Positions 1 to 64,000 of a stretch of DNA of 64,000 nt are shown here, piece by piece (the stretch's first letter is position 1; each line of letters begins with the position of its first letter). This DNA is from an uncultured Prevotellaceae bacterium (GTDB lineage Bacteria; Bacteroidota; Bacteroidia; Bacteroidales; Bacteroidaceae), in NCBI GenBank assembly GCA_900318115.1, contig ONJJ01000003.1:78538-142537 (forward strand). The letters run 5' to 3'. The position numbers and the translations under genes are program-made. The notes under the pieces are model-generated. The model had not been told where the DNA came from and made no database searches. It worked only from the letters and a program-made list of their open reading frames with translations.

Positions 1-384
1 ACCGGCGACCAGATTACCGTGGACCTCGAAGACGTAGAGATCTTCTCCGAGGACATCCCCGGATGGACGGTCGCCAACGAAGGTTCCCTCACCGTGGCCC
101 TCGACATCACCATCACCGACGAGCTGCGCTCCGAGGGCGTGGCACGCGAACTCGTTAAGCGCATCCAGGGACTCCGCAAGGAAAGCGGCTTCGAAATCAC
201 CGACCGAATCCGCGTACAGCTCACCCACACTCCCGAGACCGACCAAGCCGTGGCCGCCTTCGGAACTTATATCACCAAGCAGGTGCAGGCCGACGAACTC
301 ACACTCGTCGATGCACTCGCCTCTGCCACCGAGCTCGACCTCGATGGCATCAAAGTAAACATCGCTATTCACAAACAAAGTTAA
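1..384 (+). CDS. ileS: Isoleucyl-tRNA synthetase, C-terminal end (partial)
   Basis: The reading frame enters from the left edge and ends with TAA at 382-384, leaving about 127 residues. IleRS charges tRNA-Ile with isoleucine in the cytoplasm. The visible part is the C-terminal extension of the long Bacteroidetes-type enzyme: a stretch of the form LDITITDELRSEGVARELV followed by RIQGLRKESGFEITDRI is characteristic of the region after the anticodon-binding domain. The catalytic HIGH and KMSKS motifs lie outside the window. It is followed 66 nt later by the DksA-like gene, an arrangement that I recall as common in Bacteroidales. The family call is secure; the true start cannot be seen. Confidence 0.9.
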   Translation, partial: TGDQITVDLEDVEIFSEDIPGWTVANEGSLTVALDITITDELRSEGVARELVKRIQGLRKESGFEITDRIRVQLTHTPETDQAVAAFGTYITKQVQADELTLVDALASATELDLDGIKVNIAIHKQS

Positions 385-450
385 TCGGCAATCTGCCGTG
401 CCCTCTCTCCCGCGATGGAAGTAGAGAGCACGGCATAACCTTTCCTACCT

Positions 451-837
451 ATGTCAGAAAAGACACGCTACAGCGACGAAGAACTCGAGGAGTTCCGTCA
501 GCTCATCGAAGAGAAACTACGTGTTGCTCAGGAAGATTACGAGCACACCATGGACGCCGTCATGAACCGCGACAGCAACGAGGCCGACGACACAGCGCCC
601 ACCTACCACGCCCTTGAAGAGGGCAGCGAGGTGCAGTCGAAGGAACAACTCATGGCGATGGCACAGCGCCAGCAGAAGTTCATACAAGGACTCAAGGCAG
701 CCCTCGTCCGCATCGAGAACAAGACCTACGGCATCTGCCGCGAAACAGGAAAACTAATACCCAAGGAACGACTCCGTGCGGTTCCGCACGCTACACTCAG
801 TATTGAAGTCAAGCAAGACAAGCATCGTCCACACTAA
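451..837 (+). CDS. DksA/TraR-family protein with reduced zinc finger
   Basis: This 128-residue protein has an N-terminal helical (coiled-coil type) half and a C-terminal TraR/DksA-like half (about residues 85-122) reading YGICRETGKLIPKERLRAVP. DksA-family proteins bind RNA polymerase through the secondary channel and change transcription, often together with ppGpp. The canonical four-cysteine zinc site is lost: only the first Cys (in GICRETG) remains, and the others are replaced by Thr, Ser and Val. The same substitution is common in the Bacteroidetes version, so the fold is probably kept without zinc. It lies between ileS and lspA and ends 10 nt before the lspA start. Which promoters it acts on cannot be read from the sequence. 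Confidence 0.85.
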   Translation: MSEKTRYSDEELEEFRQLIEEKLRVAQEDYEHTMDAVMNRDSNEADDTAPTYHALEEGSEVQSKEQLMAMAQRQQKFIQGLKAALVRIENKTYGICRETGKLIPKERLRAVPHATLSIEVKQDKHRPH

Positions 838-847
838 GAACAACTAC

Positions 848-1480
848 ATGACAGAGACCGACAGAAAGAAAGCCCAGCGATGGACCGTGGTCCTCATCTT
901 CCTGGGCTTCCTGATCATTGACCAAGCCGTGAAGATCTGGGTCAAGACCCACATGACGCTCCACCAGAGCATCGTCGTCACGGACTGGTTCCGCATCACC
1001 TTCATCGAGAACAATGGTATGGCATTCGGGTGGGCCTTCATCACCAAGACCCTCCTGACGATACTCCGACTCGCAGCCACCCTGGCTGTGGGATGGTACA
1101 TCCTGCGCGCCATCGGGCGTGGCGTGCACTGGGGCTATCTCATCTGCCTCGCCTTCATCATGACGGGTGCTGCGGGCAACATCGTCGATTGCGTGTTCTA
1201 TGGCGAGATCTTCTCGGCCTCCACACCCTTCCAGACCTCCCACTTCGTCCCTGTGGGCGAGGGCTATAGCTCGTGGCTCAACGGGCAGGTTGTCGATATG
1301 TTCTATTTTCCCCTCTGTCATTGGACGTGGCCGGACTGGCTCCCCTTTGTCGGCGGTCGGCCCTACACCTTCTTCAGCTACATCTTCAATGTTGCCGATG
1401 CCTGCATCTCCTGCGGTGTCATCGCCCTCCTCCTCTTCTTCCGCCAGACCCTCAGCCGCGAATTCCCGATGGAGAAATGA
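848..1480 (+). CDS. lspA: Lipoprotein signal peptidase (signal peptidase II)
   Basis: This 210-residue inner-membrane aspartic protease cleaves the signal peptide from diacylated prolipoproteins. About four membrane segments are visible. Conserved family motifs are NNGMAFGW, GAAGNIVDCVFYGEIF (first catalytic Asp), GQVVDMFYF and FNVADACIS (second catalytic Asp). The periplasmic loop between the Asp motifs is long, as in other Bacteroidetes LspA proteins. I chose the ATG at 848 over an in-frame ATG at 776 because the latter lies inside the DksA-like gene and adds 24 non-family residues. The stop overlaps the start of the next gene, itself a lipoprotein, which suggests coupled translation. Confidence 0.95.
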   Translation: MTETDRKKAQRWTVVLIFLGFLIIDQAVKIWVKTHMTLHQSIVVTDWFRITFIENNGMAFGWAFITKTLLTILRLAATLAVGWYILRAIGRGVHWGYLICLAFIMTGAAGNIVDCVFYGEIFSASTPFQTSHFVPVGEGYSSWLNGQVVDMFYFPLCHWTWPDWLPFVGGRPYTFFSYIFNVADACISCGVIALLLFFRQTLSREFPMEK

Positions 1481-2532
1481 TCCGGCATCGCACCATAATC
1501 ATCGCTGCTCTGCTGCTGACGCTCGTCGGCTGCAAGCCATCCCTGCCGGACGGAGTACTCTCCGAACGCAAGATGGAACGTGTGCTCTATGACTTTCATC
1601 TGGCACAGGGCATGGCGGATTATGCACCCCGCCAGAACGGCGAAGACTACGAATCCGTGCGCTACGAACTCCACCAGGCCGTGTTCCGCAAACACGGCAT
1701 CACGCAGGAGGACTTCGACCGTTCCATGGCCTACTACCTCAGCGATATGGACAAGATGTATGCCATCTACAAGCGCCTCTCCGACCGCCTCGAGCGGGAG
1801 GCCGAGGCACTCGGCGTGGCTGCCGGACCCCGCGACATATATGCCCAGCTCACCGAGCAGGGCGACACGGCCAACGTGTGGGCCGACCGCCCCATCTTTG
1901 TCCTCCGCAACCGTCGTCTCATCAATTTCCAGATGTGGAGCCTCGACTGCGACTCCACGTGGCTGCCGGGCGACGATGTCATGTGGCGGTTCATGGTTCA
2001 GGACATCAAGCAGGACTACAGCTCCAGCAATATTTATGCCGACCTGGTCGTCGTCTATGACAACGACTCCATCCGCAGCCGCCTCACCAGCCTGAATATC
2101 CGCAATTCCCAACCCGCCATCGGCGAACGCACCGAACAGGAACTGCGCATCGACAACCCCGAGAACTGGACGCCGCGTTCCGTCTCCGGCCACCTCTTTG
2201 CCGATATATCTTCCGACCCACAGCAGGAGCGCATCTTCATCATCTACGCTCCCTCCCTCATCCGCTTCCACGATCCGCTCTACGCCCACGGCACCATGTC
2301 GGCCGACTCCATCTCGCGGTCCGACTCGCTGCTCACCGACTCCTCGTCCTTGAGCCCCGTCACCACGGATTCCACCGCCGCCCCGTCCCGCCGCCTCTCT
2401 CCCGAACAGTTCCGCGAACAGCAGCCCGTGGACCGCACCATCGATGTCGTCAAGCAGAAGCCCTACCAGGCACCCCGCCGCTCCAACCGCAAGCGCTTCA
2501 CCCAGCCCACCTCGCCCCGTAATCGCAGATAA
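1477..2532 (+). CDS. DUF4296 domain lipoprotein
   Basis: This 351-residue protein starts at an ATG that overlaps the lspA stop (ATGA). It has a lipoprotein signal sequence with a lipobox (TLVGC), so it should be acylated and processed by the peptidase encoded just upstream. The N-terminal part after Cys (FHLAQGMADY, then KHGITQEDFDRSMAYY) matches the DUF4296 family found throughout Bacteroidetes. The middle holds a mostly beta-rich region, and the last 80 residues are Ser/Pro/Arg/Gln-rich and probably disordered. The function is unknown. The position next to lspA is conserved in the order as far as I recall. An in-frame ATG at 1273 is rejected because it runs within lspA. Confidence 0.85.
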   Translation: MIRHRTIIIAALLLTLVGCKPSLPDGVLSERKMERVLYDFHLAQGMADYAPRQNGEDYESVRYELHQAVFRKHGITQEDFDRSMAYYLSDMDKMYAIYKRLSDRLEREAEALGVAAGPRDIYAQLTEQGDTANVWADRPIFVLRNRRLINFQMWSLDCDSTWLPGDDVMWRFMVQDIKQDYSSSNIYADLVVVYDNDSIRSRLTSLNIRNSQPAIGERTEQELRIDNPENWTPRSVSGHLFADISSDPQQERIFIIYAPSLIRFHDPLYAHGTMSADSISRSDSLLTDSSSLSPVTTDSTAAPSRRLSPEQFREQQPVDRTIDVVKQKPYQAPRRSNRKRFTQPTSPRNRR

Positions 2533-2598
2533 GCAGCTGGCCCTCTCACCCTGCTCGACAACCTCCGTTCCCCTCTCGTCCCGTCTTTTATATAAAAT

Positions 2599-2781
2599 AT
2601 GTTCGCGCGCGCCTATCACCACCTCATCCTCCCCGATGGCACCACTCATCGCTTGGTCGTAGTCCGCTTTGATGACCACGGCCGCTACCTCGATTTCCAC
2701 CCACTCGTGGCCGAAGAACCTGCGGTGGAGTGGGAGGGAGGCACCCTCGATCTGCGCCCCCTCTCAGAAAAAAGCCAGTAA
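2599..2781 (+). CDS. Small conserved-looking hypothetical protein (60 aa)
   Basis: This short ORF encodes 60 residues that start MFARAYHHLILPDGTTHRLV and contain VVRFDDHGRYLDFHPL. The alternation of beta-strand-like segments, the compact length and the position right behind the DUF4296 gene suggest a real gene; I recall similar short proteins at this place in other Bacteroidales. No signal peptide, membrane segment or catalytic motif is visible. A terminator hairpin follows at 2925, so this would be the last gene of the lspA transcript. No function can be assigned, and it could still be a chance ORF. Confidence 0.55.
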   Translation: MFARAYHHLILPDGTTHRLVVVRFDDHGRYLDFHPLVAEEPAVEWEGGTLDLRPLSEKSQ

Positions 2782-3122
2782 ATCATTTTAAATAGTTCAG
2801 CTGAAACAGTATATATTTTAGCCACAGAGTCACAGAGAATAGCAGAAACTCTGTGCCTCCGTACTTCTGTGTCCTAAAGATTATCCGTTTGCCCATGGTT
2901 CAAGAGGACATGCTGCCCCCCACCGGGGTGAGATGGGGAGCATCACCCCTTTTTTCTCTTTCCCTTCCTTTTTCTCTTTTCTTATTTTCCCTTTTCTTCC
3001 TTCTCTCCCCCTTTTTCCATGATTTATGTCAAGAACGAAACCTTTTTTGACCTATTTTTGTCCCCTGATGATAAGAAATTAGCCTAAAACGCGCCTTTTT
3101 AGCAAAAAAAGTACCAAAATAC
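2782..3122. other. Intergenic stretch with inverted repeat and pyrimidine tract
   Basis: No gene is seen. The stretch holds an inverted repeat CACAGAGT (2823-2830) / ACTCTGTG (2848-2855) with a further direct copy of CACAGAG between the arms, then the terminator at 2925, and then a long T/C-rich tract (about 2949-3015) that gives a low-complexity ORF on the plus strand, not regarded as coding. Confidence 0.6.
2925..2955 (+). terminator. Rho-independent terminator after the lspA cluster
   Basis: The stem GGGGTGA (2925-2931) / TCACCCC (2943-2949) has an 11-nt loop and is directly followed by six or more T residues. It lies about 145 nt downstream of the 60-residue ORF and would end the ileS-lspA transcript. 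Confidence 0.65.
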
Positions 3123-3153
3123 TTTGTTCGTATAGGAAAAACTCCTACTTTTG
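3123..3153 (+). promoter_or_regulatory. Bacteroidetes-type promoter of galE
   Basis: TTTG at 3123-3126 is separated by 19 nt from TACTTTTG at 3146-3153, matching the Bacteroidetes -33/-7 consensus. Transcription would start near 3158, giving a leader of about 30 nt before the galE ATG at 3190. Confidence 0.75.
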
Positions 3154-3189
3154 CGCTCGCTAATTAAGAAACAACACTAAATTATACAT

Positions 3190-4224
3190 ATGAAAGAGAC
3201 TATTCTCGTAACCGGTGGCACAGGTTTTATCGGCTCCCATACCACCGTCGAGCTCCAGAACGCAGGTTACGACGTCGTTATCGTCGACAACCTCTCCAAC
3301 TCACGTGCAGATGTCATCGACGGCATCGAGAAAATTACGGGCATCCGTCCTGCATTCGAACAAGTTGACCTCCGTGACTTCGACGCCACAGAAGCCGTGT
3401 TCAAGAAATACCCCAAGATCAGCGGTATCATACATTTCGCTGCCTCCAAGGCTGTCGGCGAGAGCGTACAGAAGCCGTTGCTCTACTACCGCAACAATAT
3501 CGTCTCTCTCATCAACCTCCTGGAACTGATGCCCAAGTACAACGTCAAGGGCATCATCTTCTCTTCCTCATGCACCGTCTATGGCCAGCCCGACCAGCTC
3601 CCCGCCACCGAGGAGACCCCCATCAAGAAGGCCGAGTCACCCTATGGCAACACCAAGCAGATCAACGAGGAGATTATCCAGGACACCGTGGCCAGCGGCT
3701 CACCCATCAAGGCCATCCTCCTGCGCTATTTCAACCCCATCGGCTCCCATCCATCGGCCATCATCGGCGAGATGCCCAATGGCGTGCCCCAAAACCTCAT
3801 TCCCTACCTCACGCAGACCGCCATCGGCATCCGCGAAAAACTCAGCGTCTTCGGTGACGACTACGACACCCCCGACGGATCCTGCATCCGCGACTACATT
3901 TATGTCGTTGACCTCGCCAAGGCTCACGTCTGCGCAATGACACGCATCATGGAGGACAAGATCGAGGAGCCCGTGGAAGTCTATAATATCGGCACCGGCA
4001 AGGGCACCTCTGTGCTCGAACTCATCCATGGCTTCGAGAAGGCCACCGGCGTCAAGCTCAACTACCAGATTGTAGGCCGCCGAGCAGGCGACATCGAGAA
4101 GGTGTGGGGCAACGTCGACAAGGCCAACCGCGTCCTCGGATGGAAGGCCGAAACACCCCTCGAGGATGTGCTCGCCAGCGCCTGGAAGTGGCAGTGCGCA
4201 CTCCGCGAGCGCGGCATCATGTAA
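3190..4224 (+). CDS. galE: UDP-glucose 4-epimerase
   Basis: This 344-residue enzyme interconverts UDP-glucose and UDP-galactose in the cytoplasm, feeding galactose use and surface polysaccharide synthesis. The Rossmann NAD-binding motif GGTGFIGSH lies at about residues 8-16. The SDR active site is visible as SSSCTVYG (Ser/Thr) and YGNTK (YxxxK). GalE-type signatures RYFNPIGSHPS and DGSCIRDYIYVVDLA follow. The length is normal for GalE. It is transcribed from its own strong promoter and is followed by 418 nt of non-coding DNA before the UDP-glucose dehydrogenase gene, which uses the same UDP-glucose pool. Confidence 0.95.
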   Translation: MKETILVTGGTGFIGSHTTVELQNAGYDVVIVDNLSNSRADVIDGIEKITGIRPAFEQVDLRDFDATEAVFKKYPKISGIIHFAASKAVGESVQKPLLYYRNNIVSLINLLELMPKYNVKGIIFSSSCTVYGQPDQLPATEETPIKKAESPYGNTKQINEEIIQDTVASGSPIKAILLRYFNPIGSHPSAIIGEMPNGVPQNLIPYLTQTAIGIREKLSVFGDDYDTPDGSCIRDYIYVVDLAKAHVCAMTRIMEDKIEEPVEVYNIGTGKGTSVLELIHGFEKATGVKLNYQIVGRRAGDIEKVWGNVDKANRVLGWKAETPLEDVLASAWKWQCALRERGIM

Positions 4225-4570
4225 GATAATACAGAAGAAAGCTCCATACTACCTGAACACTAACTGATTCAATCTCTGATTTTTGTGGTTCTTCCCATTA
4301 TGCACCCAGAATCACTCGGAGGAGTATATGACAAGTGATAGTGCGTGAGCATTGTTCTTGGCCGTTCCTCTCTCCCGTTGACTTCCATCAGAAAGAGTCT
4401 TTCGTGGGTCGCATATTGTCGTGTTTTATTTTGTGTTTGTGTTGTGGCTGTTCTCCGACGTGAGTTGGGGAGCAGTCTTTTTTTCAGCCCTCTGACAATA
4501 AATGTCAATCTTCTTCCCGTCATTTAATATATCTTAACTATCCCGGACGAATAATTTGCCAAAAAACACT
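4225..4570. other. Intergenic region without recognised gene
   Basis: About 350 nt between galE and the dehydrogenase gene. I see no clear coding sequence, tandem repeat or terminator hairpin with a T-tract; short ORFs on both strands look like chance. The 3' end carries the -7 element of the next gene. Confidence 0.5.
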
Positions 4571-4578
4571 TACCTTTG
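4571..4578 (+). promoter_or_regulatory. -7 promoter element upstream of ugd
   Basis: TACCTTTG fits the Bacteroidetes -7 consensus 64 nt before the ATG at 4643. A TTTG at 4555-4558 is too close (12 nt) to be the usual -33 box, so only the -7 element is clear. Confidence 0.55.
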
Positions 4579-4642
4579 TCACTCCAAAGAGTGAAAAAGC
4601 TCCGAACCACCCCAAATACACAACCTCTCAAGCAACCCGAAT

Positions 4643-6004
4643 ATGAAAATAGCAGTCGCCGGAACAGGCTACGTAGGACTAAGCATCGCCACCCTCCTGG
4701 CTCAGCACCAGCAAGTAGTGGCCGTGGACATCGTACCCGAAAAAGTAGAGAAGATCAACCGGAAGGAATCTCCCATACAGGATGATTACATCGAGAAATA
4801 TCTTGCCGAGAAAGACCTGCACCTAATGGCCACCCTCGACGGCCCCTCTGCCTACCGCGATGCCGATTTCGTCGTCATCGCAGCCCCCACCAACTACGAC
4901 CCTGTCAAGAACTTCTTCGACACCTCCCACGTCGAAGAAGTCATCAGTCTCGTCCTCCAGGTGAACCCCGCTGCCGTCATGGTCATCAAGTCCACCGTCC
5001 CCGTCGGCTACACCCGCGGCCTTCAAGACAAGTTCCCCTCCGGCCGGTTCCTCTTCAGCCCCGAGTTCCTGCGCGAGAGCAAGGCCCTGTACGACAACCT
5101 CTATCCCTCCCGCATCATCGTCGGCTTCGACAGCCCCGCCCTCGAACCCTCCGCCCACCTCTTCGCCTCTCTCCTCCTCGAAGGCGCCATCGGTCCACAA
5201 GGGTCTGACGGTAAAACAGAGAACCCGAATCAACCTACCGCGCAATGCGCCTGCCATCTCCCATCCATGACAGGAGGGGACGGGGCTGAGTCTGCAGGAG
5301 AGGGGCATATCCCCACTCTCTTCATGGGCACCACAGAGGCCGAGGCCGTGAAACTCTTTGCCAACACCTACCTCGCACTCCGCGTATCCTATTTCAATGA
5401 GCTCGACACCTACGCCGAACTCAAGGGACTCGACACCCGCGCCATCATTGAAGGCGTAGGCCTCGATCCTCGCATCGGCACACACTACAACAACCCCTCC
5501 TTCGGCTACGGCGGCTACTGCCTGCCGAAGGACACCAAGCAACTCCTGGCCAACTTCAACGACGTCCCCGAGAACCTCATCAAGGCCATCGTCGATTCCA
5601 ACCGCACCCGCAAGGACTTCATTGCCGACCAGGTCCTACGCATGGCTGGCTACTATTCCTACACCGAGAGAAATCAGTACGACCCCCAGCTCACCACCCT
5701 CAATCCCAAGCTCTCCATCCCCCCCGTCATCGGAGTCTATCGCCTGACGATGAAGTCCAACTCCGACAACTTCCGTCAGTCCGCCATCCAGGGCATCATG
5801 AAGCGCATCAAAGCCAAGGGCGCCACCGTCATCATCTACGAGCCCACCCTCCCGGACGGCACCACTTTCTTCGGCAGTCTCGTCGTCAATGACCTCGCCA
5901 CCTTCAAGTCCCGCTCCCGCGCCATCATCGCCAACCGCTACGATCCCCTCCTCGACGACGTCGCCTCCAAAGTCTATACCCGCGACATCTTCCGCCGGGA
6001 TTGA
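4643..6004 (+). CDS. ugd: UDP-glucose 6-dehydrogenase with a 39-residue insert
   Basis: It oxidises UDP-glucose to UDP-glucuronate with two NAD molecules, supplying acidic sugars for capsule and other glycans. The NAD-binding motif GTGYVGLS starts at residue 7, the central helix region carries [20 protein letters not shown], and the catalytic cysteine lies in GGYCLPKD. At 453 residues it is longer than the roughly 390-420 residues I expect for this branch. Most of the excess is a Gly/Pro/Ser-rich segment at residues 184-222 (5192-5308), between LLLEGAI and IPTLFMG, where relatives have only about three residues. A shorter expansion follows YYSYTE. The reading frame and all active-site motifs are intact, so the enzyme is probably active. 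Confidence 0.9.
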
Positions 6005-6116
6005 CCGCCACCCAGACTCGTCCTTGCTGATTCTCAATGGGGAAGATATTGATGTCATTGCCGGCCATTCACGTCTCTCCGGAGAGAAGATTATGATAGA
6101 ACGTTCATTCGGCCAT

Positions 6117-6173
6117 GGCCGAACGATCATTCCACCGTGGCCGAATGATCATTCCACCGTGGCCGAATGATGG
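6117..6173. repeat. 22-bp tandem repeat, 2.6 copies
   Basis: Copies start at 6117, 6139 and 6161 (the last is cut short). The unit begins GGCCGAAYGATCATTCCA. The array follows a palindrome CATTCGGCC/GGCCGAACG around 6107-6124, so part of the first unit also forms an inverted repeat with the preceding DNA. Confidence 0.85.
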
Positions 6174-6247
6174 CTTGATCACAATGGAGCAACAATCACT
6201 AATGAATCCGATGTGCAACAGGGCCAATGAGGAAGTTGTTATGATGA

Positions 6248-6404
6248 TGGCATAGCTACAGTTTGTTCATGGCATAGCTTCAGTTTGTTCATGACATAGC
6301 TTCAGTTTGTTCATGGCATGGCTTCAGTTTGTTCATGGCATGGCTTCAGTTTGTTCATGGCATAGTTTCGTTTCGACCTTTGCATGGCTTCGGTTTGATC
6401 TTTG
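6248..6404. repeat. 22-bp tandem repeat, 5 good and 1-2 decayed copies
   Basis: Copies start at 6248, 6270, 6292, 6314 and 6336 with the core GGCATAGCTTCAGTTTGTTC. Copies from 6358 onward are decayed. There are single substitutions such as ACATAG and GCATGG between copies. The period is exactly 22 in the good copies. There is no spacer structure, so it is a plain minisatellite and not a CRISPR array. Confidence 0.9.
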
Positions 6405-6804
6405 CAGGGTGAGGGATGAAGCACGGAGATGAGCGATGAGAACCTGTCAAATGTTTTTATCATTGCAAAAAAAGATTCAAATATCACAGCACTTTAGCAC
6501 TCTCTGTGGTTAATATATTGATTAAAAGCGTCTTAAAAAGTGCTTTTATGGTGCTTTTGACAGTGCTAAAGTGCTGTTAGAGCCTCAAATAAGGCAAAAA
6601 GGCTTGCATTTAGGCACTATTTAACGTACAAATTGCTCATTCTTGATCCAGAAAGAAGCACATACCTCACACCCTGTGCATCGTCTGTGACATAGGATGA
6701 ACAGTAAAAGGGGAGCTATTTTGTGCCCCTCTTTATATAATAGATGAGTTTGGGCGTGAGAGCGGCGGAGTGGGGTGGGGGAATGATAGAAAAACGTTAA
6801 AAAG

Positions 6805-6836
6805 TTTGGTAGAATGAAAAATATTCGCTTATTTTG
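6805..6836 (+). promoter_or_regulatory. Promoter of the aspartokinase-like gene
   Basis: TTTG (6805-6808) lies 20 nt upstream of TTATTTTG (6829-6836), one mismatch from TAnnTTTG. Initiation near 6841 would give a leader of about 35 nt to the ATG at 6877. Confidence 0.55.
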
Positions 6837-6876
6837 CAGCGAATTTAAAGAAAGATAACTCAAAACAGGTTTTGAC

Positions 6877-8160
6877 ATGAAAGTTTTACACGTATTAGTC
6901 AGTTCAGAGATAAAGGAACAAGTGGGCATCCTCCAGCGTGACCTGCAGGCAGGTGACGTGCTCGTGGTCTCCCCCGACAAGGAGCTGTCGGCCCAGTTCA
7001 AGGCAATCCTCGACAAGCAGCTGGTGGAGAAGACCGACGCGCGGCAGGAGCTCGACGCCCTGTCTGTGAAGCTGAAGGCGATGTGCGGCAGCGAAGCGTT
7101 CCACAAGGACGTGGACCGCATTCTCGAGCGCGTGTACGCCGTGCTGTGTCAAGGTATGTCGCTGAGCTACCAGAACGACAGCCTGCAGACGTACCTGAAC
7201 GCCTACCTGGTGCAGGTGTGCAGTCTCTGTGTGGCCAGCCTGCTCGGGCAGGGAAAGGTGGTGGACAGCCGCGACCTCATCATCTGCGAAAGCAACAACG
7301 GCATCTCCGTGGTGGACTGGAAACTGACAGAGCAGAACATACAGGGCCTGAAGAAGGACGAGGTCGTGGTCGTGGGCGGTGCCTACGGGCGCAGGCTCAC
7401 GGGCGAAATCTCGGAGCTGGGTAAGCACAGTTCGGAGCTGACGGCAAACATCATCGCTTCAGTGCTGAAAGCCGACGCGGTGCGATTCTACGTCGCCGGC
7501 GCAGGAGCCGAGCAGACTCACCTGAGCTACGAAGAGGCCGCACAGTGCTTCTCCGGCGGATTCCCCGTGTACCCTCCCGCCATGATTCCGGCGCGCAATG
7601 CCGGGGTGCCCATCGAGGTGGCAGGGCTGGATCAGGACGGCAAGGTCGTCGTGACCATCGCCGAGGTGCACGACTCCGAGGTGACGAAGGGCATCTCCGG
7701 CGTCTTCGTCTCTGAACCTATGAGCCTGGTGACCATCTATGGTACTGGGCTGCTGGGCAGCGTGGGCATCTCCTCCATCATCTTCGACCTGCTGGCCAAG
7801 AACGGCATCAATATCCATTTCATCTCGCAGTCGCTGTCGGAGTACAGCATCAGCTTCGCCGTCAAACGCGTGAAGGCCGAGCTGGCCGAGGGGCTGCTGA
7901 AGGTGCTGGTGGCCGACAAGAAGCAGTCGCAGATCAGCGACCTATCGTTCACCATCCGTCCCGTGGCCATCGTGTCGGTCTATGGCCAGGGCATCAAGAA
8001 CCTGCCCGGCATCTCCGGCAAGGTCTATACGGCTCTTGGCAACGAGGGCATCAATGTCATCGCAGCCTCGCAGGGCGGTGAGGAACTGAGTATCTCCATC
8101 GTCATCGCCGAGGAGAATGTGGACAAGGCCAAGGTGGCCCTGAACGCCCTGAAGGGCTAA
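6877..8160 (+). CDS. Aspartokinase-like protein lacking catalytic motifs, with two ACT domains
   Basis: This 427-residue protein aligns by eye along its whole length with the aspartokinase part of ThrA. The kinase-like domain (about 1-280) keeps the frame of the fold, for example TGEISELG, LTANIIASVLKAD, LSYEEAAQ, VYPPAMIPARNAGVPI. The hallmarks are gone: KFGGTS is replaced by LHVLVS at residues 4-9, the GR-G-GSD motif by GKHSSE at 182-187, and the WTDVDG motif by FYVAGAG, with the following DPR segment deleted. The ACT pair (about 284-427) is well kept (SQSLSEYSISFAV, ASQGGEELSISIV). It therefore looks like a pseudokinase that retains an amino-acid sensor. It heads an operon with purU. Annotation pipelines would call it aspartate kinase; activity is doubtful. 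Confidence 0.8.
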   Translation: MKVLHVLVSSEIKEQVGILQRDLQAGDVLVVSPDKELSAQFKAILDKQLVEKTDARQELDALSVKLKAMCGSEAFHKDVDRILERVYAVLCQGMSLSYQNDSLQTYLNAYLVQVCSLCVASLLGQGKVVDSRDLIICESNNGISVVDWKLTEQNIQGLKKDEVVVVGGAYGRRLTGEISELGKHSSELTANIIASVLKADAVRFYVAGAGAEQTHLSYEEAAQCFSGGFPVYPPAMIPARNAGVPIEVAGLDQDGKVVVTIAEVHDSEVTKGISGVFVSEPMSLVTIYGTGLLGSVGISSIIFDLLAKNGINIHFISQSLSEYSISFAVKRVKAELAEGLLKVLVADKKQSQISDLSFTIRPVAIVSVYGQGIKNLPGISGKVYTALGNEGINVIAASQGGEELSISIVIAEENVDKAKVALNALKG

Positions 8161-8192
8161 CCCGGCAGGTGCCCAAAACAGGACAGACACCG

Positions 8193-9056
8193 ATGGACAC
8201 AACAGCAATACTTCTTCTGCACTGTCCCGACCGGCAAGGTATCATCTCCGAAGTGACGAAGTTCATCACCGACAACCAGGGGAACATCGTTTACCTGGAC
8301 CAGTACGTGGACAAGTGCGAGGGGATGTTCTTCATGCGCATAGAGTGGGAGCTGCGCGACTTCCTCGTCCCCCGCGAGAAAATCAAGGAATACGTGGAGA
8401 CGCTGTATGCGCAGCGCTACCAGATGGAGTTCAGCCTCTACTTCAGCGACCAGCGGCCGCGCATGGCCATCTTCGTATCGAAGATGAGCCATTGCCTTTA
8501 CGACCTGCTGGCGCGCTGGAAGACGGGCGAATTCGGGTGCGACATCCCGTGCATCGTCTCCAACCACGAGGACCTGCGCTACGTGGCCGACCAGTTCGGA
8601 ATACCGTTCCACGTCTGGAGCATCGCCAAGGACCACTCCAACAAGGCCGAGGTCGAGGCGGCGGAACTGGAATTGCTGCACCGCGAGAACGTCACCTTCA
8701 TCGTGCTGGCACGCTACATGCAGATCATATCCGACGACATGATTGCGGAGTATCCGCACCACATTATTAATATACATCACTCCTTCCTGCCCGCATTCAT
8801 CGGCGCCAAGCCCTATCACCAGGCCTTCGAGCGAGGGGTGAAGATTATCGGAGCCACCAGCCACTACGTGACGGCCGACCTCGATGCAGGGCCGATCATC
8901 GAGCAGGACGTGGTGCGCATCTCTCACAAGGACACGCCCGAGAGCCTGGTGCTCAAGGGCAAGGACCTGGAGAAGATTGTGCTTTCCAGGGCCGTGGCCA
9001 AGCACATCGAGCGTAAGGTGCTGACGTACAAGAACAAAACCATCATTTTCTCCTGA
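8193..9056 (+). CDS. purU: Formyltetrahydrofolate deformylase
   Basis: PurU hydrolyses 10-formyl-THF to formate and THF, balancing one-carbon pools and supplying formate for PurT. The 287-residue protein has an N-terminal ACT domain (about 1-80, starting TTAILLLHCPDRQGIISEV) and a C-terminal formyltransferase fold. The active-site segment INIHHSFLPAF and the catalytic Asp in TADLDAGPIIEQD are both present. I chose the ATG at 8193 over a GTG at 8169 because family members begin just before the ILL-CPD segment. It follows the aspartokinase-like gene by 32 nt and precedes the YjbH-like gene by 21 nt, so the genes are probably co-transcribed. Confidence 0.93.
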   Translation: MDTTAILLLHCPDRQGIISEVTKFITDNQGNIVYLDQYVDKCEGMFFMRIEWELRDFLVPREKIKEYVETLYAQRYQMEFSLYFSDQRPRMAIFVSKMSHCLYDLLARWKTGEFGCDIPCIVSNHEDLRYVADQFGIPFHVWSIAKDHSNKAEVEAAELELLHRENVTFIVLARYMQIISDDMIAEYPHHIINIHHSFLPAFIGAKPYHQAFERGVKIIGATSHYVTADLDAGPIIEQDVVRISHKDTPESLVLKGKDLEKIVLSRAVAKHIERKVLTYKNKTIIFS

Positions 9057-9077
9057 CCGCCTCCTATACGAAAGAAC

Positions 9078-9827
9078 ATGATATCCAGACATCGTTTGAC
9101 AATCGCCTTGCTGTGGGCTGCCACGACCTTCGGCAGCAGCCTGCAGGCACAGGAATACCACGGCACGACAGGCCTGATGCAAGTGCCCACAGCCGAAATG
9201 GATTCGGCAGGTACGTTCCGCGGCGGTGCCGTGTTCCTGCACCAGGCTTTCCTGCCGACGCAGATGCGCAGGAAGAACACCTTCGGCTACACCGTGGGCC
9301 TGACGGCTTTCCGATGGCTGGAACTATCCTACTCATGCTCCATGCTCTATATGCACAAAGGCGGCGATCCCCAAGCGGAAATGGGCTATTACAACGAAGA
9401 CAGGCACCTGAACGTGAAGGTGATGCCGCTGTACGAGGGACGCTGGTGGCCGTCGCTGGCCGTGGGAATGGACGATGTGGGACGCTTCGAACGCATCTCG
9501 ACGGGCGTGAACGGTAACAACTACTTCCAGAACATTTACGCCATGGCCTCCAAGCACTTTGACCTCAAGGGCTACGAGCTCGGAGCTCACATAGGCTACC
9601 GCTACTATACCTCCAACGCCAACAGCGACCGACGCGGTGTGGCCGGCGGCATCTCGCTGCGCCCAGCCTTCTACCGTCCACTGCGCATCATGGGCGAGTG
9701 GGACGGAATAGGGGTGAACGTGGGAGCCGACGTCCTGCTGTGGCGCCACTTGTTCGTCCACGCCGTGCTGGTCCACGGCCGCGGATTCACGGGCGGACTG
9801 AGCTACCACTATCGCCTGAAATACTGA
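9078..9827 (+). CDS. YjbH-like outer membrane beta-barrel protein
   Basis: This 249-residue protein has a signal peptide ending in LQAQ, and then GTTGLMQVPTAEMDSAGTF, which resembles the start of YjbH-type exopolysaccharide export proteins (a Gly-Leu-x-x-x-Pro-[TS]-Ala signature). The rest is a series of amphipathic strands rich in Tyr, Gly and Trp and ends in an aromatic strand (LSYHYRLKY), as expected of a small outer-membrane barrel. Its place directly before GDP-L-fucose synthase suggests a link to fucose-containing surface polysaccharide, but that is inference. It could also be a generic barrel of unknown role. Confidence 0.55.
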   Translation: MISRHRLTIALLWAATTFGSSLQAQEYHGTTGLMQVPTAEMDSAGTFRGGAVFLHQAFLPTQMRRKNTFGYTVGLTAFRWLELSYSCSMLYMHKGGDPQAEMGYYNEDRHLNVKVMPLYEGRWWPSLAVGMDDVGRFERISTGVNGNNYFQNIYAMASKHFDLKGYELGAHIGYRYYTSNANSDRRGVAGGISLRPAFYRPLRIMGEWDGIGVNVGADVLLWRHLFVHAVLVHGRGFTGGLSYHYRLKY

Positions 9828-9859
9828 ACAACAACCATTACTGAGAAACACACTACGCA

Positions 9860-10801
9860 ATGGAGAAATCATCCAAGATCTATGTGGCCGGCCACCGGGG
9901 TATGGTGGGGTCGGCCATCGTTCGCGAACTGCAACGACAGGGCTACACGAATATCATCACCCGCACCCACAAAGAGCTGGACCTGACGCGCCAGCAGGAC
10001 GTGGAGGCCTTCTTCGCCCAGGAAAGGCCGGAATACGTCTTCCTCGCCGCGGCCAAGGTGGGGGGCATCGTGGCCAACCAGAGCGCCTTGGCGGATTTCA
10101 TGTACGAGAACATGATCCTGGAGATGAATGTCATCCACTCAGCCTGGCAGAACGGCTGCCGCAAGCTGGAGTTCCTGGGCAGCAGTTGTATCTACCCGCG
10201 CATGGCGCCGCAGCCGATGCCGGAGAGCTGTCTGCTGACGTCGGAATTGGAGAAGACCAACGAGGCCTATGCGCTGGCAAAGATCAGCGGACTGAAATAC
10301 TGCGAGTTCCTGAACAGGCAGTACGGAACAGATTACATCAGCGTCATGCCCACGAACCTCTACGGCCCGAACGACAACTACCACCCCGAGCACAGCCACG
10401 TCCTGCCCGCCCTCATCCGCCGCTTCCACGAGGCGAAGGTGGCGGGAAAGAGTGAGGTGACGTGCTGGGGAGACGGATCGCCCCTGCGAGAGTTCCTCTA
10501 CGTGGATGACCTGGCCAACCTCTGCGTGTTCCTCATGAACAACTACAGCGGAAACGAAACGGTGAACGCCGGCACGGGAAAGGAGCTGACCATCAAGGCC
10601 CTGACGGAACTGGTGGCCAAGGTGGTGGGCTACGAGGGAGCCATCAAGTGGGACGCCTCACGCCCCAACGGAACACCCCGCAAGCTGCTGGATGTCAGCA
10701 AGGCTGCCCGTCTGGGCTGGACCTACAAGACTGAACTCGAAGATGGCATACGCCTCGCCTACGAGGATTTCCTGAACAACCCGATGAGAGCGGAGAGGTA
10801 G
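9860..10801 (+). CDS. fcl: GDP-L-fucose synthase
   Basis: This 313-residue SDR enzyme epimerises and reduces GDP-4-keto-6-deoxymannose to GDP-L-fucose with NADPH. Visible motifs are the cofactor loop AGHRGMVGSA (about 10-19), AAAKVGGIVAN, the catalytic FLGSSCIYPR and YALAK (YxxxK), and MPTNLYGPNDNYHPEHSHV. The length is normal. The partner GDP-mannose 4,6-dehydratase is not in this window, so it must be elsewhere. It is the last gene of the 6877-10801 run; no clear hairpin terminator follows within 190 nt, only an inverted repeat CTTGACCC / GGGTCAAG around 10891-10936. Confidence 0.95.
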   Translation: MEKSSKIYVAGHRGMVGSAIVRELQRQGYTNIITRTHKELDLTRQQDVEAFFAQERPEYVFLAAAKVGGIVANQSALADFMYENMILEMNVIHSAWQNGCRKLEFLGSSCIYPRMAPQPMPESCLLTSELEKTNEAYALAKISGLKYCEFLNRQYGTDYISVMPTNLYGPNDNYHPEHSHVLPALIRRFHEAKVAGKSEVTCWGDGSPLREFLYVDDLANLCVFLMNNYSGNETVNAGTGKELTIKALTELVAKVVGYEGAIKWDASRPNGTPRKLLDVSKAARLGWTYKTELEDGIRLAYEDFLNNPMRAER

Positions 10802-10994
10802 GGAGATTCAAAAAAGTGCCGAACAGACGTCTCCAATAATTTACATTTATAGATAAATAGCGATTAAATCGTCCGCTCGCCGCTTGCGACGCTTGACCCT
10901 TCAAGAATCGACATAAATAAAATTATTGGGGGTCAAGGGCTCGATACAAAAGGAGCATATAAAAACAGAGCACCCGATGGATGCCCTGAAGAAG

Positions 10995-11068
10995 TGATTC
11001 CGTTGGGATTCGAACCCAAGACCCACAGCTTAGAAGGCTGTTGCTCTATCCAGCTGAGCTACGGAACC
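10995..11068 (-). tRNA. tRNA-Arg (anticodon TCT)
   Basis: On the minus strand the acceptor stem GGTTCCG pairs with CGGAATC. The D-loop (AGCTCAGCTGGATAGAGC), the anticodon stem-loop ACAGC-CTTCTAA-GCTGT and the T-loop (GGTTCGAATCC) are all standard. The anticodon is TCT, reading AGA/AGG. It is 74 nt, and the 3' CCA is not encoded. Confidence 0.95.
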
Positions 11069-11310
11069 GCTTTTGCGGGCGCAAAGGTAGGAAAAAGTTT
11101 AGAGTTTACAGCTGAAAGTATGAAGTTTTTTGACCTCACACGATAAAAAGAGGTCATTTTTGCTCTCATCGGGGCAGAAATGACCTCTTTCACTTTATTT
11201 ATTCAGAACTTTTTTGTTATGAATGACACAACTGAGGCATGTCGAATTTAACCCGGATCAGTTCATCAGCGCTGCGGTTGTCGAGCAACGATCCGACGAC
11301 TGCTTCGGCT

Positions 11311-12831
11311 TTACGCCTGATGCTGCGGGCGCAGCAGATCATTGACAGTCTTGACGGGGTTGAAGGTCTCGAGGGGCACTTCGACGAAGATGGTGGACCA
11401 GTCGCTCATGGCACCATTCCACAGTCCGGGCAGCTCCAGAGCTTTCAGCTCACGGCCGTTCTTGGACTTCGAGGAGATGAAGCCCGTGGCAGGATCCACG
11501 TAGCGGGGAAGGTCGAAGTGGTTGCCCTGGTAGTCGCGCGTGGCGCAGACCAGATCCACGGGATTGAAGTGCGTGCCACCCTGGAACATCGCCATATAGG
11601 TCGGGTTGTGGGTGTCGATCTGCGAGCTCTCCAATATCTGTGGGCTGACGCTGCCATCGGGGTTAAAGGCCAGGAACGGACCACCGCCGGGTTCGCCCAC
11701 GTTGCGCACCATACCGCAGACGCGCATGGGTCGGTTGAACTTGCGGCGCAGGGTCTCAATGAGTTCTGCTTCGGACAGCTCGGAGATACCAGGCACCTCG
11801 GTGCACAGCTCACGACGCAGGAATTGGCACATCTCATCGAGCTCGGCACGACCCACATTTCCTTCATCCAGCCGACGGAGATAGCTGAAGGCCTGACGCT
11901 GGAGGGTGACGAGCACACCTGCAATAACCTTCTTCCAGAGGGTGGTGGCGGGCTTCAGGCGGTCGGGCACCACATTATCGATGTTCTTTATGAAGATGAT
12001 GTCGGACTCCAGCTCCGAGAGGTTCTGGATGAGAGCGCCATGGCCACCGGGACGGAAGAGCAGGCGGCCGTCGTCCGTGCGGAAGGGCTCATTGTCGAGG
12101 GTGGCGGCGAGGGTGTCGGTGGAAGGTTTCTGCTCGCTGAAGCTGACGTGGTAGTGAACACCAAAGAGCTTTTCGTACTCCGGCAGCACACGCTCCACCA
12201 GCTCCTCGAAGAGCTCGCGATGCTCCGTGGAGACCGTGAAGTGGACGTCGGCCTTGCCGTCGGACGTAGCATAAAGGGCTGCTTCCACCAGATGTTCCTC
12301 CAGCGGAGTGCGGGCACAATCTTTGTAGGCATGAAACTGCAGCAGGCCCTTAGGCAGCTGGCCGTAGCCCAAGCCCTCGTCGTCCAGCAGAGCGCTGACG
12401 ACATCGCGGAAGCGGCCGGCCTCCACCAGCGCATCGGCCGGTTCGCCATATACCACCACACAGGCATCGTCCAGGGCGGGGAAGAAAGCAAAGTCATGCA
12501 GACGCTCGAAGAACGTGCGCATGAAGTCCGTCTGGGGCGTGTCCTGCTCGCCGTCGCGAAATTCAAAGAGGTTCTTAAACATACGCGAAGCAGCGCCGCT
12601 GGCGGGCACGAACTTGGTGATGTGGTGCCCCTCGGCCTTGTACATTTCCCAAGCCTCGACAAAGGCCTGACTCTCGGAATCGGAAGGCGAGAGGATGCCA
12701 TTGCCGATGGAGGCTGCAGCGCACAGGTGAAGGTAGGGGAATCCCTCGCGGAACTGACGCAGCTGGTTTTCGATTTGTTGTTCGCTGATGCCCTTCTGGG
12801 AGAGCTGTTTTCTGTCTTCTGGTGTGAACAT
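11311..12831 (-). CDS. DUF4301 family protein
   Basis: This 506-residue soluble protein of unknown function belongs to a family known mainly from Bacteroidetes. The motif HHITKFVPASGAASRMFKNL near residue 70 resembles the nucleotide-binding start of sugar-phosphate uridylyl- and nucleotidyltransferases, and later segments such as FRPGGHGALIQNL and DIIFIKNIDNVVPD look like the UDP-sugar pyrophosphorylase core (GHG and an NID substrate loop). From this I infer a nucleotidyltransferase-like fold; the substrate is unknown. It is transcribed alone and convergently with the tRNA-Arg side. A long ORF on the opposite strand (11239-12885) is its shadow. Confidence 0.85.
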   Translation of the reverse strand: MFTPEDRKQLSQKGISEQQIENQLRQFREGFPYLHLCAAASIGNGILSPSDSESQAFVEAWEMYKAEGHHITKFVPASGAASRMFKNLFEFRDGEQDTPQTDFMRTFFERLHDFAFFPALDDACVVVYGEPADALVEAGRFRDVVSALLDDEGLGYGQLPKGLLQFHAYKDCARTPLEEHLVEAALYATSDGKADVHFTVSTEHRELFEELVERVLPEYEKLFGVHYHVSFSEQKPSTDTLAATLDNEPFRTDDGRLLFRPGGHGALIQNLSELESDIIFIKNIDNVVPDRLKPATTLWKKVIAGVLVTLQRQAFSYLRRLDEGNVGRAELDEMCQFLRRELCTEVPGISELSEAELIETLRRKFNRPMRVCGMVRNVGEPGGGPFLAFNPDGSVSPQILESSQIDTHNPTYMAMFQGGTHFNPVDLVCATRDYQGNHFDLPRYVDPATGFISSKSKNGRELKALELPGLWNGAMSDWSTIFVEVPLETFNPVKTVNDLLRPQHQA

Positions 12832-12859
12832 ATCGTTTTAAAGTTTATGAAATTCGCGT

Positions 12860-12867
12860 CAAAAGTA
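12860..12867 (-). promoter_or_regulatory. -7 promoter element of the DUF4301 gene
   Basis: CAAAAGTA on the plus strand reads TACTTTTG on the minus strand, 28 nt ahead of the DUF4301 start at 12831. The upstream TTTG box is not obvious. Confidence 0.6.
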
Positions 12868-12947
12868 GTAAAAAACGTTCAATAATGATGCAAGAATGAG
12901 AAAAAATATCTAACTTCGCACATGAATTCTTATCAAAACACGATATT

Positions 12948-15170
12948 ATGGAGCAAAATAACGGCTTGAACGAAGTCGAGAAGGAACAAATAGCGGCTCT
13001 GAAGGAAGAACTCAGAAGACTGACGGAAAACGAACTCAGCGCCGCCGACCTAAAACAGGTGGAGACCTACCACCGGCAGGCTCTGGAGGCCGATGCCCTG
13101 CAGCGCGATGCCTTCGGGCTGCACCCTCTGGTGCTGGAGTACCAGACCGCCATCATCGTGGCCACGGAAATAGGCATCACACGGGGTGCCATCCTCGGAG
13201 TGCTGCTCAACGGGATGGTCACCCGCGGACTGCTGACCACGCAGGAGGTAGAGCAGGTGTTAGGCAAAGACGTTGCCGTCATCGTCCGCGGACTGGCACG
13301 CATCAATGAGCTCTACGCGAAGAACCCCATCGTGGAGAGTGAGAACTTCCGCCAGCTGCTGCTCTCCTTCGCGGAAGACATGAGAGTCATTCTCATCGTC
13401 ATCGCCTCGCGCGTGTGCATCATGCGTAAGATTAAGGAGTCGGAGAACGACGAGGCGCGGCGCCGAGTGGCCTCCGAGGCTGCATATCTCTATGCACCCC
13501 TGGCCCATAAGTTAGGACTCTACAAGCTGAAAAGCGAGCTGGAAGACCTCTCGCTGAAGTATCTGGAGCACGATGCCTACTATCATATCAAGGAGAAACT
13601 CAATGCGACCAAGAAGAGCCGCGACGCCTATATCGAGCGATTCATCAAGCCTATTTATGAGAAACTTACGGCGGCCGGCCTGAAGTTTCACATGAAGGGT
13701 CGGACGAAGTCCATCCACAGCATCTGGCAGAAGATGAAGAAGCAACACTGCCCGTTCGAGGGTGTGTATGACCTCTTTGCCATACGCATCATCCTGGACT
13801 CCCCGCTTGAGCGCGAGAAGCAAGACTGCTGGCAGGTGTTCAGTATCATCACAGATATGTATCAGCCGAACCCGAAGCGTATGCGTGACTGGCTGTCGAT
13901 CCCGAAGTCCAACGGCTACGAGAGCCTGCACATCACCGTGCTGGGACCTGAGCAGAAGTGGGTGGAGGTGCAGATCCGCACAGAGCGCATGGACGAGATA
14001 GCCGAACGCGGCCTGGCAGCCCACTGGCGCTACAAGGGAGTGAAAGGGGGCGAAGCAGGCGTGGAGGCGTGGCTGCAGAATATCCGCACAGCCCTGGAAG
14101 CCGGCGACGACCTGCAGCTGATGGACCAGTTCAAGATGGACTTGTACGAGGATGAGGTCTTCGTCTTCACCCCAAAGGGAGACCTCTTCAAGCTGCCGCA
14201 GGGAGCCACCGTGCTGGACTTCGCCTATGCCATCCACACGAAGGTGGGCAACCACTGCACAGGCGGGCGCATCGGCGGTAAGATGGTCACGCTCAGGCAA
14301 GTGCTGCAGAGCGGCGATCAGGTGGAAATCATGACCCACGCCAACCAGGTGCCCAAGCAAGACTGGCTGAATGTGGCCAAGACCGGGCGAGCGCGCTCCA
14401 AGATACGTCAGGCCCTGAAGGAGATGGCGGCATCGCAGGCTGCCTACGCCAAGGAGGAACTGGAGCGCAAATTCAAGAACCGCAAGATCGATGTCGAGGA
14501 GGCAACACTGATGCACACTATGACGCGGCTGGGCTATCGAATCGTCACCGACTTCTACGCCGCGCTGGCCGAAGGTGCCCTGGAAATCAATCAGGTGCTG
14601 GAGGCTTACATGATGCAGCAGCGCTACGAACGAGGCGAGCTGCCATCGCAGCAACAGCAACCGCAGAGTGCCGAGAACTTCCAACTGCAACAATACACGA
14701 ACAACAACGATCGCCTGCGCAAGAGCGACGTGATGGTTATCGACCAAGGCCTGAGCGGCATCGACTACACGCTGGCCAAGTGCTGCCATCCCGTGTACGG
14801 AGACCGCGTGTTCGGGTTCCTCACCAGCGGAGGCGGTGTGAAAATCCACCGCACCGACTGCCCCAATGCACCCGCCCTGCGCGAGCGCTACGGCTACCGC
14901 ATCATCGACGCGCGCTGGGCCGGCAAAGGCGGCACGCAGTACGGAGTGACGCTGAGGGTGGTAGGACAGGATGACCTGGGCATCGTAAACAACATCACCA
15001 GCATCATCTCGAAGGACGAGAAGATACAGCTGCGCAGCATCAGCATCGACAGTAACGACGGACTGTTCAGCGGCACACTGACGATCCTGCTGGATGACAC
15101 CTCACGCCTGAAGCAACTGATCCAGAAGCTGGAAGGCGTCAAAGGTGTCAAAGGAGTGAGCAGGCTTTAA
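12948..15170 (+). CDS. relA: RelA/SpoT-type (p)ppGpp synthetase with degenerate hydrolase domain
   Basis: This 740-residue cytoplasmic stringent-response enzyme makes (p)ppGpp from ATP and GDP/GTP on starvation. Domains in order: a pseudo-HD hydrolase domain (about 40-200), synthetase (about 240-360, with GRTKSIHSIWQKMKK, YDLFAIRII, NGYESLHITVLG, EVQIRTERMDEIAERG), TGS (about 400-460), a conserved Cys region (AKCCHPVYGDRV) and a C-terminal ACT (about 665-740). In the HD domain the metal-binding His-Asp pair is replaced by Asn-Gly at residues 88-89 (LLNGMVTRG). It should therefore be synthetase-only, like RelA, even though its RMRD substrate motif resembles the bifunctional RxKD type. A hydrolase is presumably encoded elsewhere. 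Confidence 0.9.
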   Translation: MEQNNGLNEVEKEQIAALKEELRRLTENELSAADLKQVETYHRQALEADALQRDAFGLHPLVLEYQTAIIVATEIGITRGAILGVLLNGMVTRGLLTTQEVEQVLGKDVAVIVRGLARINELYAKNPIVESENFRQLLLSFAEDMRVILIVIASRVCIMRKIKESENDEARRRVASEAAYLYAPLAHKLGLYKLKSELEDLSLKYLEHDAYYHIKEKLNATKKSRDAYIERFIKPIYEKLTAAGLKFHMKGRTKSIHSIWQKMKKQHCPFEGVYDLFAIRIILDSPLEREKQDCWQVFSIITDMYQPNPKRMRDWLSIPKSNGYESLHITVLGPEQKWVEVQIRTERMDEIAERGLAAHWRYKGVKGGEAGVEAWLQNIRTALEAGDDLQLMDQFKMDLYEDEVFVFTPKGDLFKLPQGATVLDFAYAIHTKVGNHCTGGRIGGKMVTLRQVLQSGDQVEIMTHANQVPKQDWLNVAKTGRARSKIRQALKEMAASQAAYAKEELERKFKNRKIDVEEATLMHTMTRLGYRIVTDFYAALAEGALEINQVLEAYMMQQRYERGELPSQQQQPQSAENFQLQQYTNNNDRLRKSDVMVIDQGLSGIDYTLAKCCHPVYGDRVFGFLTSGGGVKIHRTDCPNAPALRERYGYRIIDARWAGKGGTQYGVTLRVVGQDDLGIVNNITSIISKDEKIQLRSISIDSNDGLFSGTLTILLDDTSRLKQLIQKLEGVKGVKGVSRL

Positions 15171-15341
15171 AAGAACACAGAATAATACAATACGCGAAAA
15201 GATAGCGAACGGACAGCGGACCCGCTGCCGACGGGAAGATTTTAGATTCATGACAACGCGGGACACCCTGTTCCGGGAGTTGCGAATTGAGAATAACCGT
15301 TAAAAGGTCTTAATGAATTTCGTCAGGACAAAGACTTTTCC

Positions 15342-15349
15342 TATATTTG
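15342..15349 (+). promoter_or_regulatory. -7 promoter element of the MORN gene
   Basis: TATATTTG matches the Bacteroidetes -7 box 22 nt before the ATG at 15372. A weak TTTC at 15318-15321 stands 20 nt upstream in the -33 position. Confidence 0.65.
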
Positions 15350-15371
15350 TCGCGTTAAAAACGGAAATAAT

Positions 15372-16502
15372 ATGCATTACTCGATAAAAAAACACCTCAC
15401 AGCCCTGCTTGTGGTTTGTCTCAGCGCGCTGAATGTGAATACCTTGGCGCAAGAAATCACCATCGGTAACTATACCTTTAAGGACGGTGCCGAGTATCAA
15501 GGCGAAATGTTCAGGGGAAAGCCCTATGGCAAGGGCAAGACCGTTTTCAAGAATGGTGACAAGTACGAGGGCGAATACGTCAAGGGCAAGCGCCAGGGCT
15601 ATGGTGTCTATGAGTTCACGGACGGTGAGCGCTATGAAGGCGAATGGTTCCAAGATCAGCAACACGGAATGGGCACATTCTACTTCAAGAACAACAACCG
15701 CTACACCGGCCTGTGGTTCCGTGACTACCAGCACGGCAAGGGTATCATGTATTACTTCAACGGCGACAAGTACGAGGGCAACTGGCAGGAAGACAAGCGT
15801 CATGGCGAGGGAACTTACACCTACTCTACGGGCGACAGCTACTCTGGCGAATGGCGCGACGACCTGAAGCACGGACAGGGCACCTTCGTGTGGTCCAACG
15901 GGTCGCACTACACCGGCGCTTGGCGCGAGGGAAAGATGAACGGCCAGGGCACCTACCATTACGCGAACGGCGACGTCTATAAAGGAATGTTCTACAACGA
16001 CTCGCTGCAGGGCAAGGGTATTTATCTCTTCAACAACGGCGACCGCTATGAGGGAACCTACAATATGAGCCAGCGCGACGGCGAAGGGATTTTCGTCTAT
16101 GCCGGCGGCAACAAATACGTCGGAGAGTTCAAGAACGGCATGAAACACGGCCACGGCACCTTCACCTCCACTGACGGAGCATCGTACGTGGGACAATGGC
16201 GCGACGACAAGAAACACGGCCGCGGCAAATATACCTGGGCCAACGGCGACATCTACGACGGTACGTGGGCCAACGGAATGATGGACGGCGAAGGGATCCT
16301 GCGACAAAAGGACGGTACCAAGTTCCGCGGGCATTTCAGCCAGGGAGAGAAAAACGGAACCTGCGTGATGGAGACCCCCGACGGGATACGGTTCGAAGGC
16401 TCCTACAAGGACAACGAACGCGATGGTGACTTCGTGGAGAAAGACCGCAACGGAAGAGTGATCCGCAAGGGACATTACACCCATGGTGTATTGGACAAAT
16501 AG
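15372..16502 (+). CDS. Secreted MORN-repeat protein (14 repeats)
   Basis: This 376-residue protein has a signal peptide (cleavage likely after NTLAQ) followed by about 14 consecutive MORN motifs with a 23-residue period. Each is a variant of Y-x-G-x-W/F-x-x-x-x-x-x-G-x-G, for example KYEGEYVKGKRQGYG and SYSGEWRDDLKHGQG. MORN repeats form a long beta-sheet ribbon and in eukaryotes bind membranes or proteins; the bacterial role is not established. There is no enzymatic domain, lipobox or outer-membrane anchor, so it should be periplasmic or exported. The last two repeats are degenerate (NGTC, DGDF). It is transcribed alone from the promoter at 15342. Confidence 0.9.
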   Translation: MHYSIKKHLTALLVVCLSALNVNTLAQEITIGNYTFKDGAEYQGEMFRGKPYGKGKTVFKNGDKYEGEYVKGKRQGYGVYEFTDGERYEGEWFQDQQHGMGTFYFKNNNRYTGLWFRDYQHGKGIMYYFNGDKYEGNWQEDKRHGEGTYTYSTGDSYSGEWRDDLKHGQGTFVWSNGSHYTGAWREGKMNGQGTYHYANGDVYKGMFYNDSLQGKGIYLFNNGDRYEGTYNMSQRDGEGIFVYAGGNKYVGEFKNGMKHGHGTFTSTDGASYVGQWRDDKKHGRGKYTWANGDIYDGTWANGMMDGEGILRQKDGTKFRGHFSQGEKNGTCVMETPDGIRFEGSYKDNERDGDFVEKDRNGRVIRKGHYTHGVLDK

Positions 16503-16515
16503 CTTCCTCCCCAAC

Positions 16516-16591
16516 CGGTAAGGAGCCCGTTACGCACCAACCGAGATTCTGTTTTTCCTCTGTTTTTATCGCTTCCCGGTGACAATGGGAC
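16516..16591. repeat. Dispersed ~76-bp repeat, copy 1
   Basis: This non-coding segment just after the MORN gene is about three-quarters identical to 39189-39263, just after the GH30-like gene. Shared blocks include CCAACC, TTACGC and ACAATGG with a T-rich centre. Both copies lie in the same orientation within 110 nt downstream of a secreted-protein gene. Confidence 0.7.
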
Positions 16592-16708
16592 AAACAAAAT
16601 AGCGGACTTTTCTACAAATTAGCGTTATTTTTACACCTCTTTTCGTGCCTTGCAGTTCAAGCAAGGCACTTTTCTTGCAAAAAATTTCCTAATTTCAAAG
16701 AAAATGCT

Positions 16709-16716
16709 TACCTTTG
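16709..16716 (+). promoter_or_regulatory. -7 promoter element of the YhcH-glgB transcript
   Basis: TACCTTTG matches the consensus 26 nt before the ATG at 16743. Confidence 0.65.
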
Positions 16717-16742
16717 CCGCGTAATAATAGAACTTTAAAAGT

Positions 16743-17207
16743 ATGATTGTAGACTCAATCGAAAATTTAGAGCGGTACGCCGTGCTGAATCCCCGGTTTA
16801 CCGCTGTAGTAGAGTTCATCCGCAAGAATGACCTTTCTTCATTGGCGGCAGGAAAGCATGAGATTCAAGGTGACGAAGTCTTTGTCAACGTGCAGGATGC
16901 TCCTGTGAAGACTCGCGAGGAGGCCCGTTTTGAGACCCATCGCGAGATGATTGATATTCAGGTGCCCGTCTCGGGAATCGAGGAGCACGGATGGTGCCCC
17001 CTGGCCGACCTGCCCGCTGCCGAGTACGATGCCGCAATCGACATGACATTGCACGACCCTGCGGCTCCGGCACCAATCTCGTCGTTGGCTTCGACCTACT
17101 TTGTCCTGCGTCCCGGACAGTTTGCAATCTATTTCCCCACCGACGGCCACGCACCTGCCATCACCACGACAACGCTGCGCAAGGCCATCTTCAAAGTGAA
17201 AGCTTAG
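16743..17207 (+). CDS. YhcH/YjgK/YiaL (DUF386) family protein
   Basis: This 154-residue cupin-type protein is of the family that includes NanQ (N-acetylneuraminate anomerase) and EbgC. Family features are HEIQGDEVFVNVQ, the ETHREMIDIQVPVSG segment with conserved Glu and His residues, and FAIYFPTDGHAP near the C-terminus. Members act on sugar anomers or sugar-acid metabolites; the substrate here cannot be read. It is followed 23 nt later by glgB and likely co-transcribed with it, an unusual pairing that hints at a glucan or sugar-related role. Confidence 0.88.
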   Translation: MIVDSIENLERYAVLNPRFTAVVEFIRKNDLSSLAAGKHEIQGDEVFVNVQDAPVKTREEARFETHREMIDIQVPVSGIEEHGWCPLADLPAAEYDAAIDMTLHDPAAPAPISSLASTYFVLRPGQFAIYFPTDGHAPAITTTTLRKAIFKVKA

Positions 17208-17230
17208 GAAGAAAGTAAAACCCAAAATAC

Positions 17231-19366
17231 ATGGCAAAGAAAGAACAGACAAAGATTTCTGCTGCCAAGAGCACGAAGAAGCCAAGCAAGGCTGCTTCGT
17301 CCAAGAAGGCTTCCGTCAAGAAGTCGGCAGTGAACGCTGCGCCAAAGCAGCTGCGACTGATTCGGCACGACGAGTGGCTTCAGCCCTTCGCCGGTGCCAT
17401 CGAAGGACGTCACCAGCACGTCCTCGACAAACTCGCAGAACTCACCAATGGTGGAAAACAGAAACTGACGGATTTCGCCACGGGCTACCTCTACTTCGGA
17501 CTCCACTTTGAAAACAAGAAGTGGGTGTTACGCGAGTGGGCTCCAAACGCGACCGCCATTTATGTCATCGGCGAATTCAACGACTGGAAACAAGAAGACC
17601 GCTTCGCCATGAAGCGTCTGGCCAAGAGCAATGGCATCTGGGAAATCAAGCTCCCCGCCAAGGCCATGAAACACGGTCAACTCTACAAACTCATCGTCAA
17701 GTGGGATGGGGGAGAAGGGGAGAGAATTCCGGCCTGGACGCGCCGCGTGGTGCAAGACCCTGAAACCAAGATCTTCTCGGCACAAGTTTGGCGGCCCTCC
17801 GAAGAGCCCTACGACTGGAAGGTGAAGAAGTTCCATCCCAACACCTCGCCCCTGCTCATCTATGAGTGCCATGTAGGTATGGCACAGGATGCGGAGAAAG
17901 TGGGTTCCTACACGGAGTTCCGTGAGAACGTGCTGCCCCGCATTGCCAAGGACGGATACAACTGCATCCAGATTATGGCTATCCAGGAGCATCCTTACTA
18001 CGGCAGCTTCGGCTATCATGTCAGCAGTTTCTTCGCTGCCTCCTCACGCTTCGGCACTCCCGAAGAACTGAAGGAACTCATCGACGCGGCCCATGGCATG
18101 GGAATTGCCGTCATCATGGACATTGTCCACAGCCACGCCGTGAAAAACGAGAACGAGGGCCTGGGCAACTTCGCCGGAGACCCCAACCAATATTTCTATC
18201 CAGGCGCACGCCACGAGCATCCCGCCTGGGACAGCCTCTGCTTCGACTACGGAAAGAACGAAGTGCTGCACTTCTTACTCTCCAACTGCAAGTTCTGGCT
18301 CGAGGAATATCACTTCGATGGCTTCCGCTTTGATGGCGTGACCTCGATGCTCTACTACAGCCACGGACTCGGTGACAACTTCACGGGCTACGGCGACTAC
18401 TACAACGGCAACGAGGACGATAACGCCATCGCATACCTCACGCTGGCCAACCTGCTCATTCATGAGGTGAACTCTCATGCAATCACCATCGCCGAGGAAG
18501 TCAGCGGTATGCCCGGATTGGCAATGCCCTTCAAGGACGGCGGCTACGGATTCGACTACCGAATGGCCATGAACATCCCCGACTACTGGATTAAGATTAT
18601 CAAGGAGTTGCCCGACGAACAGTGGAAGCCCAGTTCTATGTTCTGGGAGGTCAAGAACCGCAGGGCCGACGAGAAGACCATCAGCTACTGCGAGAGCCAC
18701 GACCAGGCACTGGTAGGCGACAAGACCATCATCTTCCGACTGATAGACAGCGATATGTATTGGCACTTCAAGAAAGGCGATGAAAACTACAACGTGGAGC
18801 GCGGCATTGCCCTCCATAAGATGATTCGCCTGCTCACAGCCTCCACCATCAATGGCGGTTACCTCAACTTCATGGGTAATGAATTCGGTCATCCTGAATG
18901 GATCGACTTCCCCCGTCAGGACAACGGTTGGAGTTACAAGTACGCCCGTCGTCAGTGGAACCTGGTGGACAACAAGGATCTCTGCTATCACTACCTGGGA
19001 GACTTCGACCAGAAGATGCTGAAGGTGCTGAAGATGCAGAAAGACATACAGAAGACACCTGTCACAGAGATTTGGACCAAGGACGAAGATCAGGTGTTGG
19101 CCTATATGCGTGGGGAGCTTCTCTTCGTCTTCAACTTCTCCTACAACCGTAGCTACACAGGATACGGCTTCATGGTGCGACAGGGCTCTTATCAGGTGTT
19201 GCTGAACACCGATGACGTAGCCTTCGGCGGTCATGGCCTGAACGACGACACCGTCCGCCACTTCACGAACTATGATCCGCTGTTGGCGCGCGACAACAAG
19301 GGTTGGCTGAAACTCTATCTGCCGGCTCGCTCGGCCGTCGTGCTGACGAAGTCCAAGGAAGACTGA
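17231..19366 (+). CDS. glgB: 1,4-alpha-glucan branching enzyme with Lys-rich N-terminal tail
   Basis: This 711-residue GH13 enzyme makes alpha-1,6 branches in glycogen. After a tail of about 40 residues very rich in Lys, Ala and Ser come a CBM48 domain (about 75-175, REWAPNATAIYVIGEFNDW) and the catalytic barrel. Catalytic residues are visible: the nucleophile Asp in GFRFDGVTSMLYYS, the acid Glu in TIAEEVSGMPG, and the third Asp in SYCESHDQAL. A C-terminal beta domain ends in ARSAVVLT. The size and motif set match the eukaryote-like GlgB branch common in Bacteroidetes. The basic tail looks disordered and is not needed for catalysis. A strong terminator follows at 19388. Confidence 0.93.
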   Translation: MAKKEQTKISAAKSTKKPSKAASSKKASVKKSAVNAAPKQLRLIRHDEWLQPFAGAIEGRHQHVLDKLAELTNGGKQKLTDFATGYLYFGLHFENKKWVLREWAPNATAIYVIGEFNDWKQEDRFAMKRLAKSNGIWEIKLPAKAMKHGQLYKLIVKWDGGEGERIPAWTRRVVQDPETKIFSAQVWRPSEEPYDWKVKKFHPNTSPLLIYECHVGMAQDAEKVGSYTEFRENVLPRIAKDGYNCIQIMAIQEHPYYGSFGYHVSSFFAASSRFGTPEELKELIDAAHGMGIAVIMDIVHSHAVKNENEGLGNFAGDPNQYFYPGARHEHPAWDSLCFDYGKNEVLHFLLSNCKFWLEEYHFDGFRFDGVTSMLYYSHGLGDNFTGYGDYYNGNEDDNAIAYLTLANLLIHEVNSHAITIAEEVSGMPGLAMPFKDGGYGFDYRMAMNIPDYWIKIIKELPDEQWKPSSMFWEVKNRRADEKTISYCESHDQALVGDKTIIFRLIDSDMYWHFKKGDENYNVERGIALHKMIRLLTASTINGGYLNFMGNEFGHPEWIDFPRQDNGWSYKYARRQWNLVDNKDLCYHYLGDFDQKMLKVLKMQKDIQKTPVTEIWTKDEDQVLAYMRGELLFVFNFSYNRSYTGYGFMVRQGSYQVLLNTDDVAFGGHGLNDDTVRHFTNYDPLLARDNKGWLKLYLPARSAVVLTKSKED

Positions 19367-19387
19367 ACCAAATAGCAACATAACGGA

Positions 19388-19430
19388 GGTGCACATGATT
19401 CCTTTTGTCGAATCATGTGCACCTTTTATT
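19388..19430 (+). terminator. Strong rho-independent terminator after glgB
   Basis: A perfect 14-bp stem GGTGCACATGATTC (19388-19401) / GAATCATGTGCACC (19410-19423), an 8-nt loop and a TTTTATT tail. Confidence 0.9.
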
Positions 19431-19664
19431 GTCTTGAATATGATTCTCATCTGTTAATATTCCCTAAACACTTGCACGCGCGCGTACCTTTTTATATCTT
19501 TGCGGCATAAAATAACGTTTCTGCTGCCAAAAGTAGGGAAATCACCCACCAAAAGTAGGATTTTTCCCTTCTGGGAACCAAAGAAAGGTTGTACTTTTGC
19601 AGCGTGAAACATTAGAAAACGTTAAACCAGGCGGTTCTACCGCCCTCTAAAACAGGAAAATGAT
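19431..19664 (+). promoter_or_regulatory. Upstream region of the Gly/Tyr-rich protein: two -7 boxes and an 11-bp repeat
   Basis: TATCTTTG at 19495-19502 and TACTTTTG at 19592-19599 are both good -7 boxes on the plus strand. The latter is 65 nt from the ATG at 19665. CCAAAAGTAGG occurs at 19527-19537 and 19549-19559, exactly 22 nt apart; read on the minus strand it contains TACTTTTG, although no minus-strand gene follows. Confidence 0.55.
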
Positions 19665-20768
19665 ATGATGAACGCAAGAAATCTCTTGACAGCATTGCTG
19701 CTGGTTCTGCCCTTCACCGGATGGGCACAGGACGACGATGTGTATTTCGTTCCGAAGAAGAAGGCTCAAAAAGCCCAGACGGAACAGCGTGTTCAACCGT
19801 CCCAGCGCTACCTCCCCGTGGAGATCGTTTACGAGGACGAATATGACGATGACGCAACCATCACCACTGCCGGATCCAATCGCGATGTCGATGAGTACAA
19901 CCGTCGCTCGGCGCGCGGTTCACAGCTCACGGGCCAGATGGTGCAGAATCCCGATGGAACATTCAGCTACCGCGTGCCTGCCAACGACACGCTCTATGTC
20001 ATGAACGACTCCACGGCCATCACCACAGACAACTTCGCCGAGGAACTCTACACACGCGGTTATGAAGACGGCGTGGCGGCCGGCGAGGATTACGCCTACA
20101 GCAATCGCCTCGGCCGTTTCACCTACGGAGGTATCTATGCATCACCCTGGTACTACAGCTACTATGATCCGTTCTACTGGGACGACTGGTACTACTGGGG
20201 ACGCCCGTACTACGGTTACTATGGCTACTACGGATGGCACAGCCCCTACTGGTACAGCCGCTGGGGATTTGGTCCCCGCTGGTATGGCGGGTACTGGGGT
20301 GGCGGCTACTACGGCCATCGCTATCACGGACACTATGGACGTGGCGGCAACTACCGTAACTACTCCGGCGGCCGTGGCGGTGGCATTCGCGGTGGACGTG
20401 CCGGAAGCTACACTCCCAGCGGACGCACCAATCGCAGCATCGGCACCGTCACAGGCGGCCGTGCCGGTGGCAGTCTGAATGCAGGCCGTGCCGGCTCCAT
20501 CGACCGCAATAGCACCATCTCCTCCAGCCGCTCCAGTGGCAACATCAGCAGCGGCCGCGCAGGCACCTTCTCTACACCTTCCACCTCACGCTCCAGTAGC
20601 GTCAGCACCAGCAGTTCCAGCAGCCGTTCCGTAGGTTCCTTCGGCGGCAGCAGCGGCAGCTTCGGCGGCGGTCGTGCCGGTGGCGGCGGCGGATTCAGCG
20701 GAGGTGGATTCAGCGGAGGTGGCAGCAGCCGCGGCGGCGGCGGTGGCGGAGGTCGCGGCGGCCGTTGA
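19665..20768 (+). CDS. Secreted Gly/Tyr/Ser-rich low-complexity protein
   Basis: This 367-residue protein has a signal peptide ending WAQDDD. An acidic/basic N-terminal third (to about residue 155) includes a segment GQMVQNPDGTFSYRVP. It is followed by an aromatic block (about 160-230) packed with Tyr, Trp and Gly (WYYSYYDPFYWDDWYYWG and more). The C-terminal third is made of Gly, Ser and Arg, with a recurring GGRAG motif (at least six times) and a terminal poly-Gly/Arg run. It has no enzymatic motif. It resembles sticky or phase-separating extracellular proteins more than a folded domain. It lies 88 nt upstream of the OmpP1/FadL gene; a functional link is inference. Confidence 0.8.
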   Translation: MMNARNLLTALLLVLPFTGWAQDDDVYFVPKKKAQKAQTEQRVQPSQRYLPVEIVYEDEYDDDATITTAGSNRDVDEYNRRSARGSQLTGQMVQNPDGTFSYRVPANDTLYVMNDSTAITTDNFAEELYTRGYEDGVAAGEDYAYSNRLGRFTYGGIYASPWYYSYYDPFYWDDWYYWGRPYYGYYGYYGWHSPYWYSRWGFGPRWYGGYWGGGYYGHRYHGHYGRGGNYRNYSGGRGGGIRGGRAGSYTPSGRTNRSIGTVTGGRAGGSLNAGRAGSIDRNSTISSSRSSGNISSGRAGTFSTPSTSRSSSVSTSSSSSRSVGSFGGSSGSFGGGRAGGGGGFSGGGFSGGGSSRGGGGGGGRGGR

Positions 20769-20856
20769 TGCCGCGCGCTATCCAGAAAGCTCGCACTTTC
20801 ACATAACCCTCAAGTTATAAATCCGTTATAGAAACATTAAACGCATGATTTCAGAT

Positions 20857-22488
20857 ATGAAAAAGTATATCATCACTTCAGCCCTTGTGCTCTTCGCTGC
20901 AGCCGCCCAGGCTCAGGACTCCTACTCCAATTATACTATGACCAGCACGGCCGATGTCATCGGCACGGCACGCTACGTAGGAATGGGAGGAGCAATGGGT
21001 GCACTCGGCGCAGATATCTCTGCCCTGTCGAACAACCCCGCATCGCTGGGTCTCTTCCGCAAGAACGACTTCAGTATCACAATGGGTGGTGTCATTCAGG
21101 ACGCCAAGCCCTACGAGACCGACAACCGCGGTCACTACAGCTTCGACCAGGTGGGCTTCGTGGCAGCCTTCCCCAACAGTGATCGCTCGGCCTTCTTCAA
21201 CTTCGGCGTCAACTTCCAGAAGAAAGCCGACTTCGGCCACAGTCTCTTCGTGCAGAACAACACCCTGAACGGCCTCTCGCAGGCAGCCCAACTCAGAGGA
21301 CTGTATGATGTCGGCATGAGTTATTCGGGCAACGAGAATTTCAGATATTCCCTTCCGTACCAAGCATGCAACGCTTATATCTACGACGTGGAGGTGGCAG
21401 GGCAGCCAGGCTACCATAATATAAAGAGCAAAGGTTATGACTTCAACCGTCATTCCTTCGGCAACAACTACGCCCTGGACTTCTCCTTCGCAGGTAGCAT
21501 CAAGGATCGTGTGTATCTGGGCATGACCCTTGGAATAGACTTCCTTCGTTACGAAAACAGCCAGCGCTACGTAGAGTACCGCGATGGCGCTCTGGGCGAA
21601 GTCGAGGACTACGATATCCTTTCCAACAAGTACGTCTCCGGCAAGGGCCTGAACCTCAAGTTCGGCATTTTGGTGCGCCCCATCGAGGAAAATCCCCTGC
21701 GCGTAGGGTTCGCCTTCGAGACTCCGACTTGGTACACGCTGACCCAGAAGGACAGCCACTATAGCATCGCCTCGAAGTGGAACTACGATGGCTTCGACGA
21801 GGCAAATAATATACATAAGTATTCCTACAACGACGAGAAAGGCAAGTACACCACCTACGACAGCCCCGACGACAACTTCCTCGATTTCAACGTCCATTCG
21901 CCCTGGAAGATCCGCTTCAGTGCAGGCTCCACCGTGGGAACCTACCTCGCATGGGATGTCGAGTACGAGTACGCCCTCTACAACAATGCCACCATGGGCT
22001 ATCCACGCAACTACCACAACAACAGCGCTTCACTGAGCATGACCAAGGACCCGGGCATGACCGCCCTGACCAAGGCGAGCATCAATGGCATCCACAATAT
22101 CCGTGCCGGTGTTGAGTTCAAGCCCCTGCCTGAGTTTGCCGTGCGACTGGGCTACAACTTCTGGAGCAAAGCCATGAAGGACGGAGCACGCCTGGATCAG
22201 ACCGTGGACAGCAAGAGCCTGGACTTCGTCCTCGGAACCGATTACATGAACCTCGGCGCCACGAACATGCTCACCTTCGGCCTGGGTTATCGCTACAAAG
22301 CCTTCTACGCAGACTTCGCCTACAAGTATCGTCACCAGAAAGGCGACTTCTACGCCTTCGACGATACCTTCCAGCGCAGCGGCGACGCGGGTTACGAGCA
22401 ATTCCTGTCCGCGGGGCAGAGCCTCCGCAGCGAGGAAGTGGACCTCAGCCGCCACACCATCACGTTCACCCTCGGTTTCAAGTTCTAA
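20857..22488 (+). CDS. OmpP1/FadL/TodX-family outer membrane transporter
   Basis: This 543-residue outer-membrane protein has a signal peptide MKKYIITSALVLFAAAAQAQ. I chose the ATG at 20857 over 20845 because it gives a standard signal peptide. The N-terminal plug signature typical of FadL-like channels is clear: GTARYVGMGGAMGALGADIS followed by LSNNPASLGLFRKNDFS (the NPA motif). The remainder is a long series of amphipathic beta strands ending in HTITFTLGFKF with a terminal Phe. This family moves hydrophobic molecules across the outer membrane; the substrate here is unknown. A perfect terminator hairpin follows at 22542. Confidence 0.9.
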   Translation: MKKYIITSALVLFAAAAQAQDSYSNYTMTSTADVIGTARYVGMGGAMGALGADISALSNNPASLGLFRKNDFSITMGGVIQDAKPYETDNRGHYSFDQVGFVAAFPNSDRSAFFNFGVNFQKKADFGHSLFVQNNTLNGLSQAAQLRGLYDVGMSYSGNENFRYSLPYQACNAYIYDVEVAGQPGYHNIKSKGYDFNRHSFGNNYALDFSFAGSIKDRVYLGMTLGIDFLRYENSQRYVEYRDGALGEVEDYDILSNKYVSGKGLNLKFGILVRPIEENPLRVGFAFETPTWYTLTQKDSHYSIASKWNYDGFDEANNIHKYSYNDEKGKYTTYDSPDDNFLDFNVHSPWKIRFSAGSTVGTYLAWDVEYEYALYNNATMGYPRNYHNNSASLSMTKDPGMTALTKASINGIHNIRAGVEFKPLPEFAVRLGYNFWSKAMKDGARLDQTVDSKSLDFVLGTDYMNLGATNMLTFGLGYRYKAFYADFAYKYRHQKGDFYAFDDTFQRSGDAGYEQFLSAGQSLRSEEVDLSRHTITFTLGFKF

Positions 22489-22541
22489 AGTAAAAACTGG
22501 CAAACCAAGAACGTCTCTGACAAATCGTCTATCCAAAAAGG

Positions 22542-22582
22542 AATCGTCCGTACGAAGGCATTTTCGTACGGACGATTTCTTT
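22542..22582 (+). terminator. Rho-independent terminator after the OmpP1/FadL gene
   Basis: A perfect 15-bp stem AATCGTCCGTACGAA (22542-22556) / TTCGTACGGACGATT (22563-22577), a 6-nt loop and a TCTTTT tail. Confidence 0.9.
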
Positions 22583-22666
22583 TGTGCAGATGAGATTCTT
22601 GTTCAGATGCAGGGTAGGGGAGAGGGTGCTCTATTTTAACGCACCCTCTTTTAGTTCGCCCTATTT

Positions 22667-25375
22667 TTATCGCACCATGACCTTCTGGTCTCCAACAAGA
22701 TAAATCCCGCGAGGCAGGCGAACGAGTGCACTGGCATCTTGCTGCACGTAGAGCTGGCGGAGCAGGCGTCCATCGAGGCTGTGGATGGTGACCTCGCTGC
22801 CAGCACCGATGGCTGTGACACTGACGACGCCCTGTCCGCCAAGGACGCGAAGAGAACCCTGCTGAGCCATATCGAGGCTGCGTACACCCACCGTTTCACC
22901 ATTTGCTTCGCCGAATCGAGCCACCTCGTCGGCAGTGAGTAATAGCCAGCGCTGGGCAGTGCTGCCATCGGAGTGATCAAAAGCCGCAGCAGAAATGGCG
23001 CCGTCGGCAAGCGCATTGAGACAAGCAAGGCTGGTGGGTGCTACGACCCAGTAGGCATTGCTCTCGAAGGTGAATTTGTTGACCGTGGTGGCGGCACGAG
23101 CCGAGAGTAGATGGAAACGGCTATTGTTACCTGCGCTGAGAACAGTGCGTATTCCATTCTTGCCCGTGGCGCTGTAACTCATCCAGCGGCCAGTGGCCAC
23201 GTTCTGGAACCGATAGTAGCAGGTTGCCGGATTGAAGGTGATAGTCCAGGCGCAGCTATCGTTCTGGAAGGCCTCGTCGCTGGTCATCGCTTCCCAGCGC
23301 AGTTGTCCGTTAGTCGCTTCTACCAAGTAGGATGTGGCAAGGCCAAATTTCTGGTCGCCGCTCTTGATGTAATACTTCGCCTCGTCGTCCTGGGTGAAGG
23401 AGTAGGCGGGCTTGAGGAAATCCTGGTTGGGTGTGCGTATTCCGTCCTCGGCTAAGGCGCCTACGAGGAGCGCGTTGGCACGATAAAGTATCGGAGAGCC
23501 ATTGTCCTCGTGGGCACCATTGATGCCGTAGGGCCACATGTGCTGACTGTCGCCGTGGAGCTTGGCGGAAGGATTGTTGTCCAGGAACTGAATGACGCGA
23601 TCCACACGCGGTCCGAGCCAGTCGCCGCGATCACCATTTGTGCGATAAATCGAATTTGTCCAATCCTTGTAAGGCACCATTCCTTGTCCATGGGCTCCTT
23701 CATGGAGAATAGTGCCGGTCTTCTGATAACCACTGTTCTGACTCACACGCATATAACCACCATAAGAACAGTCGGCAGTGCCGTCGCCGGCACCTGCACC
23801 GGGAACATAGTGGGCGTCCAAGTGGAATCCTTTGATGCCCGAGATGTTGTTCCACATCCAAACACCTTCCTCACAAGCGCTACGAATCCGATTGTTTGTA
23901 GCTTCATCGCCTTCGTTACCATAGCTGAAGGTTGCGTTGCCGAGGGGGCGTGTATAGGTCTTGACCACATCTCCGTAGGAAACCATATAGCCATTGCTAA
24001 TCGCATACGCGCGTATATAATATAAGGTGGCGGGCTTCAGGTTTTGGAGAGCGTAGATCGTACCATTGTTAGAGTAGGAAAAAGTGGTGCGGTTGTCATA
24101 GATCGTGGGTTCCGGATTGTCTGTGCTGTAGCAGAAGCCTTTCTCCTTGGTCGTTCCGGAGCCGAAGGTGGCACGCCCGAAAATCTCCGTGGCACCCTGG
24201 ACAATACCATCCGTCTTGACGGTGACTCCCTTGCCGGTTCCGTTGGCTACGCGATAGATGAGCGTAGCTTTTTCCATCTCGGCTGTTGCTTCGTCCATCT
24301 CAGCAGGTGTTGCATCAGCCTTCGCGAGCACAGCCTTGGCAGCCTCGATGGCTTCAGCAAGTTCGTCTGCGCCTTCCTTGCCATCGGTGTTCAACACATC
24401 GGCAGCAGAAATGGCTTTGTTCAAGGCGATGTAAGCGGTGTTACTCTCCACAGCGTCATCATAGGCTTTCTGGAGGACTTCTGTCGTTTTGGTGATATCA
24501 GCGTCGGACTCCAAGGCGAGCACAGCCTGAGCTGCTTCGTAGGCCGATAAGAGTGTCTGCCTGTAGCTTTCAGCCATCTTCTTGGTTTCGGAAGTGTAGG
24601 TCTTAGCGCGCGTAACAAGTGTGTTCAGCGCGGTCATTGCCAAATAGTTATCATATCCTTCGGAGTTCGCTTTGTCAAGTATCACCGCCATCTGGCCAAT
24701 CTGTTCAGCTGTGGCTGTCTCATCCAGTTTCTGGGCGTCTTCAATGGCCTTGGTCAGCGTTTCCATATAACTTTGCTGCATGCGGGCTGGGGTAGTCCTG
24801 TTAGCATGGTCCAGGGTCTTCTGGGCAGCCTCGACCTGCGTCTGGAGTGCTTCCAGCAGTTTTGCGATGTCTTCGCCGATGAAGAAAAGTTTGAAATCAT
24901 CGACACAAAGCCAGTTGCCCGACGCGTTGGTAGCCTTGAAGCCGACCTCGATGGATTCGCCCAATGTAGTAAACTCAACGCTGTACGTGTCTGTGACATT
25001 TACCGTTGTCTTTTCTGAACCAGCATAAAGCACAGCACCTGTCTGCTTGGTCGTGGCCGAGCCTTGCTGAATGTTATGTGCAACAGCCTGAAGGCGGTAT
25101 TGTCCGGCGGGCAACTTGGACAGCGTCTGATAGACAGCTGCAGTGCCGACACGGCTGCCTTGCGACACCCATTTCTCGACATACGTGGTGCCAGCTTTGA
25201 GCGTGAAGGATGTGTTGGTCTGGGTCTGCAAATTAGTCTGTGTCCAGCCTGTGAATTTGTTTTCGAAGCTGGGATTCTTCAGGTACTTGGATGTCACGTT
25301 CGTTTCTTCGGCTAATGAAAACGAAGTCAGACTTGCATAGAGACAAGCAAGTACGAAAGCGTAGATTTTCTTCAT
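22667..25375 (-). CDS. Large secreted multidomain protein with HExxH metallopeptidase motif
   Basis: This 902-residue protein has a signal peptide ending FSLAEE. Order of parts: an N-terminal carbohydrate-binding-like beta domain (about 27-170, NPSFENKFTGWTQ), helical FIVAR-like repeats (about 175-370), a fibronectin-like module (about 378-470), a putative metallopeptidase domain (about 475-690) with HEGAH at 558-562 in the context GTILHEGAHGQGMVPY, a ricin-type beta-trefoil-like segment (about 690-800, with FQNVATGRWMSYSATG), and a C-terminal tail ending RGIYLVGDQKVMVR, typical of secreted Prevotella proteins. The likely role is binding and cleaving a host or dietary glycoprotein at the cell surface. 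The target and peptidase family are not identifiable by eye. Confidence 0.75.
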   Translation of the reverse strand: MKKIYAFVLACLYASLTSFSLAEETNVTSKYLKNPSFENKFTGWTQTNLQTQTNTSFTLKAGTTYVEKWVSQGSRVGTAAVYQTLSKLPAGQYRLQAVAHNIQQGSATTKQTGAVLYAGSEKTTVNVTDTYSVEFTTLGESIEVGFKATNASGNWLCVDDFKLFFIGEDIAKLLEALQTQVEAAQKTLDHANRTTPARMQQSYMETLTKAIEDAQKLDETATAEQIGQMAVILDKANSEGYDNYLAMTALNTLVTRAKTYTSETKKMAESYRQTLLSAYEAAQAVLALESDADITKTTEVLQKAYDDAVESNTAYIALNKAISAADVLNTDGKEGADELAEAIEAAKAVLAKADATPAEMDEATAEMEKATLIYRVANGTGKGVTVKTDGIVQGATEIFGRATFGSGTTKEKGFCYSTDNPEPTIYDNRTTFSYSNNGTIYALQNLKPATLYYIRAYAISNGYMVSYGDVVKTYTRPLGNATFSYGNEGDEATNNRIRSACEEGVWMWNNISGIKGFHLDAHYVPGAGAGDGTADCSYGGYMRVSQNSGYQKTGTILHEGAHGQGMVPYKDWTNSIYRTNGDRGDWLGPRVDRVIQFLDNNPSAKLHGDSQHMWPYGINGAHEDNGSPILYRANALLVGALAEDGIRTPNQDFLKPAYSFTQDDEAKYYIKSGDQKFGLATSYLVEATNGQLRWEAMTSDEAFQNDSCAWTITFNPATCYYRFQNVATGRWMSYSATGKNGIRTVLSAGNNSRFHLLSARAATTVNKFTFESNAYWVVAPTSLACLNALADGAISAAAFDHSDGSTAQRWLLLTADEVARFGEANGETVGVRSLDMAQQGSLRVLGGQGVVSVTAIGAGSEVTIHSLDGRLLRQLYVQQDASALVRLPRGIYLVGDQKVMVR

Positions 25376-25416
25376 TCTGTTTATTGTCTTTAGTTAGTAC
25401 TTTCTGAATTTCGCTG

Positions 25417-25424
25417 CAAAAGTA
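25417..25424 (-). promoter_or_regulatory. -7 promoter element of the HExxH gene
   Basis: CAAAAGTA on the plus strand reads TACTTTTG on the minus strand, about 42 nt before the start at 25375. Confidence 0.65.
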
Positions 25425-25613
25425 GTAACTTTCTGTGACCTGACCAACTTTTTTAACTCTTTTCGACAGAAGCTCCTTTCAATAGGCCGCAAATTCCAGG
25501 TTCGACGGACGATTCACGCACGAGCATTCGTTTAGATATAATAGGTGTTATGTTTAATAGGGCAGGAAATAAAGTCATTATATATAAGGTGAAAAGGATT
25601 TCCACGAAAAGAA

Positions 25614-25645
25614 TTTGGTGCAATGTATCGAATTAAGTATCTTTG
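25614..25645 (+). promoter_or_regulatory. Promoter of the helicase gene, predicting a leaderless mRNA
   Basis: TTTG (25614-25617), a 20-nt spacer, then TATCTTTG (25638-25645). The only well-placed ATG is at 25650, four nt after the -7 box, so transcription should start at or within a few nt of the start codon. Confidence 0.7.
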
Positions 25646-25649
25646 CAGC

Positions 25650-27893
25650 ATGAATAACGAAAATCAAGAACTGGAGATGGCGCGGAACTACGCGCTGTAC
25701 ACGCATCGGAATATCTTTCTGACCGGCAAGGCGGGAACTGGAAAAACGACATTCCTTCGTCGTCTGCAGCAAGAGACACGCAAGCGCATGATTGTCGTAG
25801 CCCCGACGGGTGTTGCTGCAATCAATGCAGGCGGAGTAACCATCCATTCATTTTTCCAGCTGGCACCGGGATTGTACCTACCCGGCGGACAGATGATAGC
25901 CGGGCGCGATCAACGCAGCCGATTTAGTTTTTCGAAGCAGAAACTGAACATCTTACGTTCACTGGATTTGTTGGTCATAGATGAGATTTCCATGGTTCGT
26001 GCAGACTTGCTCGATGCCATTGATGAGGTTCTGCGAAGGTATCAGAAGCGCGACCAGCCCTTTGGCGGTGTGCAATTGTTGCTTATTGGAGATCTTCAGC
26101 AACTGGCACCAGTGGCCACCGATGAGGAATGGCCAGTCTTGCAACAGTTCTACCAAACGCCTTATTTCTTTTCCTCGCTGGCGCTTCAGCAGACGAGTTT
26201 TGTGTACATCGAGCTGCGTCATGTCTATAGGCAGCAGGACGAGCATTTCGTGGGATTGCTGAACGCCGTGAGAGACGGCCACTTGGACCAAGCCACGCTC
26301 CAAGAACTGAACGCTCGCTATCGACCAGGCTTCGTCCCCAGCGATGAGGAGGAATGGATCACACTGACCACCCACAATCATCAGGCGGCACAAATCAACG
26401 CAAGGAAGCTCAGCGCCCTACCCTCTCAACCCGTTGTCTTTGAGGCCACTATCAAGGGAGATTTTCCCGAAATGTCCTACCCGACAGATGACCATCTGAC
26501 CCTGAAAGTAGGTGCGCAGGTGATGTTCTGCAAGAATGACCCCAGCACAGCCAAAGCCTATTACAACGGTCGCATAGGTCGCATTGAACGCATTGCAGAT
26601 GGCAAGGTCACCGTGGTCTGCCGTCGTGCATCATCTGCCACGACATCGCCAGAAGATGTGCGATACGACCGCATCGAAGTGGCACCACAAATCTGGCAGA
26701 ACACAAAATATGCGACGGACAGTTCTACGGGTATTATACGCGAGGAAATTGTAGGCTCTTTCACGCAGATTCCCCTGCGCACAGCCTGGGCCATCACCAT
26801 TCACAAGAGCCAGGGCCTGACCTTCGACCGTGCTATAATAAATGCCGGCCGCGCTTTTTCCCATGGACAGGTGTACGTCGCTCTTTCGCGTTGCCGCACC
26901 TTGGAGGGATTGGTACTCTCGACGCCCATTTCGCCTTCTGTCATAACCACCGATCCCGATGTGATTCAATTTGAGGATCATGCGCGCGATCTCATTCCTA
27001 CGCCGACCACGTTCCTGAAAGACCGCCGAAGTTTTGTGGAAGACATTCTATGCGATACGTTCGACTTCCGCGGCATCTCTATGAGATTGCGCTTTTTCCT
27101 TCGCTTGGTAAGTGAATTTATGCCTTATTTCCCGGATTATGTAGCTGAAGTTCAGGCTGCTGCGCAAGAGACAGACACGCGGCTGATGGCTGTGGGCGTG
27201 AAGTTCCAGACTCAGATTCATGAACTCATTCAGCTGGCGAACAGCTACGGAGCTAACCAGCCTCTGCGCCAGCGTGTTCACGCTGCCATTGCTTACTACT
27301 GCAAGGAGACCGCCAATGTGCTGGGCGACCTTATGGCAAAGGAGTTGCCGGAGGTGGACAACGCTCGTGGCCGCGAGCAGATAGAACGTGAGTTTCAATT
27401 CCTGAAGACAGACTTCGACCAAAAGATGAATATCTTCATCGCCTGCCTCTCTGAATTTTCTCTGGACGCCTATTGGGACGCCAAGGCCCGTGCCTCGATG
27501 ACCGAGGACACCGCTCCGAAGAAGAAAGCAGCCCCCCGCAGGAGGGGTGCGTCTCGTGCCGCCATAGGCGATGCCGGCAGTTCCGCTTCGGATGGTCTGC
27601 AGACGGCTCCGACACCGAAGTCCAGTCGTTCCCGCACGCCGAAAGCCGCGGTGGACACCTCCGTCGTACGCAATCCATCGCTCTACAGAGCCATCATCGA
27701 CTGGCGCCGCGATGTGGCGCGCGAGCGCAAGATGCCGCCAGCTTACGTCATGCCTATTCGTACCGTCATCGCCCTGACCAACGCGCAGCCAGACACACCT
27801 GAAGCGTTGCTGGCGGTGCCAGGTATAGGTGACAAGACTGCCGCCGACCATGGTCCCGACCTGCTCGAAATCGTTGCGCGCCATCGCCGATAA
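25650..27893 (+). CDS. PIF1-like DNA helicase with C-terminal HRDC-type domain
   Basis: This 747-residue superfamily 1B helicase has Walker A GKAGTGKTTFLRRL (about residue 28), APTGVAAINAGGVTIHSFF (motif Ia), LLVIDEISMV (Walker B), LLLIGDLQQLAPV (motif III) and the C-terminal SF1 motif TIHKSQGLTFDRAIIN with YVALSRCRTLEGL. After the helicase core comes an extended region, a Lys/Arg/Ser-rich linker (about 625-675), then an HRDC-like module (LYRAIIDWRRDVARE...PPAYVMP) known from RecQ helicases and RNase D. Such proteins act in replication-fork or G-quadruplex processing. I chose the ATG at 25650 because the upstream ATG at 25623 precedes the promoter -7 box. It is a common Bacteroidetes gene. 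Confidence 0.9.
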   Translation: MNNENQELEMARNYALYTHRNIFLTGKAGTGKTTFLRRLQQETRKRMIVVAPTGVAAINAGGVTIHSFFQLAPGLYLPGGQMIAGRDQRSRFSFSKQKLNILRSLDLLVIDEISMVRADLLDAIDEVLRRYQKRDQPFGGVQLLLIGDLQQLAPVATDEEWPVLQQFYQTPYFFSSLALQQTSFVYIELRHVYRQQDEHFVGLLNAVRDGHLDQATLQELNARYRPGFVPSDEEEWITLTTHNHQAAQINARKLSALPSQPVVFEATIKGDFPEMSYPTDDHLTLKVGAQVMFCKNDPSTAKAYYNGRIGRIERIADGKVTVVCRRASSATTSPEDVRYDRIEVAPQIWQNTKYATDSSTGIIREEIVGSFTQIPLRTAWAITIHKSQGLTFDRAIINAGRAFSHGQVYVALSRCRTLEGLVLSTPISPSVITTDPDVIQFEDHARDLIPTPTTFLKDRRSFVEDILCDTFDFRGISMRLRFFLRLVSEFMPYFPDYVAEVQAAAQETDTRLMAVGVKFQTQIHELIQLANSYGANQPLRQRVHAAIAYYCKETANVLGDLMAKELPEVDNARGREQIEREFQFLKTDFDQKMNIFIACLSEFSLDAYWDAKARASMTEDTAPKKKAAPRRRGASRAAIGDAGSSASDGLQTAPTPKSSRSRTPKAAVDTSVVRNPSLYRAIIDWRRDVARERKMPPAYVMPIRTVIALTNAQPDTPEALLAVPGIGDKTAADHGPDLLEIVARHRR

Positions 27894-27968
27894 CCCGAAA
27901 AATGAGTGAAAAGGCCTGCGTGACATAAAAAACTTTCAAGTTTTAACTTCAAACTTTAAACTTTTCAG

Positions 27969-27976
27969 TATCTTTG
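27969..27976 (+). promoter_or_regulatory. -7 promoter element of the nucleotidyltransferase-guaA transcript
   Basis: TATCTTTG ends five nt before the ATG at 27982, again predicting a leaderless or nearly leaderless mRNA. Upstream is a T/A-rich stretch of AACTTT-like repeats (about 27930-27965). Confidence 0.65.
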
Positions 27977-27981
27977 CACCC

Positions 27982-28716
27982 ATGAAACAAGCAATGCTCC
28001 TCGCCGCAGGTCTCGGCACGCGCCTGCGTCCCCTCACCGACACGATGCCCAAAGCACTCGTGCCTGTAGCGGGACGACCACTGCTGCATCATGTCATCCT
28101 GCGCCTGAAGGCAGCCGGTTTCGAGCGCATCGTCGTCAACGTGCATCATTTCGGACAGCAAATCATCGATGACCTGGCAGCCAACCACCACTTTGGTCTG
28201 GATGTCCGCATCAGCGATGAGCGCGACATGCTCCTCGATACAGGAGGCGCTCTGAAGCATGCAGCCCCTCTTTTTGATCCCGAATACCCGGTGCTCATTC
28301 ACAACGTAGATATTCTCTCTGACGTTAACCTTCAGGCTTTATGGCAGCAGGCAGCACCCCAAACGTCTGTGCTGCTGGTGAGTGATCGCCAGACCAAGCG
28401 CTACTTGCTTTTCGATGAACGTCGACAGCTGAGGGGGTGGACGAATATAGAAACTGGAGCCGTCAAATCACCCTATGAGCCATTCAACCCTGACAGATAC
28501 CGTCGTCTGGCTTTCGATGGAATTCATCTGTTCTCCCCCACCCTGTTCCCCCTGATGGCGGCTTGGCCCGACAAATTCTCCATCATCGATTTCTACCTGC
28601 AAGCGTGCGACCGTTTTCCCATTCAGGCTTGGGAACAAGCAGGTCTGCGCATGATGGACGTAGGCAAAATAGACACGCTTGCTGACGCAGACTCTTTCCT
28701 TCAAAGTCTCTCATAA
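27982..28716 (+). CDS. MurU-like sugar-1-phosphate nucleotidyltransferase
   Basis: This 244-residue protein has the nucleotidyltransferase signature LAAGLGTRLRPLTDTMPKAL (residues 7-26), followed by HHVILRLKAAGFERIVVN and DTGGALKHA (about 84-92), and IHNVDILSD with a metal-binding Asp. The closest match I recall is MurU, which converts MurNAc-1-phosphate to UDP-MurNAc in peptidoglycan recycling; the usual partner kinase AmgK is not adjacent. Other sugar-1-phosphate substrates remain possible. It is the first gene of a run with guaA (15 nt downstream) and an RNA methyltransferase gene. Confidence 0.8.
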   Translation: MKQAMLLAAGLGTRLRPLTDTMPKALVPVAGRPLLHHVILRLKAAGFERIVVNVHHFGQQIIDDLAANHHFGLDVRISDERDMLLDTGGALKHAAPLFDPEYPVLIHNVDILSDVNLQALWQQAAPQTSVLLVSDRQTKRYLLFDERRQLRGWTNIETGAVKSPYEPFNPDRYRRLAFDGIHLFSPTLFPLMAAWPDKFSIIDFYLQACDRFPIQAWEQAGLRMMDVGKIDTLADADSFLQSLS

Positions 28717-28731
28717 ATAAACAGATATAGT

Positions 28732-30339
28732 ATGCAGAAAATCATTATCCTCGACTTTGGCTCCCAGACCACACAGCTCATCGGCCGCCGTGTGCGCGAA
28801 CTGGACACCTTCTGCGAAATCCTGCCCTACAACAAGTTCCCGCAGGACGACCCAGACGTCATAGGTGTCATTCTTTCTGGTTCTCCCTTCTCGGTCTATG
28901 ATCCGGAAGCTTTCAAGATAGACCTCGCCCAGTTGCGTGGCCGTTATCCCATTTTGGGAATCTGCTATGGTGCCCAGTTTATGAGCCACACCCTCGGCGG
29001 CAGAGTGGAGCCCGCCCCTTCGCGCGAGTATGGCCGTCAGCACCTGACGTCCATTGACACCACGAATCCGCTCTTCGCTGGCTTTGAAATTGGGTCCCAA
29101 GTATGGATGAGCCATGGTGACACCATCACAGCCCTTCCTGCTGGATTCCAATGTATTGCCAGCACAGATACCGTTCAATATGCAGCCTACCAGGCCCCGG
29201 GCGAAGCCCTCTGGGGCGTGCAGTTCCATCCGGAGGTGTTCCACACCACCCAGGGCACACAGTTACTGCGCAACTTCGTTGTAGGTATCTGCGGCAGTCA
29301 TCAGGACTGGAGTGCTGCCAGTTTTGTGGACACCACTGTACAGGAACTGCGTCAGCAACTGGGCGATGACCGCGTCATCCTTGGTCTCTCTGGCGGTGTG
29401 GACAGCAGCGTAGCTGCCGTTCTCCTGAATCGTGCCATCGGCGACCGCCTCACTTGCATCTTCGTAGACCACGGGATGTTGCGCAAGAATGAGTTCCACG
29501 ATGTGCTCCACGACTATGAGTGTCTGGGACTGAATGTCCGTGGGGTGGATGCATCCGCAAAGTTCTTTGCTGACCTCGCAGGCGTTACCGATCCGGAGCA
29601 GAAGCGCAAAATCATCGGCCGAGACTTCGTCGAAGTCTTCAACGAGGAAGCCCGCAAGGTCGAAGGGGCACGATGGCTGGCACAAGGCACAATCTACCCC
29701 GACCGCATCGAGTCCTTGAACATCACAGGCAAGGTCATCAAGAGTCATCACAACGTAGGTGGACTGCCCAAAGAGATGAATCTCCAGTTGTGCGAACCCT
29801 TGAAGTGGTTGTTTAAGGACGAGGTCCGGCGCGTTGGACGTCAGCTCGGTATGCCGGAACATCTCATCACCCGTCATCCCTTCCCCGGTCCTGGCTTGGC
29901 AGTCCGCATCCTCGGAGATATCACTCCGGAGCGCGTCCGTATCCTGCAAGATGCCGATGATATTTACATTCGAGCCTTGCGTCAGTACAAGGTACGCCTC
30001 AATGGTGAAGAAGCCCGTCGGGTGCTGGCAGCCGGAGTTCCTGCGCAGATGACCGATGGCGAGATTGAGGTCTCGCTCTATGACCAGGTGTGGCAGGCCG
30101 GAGCAATCCTGCTGGCTACCGTCCGCAGCGTGGGCGTCATGGGCGATGAGCGCACCTATGAACACCCCGTAGCCCTGCGCGCCGTCACCAGCACCGATGC
30201 GATGACCGCCGACTGGGCTCACCTGCCCTATGACTTCCTGGCGAACGTCAGCAACGACATCATTAATCATGTCCGTGGCGTCAACCGCGTCTGCTACGAT
30301 ATCTCCTCCAAGCCACCAGCCACCATTGAGTGGGAATGA
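28732..30339 (+). CDS. guaA: GMP synthase (glutamine-hydrolysing)
   Basis: This 535-residue bifunctional enzyme converts XMP, ATP and glutamine to GMP in the last step of guanine nucleotide synthesis. The N-terminal class I amidotransferase domain carries the catalytic Cys in [10 protein letters not shown] and His-Glu in [11 protein letters not shown]. The ATP-pyrophosphatase domain has the P-loop [17 protein letters not shown], and the C-terminal dimerisation domain ends KPPATIEWE. The motif [15 protein letters not shown] is diagnostic. It is slightly longer than the usual 510-525 residues without an obvious insert. It sits in a likely operon between the MurU-like gene and a TrmH-type methyltransferase. 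Confidence 0.96.
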
Positions 30340-30361
30340 GTAGAGTTCAAAAAAAGCACAT

Positions 30362-31141
30362 TTGGAACAGGTAATCACAAGTACCAAGAACCCGCGGATA
30401 AAGAATCTGCTTGCCTTGCAGCAGAAATCTGCCGAGCGTCGCCGCGCTGGCCTCTTCGTTGTCGAAGGCCGGCGTGAACTGGAGCATTGTCTGGAGGCTG
30501 GTTATGAAGTGGTTGAGCTCTATGTCTGCCCGGAACTCCTGCCCGCCGATGTCAGGTTCCCGGATGCCGACATCTTGGTTGTCAGCCCTGCTGTCTATGA
30601 GCGCATAGCCTATCGGGGAACCACGGAAGGAGTGGTGGCTGTGGTGCGCACAAGACACCTCACACTCAGCGACTTGCAACTCTCTGCCAACCCGTTGATC
30701 GTCGTGCTGGAGAGCGTGGAGAAGCCCGGCAACCTCGGCGCCATTCTCCGCTCTGCCGATGCCGCCGGAGCTGATGCCGTGGTCGTCTGCGACCCTCTGA
30801 CCGACCTCTACAACCCCAATCTCATCCGGGCTTCGATAGGTGCGATTTTCACCGTACCCACAGTCGCTTGTAGTTCTGCAGAGTGTATCGGGTACCTGAA
30901 GGACCATGGAATCCAAATCCTTACAGCCCAGCTCCAAGACTCTCACCCCTACTATGACACAGATATGCGCCGTCCCACGGCAATCGTTATGGGGACAGAG
31001 TCCACAGGCCTGACTGATCAATGGCGTCAGGCGGCTACGGCACATATCAGAATCCCGATGCTCGGTCGCCTTGACTCCCTGAATGTCAGCGTCTCATCTG
31101 CCATTCTGCTCTACGAAGCCGTCCGGCAGCGTGAGGGTTGA
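30362..31141 (+). CDS. TrmH/SpoU-family RNA 2'-O-methyltransferase (TTG start)
   Basis: This 259-residue SPOUT methyltransferase uses AdoMet to 2'-O-methylate tRNA or rRNA. An N-terminal RNA-binding substrate domain (TSTKNPRIKNLLALQQ, then GLFVVEGRRELEH) is followed by the knotted domain with motif 1 NLGAILRSADAAGADAVVV, motif 2 VMGTESTGLT and motif 3 IPMLGRLDSLNVSVSSAILL. The start is a TTG at 30362: an in-frame TAG lies at 30341 and no ATG or GTG occurs before the conserved N-terminus, so TTG is the only reasonable choice. It follows guaA by 22 nt and ends before a bidirectional terminator. Confidence 0.88.
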   Translation: MEQVITSTKNPRIKNLLALQQKSAERRRAGLFVVEGRRELEHCLEAGYEVVELYVCPELLPADVRFPDADILVVSPAVYERIAYRGTTEGVVAVVRTRHLTLSDLQLSANPLIVVLESVEKPGNLGAILRSADAAGADAVVVCDPLTDLYNPNLIRASIGAIFTVPTVACSSAECIGYLKDHGIQILTAQLQDSHPYYDTDMRRPTAIVMGTESTGLTDQWRQAATAHIRIPMLGRLDSLNVSVSSAILLYEAVRQREG

Positions 31142-31166
31142 ACTCCGCGTCATCAGAGCGAGAACT

Positions 31167-31203
31167 AAAAAGCAGGGAACCCCATCAGAGTTTCCTGCTT
31201 TTT
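31167..31203. terminator. Bidirectional terminator between convergent genes
   Basis: The stem AAAAAGCAGGGAA (31167-31179) / TTTCCTGCTTTTT (31191-31203) has an 11-nt loop and one wobble pair. The A-run at one end and the T-run at the other allow termination of the plus-strand methyltransferase and the minus-strand nudC transcripts. Confidence 0.85.
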
Positions 31204-31242
31204 GTATTCAGAGGCCATGCAGTTGGCAGGACTCAAGATATC

Positions 31243-32034
31243 TCAACATTTCAGCCAGTCATCGATGAGTCTTCGGGCTATGGAGGACTTGCCGGGGATG
31301 GCTGGCAGGTTGTCACGAGTAAACCATCCGCCCGAGGAGAGTTCGGAGCGCTGCAGGTGAATGTCTCCTGAAACGTAGGTCGCCGTGAACCCGACCATCA
31401 GTCCGCAGGGATAGGGCCACGGTTGCGAACCGAAATAACATATATCTTTGATTTCCAGTCCTGTTTCTTCCCGAACCTCACGGCGCACGGCCTCTTCCAG
31501 CGATTCGCTCGTTTCCACGAAGCCGGCAACGAGGCCATAGTACGGACGGCGGAAATTATTGGCATGAACGAGGAGAATCTCGTCCTTCTGTTGGTGGGTC
31601 CTGGTGACTCGCACGATGATGGCAGTCGCCAATTGGGGCCACACTTCCTTGCCGCAGTTCGTGCAGCGCTTGCTGATTTCGGTATGCAGCTTCATGGGAG
31701 CACCACAACAACCGCAGTACTTCGTGTTCTGGTCCCAGTAGATCAGTTCTGCAGCCTTTCCTGCCAGTGCGTAGCTCTCTTCGTCGAGCACATCGAAGCT
31801 GGCGCGCAAAGGCATCATCTCCAGTCCTTCCGCGTCTACGACGGGACGATCCAGCCGAACCACTTTCAGACATTTCGACGGAGACTCCTCTGCTTCGGCA
31901 GTCATCAGCGAGGTCACCACATTCCATGGCTGAAGGCTCACGGGAGCATCCTCACCAACAGGAAGAGAGAGGGTGTCGCCCTCTCTCTTTAATAGGATGT
32001 CGCCTGCACAAAGACAGGCCCAAATGGTCTTCAT
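31243..32034 (-). CDS. nudC: NAD(H) pyrophosphatase / Nudix hydrolase NudC
   Basis: This 263-residue enzyme of the NudC type cleaves NAD(H) to NMN(H) and AMP and removes NAD caps from RNA. A four-Cys zinc ribbon (CGCCGAPM...RCTNCGK, about residues 107-127) precedes the Nudix box GFVETSESLEEAVRREVREE(TG), followed by the NudC-specific SQPWPYP motif (SQPWPFP in most members). An N-terminal domain fits the dimerisation part. It lies 11 nt downstream of the phosphoglucomutase gene on the minus strand, so the two are probably co-transcribed. Confidence 0.93.
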   Translation of the reverse strand: MKTIWACLCAGDILLKREGDTLSLPVGEDAPVSLQPWNVVTSLMTAEAEESPSKCLKVVRLDRPVVDAEGLEMMPLRASFDVLDEESYALAGKAAELIYWDQNTKYCGCCGAPMKLHTEISKRCTNCGKEVWPQLATAIIVRVTRTHQQKDEILLVHANNFRRPYYGLVAGFVETSESLEEAVRREVREETGLEIKDICYFGSQPWPYPCGLMVGFTATYVSGDIHLQRSELSSGGWFTRDNLPAIPGKSSIARRLIDDWLKC

Positions 32035-32045
32035 GCGTGGTGATA

Positions 32046-33791
32046 TTAGATACCCAGGTCTGCACAGACAGCCTTGACTTTCTGCATACCTTCCTCACAA
32101 GCACTGGGATAGCACTTGGGGCAATGCATCTCAGCGGGTGCCTCGATGTAGAACTTGATCTTGGGCTCGGTGCCGGAGGGACGCACACTGACCTTGGTGC
32201 CGTCCTCCGTGAACCATTGCAGCACGTTGGACGTAGCGGGCATTTCGAGGGGAGTGACGTTGCCCTCGGCATCGGTGGCCGTCAGCGCCTGGTAGTCCTT
32301 GGTGCAGACCACCTTGGAACCGCCCAGGGTCTTGGGAGCCTTGGCGCCACGGAAGTCCACCATCATCTGCTTGATCTCATCGGCACCAGTCTTGCCCGGA
32401 CGCACCACGTTCACCGTGTGGTTCAGTGTGAAGCCGTACTCGAGGTAAATATCCATGAGCAGGTCGTAGAGGGTCTTGCCGTTGTCCTTGGCCCAGGCTG
32501 CAATTTCGCAGATAAGGCAGATGCTGGCAGGGCTGTCCTTGTCGCGCACCTTGTCGAAGGGCAGGAACCCGAAGCTCTCCTCGCCGCCGCCGATGTACTT
32601 CTTGATTCCTTCGTTCTCGCGGATGAGCGCTGCAATCCACTTGAAGCCCGTGTAGCAATCCATCATCTCCACTCCATTCTTGTCGGCGATGCGCTTGATG
32701 AGCTCCGTGGTGACAATGGTCTTGACGAGGAACTCGTTGCCCTTGAGCTGACCCAGCTTCTTCTTGTTGGCGATGATGTACCAGGCAAACATCATGCAGG
32801 TCTGGTTACCATTGAGGATTTCCCATTCTCCCTGCGGGTTGCGGCAGACGATGGCCAGGCGGTCAGCATCGGGGTCGCTGGCGATGACGAGGTCGGCGTT
32901 GAGTTTCGTGCCGAGCTTCATGCCGAGGGTCATTGCCTCGGAGTTCTCGGGATTGGGGCTGACGACCGTGGGGAAGTTGCCGTCGATGACCATCTGCTCC
33001 GGCACCACGTGTATGTTCTGGAAACCCCAGCTGCGCAGAGCCTCGGGGATGATGACACGGCCCGTGCCGTGCAGGGGAGTATAGACGATGTTCAGGTCCT
33101 TCTGGCGGTTGATGACTTCCTGGTCAACCATGGCCTCCTTGACGGCCTGCAGGTAGTCCCAGTCCATTTCGCCGCCGATGATCTGGATGAGGTCGGCGTT
33201 GCCCTGGAACTTCACGTCCTCGATCTTCACCTTGTTCACCTCGTCGATGATGCCTGTGTCATGCGGACTCAGCACCTGTGCGCCATCTTCCCAGTAGGCT
33301 TTGTAGCCGTTGTATTCCTTGGGGTTGTGGCTGGCGGTGACGTTCACGCCGGCCTGTGCGTGGAGCTGGCGTATGGCAAAGGAAATCTCCGGCGTGGGAC
33401 GAAGGCTCTCGAAGAGGAATACCTTGATGCCGTTGGCCGAGAAGATGTTGGCCACCGTCTCGGCATACTCGCGGCCGTGGTTGCGGCAGTCGTGGCCGAC
33501 CACCACTGCGAGGTCCTTGCGGCCGGGGAAAGCCTTCAGGATGTAGTTTGCAAAGCCTTGGGTGGCCTGACCTACGATGTAGCGGTTCATGCGGTTGGTG
33601 CCGGCGCCCATGATGCCGCGCAGTCCGCCCGTGCCAAATTCCAGGGTCTGGTAGAAGGCGTCCACGAGGGCCGTCTTGTCCTCAGCCTCCAGCATCTCGC
33701 GGATTTCGCTCTTGGTCTGTTCGTCATAAACGGAGGAGGCAAGCCACTCTTGGGCCTTAGCCTCACAGCTCTTGATCAGTTCGTTGTCCAT
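32046..33791 (-). CDS. Phosphoglucomutase / phosphomannomutase (alpha-D-phosphohexomutase)
   Basis: This 581-residue enzyme interconverts hexose 1- and 6-phosphates; the long form in Bacteroidetes is usually phosphoglucomutase, supplying glucose-1-P for UDP-glucose and glycogen. Four family motifs are visible: the phosphoserine loop NVTASHNPKEYNGYKAYW, the metal loop SDPDADRLAI, the sugar-specificity loop GGGEESFGF and the phosphate-binding RPSGTEPKIKFYIE. The sequence is complete. It links by metabolism to galE, ugd and glgB elsewhere in the window. The choice between glucose and mannose substrates cannot be settled by eye. Confidence 0.92.
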   Translation of the reverse strand: MDNELIKSCEAKAQEWLASSVYDEQTKSEIREMLEAEDKTALVDAFYQTLEFGTGGLRGIMGAGTNRMNRYIVGQATQGFANYILKAFPGRKDLAVVVGHDCRNHGREYAETVANIFSANGIKVFLFESLRPTPEISFAIRQLHAQAGVNVTASHNPKEYNGYKAYWEDGAQVLSPHDTGIIDEVNKVKIEDVKFQGNADLIQIIGGEMDWDYLQAVKEAMVDQEVINRQKDLNIVYTPLHGTGRVIIPEALRSWGFQNIHVVPEQMVIDGNFPTVVSPNPENSEAMTLGMKLGTKLNADLVIASDPDADRLAIVCRNPQGEWEILNGNQTCMMFAWYIIANKKKLGQLKGNEFLVKTIVTTELIKRIADKNGVEMMDCYTGFKWIAALIRENEGIKKYIGGGEESFGFLPFDKVRDKDSPASICLICEIAAWAKDNGKTLYDLLMDIYLEYGFTLNHTVNVVRPGKTGADEIKQMMVDFRGAKAPKTLGGSKVVCTKDYQALTATDAEGNVTPLEMPATSNVLQWFTEDGTKVSVRPSGTEPKIKFYIEAPAEMHCPKCYPSACEEGMQKVKAVCADLGI

Positions 33792-33834
33792 TGTTGTTAT
33801 GATGTTTATAGTTCGTTATCGCTATTGACGCTGC

Positions 33835-33842
33835 AAATTTAC
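33835..33842 (-). promoter_or_regulatory. -7 promoter element of the phosphoglucomutase-nudC transcript
   Basis: CAAATTTA on the plus strand reads TAAATTTG on the minus strand, about 44 nt before the start at 33791. Confidence 0.6.
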
Positions 33843-33860
33843 GAATAATATCTGAAATAA

Positions 33861-33894
33861 AAGAAAAACCGAGGCCTCAATTCGTCTCGGTTTA
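33861..33894 (-). terminator. Rho-independent terminator after tilS
   Basis: On the minus strand, the stem AAACCGAG / CTCGGTTT (33887-33894 with 33867-33874) is followed by a T-rich tail (plus-strand AAAGAA at 33861-33866). It separates tilS from the phosphoglucomutase promoter. Confidence 0.7.
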
Positions 33895-33918
33895 TGTTTT
33901 TTAAGAAATAACGCCGTT

Positions 33919-35253
33919 TCAGAGCAGCGTCAGGGTCATTGCATGACGCGTGGAATCATCCACTTCCGCTCCGGCTGCCACGCGCTGCCCCACGATCCAC
34001 ACGATGCGTTCGCCGCTGAGCACCACCAGCTGCCGTTCCTTCTCGAAGAGCGACAGCTTGCGGTCCGTGAGGATGTCACTCACCAGCCTGCTGCCCTCCA
34101 TTCCGAAGGGTTGCATACGGTCGCCCTCATGCGCCCGCCGAATGGTCAGCGGCAGTTCCAGTTTCTCCAGGTCAAAGCAGGCTGTGCGGTGGTCTCGGGG
34201 GATAGCGAAGGAGGCGGCGTCCACCGGCTGGCGACGGATAATCATCCTCACTTCCGGCGAGGCCTCGAAGAAGCCCTCCAGCGGCAGCACCACTTCCTCT
34301 GCCCCACCCTCCTGGGGCTCCAGGACCAGGCGGCCGCGGTCGCGCAGCAGACGGTGGGTGGCGCTCCGCCACACCTTGCCGGACTCTCCGTCCAAGCCAT
34401 CGAATACCTCGTTGATTTGATGGGAGTTGAATCCGAATGGATGAAGCCACTCTTGAAGCACCGCCCGCGGCGCATCGGCCGTCTTCAGTCGGGAAATGTC
34501 TACACAGTTCTCGGCCGTCTGCAGCCGCTGCAGTTCCTCGCCCACCGCCTTGTCGTAGAGCACCTCGGCCTCGCGGAATCGCTGGATGTCAGCGGCCAGA
34601 GTCTCACGCACACGCGGGTTCATTTCTTCTAATAAGGGGAGCAGGCGCAGGCGCACCAGGTTGCGCTGGGCGGCGTCGGCTTGCAGGTTAGTGCTGTCGG
34701 TCACCCAAGTCTGGCCGCGCTCCTCCAGCCACTCCTCAATCTCCTGTCGGCTCAGGGACAACATCGGCCGCAGGACGACCAGATTGCCCTGCTCCGACCG
34801 GGGACTCATGCCCGTGATGCCTCGGATTCCGGTGCCACGCACCAGATTCAGCAACAACGTCTCGATATTGTCGTCGCGGTGGTGAGCGACGCAGATTCCT
34901 TCGGCCGCGAGCTCGCTGGCCACTTGCCCGAACCACTCGTAGCGCAGTTGACGAGCCGCCATTTCCAGGCTGATGGTGTGGCGCTGCGCGTAGCTGCGTG
35001 TGCGGAAGTGCTTCACGTTCAGGGGAATTCCTGCCTTGCGGCACAGCCGCCGGCAGAACGCCTCGTCGGCATCGCTCTCGGTGCCCCGTAGTTCAAAATT
35101 GCAATGCAGGGCCACCACCTGATAGCCCAGTTCATGTAGCGCCAGCAACAAGGCCACGCTGTCTGCTCCTCCGGAGAGCGCCACGAGCAAGCGGGCCTCC
35201 GGGGCAAGACTCGCCGGCATGCAGTTTTTTATTGTCTCAAGTAGCTTCATCAT
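33919..35253 (-). CDS. tilS: tRNA(Ile)-lysidine synthetase
   Basis: This 444-residue essential enzyme converts C34 of the CAT-anticodon tRNA-Ile to lysidine with ATP and lysine, switching its decoding from AUG to AUA. The PP-loop LLVALSGGADSVALLLALHE lies at residues 22-41. ERGQTWVTDSTN and the N-type ATPase segment VAHHRDDNIETLLLNLVRGTG (HxxDDxxET) are diagnostic. The C-terminal domain (IRRAHEGDRMQPFGMEGSRL) fits the TilS C-terminal module. It is transcribed away from the adjacent tRNA-Cys gene. Confidence 0.94.
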   Translation of the reverse strand: MMKLLETIKNCMPASLAPEARLLVALSGGADSVALLLALHELGYQVVALHCNFELRGTESDADEAFCRRLCRKAGIPLNVKHFRTRSYAQRHTISLEMAARQLRYEWFGQVASELAAEGICVAHHRDDNIETLLLNLVRGTGIRGITGMSPRSEQGNLVVLRPMLSLSRQEIEEWLEERGQTWVTDSTNLQADAAQRNLVRLRLLPLLEEMNPRVRETLAADIQRFREAEVLYDKAVGEELQRLQTAENCVDISRLKTADAPRAVLQEWLHPFGFNSHQINEVFDGLDGESGKVWRSATHRLLRDRGRLVLEPQEGGAEEVVLPLEGFFEASPEVRMIIRRQPVDAASFAIPRDHRTACFDLEKLELPLTIRRAHEGDRMQPFGMEGSRLVSDILTDRKLSLFEKERQLVVLSGERIVWIVGQRVAAGAEVDDSTRHAMTLTLL

Positions 35254-35348
35254 GCAAAAAAGAGGTTTTTTAGGGCCTCAAACTACATAAATAACGCAGA
35301 AAATGAAAAAAAGTTGTGCAAAACGCTTGCGGAATGAAAAAAAAGCTG

Positions 35349-35356
35349 TACATTTG
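35349..35356 (+). promoter_or_regulatory. -7 promoter element of tRNA-Cys
   Basis: TACATTTG ends 17 nt before the mature 5' end at 35374; CTTG at 35326-35329 stands 19 nt upstream in the -33 position. Confidence 0.65.
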
Positions 35357-35373
35357 CACCCGTAAACGACAAT

Positions 35374-35448
35374 GGTGCCTTGGATGAGTGGCTTAGTCAA
35401 CGGTCTGCAAAACCGTCTACAGCAGTTCGAATCTGCTAGGCACCTCCA
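35374..35448 (+). tRNA. tRNA-Cys (anticodon GCA), CCA encoded
   Basis: The acceptor GGTGCCT pairs with AGGCACC, the anticodon stem-loop is CGGT-CTGCAAA-ACCG with anticodon GCA, and the T-arm is CAGCAGTTCGAATCTGCT. The discriminator base is T, as usual for Cys, followed by an encoded CCA (35446-35448). Confidence 0.95.
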
Positions 35449-35463
35449 CGATTTCAGCATTGA

Positions 35464-35498
35464 GCCTTGCCACATACAGCTTGTGGCGAGGCTTTTTT
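35464..35498 (+). terminator. Terminator after tRNA-Cys
   Basis: The stem GCCTTGCCAC (35464-35473) / GTGGCGAGGC (35483-35492) has one G.T wobble, a 9-nt loop and six T residues. Confidence 0.85.
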
Positions 35499-35604
35499 GT
35501 TTCCTACCAATATGCGCGGCAGTCGCCGCGCCGTGCAAGCCATTGCGGCGCGCCGGACACGTCCGGTACGTCTGCCACCCCAGGTCTTTTACTTACGGCT
35601 CTCC

Positions 35605-35965
35605 AAAGTTTCAAAAAAAAGACGAAGTGGACATATTTATTAATTTATTAATTTTTTGATTCATTTATTTATTGATTTTCTTTCTTCTCTTTCTTTATAA
35701 AAGGGGGTATGGGGGGAATGCTTTCTTTCTCATTCTTTCTTAAAAGGTGTACACGGAGGCGGAAAATGCCCCGCCGCGGTGGGGAAGTTTCAAAAAAAAG
35801 AAGAAGTGGCCATATTATTTATTTATTTTTTTATTTCTTTCTTTATTTATTTTTTTCTTTCTCTCTCTTTCTTTATAAAGGGGTGCAGGGGGAAACCTTT
35901 CTTTCGCTCTCTTTCTTAAAGTCCATCAAACGAGGCCGGAAAATGCCCCGCCGCGAGGGGTGGTC
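35605..35965. repeat. Imperfect tandem duplication of ~180 bp
   Basis: The block beginning AAGTTTCAAAAAAAAGA at 35606 recurs at 35787. Each block runs through an A/T- and pyrimidine-rich middle with CTTTCTTTATAAA and ends in GGAAAATGCCCCGCCGCG (about 35760 and 35938). The copies differ mainly in the A/T-rich centre. Confidence 0.8.
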
Positions 35966-36087
35966 GTTTGCGGAGGGGCGCAGGCTTTAATTTTTCCTTT
36001 TTACTTCATTTTTCTTTTTTATCTTTTAACTAAAGTTTCGCAAGTATGTCAACAGTCAGTAAGGGACCGCCCCGAAGGGGCAATGAG

Positions 36088-36240
36088 ATGTCAGCCCAGG
36101 GCATGGCCCTGGGTAGCAGATTACAGCCATATACGCGCCCTGTAAGGGCAAAAGAATGGTCGTCAGATATAAATCTTTTGCCCTTACAGGGCGAAAATCA
36201 CAATTGTCCGCATACCCAGGGCGATGCCCTGGGCTGACAT
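36088..36240. repeat. Large two-tier inverted repeat (cruciform-capable)
   Basis: Outer arms of 27 bp (36088-36114 and 36214-36240) match at 26 positions and themselves contain the palindrome CCCAGGGC-GCCCTGGG. Inner arms of 20 bp (36136-36155 and 36174-36193, beginning CGCCCTGTAAGGGC) match perfectly around an 18-nt loop. The GCCCAGGG/CCCTGGGC core recurs at 39126-39159. Confidence 0.88.
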
Positions 36241-36305
36241 ATCGCAGCCCTTTCAGGGCGTTATTTACTTGCGAAACTTGAATAATCCTAATTATCGTTA
36301 AATAA

Positions 36306-36337
36306 TTTGATGGAGTCCTATATTATGAGTACCTTTG
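36306..36337 (+). promoter_or_regulatory. Promoter of the GH30-like gene
   Basis: TTTG (36306-36309), a 20-nt spacer, and TACCTTTG (36330-36337): a full Bacteroidetes promoter about 74 nt before the ATG at 36412. Confidence 0.75.
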
Positions 36338-36411
36338 CATAAAGAATTCAAACGAAATACTCCTTTCAATAAACCTCATCTCACTCCGAAACCGCCCACC
36401 CGCTCCCCGTT

Positions 36412-39090
36412 ATGAAATTACATTGCCTCCTTGCCATCGCAGTCATGTTGCCCTTGAGCGTCGCTGCCCAGACTTCCGGTTCCAGCGACCTGCAGCCTAC
36501 TCCTATCTTCCAGAACAGCGTGCCCCTGATCTATCGCATCAGCGACGAAGGGCAGAAGCTGCCCGACATCACCTGGGGACTGGATCAGGCGTGGATCAGC
36601 GAGGGTAATATGCGCCGCGGACTGAACTTCGCCGGCCAGGACCTCATCGATATCGTCCGTCTGAGCTTCCAGCCCAGCCAGAGTATGGAGGAAGGCACTT
36701 TCTCGGCAGATCAGAAGAGAGCGCTCGACGAGCGCATCCGCATTGCCAAATATGCCAAGCACGCCACCATCAACCTCAATTCCGACCCGCAGGACGGCAA
36801 GGCTGTGGACAGCTGGTACCGCACCAACAACGCCACGACCAACGGCAAGCACTGGGCCACGCTCATCGCGCTGACCAAGCAGTATGTGGAGAGCAAGGGA
36901 CTGAAAGTCACCAGCATATCGCCCTTCAACGAACCCGACTACACCAATTGGAACCAAGGCTCGCAGTCGGACTTCCGTGCCACGTGCCAGCAGCTGTGCG
37001 CCCGGGAGGACATGGAGGGAGTGCTCCTCTGCGGAGGCAACACGCTCAATGACGACCAGGCGCTGTCCTGGTACAACTTCAGCAAGGCCTACCTCGACGA
37101 GGGCAACACCCACCAGCTGGCAGGCTCCTTCGATAATTTCGCCAAGTTCTACCAGCAGGTGGTCAAGGACGGCAAGGTAGGCGTCGGCGACGAGCTCCAC
37201 AACACCATGGAGTGCATGGTCGGCTCGGAATATGGACTCACGAAGGGAATCTGGTGGGGAACGTGTGACCACACGCGCAGCCAGTTCATGAAAGCCAGCC
37301 GCGGACGTCGCCTGGGATATGCGGAACATCGAGGCAACTGGACGGCAGCCAGCATCTATCGTCATCCCGACGGTCACGTGCAAGCCTTCGGAGGAACCAG
37401 CGAGCGCCAGGCCGTGGGCACCGCCTATCGCCTGATTGCCACGGACCACGACGTCTTCTACAACGGTCAAGGCCCCACCCGCGAGTACTTCCTCAACCTC
37501 CCCGGCGGCAATGGCTACCAGAAGGGGCAGACCAATGCCGAAACCTGCGTGGATATTCAGGACGGCGAGGATATCATGCCTCCCTTGCCCACCCAACCCA
37601 CCGCCTACAAGTTCGTCAATCGCGCCAGCGGCTACGTGATCGCCATCAACGGCAACACGCTGGCCAGCGGTAGCAATATGACACAGGAACGTCCTGTCAA
37701 CCAAGGGACCATTAGCCGTTCGCAGCAATGGATCGTGCGTCCCATAGGCGAACGCTCGGGCGGCGATTTCAGCTATTACAAGATTATGAACGAGCGCGAT
37801 ACCACCCTGCTCATCGATGTCCGCGACTGGAGTCTGGAAGACCGCGGGGCGCTCATCGGCTTCAAGGGAGGACTGGGTGACAACGAACAGTGGTACTTCG
37901 AGTACGCCGGCGACGAGATCGGCCACAGCGCCCTCTGCATCGAAGTCACTCCCGGCACGGAGAGCCAAATGAAGCTTGCCCGCCGCGCGCTGTGTCAGGG
38001 CGTTGTCGATGGCAACGCACATCAGCAATGGCGACTGCTGCCCGTTGACGTCGTTTATGACAACGTAGCTCCCGCAGCACCGACGGCCCTGACCGCAACC
38101 CCGCTCGCGGCCGCAAACCATCTCACCTGGCAGGCCCCGACCGACACCGATCTCAACCACTATGTCGTGCTGCGCAGCACCGACCAGCAGACCTGGAACA
38201 CCATCCACAACAACGTTCCCTCCACGGAGTACTTCGACAACACTGCCGACCCCGGCACGACCTACTACTACCGTGTCCTCGCCGTGGACCACAGCCAGAA
38301 CCGTTCGGAGTCCAGCAACATCGTCGGTGCAGCTGCCACGGGCGCCGAGGCCCTCATCTGCCATCTGCCGTTCAATGCCACCCTACTGGACGCCAGCGGC
38401 CAAGGCAATCACGCTGCTGAATACGGCACTCGCCAGCTCACCGTAGGTCGTCTGGACAGCGCCCTGGTGCTCAATGGAAGCACCAATTACGTTCAGCTGC
38501 CCGCCACCATCGCCAATTCCCGCGAGCTGACGTTCTGCTGCTGGGTCTACTGGCGCGGAGGTGCCGCTTGGCAACGCCTCTTTGATTTCGGAACAGACAC
38601 GGACCACTACGTGTTCCTCACCCTGAGTTCGGGCAGCACGCCCCGACTCGCCATCAAGGACGGCGGCGCAGAACAGACCCTCTCCCTCAGCTCCGTGGGC
38701 TTCGGCACCAACCGCTGGCGCCACGTAGCCGTGACCTTCGGCGAAAGCGCTATCACGGTGTATTTCGACGGCAAGCAGGTAGCTCGCAGCGCCACGATCA
38801 AGCAGCGTCCCGCCGACTTCCGCCCCGTCTGTAACTTCTTAGGCCGCAGCCAGTTCCCCGCCGACCCCGCGCTGAAGGCAGACCTCGATGATGTGAGGAT
38901 CTACAACTACGCCCTCACGGCAGAGGCCATCCAGCAGCTCATCACGGATGCCGATGGCGTGCATGCCCCCGGCATCATCGAGCCCGCCACCATCTCCACT
39001 CCCCTCTTTGACCTCTCCGGCCAGCGCCACACCATCCCCCTCCGTCCCGGTGTGTATATTCGCAACAACCGCAAGTTCATTGTGAAGTAA
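36412..39090 (+). CDS. Secreted multidomain glycosidase (GH30-like) with lectin, Fn3 and LamG modules
   Basis: This 892-residue protein has a signal peptide ending SVAAQ. The N-terminal domain (about 30-400) reads like a clan GH-A glycoside hydrolase close to GH30: it has SPFNEPDYTNWNQGSQ with the acid/base Glu at 174, and a second candidate Glu in HNTMECMVGSEYGLT on a later strand. A ricin-type beta-trefoil-like region (about 412-545), a fibronectin III module (about 556-645), a LamG/concanavalin-like module (about 650-855, WVYWRGGAAWQRLFDFG) and a short C-terminal tail (RPGVYIRNNRKFIVK) follow. It probably degrades a plant or host polysaccharide outside the cell. No SusC/D genes are adjacent, so it is not in a classical PUL here. 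Confidence 0.78.
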   Translation: MKLHCLLAIAVMLPLSVAAQTSGSSDLQPTPIFQNSVPLIYRISDEGQKLPDITWGLDQAWISEGNMRRGLNFAGQDLIDIVRLSFQPSQSMEEGTFSADQKRALDERIRIAKYAKHATINLNSDPQDGKAVDSWYRTNNATTNGKHWATLIALTKQYVESKGLKVTSISPFNEPDYTNWNQGSQSDFRATCQQLCAREDMEGVLLCGGNTLNDDQALSWYNFSKAYLDEGNTHQLAGSFDNFAKFYQQVVKDGKVGVGDELHNTMECMVGSEYGLTKGIWWGTCDHTRSQFMKASRGRRLGYAEHRGNWTAASIYRHPDGHVQAFGGTSERQAVGTAYRLIATDHDVFYNGQGPTREYFLNLPGGNGYQKGQTNAETCVDIQDGEDIMPPLPTQPTAYKFVNRASGYVIAINGNTLASGSNMTQERPVNQGTISRSQQWIVRPIGERSGGDFSYYKIMNERDTTLLIDVRDWSLEDRGALIGFKGGLGDNEQWYFEYAGDEIGHSALCIEVTPGTESQMKLARRALCQGVVDGNAHQQWRLLPVDVVYDNVAPAAPTALTATPLAAANHLTWQAPTDTDLNHYVVLRSTDQQTWNTIHNNVPSTEYFDNTADPGTTYYYRVLAVDHSQNRSESSNIVGAAATGAEALICHLPFNATLLDASGQGNHAAEYGTRQLTVGRLDSALVLNGSTNYVQLPATIANSRELTFCCWVYWRGGAAWQRLFDFGTDTDHYVFLTLSSGSTPRLAIKDGGAEQTLSLSSVGFGTNRWRHVAVTFGESAITVYFDGKQVARSATIKQRPADFRPVCNFLGRSQFPADPALKADLDDVRIYNYALTAEAIQQLITDADGVHAPGIIEPATISTPLFDLSGQRHTIPLRPGVYIRNNRKFIVK

Positions 39091-39125
39091 CCAGCAGTAT
39101 TGAGCGGCCTGAAAGGCCAACGAAC

Positions 39126-39159
39126 AATCAGCCCAGGGCCACTCGGCCCTGGGCTGATT
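39126..39159. repeat. 15-bp palindromic hairpin related to the 36088 repeat
   Basis: AATCAGCCCAGGGCC (39126-39140) / GGCCCTGGGCTGATT (39145-39159) is a perfect stem with a 4-nt loop, 36 nt after the GH30-like stop. It has no T-tail, so it is a weak terminator candidate at best, and it shares its core with the large inverted repeat upstream of the same gene. Confidence 0.85.
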
Positions 39160-39188
39160 GCTGCTACCCCTGCTTATTTAACCCAGAT

Positions 39189-39263
39189 CGGTCATTAGAC
39201 CATTACGCGCCAACCATTATTCTTTTTTTCATCTGTCTTATCGTTTCTCGGTTACAATGGAAC
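39189..39263. repeat. Dispersed ~76-bp repeat, copy 2
   Basis: Second copy of the segment at 16516-16591, about three-quarters identical with one single-base gap, in the same orientation. The rest of the gap 39091-39450 has no gene. Confidence 0.7.
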
Positions 39264-39354
39264 CCCATTGCGCCCTCAAAAACGACAAGGCATCTGATTA
39301 AAAATAACAACGGTTATCAGTTTAATTTTGGCAAACCCGAACGTGCGGGACATC

Positions 39355-39391
39355 AAATAAAGAGAGGCCGAACTTCGCAGCCCAGCCTCTC
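39355..39391 (-). terminator. Terminator after the 61-residue peptide gene
   Basis: On the minus strand, the stem GAGAGGC / GCCTCTC (39385-39391 with 39362-39368) is followed by TTATTT. It lies 60 nt beyond the stop at 39451. Confidence 0.6.
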
Positions 39392-39450
39392 GGAGAGAAA
39401 AATTTTACTTACTCTATATTGTGATTATAGAGCCACTTGAAGAACCGGAG

Positions 39451-39636
39451 TTACTCTGCACTCCAGTCGTCGTCCCACACGTTGTAGCGGGAACTGGATG
39501 AGGATTCGCCCTTGACATACTGTACACCTACAGAATTCTCTGTAGATGTATCAACGTCAAATTTCGATGCGGCGAAGAGTGTCTCACATCTCACTTCGGT
39601 GATGTGAAGTTGGGGGATGATATATTTCTTTTTCAT
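39451..39636 (-). CDS. Short Prevotella-type peptide (61 aa) of unknown function
   Basis: The 61 residues begin MKKKYIIPQLHITEVRCETL, followed by FAASKFDVD, a Ser-rich stretch and an acidic C-terminus (WDDDWSAE). Many short Bacteroidales genes share this form, MKK-[KT]-YI-x-P followed by an E-rich strand and a conserved L-x-[AC]-[AS]-S, with a variable tail. There is no cleavable signal peptide. The conserved front and variable tail recall precursor peptides, but no maturation enzyme is nearby. It lies 37 nt downstream of the 952-residue secreted protein gene and is probably co-transcribed. Confidence 0.7.
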   Translation of the reverse strand: MKKKYIIPQLHITEVRCETLFAASKFDVDTSTENSVGVQYVKGESSSSSRYNVWDDDWSAE

Positions 39637-39673
39637 TTTCGTACTTGAATTTAAATGTTACTAATGATTGTGT

Positions 39674-42532
39674 TTACTTAATGACCACCTTCTTGCCATT
39701 TACGATGTAAAGTCCGCGGGCAGGTGCATTTACGCGGCGACCGCTTAGGTCATATACCTCGTTGACGTTCTCGTCGCCATTGAGGACGTTTGCGATTGCA
39801 TCAGCATCACCAAAGGTGAAGGTGAAGCCCTTGACAGGAGTTGCAGGAGTTGCAGGCATTTCCATATAAGCCTTGAAGCCACCAAGGGTAGTGCCACTAT
39901 ATTTGTAGATACCCCAATTTTCGCCATTCTTACCAAGGACGAGTGTGGTGGAGTTTTCAGAAACACTCCGTGCAGCTGTGGTACCAGACAATGAAGTTCC
40001 TTCGATAGGATTAGAAGTCGAAAGAATGGGGAAGTCCAGGGTTGTTTCTGCAGAGAAGCCTTCGTACTCGAGGATAACACCCGTATTTGCAGGAACGTAA
40101 TCCACCTTTGTTAATGTCAGAATCGTATTGTTATTAGTCAACGTACCCTTATATGCCTTGACATCAACTGGGAGTGTCAGGTCAACGGGGCTGAAGAAGG
40201 AGGCGAACTGACCCTTGAAGGTAATGGGGAGATTGTCAACAGCTTCTATCGTGAAACTATTCTGTTGCTTAAAATTATCAGAGGCCGTGTTTCTATCTGC
40301 GTTGCCGCTACCTGTTGAATAGAGGTAAACATTTCCTACCGAACCGGAATATGTTGAGTAGATACTATATTGACCGAAGTTTCCACTAACGGCTGCAACT
40401 ATGGAAAATTCTTTGCCATTAGCTCCGTCAGCTTGTGGTTGGTACACCTCCGCATAAGCAAGACCATTACCATAGGCTACCAGTTTCTTATCTTCCCCCC
40501 ATAGATATATTGTGCTTGCATCCGTTGCTTGCGTAAATGTAGCACGACCGCTTGCATTTGCAGCCGTCAGATAGCCTTTAGCACCTTGAGAACTACGAAT
40601 TCTCATAAAGATGGGTCCACTTGTTGGCATATTTAAGTTTAAGCCGGTAATAGCTGTCTCCAATGCAGTTTTATAACTAGTTATCGTAGCAGCTGTTCCA
40701 TAAGCTGACCCATCAATAATTCCATCCGCATTTGAGAGAGCAGTAGCCATTGTACCACCGCTTGTCTCTGTAAACTCACCAATTCTAGTTCCCATGGTGT
40801 AAGAAGAAGCTGTATTGCGAGTCGTTGTTAAATCGGCAATCAAAGAAGTAAAATCATCTGGTTCAAAATAACTCACTTTTGTTCCGCTATGTGAGATCCA
40901 AGTTCCAAGATATTGCAATCCGCTAGTTGTTCCACTACTATTTAATGATAGATAAAGTGGAGTTGAACCATTATTGTCCAATGTTGTCGGCAAGCACCAT
41001 TGGTTATTAGATGCATAGGTAAAGGCTGTACCTGTACTTGACAAAGAGACAGTAGGACTTGCTTCAATTTTCGTATCATGTTTTTTCGCCGTAGAAGTAC
41101 TTGTCACATAAGTTCCCGTTTTAGCATTTTTAATAGTGAACGTGAAAGCTCCGTTGGTGCATGAGGGAATAATAGCCCACTCATATTTCTCTATTTCGCC
41201 GCTTTGATTGGTCGGTGCATTTTGATATTGCGCATTTACAACAGTAGCATCGGATGATTCAGCATACCAATAGAAGTTTTTTGATTGATAACTTCCGATA
41301 TACGTGTAGTTTGTTTTACTATTCGATGATATTTTAAATGGGAATGTAATATTTGCAGTAAAAGTCTTGGTGGAAATATTCCATACAGGATTGCTCAATG
41401 TATAGCCATTACACCCAGTAAATGATGGATTTACGCCGAGGGTCCCCGTAAAAGTTCCACTATATGTAGCTCCATTTTCGTCTGTAAGTGTGTAGTTGAG
41501 AGTTTCTGAAGAAGCTGAAGATAGAGCCATATATTCTTCATTGGATATAGCCGTAAGAATCCATTGTGATGGGTCTGTACTATATTTCCATTTTGTCACC
41601 CAAGTTGTGTAAGTATTATTATAGTGCAAAGCCTCATCATTACTATTCGTTGTGGTTTTCGCGAAATAAACCTTATTATCTGTCGTTTTTGCGTAATTGC
41701 CAATATAAAAGGCCGTTGCATCAGCCGTCGTAGAATAGGTCAAAGGAGGATTGGCTGGTGCTCCAGCATATTTGTTGCTCGTAACACCTTTTAAATAATA
41801 TTTACCATCACCTGCATACTCAACTTCCATGATAGCATCTGCTGTCAAACTTGTAGTTTTCAGAGAAACATTACTTTCCCCGACTGTCATGTAATTACCT
41901 CTTAAATTGTTGTTGACAGCATAGAACTTCTTGCCTTCGGCTGAAGAGTATATGGTTCCCAAAATCTCTTCCTGCTGAGAGCTTGTCATCACACTCCCTT
42001 TTATCATGGTGGTAGCCTGATCGATATCAGAAGTACTATATAAAGCAGGTATTGTTCTTAGTTCAAGAAGCTTAACGTACACGTTAGCTTCAATAATGAT
42101 AAAGGTTGTACTCGCATGATCTATCGCCTTATCACAAAAACAAGGTTTACCTTCAGCATATTCATCACTTCCAAAATAACCTGGGTTCCCGGAAGTATTC
42201 TGGTAGAGTTTATATCCATTGGCAACACCTTCAACTTCACTAATAGTCCATACAGTTGATTGGCTGGTCCTTACAAAAGCATGCCAAGTTTCTGCCGATA
42301 TTTTGTTGGTACCGTCGCTAACAACATATCCGTCACCACTTTCAGTAAAATAGATAAGGCTCCATGCATCACTTAAAGTAGCATTTGTATTCAAGGCATT
42401 CATGTTGACATATTTGCCTGATTGGCGCTGAATCATAAGATAAGGCGTATCGGCCTTGAAAGATACCGTTGCCCACGCTCCGCTAGCACCCAGTGTCAGC
42501 AGAGCCGTCATTAAAAGTAGTAGTTTTCTCAT
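39674..42532 (-). CDS. Very large secreted protein (952 aa), A+T-rich, unknown function
   Basis: This 952-residue protein has a signal peptide (MRKLLLLMTALLTLGASGAWA) and is almost entirely Thr/Ser/Asn/Tyr-rich beta-strand sequence. Near the N-terminus it has a beta-trefoil-like beginning (YLMIQRQSGKYVNMNA) repeated weakly further on (KFYAVNNNLRGNYMTVGESN). The C-terminus has the tail YDLSGRRVNAPARGLYIVNG-KKVVIK-type found on many secreted Prevotella proteins. There is no catalytic motif. The middle is visibly richer in A+T than neighbouring genes, suggesting recent transfer or relaxed codon choice. An adhesin or glycan-binding surface protein is the most plausible reading, but that is inference. 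Confidence 0.75.
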   Translation of the reverse strand: MRKLLLLMTALLTLGASGAWATVSFKADTPYLMIQRQSGKYVNMNALNTNATLSDAWSLIYFTESGDGYVVSDGTNKISAETWHAFVRTSQSTVWTISEVEGVANGYKLYQNTSGNPGYFGSDEYAEGKPCFCDKAIDHASTTFIIIEANVYVKLLELRTIPALYSTSDIDQATTMIKGSVMTSSQQEEILGTIYSSAEGKKFYAVNNNLRGNYMTVGESNVSLKTTSLTADAIMEVEYAGDGKYYLKGVTSNKYAGAPANPPLTYSTTADATAFYIGNYAKTTDNKVYFAKTTTNSNDEALHYNNTYTTWVTKWKYSTDPSQWILTAISNEEYMALSSASSETLNYTLTDENGATYSGTFTGTLGVNPSFTGCNGYTLSNPVWNISTKTFTANITFPFKISSNSKTNYTYIGSYQSKNFYWYAESSDATVVNAQYQNAPTNQSGEIEKYEWAIIPSCTNGAFTFTIKNAKTGTYVTSTSTAKKHDTKIEASPTVSLSSTGTAFTYASNNQWCLPTTLDNNGSTPLYLSLNSSGTTSGLQYLGTWISHSGTKVSYFEPDDFTSLIADLTTTRNTASSYTMGTRIGEFTETSGGTMATALSNADGIIDGSAYGTAATITSYKTALETAITGLNLNMPTSGPIFMRIRSSQGAKGYLTAANASGRATFTQATDASTIYLWGEDKKLVAYGNGLAYAEVYQPQADGANGKEFSIVAAVSGNFGQYSIYSTYSGSVGNVYLYSTGSGNADRNTASDNFKQQNSFTIEAVDNLPITFKGQFASFFSPVDLTLPVDVKAYKGTLTNNNTILTLTKVDYVPANTGVILEYEGFSAETTLDFPILSTSNPIEGTSLSGTTAARSVSENSTTLVLGKNGENWGIYKYSGTTLGGFKAYMEMPATPATPVKGFTFTFGDADAIANVLNGDENVNEVYDLSGRRVNAPARGLYIVNGKKVVIK

Positions 42533-42585
42533 AAGTTTGTTAGTTTTTGTAGTTAATAATGGTTAGTCCTTATTTCAATTCAATG

Positions 42586-42780
42586 GTCGGTCGGCACTAA
42601 CCTTTGCCCGAGGGCAGTCCAGAGGTATGGACACAGAAAAAGCGCAGACCTGCCATATTCTCGGTCAGGCCTACCACAGCCTCTATACATTTATGGAGAA
42701 GTCTACGCTTTGCGCAGCTTCAATAATGTATAGTTATTGCTCGCTAAATCTCTTTTCGAGGTGGTAGTTCGACCGAGAAA
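42586..42780 (-). ncRNA. Highly structured leader or small RNA upstream of the 952-aa protein
   Basis: Read on the minus strand, nested stems are visible: TTCTCGGTC with GACCGAGAA, then CTACCAC with GTGGTAG, then CTATACATT with AATGTATAG, and at the tip GAAG-CTGCGC-AAA-GCGTAG-A-CTTC. The tip has a G.T wobble that only pairs on the minus strand, supporting that direction. An alternative pairing AAAGCGTAGAC / GTCTGCGCTTT followed by TTTCTG would act as a terminator. Smaller hairpins follow (GTCC-8 nt-GGAC; TGCCC-TC-GGGCA). No promoter box was found. It could be an attenuator-type 5' leader or a separate RNA; no match to a named family is claimed. Confidence 0.5.
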
Positions 42781-42785
42781 TTGAG

Positions 42786-42830
42786 CAAAAAAGATGGTGT
42801 GCCGCTCCTCTTTCGAGGATTAGCACGGGG
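42786..42830 (-). terminator. Terminator after hepT
   Basis: On the minus strand, outer GTGC/GCAC and inner TCCTC-GAAA-GAGGA (GNRA tetraloop) stems are followed by ATCTTTTTT (plus-strand A-run 42787-42792). It lies about 55 nt beyond the hepT stop. Confidence 0.75.
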
Positions 42831-42882
42831 TTTTGTTGTGGCAGTTCATCCGTTTAGGGATTTGTCTGCCAGGTTGAAATAG

Positions 42883-43284
42883 CTATGTCATTGGCCTTGT
42901 TTCTAAGTATTTAATGAAAAAACGTGTAGCTTCTAACAATGGTTGTAAATCATCGTTGACGACTTCTGATATAATATCAATGTCTATGTCGAAATAGCCA
43001 TGGGCAATCCTGTTTCTCAGCCCGAATACTTGATGCCAGGGAATCTCAGGCCTAAGGGATAAGAGTTGTCCGTCTGTCGTCTTGTCTATCTTCCTGAAAC
43101 CTTCTCCTATAGCCATGATGGCCATACAGTTGCCAGCAAGGTCTTGCACTCCACCGGGTGACTTTAGCAAGTCATTCATGTCTGTGATTCCATGATTCCA
43201 TTGCATCAGGTTTTCGATGGTTTCTTCTATCTGATGCAAGGTGTCCAATATGACCTCAAGCTTGTCCGAAGATATCGATTCCAT
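42883..43284 (-). CDS. hepT: HepT-like toxin (DUF86) of a type VII toxin-antitoxin pair
   Basis: This 133-residue all-helical HEPN-family protein has the ribonuclease motif Rx4-6HxY seen as R90, H95 and Y97 in LRNRIAHGYFDI. HepT is the toxin partner of MntA nucleotidyltransferases; MntA adds AMP residues to a Tyr near the HEPN motif, which Y97 fits, and so neutralises it. The start overlaps the end of the MntA-like gene by 29 nt, so the two are translationally coupled in the usual antitoxin-first order. It is followed by a terminator. It may serve in plasmid/island maintenance or phage defence. Confidence 0.88.
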   Translation of the reverse strand: MESISSDKLEVILDTLHQIEETIENLMQWNHGITDMNDLLKSPGGVQDLAGNCMAIMAIGEGFRKIDKTTDGQLLSLRPEIPWHQVFGLRNRIAHGYFDIDIDIISEVVNDDLQPLLEATRFFIKYLETRPMT

Positions 43285-43558
43285 ATTTGTTAATCTGGTT
43301 CAGGAAGAATGGACGCATGTTGCTGTGCTTTCGGATTAGATCCACGCTTACGCCTAAGATGGATTCCAGATAATCCGCAGCAGCACAGAGCAAGTATGCT
43401 TTTGGAGGCATAATGACGAAGAGGTCTACGTCGCTGCCGCTGCCGTGAGAGTCCTTGGCGACGGAACCGAACAACCTCATATAGGTAATTCCATATTCAC
43501 TCTTCAGCTCACTGGCGTGGCTCCTGAGAATGTCTATGTATTCTTGCCTTGTCTTCAT
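43256..43558 (-). CDS. mntA: MntA-like minimal nucleotidyltransferase antitoxin
   Basis: This 100-residue nucleotidyltransferase has the full GSx10DxD motif: Gly31-Ser32, Asp43 and Asp45 in LFGSVAKDSHGSGSDVDLFV. It should use ATP to AMPylate the HepT-like toxin encoded just downstream, with which it overlaps by 29 nt. The protein is complete and the active site intact, so the pair is probably functional. Confidence 0.9.
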   Translation of the reverse strand: MKTRQEYIDILRSHASELKSEYGITYMRLFGSVAKDSHGSGSDVDLFVIMPPKAYLLCAAADYLESILGVSVDLIRKHSNMRPFFLNQINKYGIDIFGQA

Positions 43559-43590
43559 GCTTTAGGTGCAATTCTTACGATATTGCGGTG

Positions 43591-43598
43591 CAAATGTA
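43591..43598 (-). promoter_or_regulatory. -7 promoter element of mntA-hepT
   Basis: CAAATGTA on the plus strand reads TACATTTG on the minus strand, 33 nt before the mntA start. Confidence 0.65.
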
Positions 43599-43800
43599 GG
43601 AATTATTTTTGTTATTTGTATTATTCTGCGGTTTTTTTTTCGGAAAGAAGACGTTTTTATGTTATTTAACAGATAATGAGGCGGTAAAAAGGGCGCAGAA
43701 AGGAGGAGATGGCACGGTGTTGCATAAAAAGTAGCACCAGGTCAATTCGTGAATTGCGGACAGGCGGCGGTGTGCACGAGAGGCGTGGCAATCGGTATAA

Positions 43801-44002
43801 TTTATGTCTCGAATTCATGGACTCATTTATGTCTCGAATTCATGTTAAAAGATAAATTATTGTCTCGAATTCATGGACCTCATTTATGTCTTGAATTCGT
43901 GGACCTCATTTATGTCTCGAATTCGTGTTAAAAGATAAATTGATATGGTTTCTTACACGAATTCGAGACACGAATCTGTTTCATGAATTCGAGACATGAA
44001 TG
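43801..44002. repeat. GAATTC-centred direct and inverted repeats
   Basis: GTCTCGAATTC (or GTCTTGAATTC) occurs five times in direct orientation (43806, 43831, 43862, 43888, 43914; spacings 25, 31, 26, 26). Inverted copies occur near 43955 and 43981. The last direct and first inverted copy form a perfect 16-bp stem, TGTCTCGAATTCGTGT (43913-43928) with 43955-43970, around a 26-nt loop. Confidence 0.88.
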
Positions 44003-44177
44003 GGCACTCCTGTGGAGTGCATTTCTCTCGGGCAAAATATTTTCTTGAAAAAATGTCGGAATCTTACGCAAATGGTAGTTAATTCGTTTATATGCAGTTA
44101 GTTACAATGCGTAAGATTCTGCGTAAGATTGGTGATTTTGCGTAAGATTTTTCTTCGTCTTCGGGCATGAAATTGTT

Positions 44178-44255
44178 GTGGTACCCAAAAGTACCAGCGG
44201 TGGTACTCAAAAGTACCAGCGGTGGTACAAATAAGTACCAGCAGTGGTACTCGGC
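44178..44255. repeat. 22-bp tandem repeat with internal GTACC palindrome
   Basis: GTGGTAC recurs at 44178, 44200, 44222 and 44244, a strict 22-bp period. Each junction forms GTACCA-4 nt-TGGTAC, so every unit can fold as a small hairpin. Confidence 0.9.
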
Positions 44256-44280
44256 AATTCATTATGATCCATCGCCTCAT

Positions 44281-44361
44281 GCAACGTGCTGCATCTCGCC
44301 CTGCAACGTGCTGCATCTCGCCCTGCAACGTGCTGCATCTCGCCCTGCAACGTGCTGCACC
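44281..44361. repeat. 22-bp tandem repeat, 3.6 copies
   Basis: Copies start at 44281, 44303 and 44325 and are identical; a partial copy starts at 44347. The unit begins GCAACGTGCTGCATCTCG. The array ends 4 nt before the stop codon of the minus-strand membrane-protein gene. Confidence 0.92.
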
Positions 44362-44365
44362 CTCC

Positions 44366-44764
44366 TTATTCCGCTGCTGCGCTGTCCTGCGGCGCGGCAA
44401 TGGGTGCCTCAGATCCAGCGGAGTGGACGGGCATGACCTGCTCAATGGTCGGGGACAGTTCGTCGACTGCTGAGGTGGTCGTGGTGGCGTTCAGGGAGGG
44501 CAGCAAGGCTTGGATAATGAAGCCCAAAGTCATGAGGGCAGCCACGCTGAGGATGTTCGAGACGAAGGGAACGAGGCGCAGGCGACGTGCCCGGCGGCGC
44601 TGTTCCTGCCGACGCAGGATGAGGGCGTTGTCGGGCACCTGCATCTGCTGGTCCCAGAGGCGCATCTGCTGGCGCAGACGCTGCTGGTGAGCGAGCTCGT
44701 CGATGATGAGGTGGTCGAGCGCATCGAGCTGCCCGGACTCTTCGAAGGTGTATTTGTTCTCCAT
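44366..44764 (-). CDS. Single-pass membrane protein, candidate anti-sigma factor
   Basis: This 132-residue protein has an N-terminal charged helical part (about 1-60, rich in Gln/Arg/Leu, ending RRQEQRRRARRLR), one membrane segment (about 66-90, SNILSVAALMTLGFIIQALL), and a Ser/Thr/Ala-rich tail of about 42 residues. By the positive-inside rule the N-terminus is cytoplasmic and the tail periplasmic, which is the layout of a small anti-sigma factor. It follows the ECF sigma gene by 15 nt on the same strand. I recognise no anti-sigma signature (no zinc-binding His-Cys motif), so this role rests on topology and context. Confidence 0.7.
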   Translation of the reverse strand: MENKYTFEESGQLDALDHLIIDELAHQQRLRQQMRLWDQQMQVPDNALILRRQEQRRRARRLRLVPFVSNILSVAALMTLGFIIQALLPSLNATTTTSAVDELSPTIEQVMPVHSAGSEAPIAAPQDSAAAE

Positions 44765-44779
44765 AATCGTTGTGTTTTT

Positions 44780-45418
44780 TTAGATTAGATGCAGCTGGGC
44801 GAAACGTTGGCGGACAACCTCGCGCAGGCGCTGCATGCACTTGTACTTACTGGTCTTAAGTCCCACCTTGGAAGTGTTTTCCGGGCGCAGAGCCAGAATC
44901 TCGTCGAGCGAGCGCTGCTCGTAGTAGAACAACGTCAGGATCTGCCGGCAACGGTCACTCATGGCGAGCACCGCATCTGCGACAACTCTTTCGCGCTCTT
45001 CGCTGGCCTCGCGTGCAGCAGTCTCTGTGTCGGCAGCGTAGCGGCTGCGGTCCAGCGCATCGAGCACGGCGTTGTCGTCGGTGAGTTCCAGGCGTGAGTC
45101 CTTGCGCAGGAGTTCCCAGTGCTTGCGCTTGGCTATGGCCAGCAGGAATGTCATCAGGCTGCTGGTCATAGGCTGCGGCTGACCGTCGGACCACCGACAT
45201 AGCACTCCGTTGCAGTTCTCTATGCGGTGCGTCTCGATTTCTCTCCAGAGGTGCACCATTGCTTCCTGGAAGATGTCATCGACCTGATCCTCCGCGACAA
45301 AGAGAGCGCCTGCATGGCTGCAGAAGTAAGCCTTGCTGTCGCGATAGAAGCGTTCCATCATGGCGGCATCGTGCTGCGCCACGGCTTCTACGATCTCTGT
45401 GTCGGTCCATTTCTTCAT
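44780..45418 (-). CDS. ECF-type RNA polymerase sigma factor
   Basis: This 212-residue sigma-70 family protein has region 2 at the N-terminus (MERFYRDSKAYFCSHAGALF, then DQVDDIFQEAMVHLWREIE) and region 4 at the C-terminus (MSDRCRQILTLFYYEQRSLD, EILALRPENTSKVGLKTSKY). The linker is longer than in minimal ECF factors (about residues 75-145). It redirects RNA polymerase to a small regulon, probably after an envelope signal. It lies between a PrsW-type protease gene (75 nt upstream) and the small membrane protein gene (15 nt downstream), all on the minus strand. Confidence 0.9.
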   Translation of the reverse strand: MKKWTDTEIVEAVAQHDAAMMERFYRDSKAYFCSHAGALFVAEDQVDDIFQEAMVHLWREIETHRIENCNGVLCRWSDGQPQPMTSSLMTFLLAIAKRKHWELLRKDSRLELTDDNAVLDALDRSRYAADTETAAREASEERERVVADAVLAMSDRCRQILTLFYYEQRSLDEILALRPENTSKVGLKTSKYKCMQRLREVVRQRFAQLHLI

Positions 45419-45493
45419 CGAGGTGAGGGCTTGTTCAATCGTTGATGCACACAGCGGGCACGGAGTGACCCTGCGAGGCGTAAAAAAAGTGAT

Positions 45494-46216
45494 TTAGGAG
45501 AAGTGTTTATAGATTCTGTCAGCCTCCACGAGCTCGCGGATGTGGCGTGTGCCCAGCTTGCGGAGTTCGTTGCAGAAGAGCAGCAGACCGATGGTCAGCA
45601 GCCCTTCGAAAGTCTCGTTGACCTCCGTGGTCATACAAATGGCGTCGTAGATGCCGTGGGCCAGCACGGGCGCTGCCAGCACGAAGACGCGGTTGTGCCA
45701 GCTGTCGTGCCCGAAGTGTACGAGGCTGTAGTAATATCCCATGAGAACCGCGAAGAAGAAGTGACCGGGCACCGAGAGCAAGCCTCGGGCTATGGCCGTT
45801 CCGAACCAGGCGTCGCCGGCATCGAAGAGGTACATGACATTCTCGAAGGCAGCAAAGCCGAGTCCCACGCAGACGGCATAAACTACGCCGTCAAGGTGCT
45901 CGTCGAACTCCTTGTTCTTGCGCAGGAACAGCCAGAGCATGATCAGCTTGGCGGTCTCCTCGGGGAGGGCGGCAGCGCCGAAGCTGTAGATGGTGGCGGA
46001 GAGGGCGTCGGTATAGCCGTTGGGGAGTATTCCGGAGTAGACGAACGGCGTGGAGAATAGCAGCGAGACGAAAACGGATGCCACTCCGCAGAAAAATGCC
46101 TTCACGAGCTGTCCTATGGGTTCTGGATGCTCGCGGTCGCGCCTGAGAATGAAGAACATAAGCACTACGGCGGGAAGTAGTGCTGCAGCCAGGAGAAGGA
46201 AGGGAGATGCGTTCAT
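45494..46216 (-). CDS. PrsW-family intramembrane metalloprotease
   Basis: This 240-residue polytopic inner-membrane protein has about seven hydrophobic segments. PrsW motifs are visible: EExxK in AALPEETAKLIMLW, FAAFENVMYL (FxxxE), HFFFAVLMGYYY, and HGIYD near the end (HxxxD). In Bacillus subtilis PrsW makes the first cut in the anti-sigma factor RsiW. Here it is followed by an ECF sigma gene and a single-pass membrane protein gene, so the same logic is plausible. I chose the start at 46216: an in-frame ATG at 46276 adds 20 residues that run into the likely promoter (a TACTTTG-like box on the minus strand at about 46244-46250). Confidence 0.88.
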   Translation of the reverse strand: MNASPFLLLAAALLPAVVLMFFILRRDREHPEPIGQLVKAFFCGVASVFVSLLFSTPFVYSGILPNGYTDALSATIYSFGAAALPEETAKLIMLWLFLRKNKEFDEHLDGVVYAVCVGLGFAAFENVMYLFDAGDAWFGTAIARGLLSVPGHFFFAVLMGYYYSLVHFGHDSWHNRVFVLAAPVLAHGIYDAICMTTEVNETFEGLLTIGLLLFCNELRKLGTRHIRELVEADRIYKHFS

Positions 46217-46333
46217 TGGGCAAAGAAAAATCACAAAATACGGGTCAAAGTAAGTAAAAAAGTCTTGAGTATGCAAATTTTTCGGCAGAAAGTTTCATAA
46301 TCACCCCTACTTTGCGATTTATTTGCAAAAAAG

Positions 46334-46365
46334 TTTGGTGGAAACTGCAATAGGTATTACCTTTG
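46334..46365 (+). promoter_or_regulatory. Strong promoter with no following protein gene
   Basis: TTTG (46334-46337), a 20-nt spacer, and TACCTTTG (46358-46365) form a full consensus promoter on the plus strand. No plus-strand gene follows for over 600 nt, which points to an RNA product. Confidence 0.7.
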
Positions 46366-46369
46366 CAGC

Positions 46370-46627
46370 AGAAAAAGAGAGGAACATGCCTCTTCCACTC
46401 TTCAAAACGCGATCATTGACACCTTACCAAATAGCTTAGGCCGCATCGGTTCGATCGGGAGACTCATCAATAACATCAGAAAACCGAGAACGTTCTGCAT
46501 TCCAATGGCGGGCTGCGCCCCTCACGGGGTAACCTCTCTCACGGGAGGCCGGCAGATTACAAAGGGTGCAGGCACTCAAATCATTCATACTCGGAGTTCT
46601 CATCACATCATCGGTGCGGCTTTTTTT
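46370..46627 (+). ncRNA. Candidate structured small RNA (rod-like, possibly 6S-like)
   Basis: Transcription from the 46358 box would run to the T-tract at 46620-46627. The segment 46440-46620 folds by eye into a long rod: GCCGCATCG (from 46441) with CGGTGCGGC next to the T-tract; GAGACTC with GAGTTCTC; CCGAG with CTCGG; CTGCA with TGCAG. It is topped by two small hairpins, CCCC-TCAC-GGGG and CCTCT-CTCAC-GGGAGG. Unpaired A/T-rich strands in the middle form an open bubble. This overall shape and length resemble 6S RNA, but I recognise no diagnostic sequence. A 17-codon ORF (46387-46440-ish) precedes the rod and may be chance. Confidence 0.45.
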
Positions 46628-46632
46628 GTGTC

Positions 46633-46659
46633 CTCGCGCGCACAGGATAAATGCGCGCG
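46633..46659. repeat. TCGCGCGCA inverted repeat
   Basis: TCGCGCGCA / TGCGCGCGA, 9 bp perfect with a 9-nt loop, just after the T-tract of the RNA candidate. It may be a barrier to readthrough toward the minus-strand 64-residue gene. Confidence 0.6.
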
Positions 46660-46707
46660 AAGGAATAATAGGAATGCGCGTGCGAAATAATAAAAAGGAC
46701 GCAAGAG

Positions 46708-46902
46708 CTATGAACCCAACAGCTTGCGGAACTCCTCTTGCTGTTCGTGGCGTTGCTCTGCCGAGAGTTCTGGATAACGTTCTCCTATCCAACGGGCAAA
46801 AGCCTCGATGGCCTTCATCTTCATCATGGACTTACCAGCCTTTAAGCCACTGGCATAAGGCGTGTGGGGCAGCAGCGCCCGGTTGAAATTTCCGTCACTC
46901 AT
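46708..46902 (-). CDS. Small conserved-looking protein (64 aa)
   Basis: 64 residues: MSDGNFNRALLPHTPYASGL, then KAGKSMMKMKAIEAFARWIGE and a Glu/Gln-rich helical end (AEQRHEQQEEFRKLLGS). The NRALLPHTPYxSG start is familiar from a short Bacteroidales family of unknown function. It has no signal peptide or membrane segment. A -7 box lies 25 nt upstream, divergent from the amidase promoter, which supports it being a gene. Confidence 0.7.
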   Translation of the reverse strand: MSDGNFNRALLPHTPYASGLKAGKSMMKMKAIEAFARWIGERYPELSAEQRHEQQEEFRKLLGS

Positions 46903-46926
46903 AACCTTTCCTTGTTAAATTTTGTG

Positions 46927-46934
46927 CAAAATTA
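46927..46934 (-). promoter_or_regulatory. -7 promoter element of the 64-residue gene
   Basis: CAAAATTA on the plus strand reads TAATTTTG on the minus strand; divergent from the amidase -7 box at 46978. Confidence 0.6.
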
Positions 46935-46977
46935 CATATTTTCTTCCAATTTCTCTCGTTATTTCAGCAGAAAGAAC

Positions 46978-46985
46978 TATATTTG
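46978..46985 (+). promoter_or_regulatory. -7 promoter element of the amidase gene
   Basis: TATATTTG, 19 nt before the ATG at 47005; it rules out the in-frame ATG at 46864 as the start. Confidence 0.7.
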
Positions 46986-47004
46986 CGCCAAAATAAGGAG
47001 TAAA

Positions 47005-48339
47005 ATGAAGAGAATATGTATTTTTCTTGCCTGCTTGGCAACGGTTTTGTCGTTGTCGGCAGCCAAAAAGGTAACCTGGGTCATCGACGCCGGGCACGGT
47101 GGTCGCGACACGGGGTGCGAAGGAACCCTTACTAAAGAGAAAGACATCACTCTGGCTGTGGCCAAGGAAGTGGGGCGGCTGGTGAAGAAGAACATCAGCG
47201 GAGTGCAGGTGGTCTATACGCGAGAGAAGGACAAGTACCTGACGCTGCAGGAACGTTGCGACATCGCCAATTCGCGGGGAGCCACGCTATTTATCTCCAT
47301 CCACGTGAACTCCGCCTCTAATCAGTTCGCTCGCGGCACGGAATCCTTCTTCGCAACCAATGTACCCCTGAAGGGCACGCAGGCTGGCAAGAGCGAGTTG
47401 CTGGCGCTGTTGTTGCAACGGCAATACCTCTCCCACGGCCGCGAAATCAGCCGAGGGGTGAAGCAGCGCGAGCTGTACGTCTGCGAGCACACGAACATGC
47501 CAAGCGTGCTGACCGAAATAGGATTTATCTCCAACCTCAACGAGGAGGCATACCTCAACAGCAAAGACGGACAACGCGAACTCGCCGAAGCCATCTACAA
47601 AGCATTGGCTGAATGGAAAGACCTCACCAAGGACGGCACCGTCTCGCAGCGAGACCTGCGCAAACTGCGCATCACACACTATGCTCCAATCAGCATGACC
47701 ACCATGGCAAACACACAGACACCTGCCTGGGAACCGGGAGAGGTGAAAGTGCGGGAGCCGGAAACGAAAGCGGAGGGCACGGAGTCGAAGACCGATGAAC
47801 CGGAGCCGAATTTGGAAGAACCGGAAAACAAGGTCGAGGTAACCGCGATAACTGTGGAGCCAGAGAAGGTTGATGAGCCCAAGGGTGTTGTGGAAGAGAC
47901 CTTGAAACCTGAAGAAGCAAAGAAAGCGGAAGAACCCAAGAAAGCGGACAGTTCCAAGAAGGATGACGGCCCCAAGAAAGCGGGCGGCAAGAAAGTTGAA
48001 GAGTCCAAGAAGGTTGAAGAGCCCAAGAAGGCAGATGATTCCAAGAAGGCCGGCGAACCACAGAAGACCGAGGAAGCCAAGAAACCTTACTTCGCCATCC
48101 AACTGATGAATCTTGCCACGGCGCTGAAAGAGAACGACTACCGCCTGAAGGGCTACAAAGGAGTGAAGCAGATTCCGGCGAACGGACGATTCAAGATCAT
48201 CTACGGACACAGCGAGAGCTACAAGGATATTAAGAATGAGCTCGTGCAGGTGCGCGAGACCTTCCCCGAAGCGTTCATCGTAGCTTTCATGGGCGAGAAA
48301 CAAATCACCACAGCCGAAGCCCTTCAAATACTGAAATAG
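47005..48339 (+). CDS. N-acetylmuramoyl-L-alanine amidase (Amidase_3) with SPOR-like C-terminus
   Basis: This 444-residue protein has a signal peptide (MKRICIFLACLATVLSLSAA). The zinc amidase domain (about 23-215) has WVIDAGHGGRDTG (first His), a conserved Glu, the second His in ATLFISIHVNSA and the catalytic Glu in VLTEIGFISN. It cleaves the amide between MurNAc and the stem peptide during cell separation. A long Glu/Lys/Pro-rich linker (about 240-365) contains repeats of the EEPKKA/DSSKK type. The C-terminal 80 residues (from YFAIQLMNLATAL) resemble a SPOR domain that binds denuded septal glycan. The next gene begins directly after the stop. Confidence 0.9.
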   Translation: MKRICIFLACLATVLSLSAAKKVTWVIDAGHGGRDTGCEGTLTKEKDITLAVAKEVGRLVKKNISGVQVVYTREKDKYLTLQERCDIANSRGATLFISIHVNSASNQFARGTESFFATNVPLKGTQAGKSELLALLLQRQYLSHGREISRGVKQRELYVCEHTNMPSVLTEIGFISNLNEEAYLNSKDGQRELAEAIYKALAEWKDLTKDGTVSQRDLRKLRITHYAPISMTTMANTQTPAWEPGEVKVREPETKAEGTESKTDEPEPNLEEPENKVEVTAITVEPEKVDEPKGVVEETLKPEEAKKAEEPKKADSSKKDDGPKKAGGKKVEESKKVEEPKKADDSKKAGEPQKTEEAKKPYFAIQLMNLATALKENDYRLKGYKGVKQIPANGRFKIIYGHSESYKDIKNELVQVRETFPEAFIVAFMGEKQITTAEALQILK

Positions 48340-49044
48340 ATGGATCAGCACTACAACCCCGTTATCTACCAGCGATTGTGCAGCCTCTTCGACGCCCGCG
48401 ACTGGGATGCCCTGCAGAGCTACCTCGACGGGCTCTCCAACGCACATTTCCGAACGTCTGGTTATCTCATTGGCGAACGTCTGTTGCCGGGTGCCCGGCG
48501 CGAGGACTTCTGGGAGGTGATGCGCCGACTGATTCTCTGGCAACCACGTGCCTTCACCGTCACCACGGGCAAGGCTGCCTTGTTGCGGCTGAAACATGGC
48601 TCGATAAGCTTTGAGGATGCTGGTTTCCAGGAACTTGTAGGTGCGCTCTCTGTGCCGGAACGAATCATCGACCGACAGAAATTATTGTTGCTGTGGTTGC
48701 CTGCCATCGAAGACCCGCAGACTGTGGAACAGCTGTTTAGGCAATTTTGCATCAATGATCGTCGTCGCGTGGATTTCCTCCTCCGAACCGAGGGCCTGGT
48801 GGCTGCTTTCGTTCTCCTGCGCGTTCTCTGCTACGAGGAACACGACCGCGATTTCCTCATCAACACCTGCCGGCAGGTCATGAAGCGGGGCGACAACCTT
48901 AGCTTCAACCTCGCCAGTTTGCTACGCACCTATTTCGACTTGCCGGAAGTCAAGGGTACTTTCTCCCTTGCCCTCCAGCCCTACGAACTATCGCGCTTGG
49001 ACACCGACTTCGATGTCTTCAGCCGAGTAATGACAAAAGTTTAG
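48340..49044 (+). CDS. Hypothetical protein, translationally coupled to the amidase
   Basis: This 234-residue soluble, mostly helical protein starts at the nucleotide after the amidase stop codon, so the two are surely on one transcript. Segments such as YQRLCSLFDARDWDALQSYL, RTSGYLIGERLLP and DLPEVKGTFSLALQPY show a regular helical pattern but no motif I know. It has no signal peptide or membrane segment. Its 3' end overlaps the 3' end of the minus-strand HAD gene by 26 nt. The close coupling suggests a role in envelope or division, but that is only context. Confidence 0.75.
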   Translation: MDQHYNPVIYQRLCSLFDARDWDALQSYLDGLSNAHFRTSGYLIGERLLPGARREDFWEVMRRLILWQPRAFTVTTGKAALLRLKHGSISFEDAGFQELVGALSVPERIIDRQKLLLLWLPAIEDPQTVEQLFRQFCINDRRRVDFLLRTEGLVAAFVLLRVLCYEEHDRDFLINTCRQVMKRGDNLSFNLASLLRTYFDLPEVKGTFSLALQPYELSRLDTDFDVFSRVMTKV

Positions 49045-49642
49045 CCATCCACGGCCCGTTCTTTTCGACGAGTAAGGTGTGGATTCCGAGTGCCTCTGCC
49101 GCAGCAATATTGGCGGGGCTATCATCCAAGAACACAGTCTCTTCCGCTAAGATTCCTGCATCGGCGAGCATATAGCGAAAGATGCCTGCATCGGGTTTCA
49201 TGATACCTACTTCATAGGAGGTGTAGCACTTCTCGAGATAGCTGCTGAGGGGACGGCCGGAAGCACTGAAATCTGAACTCTCGGCCCACGATTGCACAAA
49301 GGGATTGGTGTTCGAGAGCAAAAACGTACGGTAACCCTCAGAGCGCAATTGGTCCAGGTCCCGCAGCTTCTGCTCGTCCATGGGAGCTCCCACGTAGCCC
49401 AGCCACGCATGACGCACCTCTTCGTGCGAGAGGGGGCGGTGGCACATCTGACTCAGTTCCTCACGGAAGTCGTCGGGGCTGATGCGTCCGGATTCCAGTT
49501 CCTCGAAGACGCCTCGCTGGTGGTAGCGATCCAAGCGTTTTTCGGCATCTACGAGTCCTATGGCCTTGAAACGCTCCACAGCCCCTTCCCACGAAAGGTC
49601 GAAGAGTACGCCTCCGAAGTCAAAAGCAATGTTCTTTATCAT
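49019..49642 (-). CDS. HAD-superfamily hydrolase
   Basis: This 207-residue haloacid dehalogenase-like phosphatase has motif I FDFGGVLFDLS (second Asp changed to Gly, DxG, as in epoxide-hydrolase-type and some YihX-like members), motif II FLLSNTN, motif III Lys in VGIMKPDAGIF and motif IV VFLDDSPANIAAA. The YihX-like group dephosphorylates sugar phosphates such as glucose-1-phosphate; the substrate here is unknown. I chose the ATG at 49642 because family members start just before the first motif; an upstream in-frame ATG at 49672 overlaps the end of serB. Confidence 0.87.
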   Translation of the reverse strand: MIKNIAFDFGGVLFDLSWEGAVERFKAIGLVDAEKRLDRYHQRGVFEELESGRISPDDFREELSQMCHRPLSHEEVRHAWLGYVGAPMDEQKLRDLDQLRSEGYRTFLLSNTNPFVQSWAESSDFSASGRPLSSYLEKCYTSYEVGIMKPDAGIFRYMLADAGILAEETVFLDDSPANIAAAEALGIHTLLVEKNGPWMAKLLSLLG

Positions 49643-49668
49643 ATACGAATGTCCGAGTGAGCATGACG

Positions 49669-50904
49669 TCATAGGCGGCCTCCCGCCTTCTCATCGAGGT
49701 AGCTGTCCTTGAAACCGAGAAAATAGAGCACACCGTCCAGACCGATGGTATTGATACTCTGCTTCGCGTTGGCAACCACGCGCGGCTTGGCGTGGAAAGC
49801 TATTCCTAATCCTGCCTCAGAAAGCATCGGCAGATCGTTGGCACCGTCGCCGACGGCAATGGCTTGCTGCAAGTCCACTTTCTCCACCTGAGCGATGAGG
49901 CGGAGCAGTTCTGCCTTGCGGCGCCCGTCCACAATCTCACCTACGTAGTTACCCGTGAGGTGCCCGTCCTCGCTGACTTCCAGCTCGTTGGCATAGACGT
50001 AGTCGATGCCCCAGCGTTTCTGCAGGTACTCTCCGAAGAAAGTGAATCCGCCGCTGAGGATAGCAATCTTGTAGCCATAGCGCTTCAGCACATACATCAG
50101 TCGATCTGCTCCCTCCGTGATGGGCAGGTGTTCTGCGATGTCCTGCATGACGCTGATGTCCAGCCCCTTGAGCAGCTTGCAACGCTCGGTGAAGCTCTCC
50201 TTGAAGTCTATCTCGCCTCGCATCGCGCGAGCTGTGATTTCCTTCACCTGATCCCCCACCCCAGCCCGCATGGCCAGTTCATCGATGACTTCCGTGGTGA
50301 TGAGAGTTGAATCCATATCGAAGCAGATGAGGCGACGCATGCGACGGAACATATTGTCGCGCTGTAAGGAGCAATCCATTTCAAGTTCTGAGCTAAGGTG
50401 CATCAGGTCGGCCTGCATGGCGGCACGATCCTTGGGCTCGCCTCTCAGGGAAAACTCAATGCATGCCCTCACACCCTCGCGCGGACCGTCCAGCGGAGCG
50501 CGCCCCGTCAGACGCTTGATGGCATCAATATTAAAACCCTGTTTGGCCACGATGTGTGCGACAGCTGCCATCTGCTTTGCCTGCAACTTGCGGCCTAATA
50601 CTGTGAGGATATAGCGATTCTTGCCCTGACGACCAACCCAGGCGGTGTAGTCCTCACGGCTGGTGGGCGAGAAACGCACCGTCACACCCAGTTCCGAAGC
50701 CTTGAAGAGCACGTGCTTCATCACGTGGCCACTGGCTTCGTCGCTGACGCGGATGAGGATGCCTAAGGAGAGCGTGTTGTGGATGTCGGCCTGACCGATG
50801 TCGAGCACATCACAGTTATAACGTGCCAGGATGTCCATCATGGAGGCGGTCAGACCAGGACGGTCCTCGCCGGTGATTTGAATCAGGATGAGTTCTTCGT
50901 TCAT
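49669..50904 (-). CDS. serB: Phosphoserine phosphatase with N-terminal ACT domains
   Basis: This 411-residue protein carries out the last step of serine synthesis, dephosphorylating O-phosphoserine. Two ACT-like domains (about 1-170, ILIQITGEDRPGLTASMMD at the start) precede the HAD catalytic domain with the nucleophile in CFDMDSTLITTEV, the Ser motif in AILSGGFTFF and GDGANDLPML. The ACT region suggests feedback by serine. I chose the ATG at 50904 because the upstream ATG at 50934 lies inside the promoter -7 box. It is probably co-transcribed with the HAD gene 26 nt downstream. Confidence 0.94.
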   Translation of the reverse strand: MNEELILIQITGEDRPGLTASMMDILARYNCDVLDIGQADIHNTLSLGILIRVSDEASGHVMKHVLFKASELGVTVRFSPTSREDYTAWVGRQGKNRYILTVLGRKLQAKQMAAVAHIVAKQGFNIDAIKRLTGRAPLDGPREGVRACIEFSLRGEPKDRAAMQADLMHLSSELEMDCSLQRDNMFRRMRRLICFDMDSTLITTEVIDELAMRAGVGDQVKEITARAMRGEIDFKESFTERCKLLKGLDISVMQDIAEHLPITEGADRLMYVLKRYGYKIAILSGGFTFFGEYLQKRWGIDYVYANELEVSEDGHLTGNYVGEIVDGRRKAELLRLIAQVEKVDLQQAIAVGDGANDLPMLSEAGLGIAFHAKPRVVANAKQSINTIGLDGVLYFLGFKDSYLDEKAGGRL

Positions 50905-50931
50905 AAGGTTGTCTTTGTTGTTTAGCGACTG

Positions 50932-50939
50932 CAAAGGTA
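50932..50939 (-). promoter_or_regulatory. -7 promoter element of serB
   Basis: CAAAGGTA on the plus strand reads TACCTTTG on the minus strand, 28 nt before the serB start. Confidence 0.7.
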
Positions 50940-51073
50940 GGCAAAAGTTGAGAGTTCAAAGGTGAAAGTGGAAAGTTTTTGTGAAAATAGTCCGCAAATA
51001 GGAGCATTTTTGCCTCCTAGGACGCCAAAAGCGAAGAAAAATGAGGCGTGGACATAAAATAAAGAGTCACTTT

Positions 51074-51105
51074 TTTGGTCAGTTCAGAGAAAAGTACTAC
51101 TTTTG
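51074..51105 (+). promoter_or_regulatory. Promoter of tRNA-Thr
   Basis: TTTG (51074-51077), a 20-nt spacer, and TACTTTTG (51098-51105); the tRNA begins 23 nt later. Confidence 0.75.
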
Positions 51106-51127
51106 CACCCGATTTCAGGCGACACCT

Positions 51128-51200
<73 letters not shown>

Positions 51201-51282
51201 CTGGCTAAGACCCGAACATTCGCAGATATTCCAACAACAATGGGTATCTGCGTTTTCCTTATTTAATTACGCGCGCGCAAAT

Positions 51283-52311
51283 ATGAAAAAGGCACTTAAA
51301 TACAGCTTCTGGATCGTGGGCGGAATCTTCGCCGTGGGTATCATTATTGCCTTCTGGGGATGGCGGAATCTGATGAGTTCCCCTTTTGAAATCACTGAGA
51401 CGACCTACTTATATGTCCGCCCGATGGACACCGAAGCCGATGTGCGGCAGCAGTTGCGCGAGGTGACGGGTGCCCGTACCATGATTGGGTGGGACCTGGC
51501 ACGAAGGATCGCGGAGTTTCATCCCCGCACGGGGCGATATGCCGTGGAGCCCGGCGAATCGATGTTCAGTGTGTTCCGCAAACTGAAGCACGGCCAGCAG
51601 GCTCCCGTGCGCTTCACCATTCCCTCGGTTCGCCGGCTGGAGAAACTGGCTGGAGTGATGGCCAATAAACTCATGTTGGACTCGGCGGATGTCGCTTTCG
51701 CCTTTTCTGACTCCATCTTCGCCAGCAACTACGGCTACACGCCCGCTACCCTACCCGCCCTGTTCATCCCTAACACCTACGAGCTCTACTGGAACACCTC
51801 ATTGGAAGCTTTCATGGAGCGTATGCAGCGCGAGAACCAAACGTTCTGGGAGAACGAAGGGCGCCAGGAGGCTGCCCGGCGAATGGGCATGAGCCACGAG
51901 GAAGTGGTCACGCTTGCCAGCATCGTGGATGAGGAGACGGCAAACAATCCGGAGAAACCAAGAGTGGCAGGCATGTATATAAACCGTCTGAAGACCGGAA
52001 TGCCTCTGCAAGCTGACCCCACGGTGAAGTTTGCCCTGCACAACGACACCCTGCGACGCATCCGCAATGAGCACCTGCGCGTGGACAATCCTTACAACAC
52101 TTATCGCAACACAGGTCTGCCTCCAGGGCCCATCCGTATTCCCTCTATAGCCGGTATAGATGCCGTGCTCCGTCATGAGAGTCATGATTACCTCTACATG
52201 TGTGCCAAGGAAGATTTCAGTGGAACGCACAACTTCGCGCACTCCTATTCCGAACATCTGAAGAATGCGCGCCGCTACCAGCAAGCCCTGACTCGGCGAG
52301 GGATAAGATAA
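51283..52311 (+). CDS. mltG: Endolytic murein transglycosylase MltG
   Basis: This 342-residue inner-membrane enzyme cuts nascent glycan strands and so limits peptidoglycan chain length. One N-terminal membrane anchor (about 7-27) is followed by a LysM-like/YceG domain (GRYAVEPGESMFSVFRKLKHG) and the catalytic domain with the active Glu in VTLASIVDEETANNPEKPRV, and AGMYINRLKTGMPLQADPTV and SIAGIDAVL, diagnostic of YceG/MltG. It starts 82 nt after tRNA-Thr; the upstream sequence contains GCGCGCG but no clear -7 box, so it may be transcribed from the tRNA promoter. Confidence 0.94.
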   Translation: MKKALKYSFWIVGGIFAVGIIIAFWGWRNLMSSPFEITETTYLYVRPMDTEADVRQQLREVTGARTMIGWDLARRIAEFHPRTGRYAVEPGESMFSVFRKLKHGQQAPVRFTIPSVRRLEKLAGVMANKLMLDSADVAFAFSDSIFASNYGYTPATLPALFIPNTYELYWNTSLEAFMERMQRENQTFWENEGRQEAARRMGMSHEEVVTLASIVDEETANNPEKPRVAGMYINRLKTGMPLQADPTVKFALHNDTLRRIRNEHLRVDNPYNTYRNTGLPPGPIRIPSIAGIDAVLRHESHDYLYMCAKEDFSGTHNFAHSYSEHLKNARRYQQALTRRGIR

Positions 52312-52353
52312 AATCGGAAAGGTGGAAAATATGTCATCGTACATTCATTTAAT

Positions 52354-52392
52354 TGAAAATCGTAAAATCGTTAAATCGTAAAATCGTTATAT
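52354..52392. repeat. Short AAAATCGT direct repeats before glnN
   Basis: Four near-identical units of 7-9 nt (AAAATCGT(T)) lie in the 89-nt gap between mltG and the glutamine synthetase start. They could be a slippage-prone or regulator-binding stretch. Confidence 0.5.
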
Positions 52393-52400
52393 CTCATCGT

Positions 52401-54608
52401 ATGTCCTCCTCACTTAGATTCAACGTCGTCAGCGAAGCGTTCAAGAAACGCCCCATCGAAGTTCAGGCTCCTGCCGAGCGTCCGTCCGAGTTCTTCGGGA
52501 AATACGTCTTCGACCGCAAGAAGATGTATCAGTACCTGCCAGCCAAGGTCTATGAGAAAATGATAGACGTCATGGAAAACGGCACCACGCTGGATATGCA
52601 GACGGCCGATGCCGTGGCCGAAGGCATGAAGCGTTGGGCTATGGAACTGGGTGCCACGCACATCACCCACTGGTTTCAGCCCCTGACCGAAGGCACGGCA
52701 GAGAAACACGACGGCTTTGTTGAACACGATGGCAAGGGAGGTATGGTAGAGGAATTCACGGGCAAGCAGCTGGTGCAGCAGGAACCCGATGCCAGCTCGT
52801 TCCCCAGCGGAGGAATACGTTCTACGTTCGAAGCTCGTGGCTACTCGGCTTGGGATCCTGCATCGCCCGTCTTCGTCATCGGCGACACGCTGATGATTCC
52901 CACAATCTTCATCTCCTATACGGGCGAGGCCCTGGACTACAAAGCTCCACTGAAGAAAGCCCTGCATGCCGTTGACAAAGCTGCCACGGAAGTGGCTCAG
53001 TACTTCTACCCCGATGTACGCAAGGTCATCAGCAACCTCGGTTGGGAACAGGAGTACTTTCTGGTGGACGAAGCCATTTATGCTGCACGTCCGGACCTCG
53101 TCATGACGGGGCGCACACTGCTTGGACATGAATCTGCCAAGAATCAGCAAATGGATGACCACTATTTCGGTTCAATTCCGGAGCGCGTGGTGGCTTTTAT
53201 GCGTGATCTCGAGATTCAGGCCTTGGAACTGGGCATTCCCTGCAAGACACGCCACAACGAGGCAGCCCCCAACCAGTTTGAACTGGCTCCTATCTTCGAG
53301 GAGACAAACCTCGCTGTGGATCATAATATGCTGCTGATGATGCTCATGAAGAAGGTAGCGCGCAAGCACGGCTTCCGTTGCCTGCTCCACGAGAAACCCT
53401 TTGCGGGCATCAACGGTTCCGGCAAGCACAACAACTGGAGTCTCTCGACAGACACCGGAATCCTCCTGCATGGTCCAGGCAAGACACCACTGGACAACCT
53501 GCGCTTCATCACCTTCATCGTAGAAACGCTGATGGCAGTCTGGAAGTACAACGGATTGCTCAAAGCCAGCATCGTCAGCGCCACCAACGCCCATCGTCTG
53601 GGCGCCAACGAGGCTCCGCCCGCCATCATCTCCAGTTTCCTCGGCAAACAACTGAGCGAAGTGCTGGAACACATCTGCGACTCCGATGATTCCGAGTTTG
53701 CACGTATTCCAGAGCTCTCGCGGTCATCGAAACACGGTATTCACCTGGACGTGCCTCAGATTCCGGAGCTCCTGATTGACAATACCGACCGCAACCGCAC
53801 CTCCCCCTTCGCCTTCACCGGCAACAGATTTGAGTTCCGAGCCGTAGGTAGTGAAGCCAACTGTGCCAGTGCCATGATTGCCCTCAACGCAACGGTAGCC
53901 GATGCGCTCATTGATTTCAAGGCACGCGTGGATGCGCTGATAGCCAATGGTGTAGAGAAGATGCAGGCCATCCTCTCCATTGTGCGAGAAGATATCCGCA
54001 CCTGCCGCCCCATTCACTTCGATGGGAACGGCTACAGTGAAGAATGGAAGCAGGAAGCAGCCCGACGCGGGCTGGATGTGGAAGCCTCCTGTCCGCTGGT
54101 TATTGACCGCTATCTGGACGAAGCCAGTATCGAGATGTTCCGCAAGACACACGTCTTTAACCGTGCCGAGCTCGAAGCGCGCAACGAAATCAAGTGGGAA
54201 ACGTACACCAAGAAGATCCAGATCGAGGCACGTATCTTTGGCGACCTCTGTCTGAACCACGTCATTCCCGTGGCCACCCGATATCAGAGTGCGCTCATCG
54301 ACAACGTACACAGAGTCAGCAAGATATTTCCTGCCGAGACCGCAGCCCGGCTATCGGCAAACAACATAGCACTCATACAACAGATCGCCGAACACGCCAG
54401 CTATATCACGGAGCACGTGGAAAAACTGGTGGAAGCGCGCAAGGTCGCCAACCGCATCGAGAGCGAGCGGGAGAAGGCCATCGCATACCACGACACCGTG
54501 GCACCCCTCATTGAGGACACCCGCTATCATGTCGATAAGCTGGAGCTCATCGTCGACGACGAAATCTGGCCCTTGCCGAAGTACCGCGAGATGCTGTTCA
54601 TCTGCTAA
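52401..54608 (+). CDS. glnN: Glutamine synthetase type III
   Basis: This 735-residue cytoplasmic enzyme makes glutamine from glutamate, ammonia and ATP. The length and the N-terminal block (EFFGKYVFDRKKMYQYLP) mark the GSIII type, common in Bacteroidetes. Active-site segments are GWEQEYFLVDEAIY, CKTRHNEAAPNQFELAPIFE, KPFAGINGSGKHNNWSLSTD and NRTSPFAFTGNRFEFRAVGS. I chose the ATG at 52401 over 52353 because GSIII proteins start shortly before LRFN and the extra 16 residues come from a repeated AAATCGT stretch. It is followed 33 nt later by a Crp/Fnr-type regulator gene, which may regulate it; that is inference. Confidence 0.95.
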   Translation: MSSSLRFNVVSEAFKKRPIEVQAPAERPSEFFGKYVFDRKKMYQYLPAKVYEKMIDVMENGTTLDMQTADAVAEGMKRWAMELGATHITHWFQPLTEGTAEKHDGFVEHDGKGGMVEEFTGKQLVQQEPDASSFPSGGIRSTFEARGYSAWDPASPVFVIGDTLMIPTIFISYTGEALDYKAPLKKALHAVDKAATEVAQYFYPDVRKVISNLGWEQEYFLVDEAIYAARPDLVMTGRTLLGHESAKNQQMDDHYFGSIPERVVAFMRDLEIQALELGIPCKTRHNEAAPNQFELAPIFEETNLAVDHNMLLMMLMKKVARKHGFRCLLHEKPFAGINGSGKHNNWSLSTDTGILLHGPGKTPLDNLRFITFIVETLMAVWKYNGLLKASIVSATNAHRLGANEAPPAIISSFLGKQLSEVLEHICDSDDSEFARIPELSRSSKHGIHLDVPQIPELLIDNTDRNRTSPFAFTGNRFEFRAVGSEANCASAMIALNATVADALIDFKARVDALIANGVEKMQAILSIVREDIRTCRPIHFDGNGYSEEWKQEAARRGLDVEASCPLVIDRYLDEASIEMFRKTHVFNRAELEARNEIKWETYTKKIQIEARIFGDLCLNHVIPVATRYQSALIDNVHRVSKIFPAETAARLSANNIALIQQIAEHASYITEHVEKLVEARKVANRIESEREKAIAYHDTVAPLIEDTRYHVDKLELIVDDEIWPLPKYREMLFIC

Positions 54609-54641
54609 TCCGCTGTCCTGTCCCATCATTACGTGTCCGAT

Positions 54642-55319
54642 ATGGAAACTTCGATGTTCGACACCCTGCTGAGTCTGCCCTTGTTCCAGGGGTTGGGACA
54701 CGCAGATCTCACGCGAATCCTCGAGTCCACGCGGCTGGAGTTCGAGACCGCGCACTCGGGCACAATCATTGTTCGGCAAGACCAGCCCTGCACCGGACTG
54801 ACGTTTATACTAAAAGGCGATGTGACCGTCAGCACCAGCTCGGCAGACCGCACTTGGAGTGTGGAGGAGAAATTGGCAACGCCAGCTGTGATAGGGCTTG
54901 AAGTGCTATATGGCACTCTGCGCAGCCACCGCCAAACGCTGACCACCTGCAGCGAGACCCACCTGCTGCAAATGGAAAAGCGAACCGTGGGCGCCCTGAC
55001 CGCCTACTTCGAGGTCTTCCGCCTGAACGTAATGAACCTCCTGACAACCTCAATCGTGAGGCACGACCTGCTCCATTGGCTTCCGGCCGAGAAGAATCTG
55101 AAAGGACGCATCCGGCACTTCATGCGAACCCACGTGCAACGTCCTGCCGGACACAAGGTATTCAACATCTCACAACGCCTGTTAGGAACTTATCTGGGCG
55201 AAGACAAACGCTATGTCTCACGTGCCCTGCACGAGATGCAAAAGGCAGGGCTCCTGCAGCTGGAACGCAGGAGTATCAACGTGCCCTCATTCGAAATGCT
55301 ACTCAGCGCACAACTATAA
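54642..55319 (+). CDS. Crp/Fnr-family transcriptional regulator
   Basis: This 225-residue protein has an N-terminal cyclic-nucleotide-binding-like beta barrel (about 10-125; GTIIVRQDQPCTGLTFILKG) and a C-terminal winged helix (about 150-220; NISQRLLGTYLGEDKRYVSR, then ALHEMQKAGLLQLE). The phosphate-binding cassette of true CRP proteins is not clear, and there is no Fnr-type Cys cluster, so the signal is unknown. I chose the ATG at 54642 over a GTG at 54633. It lies between glnN and the dcp gene on the same strand, with gaps of 33 and 49 nt. Confidence 0.85.
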   Translation: METSMFDTLLSLPLFQGLGHADLTRILESTRLEFETAHSGTIIVRQDQPCTGLTFILKGDVTVSTSSADRTWSVEEKLATPAVIGLEVLYGTLRSHRQTLTTCSETHLLQMEKRTVGALTAYFEVFRLNVMNLLTTSIVRHDLLHWLPAEKNLKGRIRHFMRTHVQRPAGHKVFNISQRLLGTYLGEDKRYVSRALHEMQKAGLLQLERRSINVPSFEMLLSAQL

Positions 55320-55368
55320 GTGGCATTCCTTATTAAGAAGAAAACAACTTAAACATACGATTCAACGA

Positions 55369-57450
55369 ATGCGGAATAATCCATTCTATACCAAGCATTA
55401 TAATACGCCCCACGAGACGCCTCCCTTCAACGAGATACTGCTCGAAGACTACGAACCAGCGATGCTCGAGGGCATAAAGCAGGATGCTGCTTTTATTCAG
55501 GGCATCGTCGATAATCCAGAACCTCCGACCTTCGACAACACCATTGCCGTGACCTCGCCCGACGACCTGCTGGAGCGAGTCACTAAAGTCTTCTACAACC
55601 TTCTGTCGGCAGAGACGAATGACATGATGGAAGCCCTGGCTCAGAAGATGGCACCCGTCCTTACGGAACATGCCAACAACATGCTTTTCAAAAAGGGCTA
55701 CTTCCAACGCGTGAAAGCCGTTTACGACCGATTCAAGGCTGGCGAGGAACGTGCTCTGACGGCTGAGGAACAGACGCTCTTGGAGAAGGCGTATGAGGGA
55801 TTTGTACGGGCAGGTGCCGCGCTGGACGAGGAACATCAGCAGCGCCTGCGTGAAATCAACAACGAGATGGCCCTGCTGACGCTGCAGTTCTCGCAGAACA
55901 ACCTGAAGGAAACCAACGCCTTTGAACTCCACCTGACCGATGAGAAAGACATCGCCGGATTGCCCGATTCAGCCCGGGAGGCTGCTGCGCTCGCTGCCAA
56001 GGAACACGGCAAGGAAGGATGGTTGTTCACCCTCCACGCTCCCAGCTACGGTCCTTTCATCACTTATGCAGACAACCGCGAGTTGCGCCGACAGATGTAC
56101 ATGGCGAAAAATACTATCTGCATCCACGACAACGAACAGAACAACGAGGAAATTGTGCGCAAGATTGTGAACCTCAGACAGGAACGGGCACAGCTGCTGG
56201 GCTATAAGACATATGCGGATTTCGTGCTGAAAGAGAGAATGGCAGAGAACGCCGCAAATGTCTACGACCTCCTGGACAAACTGCTGGATGCCTATCTGGA
56301 ACCTGCGCGCAAGGAACTTGCTGAAATCGAGGCTCAGGCACGCCAAAGTGAGGGCGACGAGTTCCAGCTCCAGCCCTGGGATTTCTCCTACTACGGCCAC
56401 AAGTTGAAGATGCAGCGCTACAATATTGATGCAGAGATGCTGCGACCTTATTTGGAACTTGCGCGCGTGAAGGAAGGCGTCTTCGGACTCGCCACACGAC
56501 TCTATGGCATCACTTTCCGCCAGAACCCTGATATTCCTGTCTATCACCCCGACGTCACGGCCTATGAGGTGCTGGACGAAGACGGCTCTTATTTGGCGGT
56601 GCTCTACTGCGACTTCTTCCCCCGCAAAGGCAAGCAGTCTGGCGCCTGGATGACGAGTTACAAGGACCAATGGATAGGCCCCGAAGACAACAACCCGACG
56701 CCCAACGACCCTGCGACTTGGAAGAACAGCCGTCCGCATGTCTCGCTCGTCATGAACTTCACCAAGCCTACAGATAAGAAGCCAGCCCTGCTCACTCTTG
56801 GCGAAGTGGAAACGTTCCTCCACGAATTCGGCCATGCCCTGCACGGCATCTTTGCCAATACCCGTTTTGCTTCACTCTCAGGTACCAACGTCTATTGGGA
56901 CTTCGTGGAACTGCCCTCGCAGATTATGGAGAATTGGGCCGTGGAGCCAGACTTCTTGAACACATTCGCACGTCACTACCAGACGGGCGAGCCTATTCCA
57001 CAGGAACTCATAGAACGTATTCAGCAAAGTCGAAACTTCAATGTCGCTTATGCCTGCATCCGCCAAGTCAGCTTCGGGCTGCTGGATATGGCATTCTACA
57101 CTCTGCAGCGACCCTTCGATGAAGACTTGCAAACCTTTGAGCAGCAAGCCTGGAAGCGAGCACAGCTCTTCCCCTCAATCCCGGGCACGTGCATGACGGT
57201 CCAGTTCGGTCATATCATGTCTGGAGGCTACGCTGCGGGCTACTACAGCTACAAGTGGGCTGAGGTGCTTGATGCAGATGCCTTTTCCGTCTTCAAGCAG
57301 ACAGGTATCTTCAATCGCGCCACTGCCCAGCGCTTCCGCGACTGCATCCTCTCGCGAGGTGGCACGGAACACCCCATGACTCTCTATCGCCGCTTCCGCG
57401 GTCAGGAACCAACTATAGACGCATTACTCAAACGAAATGGAATCAAATAA
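55369..57450 (+). CDS. dcp: M3-family peptidyl-dipeptidase (Dcp)
   Basis: This 693-residue zinc metallopeptidase removes dipeptides from C-termini of short peptides. The HExxH motif is in ETFLHEFGHALHGIF, with the downstream Glu ligand in VELPSQIMENWAVEP; FNVAYACIRQVSFGLLDM and SGGYAAGYYSYKWAEVLDAD are M3 signatures near the C-terminus. No signal peptide is seen, so it is probably cytoplasmic. The ATG at 55369 is preferred: the open frame upstream (from 55213) overlaps the Crp/Fnr gene and adds unrelated residues. The stop overlaps the start of the dCMP deaminase gene by 14 nt. Confidence 0.93.
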   Translation: MRNNPFYTKHYNTPHETPPFNEILLEDYEPAMLEGIKQDAAFIQGIVDNPEPPTFDNTIAVTSPDDLLERVTKVFYNLLSAETNDMMEALAQKMAPVLTEHANNMLFKKGYFQRVKAVYDRFKAGEERALTAEEQTLLEKAYEGFVRAGAALDEEHQQRLREINNEMALLTLQFSQNNLKETNAFELHLTDEKDIAGLPDSAREAAALAAKEHGKEGWLFTLHAPSYGPFITYADNRELRRQMYMAKNTICIHDNEQNNEEIVRKIVNLRQERAQLLGYKTYADFVLKERMAENAANVYDLLDKLLDAYLEPARKELAEIEAQARQSEGDEFQLQPWDFSYYGHKLKMQRYNIDAEMLRPYLELARVKEGVFGLATRLYGITFRQNPDIPVYHPDVTAYEVLDEDGSYLAVLYCDFFPRKGKQSGAWMTSYKDQWIGPEDNNPTPNDPATWKNSRPHVSLVMNFTKPTDKKPALLTLGEVETFLHEFGHALHGIFANTRFASLSGTNVYWDFVELPSQIMENWAVEPDFLNTFARHYQTGEPIPQELIERIQQSRNFNVAYACIRQVSFGLLDMAFYTLQRPFDEDLQTFEQQAWKRAQLFPSIPGTCMTVQFGHIMSGGYAAGYYSYKWAEVLDADAFSVFKQTGIFNRATAQRFRDCILSRGGTEHPMTLYRRFRGQEPTIDALLKRNGIK

Positions 57451-57862
57451 GACCTTAGACCTCCGCTACCTGCGCATGGCACGCATCTGGAGCGAGAACA
57501 GCTATTGTATCCGACGTCAGGTCGGAGCGCTTGTCGTCAAGGACAAGATGATTATCAGCGACGGCTACAACGGCACGCCTTCCGGTTTCGAAAATATCTG
57601 CGAGGAAGACGGGGTAACAAAGCCCTACGTGCTTCATGCCGAGGCAAACGCCATCACTAAGATTGCACGCTCGGGCAATAACTCCGAAGGTGCTACGCTC
57701 TACGTCACCGACTCCCCCTGCATCGAGTGCTCCAAACTCATCATCCAGGCTGGCATACGCCGTGTGGTTTATGCACGAGACTACCGCTTGACCGACGGTA
57801 TCGACCTCCTGCGGCGAGCACATATCGAAGTGCAGCATCTGCCCATCGAAGGATTCGAGTAA
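57437..57862 (+). CDS. dCMP deaminase / ComEB-type cytidine deaminase family protein
   Basis: This 141-residue zinc deaminase is most like deoxycytidylate deaminase, which turns dCMP to dUMP for dTMP synthesis. Zinc-site motifs are HAEANAITK (catalytic Glu) and SPCIECSKLI (PCxxC). GYNGTPSGFENICEEDG is typical of dCMP deaminases. It starts 14 nt inside the end of dcp, so translation is coupled. The gap to the next gene is 131 nt. Confidence 0.93.
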   Translation: MESNKTLDLRYLRMARIWSENSYCIRRQVGALVVKDKMIISDGYNGTPSGFENICEEDGVTKPYVLHAEANAITKIARSGNNSEGATLYVTDSPCIECSKLIIQAGIRRVVYARDYRLTDGIDLLRRAHIEVQHLPIEGFE

Positions 57863-57993
57863 ACAAGGCACATTGAACTCACAGAGAAGTATGGGTGATA
57901 AAGGGAATCATGGAACAATCAGGTCAAACGGATGATATCCATGTTCACCCCTGTTTATCCCATAGAAAGAAAATTAAAGAAAACCGCCATCCA

Positions 57994-59709
57994 ATGAACA
58001 CCAAATCACGCCTCGTTCCCTTGCTGCTGGCTGTGGCCGTCGTAGTGGGAATATTGATAGGAACCTTCTATGCCAACCACTTCTCGGGCAACCGCCTGAG
58101 TATCATCAACACAGGCAGCAACAAGCTCAACTACCTACTGCAAATCATCGACAACAACTATGTTGACACCGTGAATGTCAATGAGTTAGTCGAAGAAGCT
58201 ATGCCTGTATTACTCTCGGAGCTCGACCCACACTCCAGCTACATCCCGGCATCGGAAGCTGAGGAGACGAGCGAGGAACTTAAGGGTAGCTTTTCCGGCA
58301 TCGGAGTGCGATTCACTGTGCAGAAGGACACCGTCAACGTCATGAACGTCATCAAGGGAGGTCCCTCCGAGAAAGTGGGCATCCTCGCCGGCGACCGCAT
58401 CGTTGCGGCCGACGACAGCACCCTCATCGGAATGGAAAACCGCGAGATCATGAAGCGACTGCGCGGGCCGAAGAACTCCAACGTGAAACTCACCATTGTA
58501 CGCAATGGGCATCGCCAGCCGCTGACTTTCACCGTGGTACGTGGCGACGTACCCGTCGAGAGCGTAGACAGCTACTTCATGCTCAACGACCGCACAGGCT
58601 ATATTTCCATCGAGAGTTTCGGTGAAAACACCTATCCGGAGATGCTTGTGGCGCTGGCTCGATTGAGTATGCAAGGAATGAAGGATCTCATCATCGACCT
58701 CCGAGGCAACCGAGGAGGGTATATGCAGACCGCTATCATGATGGTTAATGAGTTTCTGCCGGGCGGACAGCTGGTGGTTTATACCGAAGGGCGTCACAGC
58801 GAGCGCGAAGAATATCGCACTGACGGACGAGGAACCTTCCAGCAGTTGCCGCTGATTGTGCTGGTGGATGAGGGCTCTGCGTCTGCCTCCGAGATCTTTG
58901 CCGGAGCCATTCAGGACAACGATCGTGGCACCATCATCGGGCGTCGTTCCTTTGGCAAGGGACTGGTGCAGCAACCCATTGAGTTCAAGGATGGCAGTTG
59001 TGTCCGGCTGACCATCGCCCGCTATTACACACCTGCCGGCCGTTGTATCCAGAAGCCCTATGAGAAAGGCCACGGAGAGGAATATGAGAATGATCTGATA
59101 ATGCGCTACGAACGAGGCGAGTTCTTCTCGGCAGACAGTATTCATCAGCAAGGACCTGAGTACAAGACCGCCCTTGGACGCACCGTGTATGGCGGAGGCG
59201 GCATCATGCCTGATATCTTCATCCCAGAGGACACGACCCTCTATACATCTTATTTCAAGGAAGCACAATGGTCTGGACTCACTATCCAGTTCGCCTTCCT
59301 CTACACCGACCAGAATCGCGAGCAGCTCAATAGCTTCGGCTCCGTGGATGAAATGGAGAACTGGCTCCGCAAGCAGAATCTTCTTGAGAAATTTGCACGC
59401 TACGGCGAAGAGCACGGGCTACGTCGGCGCAACCTTATGCTTCAGCGCAGTGCACCGCTCTTTGAACGCAGCTTGATTTCCAACATTATCTACAACGCAC
59501 AGGATCAAGCTTGGCGCCTTCAGTTCCTGAGTAAGGAGGACCCTGCCGTGCAGCGAGCTTTGCAACTGATGAAGGAGGGCAAGTCCGTGCCAGAGGCACC
59601 TGCCGAAGAGAAGGGGAAAGACACGAAGACCGCGGCGCTCGATCTCCAGGGAATCGGCGAAGCGCGTCCTGCTGTTCTGAATCTTCACCTTGCCCACTTG
59701 ACCGCATGA
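57994..59709 (+). CDS. S41-family C-terminal processing peptidase
   Basis: This 571-residue periplasmic serine protease is anchored by an N-terminal membrane segment (LVPLLLAVAVVVGILIGTFY). A PDZ domain (about 95-180; GVRFTVQKDTVNVMNVIKGG) is followed by the S41 catalytic domain with Ser in VDEGSASASEIFAGAIQDND and Lys in RRSFGKGLVQQP. It degrades or trims periplasmic proteins. I chose the ATG at 57994 because it gives a clean signal-anchor; the ATG at 57895 adds 33 polar residues. It overlaps the next gene by 4 nt (ATGA). Confidence 0.93.
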   Translation: MNTKSRLVPLLLAVAVVVGILIGTFYANHFSGNRLSIINTGSNKLNYLLQIIDNNYVDTVNVNELVEEAMPVLLSELDPHSSYIPASEAEETSEELKGSFSGIGVRFTVQKDTVNVMNVIKGGPSEKVGILAGDRIVAADDSTLIGMENREIMKRLRGPKNSNVKLTIVRNGHRQPLTFTVVRGDVPVESVDSYFMLNDRTGYISIESFGENTYPEMLVALARLSMQGMKDLIIDLRGNRGGYMQTAIMMVNEFLPGGQLVVYTEGRHSEREEYRTDGRGTFQQLPLIVLVDEGSASASEIFAGAIQDNDRGTIIGRRSFGKGLVQQPIEFKDGSCVRLTIARYYTPAGRCIQKPYEKGHGEEYENDLIMRYERGEFFSADSIHQQGPEYKTALGRTVYGGGGIMPDIFIPEDTTLYTSYFKEAQWSGLTIQFAFLYTDQNREQLNSFGSVDEMENWLRKQNLLEKFARYGEEHGLRRRNLMLQRSAPLFERSLISNIIYNAQDQAWRLQFLSKEDPAVQRALQLMKEGKSVPEAPAEEKGKDTKTAALDLQGIGEARPAVLNLHLAHLTA

Positions 59710-60278
59710 CGACCACTGTTCCCATAGTCAATCTTGACGAAAAGACCTACGCCAAGCAAGAACTGCGTCAAAAAGTGCGTAGGCGAAGGGCCGGCTACTC
59801 GCAAGATGAGCTGGACGGACTCTCGCTGCTGGCCACCGCCAAGTTGCTCAAGACACTCCACTGGAAAGAAGCGCACACCGTGCTCCTCTACCACTCGCTG
59901 CCCGATGAGCTATCCACCGGCCGCCTGATTCAGCGCGCTGTGGAACAGGGCAAACAAGTGCTACTGCCCGTGGTGGTGGGCGATGACCTGGAACTTCGCG
60001 AGTACACCTCTGAGCAGCAGTTGGCGGAAGGTGCATTCCACATTCGGGAGCCCCAGGGAGAAGCCTTCACGGACTACGATGCCATAGACCTCGCCGTGGT
60101 TCCGGGGGTGGCTTTTTCTTCGGACCTTTTCAGAGTAGGCCGTGGTCGAGGTTACTACGATCGCTTGCTCCCTCGCCTCACTAAGGCTGTGAAATGTGGT
60201 ATTTGCTGGCCTTTTCAATTTTTTCAGCAGGTTCCAACAGAACCGCACGATGTCCGTCTGGATGCCATTATCGTTTGA
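59706..60278 (+). CDS. 5-formyltetrahydrofolate cyclo-ligase
   Basis: This 190-residue enzyme converts 5-formyl-THF to 5,10-methenyl-THF with ATP. Family motifs are YAKQELRQKVRRRR near the N-terminus and the C-terminal DLAVVPGVAFSSDLFRVGRG followed by RGYYDRLL. The start overlaps the S41 gene by 4 nt. It is a second folate one-carbon enzyme in the window, besides purU. It converges with the DUF721-recF pair on the minus strand. Confidence 0.92.
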   Translation: MTTTVPIVNLDEKTYAKQELRQKVRRRRAGYSQDELDGLSLLATAKLLKTLHWKEAHTVLLYHSLPDELSTGRLIQRAVEQGKQVLLPVVVGDDLELREYTSEQQLAEGAFHIREPQGEAFTDYDAIDLAVVPGVAFSSDLFRVGRGRGYYDRLLPRLTKAVKCGICWPFQFFQQVPTEPHDVRLDAIIV

Positions 60279-60338
60279 TTCCAGCACAAAGAGGCAGCAC
60301 AAAAGTCCACACGAAAATGCTACATTCCGTGGCCTTCC

Positions 60339-60629
60339 TCAACTAAAGATGATGTTCTCGATGACCTGTGCACCCACAAACTCATTCAGTCGCTGAGCCA
60401 ACTGGCGCCGGCTGGCCATCAACTCCTGACGCAGCACCGAGGACTGCAAGCGAATATAGAGTACGCCACCGCGAATCTGAAGCGAAGAAGTCAGGTTCGC
60501 TATCCCCTGCCCCATCACCTCCGGCCAGGCTTGGATGAGGCGATACTCGTTGTAGGGTGTCTCCAAGCCTTCTTCGCGTAGGAAATGTTGAATGAGCGTT
60601 CCCACTTGCTCTGCTTTCTGCTTTCTCAT
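60339..60629 (-). CDS. DUF721 protein (DciA-like)
   Basis: This 96-residue protein has the DUF721 pattern: LIQHFLREEGLETPYNEYRL, AWPEVMGQGIANLTSS and GGVLYIRLQSSVLRQELMAS. DUF721/DciA proteins help load the replicative helicase in many bacteria. Its start overlaps the recF stop by 4 nt, so both are made from one transcript, consistent with a replication/repair role. Confidence 0.88.
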   Translation of the reverse strand: MRKQKAEQVGTLIQHFLREEGLETPYNEYRLIQAWPEVMGQGIANLTSSLQIRGGVLYIRLQSSVLRQELMASRRQLAQRLNEFVGAQVIENIIFS

Positions 60630-61726
60630 TCCGTAATCGTCCCTCCCTGGACGTGGAACAATCGATAGTCGCTGTCCATTCGGGTCAGGATTTGATCCAG
60701 ATGGTCGCGATTCGTATCCGTAACAAAGATTTGTCCAAAGCTATCGCCAGAAACCAAGTGCACAATCTGTTCCACCCGCTGTGCGTCCAGCTTGTCGAAG
60801 ATATCGTCCAGCAGAAGAATGGGGGTGGTCTGGCTGCCTGTGCGGCGTAGGAAGTCAAACTGAGCTAACTTCAAGGCGATGAGGTAGGTCTTGTTCTGGC
60901 CCTGAGAGCCTTCCCGTTTGATGGGGAAGCCGTCCAGTGTCATCTCCAATTCGTCTCTGTGGACACCATGCAGCGAGTAGCCAATGATGAGATCCTTCTG
61001 GCGGTCGCGCTGAATGATGTCCAGCAAGGGGCCGCGCTGGGCGTGAGAAACGTAGTTCAGCCCAACCGTCTCTCGCTCCTGGCTGATGCGGGCATAGATG
61101 TTCTGAAAAATGGGTTCGAACTCCTCCACGTAGTGCTGGCGTGCCTCAAAGATAACTTGACCGTGGCGTGCCATTTCCTCTTCCCACAGCGCCAGAACCA
61201 CCGGGTCTGGACCAGGTTCCTCCATTTTCAGTAGGGCGTTGCGCTGTTGCAGGGCATTGTTGTAGCTCACCAGTGCTTCGAGGTAGCGGTGATTCGTCTG
61301 TGAGATGACCACATCAAGGAAGCGTCGGCGCTCCTCGCTGCCACCGGCAATGAGCAACCCGTCGAGTGGCGAGACAACAACGAGCGGAATTAGCCCGACG
61401 TGCTCTGTCAGTCGCTTGTAGGGTTTCTTATTACGTTTCAGCTGTTTCTTCTGCCCGCGCTTCATTCCCAAGTATATGACCTCTGTTGACCCATCTTCGC
61501 GCTCGAAATCCCCCTGCAACACGCAGAAGTCCGCATCATGTCGGATGCAGGCAGAATCCACGCTCGTGGTGGTGCTCTTGCATAGCGCCAAGAAGTGGAT
61601 TGCATCGAGGACATTAGTCTTGCCCTCGCCATTAAAGCCTATCAGGCAATTCATCTTAGGCGAGAGTTCAAGGTCCGCTTGAGCGATGTTTTTGTAGTTC
61701 AGAATAGAGATTTTGCGTAAAATCAT
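60626..61726 (-). CDS. recF: DNA replication and repair protein RecF
   Basis: This 366-residue SMC-like ATPase acts with RecO and RecR to load RecA at single-strand gaps. It has Walker A GFNGEGKTNVLDAI near residue 31, the RecF signature region (LAQFDFLRRTG) and Walker B PILLLDDIFDKLD, followed by the D-loop. I chose the ATG at 61726 (MILRKISILNYKN) over 61732; either is possible. It is transcribed from a -7 box at 61752 and overlaps the DUF721 gene. Confidence 0.94.
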   Translation of the reverse strand: MILRKISILNYKNIAQADLELSPKMNCLIGFNGEGKTNVLDAIHFLALCKSTTTSVDSACIRHDADFCVLQGDFEREDGSTEVIYLGMKRGQKKQLKRNKKPYKRLTEHVGLIPLVVVSPLDGLLIAGGSEERRRFLDVVISQTNHRYLEALVSYNNALQQRNALLKMEEPGPDPVVLALWEEEMARHGQVIFEARQHYVEEFEPIFQNIYARISQERETVGLNYVSHAQRGPLLDIIQRDRQKDLIIGYSLHGVHRDELEMTLDGFPIKREGSQGQNKTYLIALKLAQFDFLRRTGSQTTPILLLDDIFDKLDAQRVEQIVHLVSGDSFGQIFVTDTNRDHLDQILTRMDSDYRLFHVQGGTITE

Positions 61727-61751
61727 GGGCATCGAGGCTCGAAAACGGGGG

Positions 61752-61759
61752 CAAAAGTA
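61752..61759 (-). promoter_or_regulatory. -7 promoter element of recF
   Basis: CAAAAGTA on the plus strand reads TACTTTTG on the minus strand, 26 nt before the recF start. Confidence 0.65.
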
Positions 61760-61821
61760 CGATTTATTGCCCGAAAAACGAAATAATCGCGCAAAAAGTT
61801 GAACAAACCAAAGAATTTAAG

Positions 61822-61829
61822 TAATTTTG
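61822..61829 (+). promoter_or_regulatory. -7 promoter element of the TPR protein-ribH transcript
   Basis: TAATTTTG, 75 nt before the ATG at 61904, divergent from the recF promoter. Confidence 0.65.
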
Positions 61830-61903
61830 CACCGCTTTTTGACGCGAGACACACGCGCATGAGCAATTAAATTAAGGTACAAATTCATAAAAACTCATAT
61901 AAA

Positions 61904-62578
61904 ATGGCAAAACAACAAAAACAAGTCGCTCCTCAGGACATCGAGGCAGTAACCAAGACCGAAGCATTCTTCGAAAAGTATCAGAAGCAAATCCTCTATG
62001 GCATCTGTGCCATTGTCGTCATTGCGGCAGCTTGGATCGGATATGTGCAGTTCCTGCATAACCCGAAAATCCAGAAGTCCAATGAGGCACTGGCAAAGTG
62101 CGAGAACTACTTTAACGCCGACAACTATGACAAGGCACTGAACGGCGACGGCCAAGGTTGCATTGGATTCTTACAGGTGGCCAAGGAATATGGCAGCACC
62201 AAGGCTGGTAATCTGGCTCACCTCTATGCCGGCATCTGCTACGCGCAGACCGAGAAGTGGGAAGAAGCCAAGGACGAGCTCGAGAAATTCAGCACCAAAG
62301 ACGATGCAATCATCTCCCCTGCTTCGCTCGGACTGCTGGGCAACGTGTACGCCAATCTAGGACAGAACGACAAAGCCATCGAATATTTCTTGAAGGCTGC
62401 CAAGAAGGCTGACAACAACAGCCTCTCTCCCAACTACCTCATTCAGGCCGGTCAGCTCTACGAAGCACAGGGCAAGCCCCAAAAGGCTCTGGACTGCTAC
62501 CGCGAGGTAAAGACCAAGTACCTCAACTCCATGGCCTACCAGGAGATTGACAAGTACATCGAGCGCCTGAGCGAGTAA
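61904..62578 (+). CDS. Membrane-anchored TPR-repeat protein
   Basis: This 224-residue protein has an N-terminal cytoplasmic stretch, one membrane segment (about 31-50, LYGICAIVVIAAAWIGYVQF) and periplasmic TPR-type helices (about 55-220, for example LGLLGNVYANLGQNDKAIEY and YLIQAGQLYEAQGKPQKALD). The layout resembles YfgM, which supports membrane or periplasmic protein folding at the Sec translocon. It is followed 34 nt later by ribH, a pairing I recall from other Bacteroidetes. Confidence 0.87.
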   Translation: MAKQQKQVAPQDIEAVTKTEAFFEKYQKQILYGICAIVVIAAAWIGYVQFLHNPKIQKSNEALAKCENYFNADNYDKALNGDGQGCIGFLQVAKEYGSTKAGNLAHLYAGICYAQTEKWEEAKDELEKFSTKDDAIISPASLGLLGNVYANLGQNDKAIEYFLKAAKKADNNSLSPNYLIQAGQLYEAQGKPQKALDCYREVKTKYLNSMAYQEIDKYIERLSE

Positions 62579-62612
62579 TCATTGACGCGAATCACCAAAT
62601 CCGTAATCATCT

Positions 62613-63098
62613 ATGGCTTCCGCCCTACACAATCTCTCCTCCTACGATGCTACCACTGTACCCTCAGCCGAAGACATGAGTTTTGGTATTGTCGTGGCAG
62701 ACTGGAACGAGCACTATACCTATGCTATGGCCGAGGCTGCCATCGAGGCACTGAAGGCCAACGGCGCAAGTGAGGAGAACATCCTTGTCAAGCATGTACC
62801 TGGCAGTTTCGAACTCGTCTATGGCGCAGCCTGGATGATGGAGAACGAGGACGTCGATGCTATCATTGCCATCGGATGTGTCATACGCGGCGATACGCCT
62901 CATTTCGACTACATTTGTCAGGGAACCACCCAAGGTCTGGCAGAACTGAACCTACATGCCGAGGTGCCTGTCATCTACGGACTGCTGACCTGCAACACAC
63001 CGGAGCAGGCCGAGGAACGTTGCGGCGGACGGCTGGGCAACAAAGGCACAGAATGCGCCATCACCGCCATCAAAATGGTGGCTTATGGCGATGAATGA
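62613..63098 (+). CDS. ribH: 6,7-dimethyl-8-ribityllumazine synthase
   Basis: This 161-residue enzyme condenses the ribitylamino-uracil with dihydroxybutanone phosphate, the penultimate step in riboflavin synthesis, and usually forms a 60-mer or decamer. Motifs are [46 protein letters not shown] (catalytic His) and [20 protein letters not shown]. The rest of the rib genes are not in the window. A hairpin follows the stop by 48 nt. Confidence 0.95.
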
Positions 63099-63146
63099 CC
63101 TGGCGAAGCAAGGCTGCAACGAGGAATAACCAAACTCCCCTCCCAA

Positions 63147-63169
63147 CCTCCCCAAAAGGGGAGGGGTTT
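63147..63169 (+). terminator. Hairpin after ribH
   Basis: CCTCCCC (63147-63153) / GGGGAGG (63158-63164) with an AAAA loop and a short TTT. The hairpin is strong but the T-tail is short. Confidence 0.5.
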
Positions 63170-63321
63170 CGCACTCCCATCAGAAGCCCCTTCTCTTTTG
63201 GGGATTACTTTTAGGTTACATCCCATATTTCAAAATTGTCAGCATCACCATCCCTCATTCCCCCTCGTCCCGTTCGTTTCTTCCGCGATTTTATCGCGGC
63301 TCCCCCCTTACTCCAACAATC

Positions 63322-63789
63322 ATGGCAAAAGAAAAACAACGCACCATCAACATCAAGAATCGCAAAGCCGAGTTCGACTACTTCTTGATGGAGAAATACA
63401 CAGCAGGACTTGTCCTTACTGGCACGGAAATAAAGAGCATCCGCCTGGGCAAGGCAAGCCTTGTTGACACCTACTGCATCATCCTCGCCGGTGAGGTCTG
63501 GGTGAAGAATATGAATATCGCTCAATACTTCTACGGAACCTATAACAACCACGCCGCCCGGCGCGACCGCAAACTTCTGCTCAACCGCCGCGAAATCCGC
63601 CGCCTGCAGAACGCCATCAAGAGCCCCGGCACCACCATCGTGCCCACCCTCCTCTTTATCGACGAAAATGGGCGCGCCAAGCTCGACATCTATCTCGCAC
63701 GAGGCAAGCACAGCTACGACAAGCGCGAGACCCTGAAGGAAAAAGAAGACCGCAAGGCCATCGACCGGCAATTCAAGCATAGCTACTGA
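63322..63789 (+). CDS. smpB: SsrA-binding protein SmpB
   Basis: This 155-residue RNA-binding protein escorts tmRNA to stalled ribosomes for trans-translation. It has the SmpB start [39 protein letters not shown] and the C-terminal KGKKxYDKR-type motif, here [19 protein letters not shown]. The tmRNA gene itself is not seen in the window. It is followed after 128 nt by metH, an order known in Bacteroidetes. Confidence 0.95.
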
Positions 63790-63917
63790 GCTGCGCGCGC
63801 GATGACTTTACTTAGGTTATAAAGTACCTTATTCTTAACCTCTTCCCGTTATATCTAACCTCTTCCCAACTCCTTCTCTTTCAGCCCTACTCCATCAACT
63901 CACACACCATCCGCACA

Positions 63918-64000
63918 ATGAACACGACCCTCCAATCAGCACTTCATGACCATCGCCCACTTGTCCTCGACGGAGCCATGGGAACAATGATTCAGTCCTA
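63918..64000 (+). CDS. metH: Methionine synthase, N-terminal start (partial)
   Basis: The first 27 codons are visible before the window ends. VLDGAMGTMIQS is the start of the homocysteine-binding barrel of cobalamin-dependent methionine synthase (MetH), which transfers a methyl group from 5-methyl-THF to homocysteine. The call rests on this short motif and on the smpB-metH neighbourhood; other homocysteine methyltransferases share the motif. Confidence 0.75.
   Translation, partial: MNTTLQSALHDHRPLVLDGAMGTMIQS

Follow-up and report, generated by a model that had tools for sequence, protein, structure and literature searches.

In aspartokinases, the lysine of the KFGGTS motif is catalytic and the TADPR motif forms the nucleotide loop, while glutamines in the ACT domains, of the kind discussed below, take part in threonine binding in a plant aspartokinase. 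The aspartokinase beta subunit is encoded within the aspartokinase gene itself, where it begins at an internal start, and its chains consist of the ACT pair only (178 residues in 2DTJ and about 150 in 2ZHO). An aspartokinase-derived putative subunit is also found in the Pyrococcus aspartate kinase pair (TIGR02078). More generally, a dead enzyme that has turned regulator is a known kind of thing: HisZ, whose fold and pathway are unrelated to those of the protein described here, is the dead paralogue of an enzyme. HisZ is described as the regulatory protein of HisG_S, enhancing catalysis by the other protein and mediating feedback inhibition (PMC9734150), and we draw on it for a works-like comparison only.

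The gene studied here lies in a 64,000-nucleotide stretch of DNA that was analysed as a whole and is referred to as the window. We use AKL as a name for short, dead aspartokinase homologues of the type of this window gene. A first-pass annotation had placed the open reading frame at 6877-8160, with 427 codons; this placement is correct, and the frame starts with ATG. The features of the locus are as follows:

6877..8160, + strand: AKL, a pseudo-aspartokinase of 427 aa with a dead amino-acid-kinase domain and tandem ACT domains (open reading frame, Pfam, NCBIfam, profile and alignment)
6877..7626, + strand: remnant kinase domain, about residues 1-250 (dN/dS and motif alignment)
7690..8157, + strand: the two ACT domains in tandem (approximately residues 272-427), which include QSLSEYSIS and QGGEELSIS (Pfam, alignment and fold search)
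8161..8192, no strand: 32-nt gap between AKL and purU, which lie on the same strand (27 nt in L104)
8193..9056, + strand: purU, encoding formyltetrahydrofolate deformylase, which carries an ACT domain of its own at the N-terminus (TIGR00655, 382.5 bits, cut-off 285.95)

The closest NCBIfam family of the window AKL is the ThrA-type NF006959 (PRK09436), which is matched by all ten AKL proteins found and to which the window protein scores 174 bits against a cut-off of 726; to TIGR00657 it scores 120.3 bits, under the cut-off of 208.7. In Pfam, its AA_kinase match reaches 23.8 bits against a cut-off of 24.9 and covers residues 109-248 only, and the two ACT domains that had been proposed are both recovered (PF22468, 3e-31, in two stretches). 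A profile of the ten AKL matches the solved aspartokinase 2HMF over profile positions 22-421 (6.6e-45), and the original description of the protein as ThrA-like over its full length is thus fair for the kinase and ACT part. It does not extend to the homoserine dehydrogenase half, which is absent: the ten open frames measure 427-460 aa and stop after the second ACT domain, with no fused homoserine dehydrogenase. In essence, AKL shares with ThrA the order of kinase and two ACT domains and the ACT glutamines, but is without the homoserine dehydrogenase, the catalytic lysine and the TADPR loop. It resembles the aspartokinase beta subunit in holding a non-catalytic aspartokinase ACT pair, and differs from it in keeping a dead kinase domain of about 250 residues that is under selection, and in having its own locus. 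Two of the ten AKL also match the Pyrococcus pair family, the best at 1e-12, whereas the window AKL scores 16.2 bits against that family's cut-off of 242.4. Among the open-access papers listed, titles and abstract openings held no account of an inactive aspartokinase acting as a regulator at its own locus with neighbours such as those described below, which is a weak negative.

Searches with the window protein covered 295 genomes of the order, 101 of the genus and 399 of the family (30 genera), and searches with the ten-row profile covered 395 genomes of the phylum together with all available genomes of three genera. The ten AKL proteins belong to three genera of one Bacteroidales family: the window's genus (3 of 139 genomes), g189 (both genomes) and g211 (5 of 19 genomes). 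L039 (uncultured Bacteroidales bacterium, RUG11694) was taken as the same sequence as L104 (G337) and not as an eleventh AKL, since both contigs measure 10,435 bases. With the window protein as query, and among the matches listed, the nine other AKL reach 194-772 bits, compared with 144 for the highest-scoring ThrA, so that further AKL of this depth would top a score-sorted list. Below the AKL, long ThrA-type frames of about 700-900 aa make up most of the matches listed; some frames of ~460-480 aa, taken as listed, also occur there, with scores that are ThrA-like or lower. No close relative with intact motifs was found, the best non-AKL matches listed being long ThrA-type frames at <=38% identity. 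In a quick tree, the AKL form a single branch apart from 101 ThrA kinase domains (SH-aLRT 100), and the point at which they left the ThrA tree is unsure, as they sit on a very long stem and the tree carries a long-branch warning. The AKL of L096 (G321, a genome of the window's genus) shares 69-70% identity with three g211 copies and 35% with the window AKL; the L096 PurU is 98% identical to the PurU of G537, a genome of the same genus in which the search of the window's genus found no AKL. From these identities, we infer between-genus transfer of AKL as the simplest reading. AKL was not found in 136 of the 139 genomes of the window's genus and is therefore dispensable.

The motif losses that had been read from the window protein are present as described, with LHVLVS at residues 4-9, GKHSSE at 182-187, and FYVAGAG at 204-210 with a deletion after it. 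They recur across the relatives, as no usable site is left in any of the ten AKL in the alignment. The KFGGTS lysine occurs in none of the ten, where the column is S or H throughout; the TADPR loop falls in a gap in every AKL, its A and D being kept in 101/101 aligned ThrA; and the GRGGSD aspartate is present in 1/10 AKL against 101/101 ThrA. The 101 ThrA rows were picked by the pattern FGG[TS]S, which builds in their KFGG and dropped out locus L064. Without this selection, KFGG[TS]S is found in 101 of 102 ThrA loci (the exception is L064), the GRGGSD pattern in 99 of 102, and the TADP pattern in all 102, the last count being partly built in, as TADP is one of two frame-choice routes.

The ACT pair is conserved, as had been proposed, with Q318 and Q399 invariant in 10/10 AKL and 101/101 ThrA in the alignment and with AKL-specific changes around them. 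Residues fixed in AKL near these glutamines are Y323 (mostly N in ThrA), E402 (mostly S) and S405 (always N); they fit a predicted sensor that was kept with a changed pocket, and do not tell its ligand. A structure model of AKL built from a two-row alignment was weak (mean pLDDT 57.6) and served for the fold search only. The first match was the threonine-sensitive aspartokinase of Methanococcus jannaschii, and the best PDB matches of the weak model were threonine-sensitive aspartokinases. Its ACT part fits 6mx1 at a target TM of 0.85, while the leading whole-chain matches have an rmsd near 12, with a good fit for the ACT part only. Placing the AKL-specific residues on a structure was abandoned, the model being too poor at this mean pLDDT.

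There is good support for AKL being non-catalytic, under selection and equipped with ACT domains. A role as sensor and regulatory subunit is what we infer as the natural reading, and AKL is probably a pseudo-aspartokinase that acts as an ACT sensor and regulatory subunit; it most likely regulates threonine or one-carbon metabolism, rather than being an enzyme or a decaying gene. In the mechanism we propose, a ThrA-type aspartokinase without its homoserine dehydrogenase half, ATP loop and catalytic lysine would have been retained as a non-catalytic regulator. The ACT pair would dimerise and bind an amino acid; threonine is the likeliest, given that the closest sensors of solved structure respond to it. 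The remodelled kinase domain would provide a contact surface, and ligand binding would then make a partner enzyme more or less active, in the way that HisZ acts on HisG. Either PurU, the likely operon mate, or the cell's real ThrA/LysC would be that partner, and we give the two about equal weight. If true, AKL would clearly exemplify an enzyme that has become a stand-alone amino-acid sensor, conserved in three genera, with the AKL neighbours as a genetic hint at the controlled target. One genus has genomes with and without AKL and offers a natural comparison. As a caution, 'aspartate kinase' annotations in these bacteria may cover non-enzymes.

The linkage to purU that the first-pass annotation had pointed out is present in the window, where purU follows AKL after 32 nt and its product starts with an ACT domain (PF01842, residues 6-48). 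Across relatives the linkage stood in part. It recurs in six of the seven AKL genomes in which purU was found, in both gene orders (AKL before purU in G000, G337 and G321; purU before AKL in G533, G561 and G506), but it is not universal. In G424 purU is present and distant from AKL, and no purU was found in G421, G600 and G399, where the AKL frame is intact and the assemblies are 91, 87 and 83% complete; a strict AKL-PurU pair as a universal rule is ruled out by these three genomes. The purU search covered 40 genomes, a hand-chosen and non-random set in which g211 was represented by 11 of its 19 genomes. Among the 30 tested genomes without AKL, purU occurs in 11, its neighbours being hisH/hisA-like in some and other genes elsewhere (by eye). 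The presence of purU alone is not significantly associated with AKL (7/10 AKL genomes vs 11/30 others, p 0.14); within g211, purU is found only beside AKL (3/5 AKL genomes vs 0/6 others tested, p 0.06). On a PurU tree, the AKL-linked copies need three changes, a number as low being reached in 20 of 500 shuffles (17 of 18 rows, L151 dropped), and these changes may reflect three arrivals, or one with losses. The sequence TAnnTTTG, a promoter consensus of Bacteroidales, is present upstream of AKL in L096 and upstream of purU in L099; a scan of the DNA preceding AKL in the window and in L104 did not find it. At Rfam gathering thresholds, no RNA element lies near AKL; the window holds four matches, the nearest a tRNA at 10995, and another a Bacteroidales-1 (suggested 6S) RNA at 46439-46627 (131.6 bits). 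The gene after purU, at 9078-9827, has a match to YjbH (exopolysaccharide) over residues 25-179 against positions 2-134 of the 658-position profile, and a gene like it occupies the same place in L039 and L104.

A second neighbourhood involves the threonine genes. The gene order in G321 (L096) is AKL-purU-thrB-thrC, a context that points at least as much to threonine synthesis, and the order in G402 is thrA-thrB-thrC (thrA and thrC named by eye). In a hand-chosen, non-random set of 46 genomes, with 17 of the 19 from g211 among them, matches to thrB above the TIGR00191 cut-off are present in 8/10 AKL genomes vs 3/36 others (Fisher p 2e-5), and within g211 in 5/5 AKL genomes vs 2/12 others (Fisher p 0.003); below-cut-off matches in G401 and G415 were left out of these counts. 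Both the thrB and the purU associations are confounded by kinship and genome choice, and their p values ignore kinship. Neither the window genome (G000) nor G337 has a thrB match, which rules out thrB as a universal AKL partner. As these two genomes are without a thrB match and three others without a purU match, neither gene is found in all ten AKL genomes. G533 (L176, L179) and G477 (L181, L182) each have two thrB matches, each beside a thrC-like gene (by eye), which could reflect duplication or assembly contamination. A further aspartokinase match is present in all ten AKL genomes, with places listed for seven (frames of 810-887 aa) and with ThrA motifs read as intact in three (G000, G321 and G533). 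The window genome encodes both ThrA (859-aa frame), with its own ACT pair and its motifs kept, and LysC (452-aa frame), whose translation shows KFGGTS and GGSD.

It is possible that AKL is a regulatory subunit of PurU, where the ACT pair would sense threonine (or methionine, glycine or serine) and tune the release of formate from 10-formyl-tetrahydrofolate. The adjacency in six of seven genomes with two gene orders, the restriction of purU to the side of AKL in g211, and the three changes on the PurU tree all point this way; intact AKL frames in three genomes with no purU found, the 11 of 30 tested genomes that carry purU without AKL, and the ACT domain that PurU already has of its own argue against it. 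The more specific proposal that a dead aspartokinase serves as a separate allosteric subunit, coupling threonine status to formyl-folate hydrolysis by PurU, we consider rather doubtful. In the open-access literature, the search returned nothing on PurU with an ACT domain; among the papers listed, titles and abstract openings held no PurU link of this kind with methionine or glycine, and no description of a control link between the aspartate family and one-carbon metabolism via PurU. Alternatively, AKL could tentatively be seen as a prozyme-like partner of the catalytic ThrA/LysC, forming mixed oligomers via the ACT domains. AKL is a ThrA-type paralogue that coexists with another aspartokinase match in every one of the ten genomes, it stands in L096 at the head of a thrB-thrC order where G402 has thrA, and it is associated with thrB. 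Yet the stretches obtained around nine AKL genes (L096-L104) contain no thrA, the ThrA of the window genome retains its own ACT pair and motifs, thrB has no match in that genome, and most genomes of the window's genus have no AKL found.

The readings in which AKL is not a regulator can be weighed against the rates of substitution. In a simple Nei-Gojobori estimate, dN/dS is 0.080 between the window AKL and its 86% orthologue, and 0.088, 0.054, 0.043 and 0.055 in four other close pairs; two of these five pairs have a dS close to 1 or higher. For the distant pair W-L097 the ratio is 0.246, and dS is saturated in two further AKL pairs. The earlier statement that AKL is not decaying holds, because dN/dS in the five closest pairs is 0.04-0.09, far from a value near 1, and neutral decay is ruled out by these ratios. 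A decaying duplicate kept by chance would be consistent with the patchy spread over the three genera and with the faster change of AKL than of PurU in the window pair (dN 0.082 vs 0.032), but the low ratios, the intact frames of all ten AKL and the motifs common to members at 31-43% identity make it very improbable. By part, dN/dS in the window pair is 0.13 for residues 1-125, 0.04 for 126-260 and 0.06 for the ACT region, and the kinase domain is thus itself under purifying selection. It also holds residues that are invariant among AKL but missing from ThrA or seldom seen there: K52, C137, W148 and Y170 are not among the commonest ThrA letters at those columns, while Y106 and R172 occur in 7/101 and 5/101 ThrA, respectively. 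Both observations could suggest that AKL keeps or has gained another catalytic activity in the remodelled kinase domain. However, these residues may equally be structural, and the loss of the catalytic lysine and nucleotide loop in all ten AKL renders such an activity improbable.

Unusual stretches were also seen in other genes. On contig C56 of G000, after thrA (L105:6563-8563), the gene for 2,3-bisphosphoglycerate-independent phosphoglycerate mutase carries long inserts rich in Ser and Pro, in which a peptide like CRLGAARIRADI appears three times. When up to 3 mismatches are allowed, the DNA underlying this peptide is found 7 times in the genome, against 0 in the reversed control; a small mobile repeat with in-frame insertion is one possible explanation. 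In the window, the UDP-glucose/GDP-mannose dehydrogenase at 4643-6004 has an odd stretch at about residues 180-225, between the NAD-binding and central domains, and Ser-rich stretches were noted by eye in two further genes, one hisI-like (L106) and the other DNA-ligase-like (L039).
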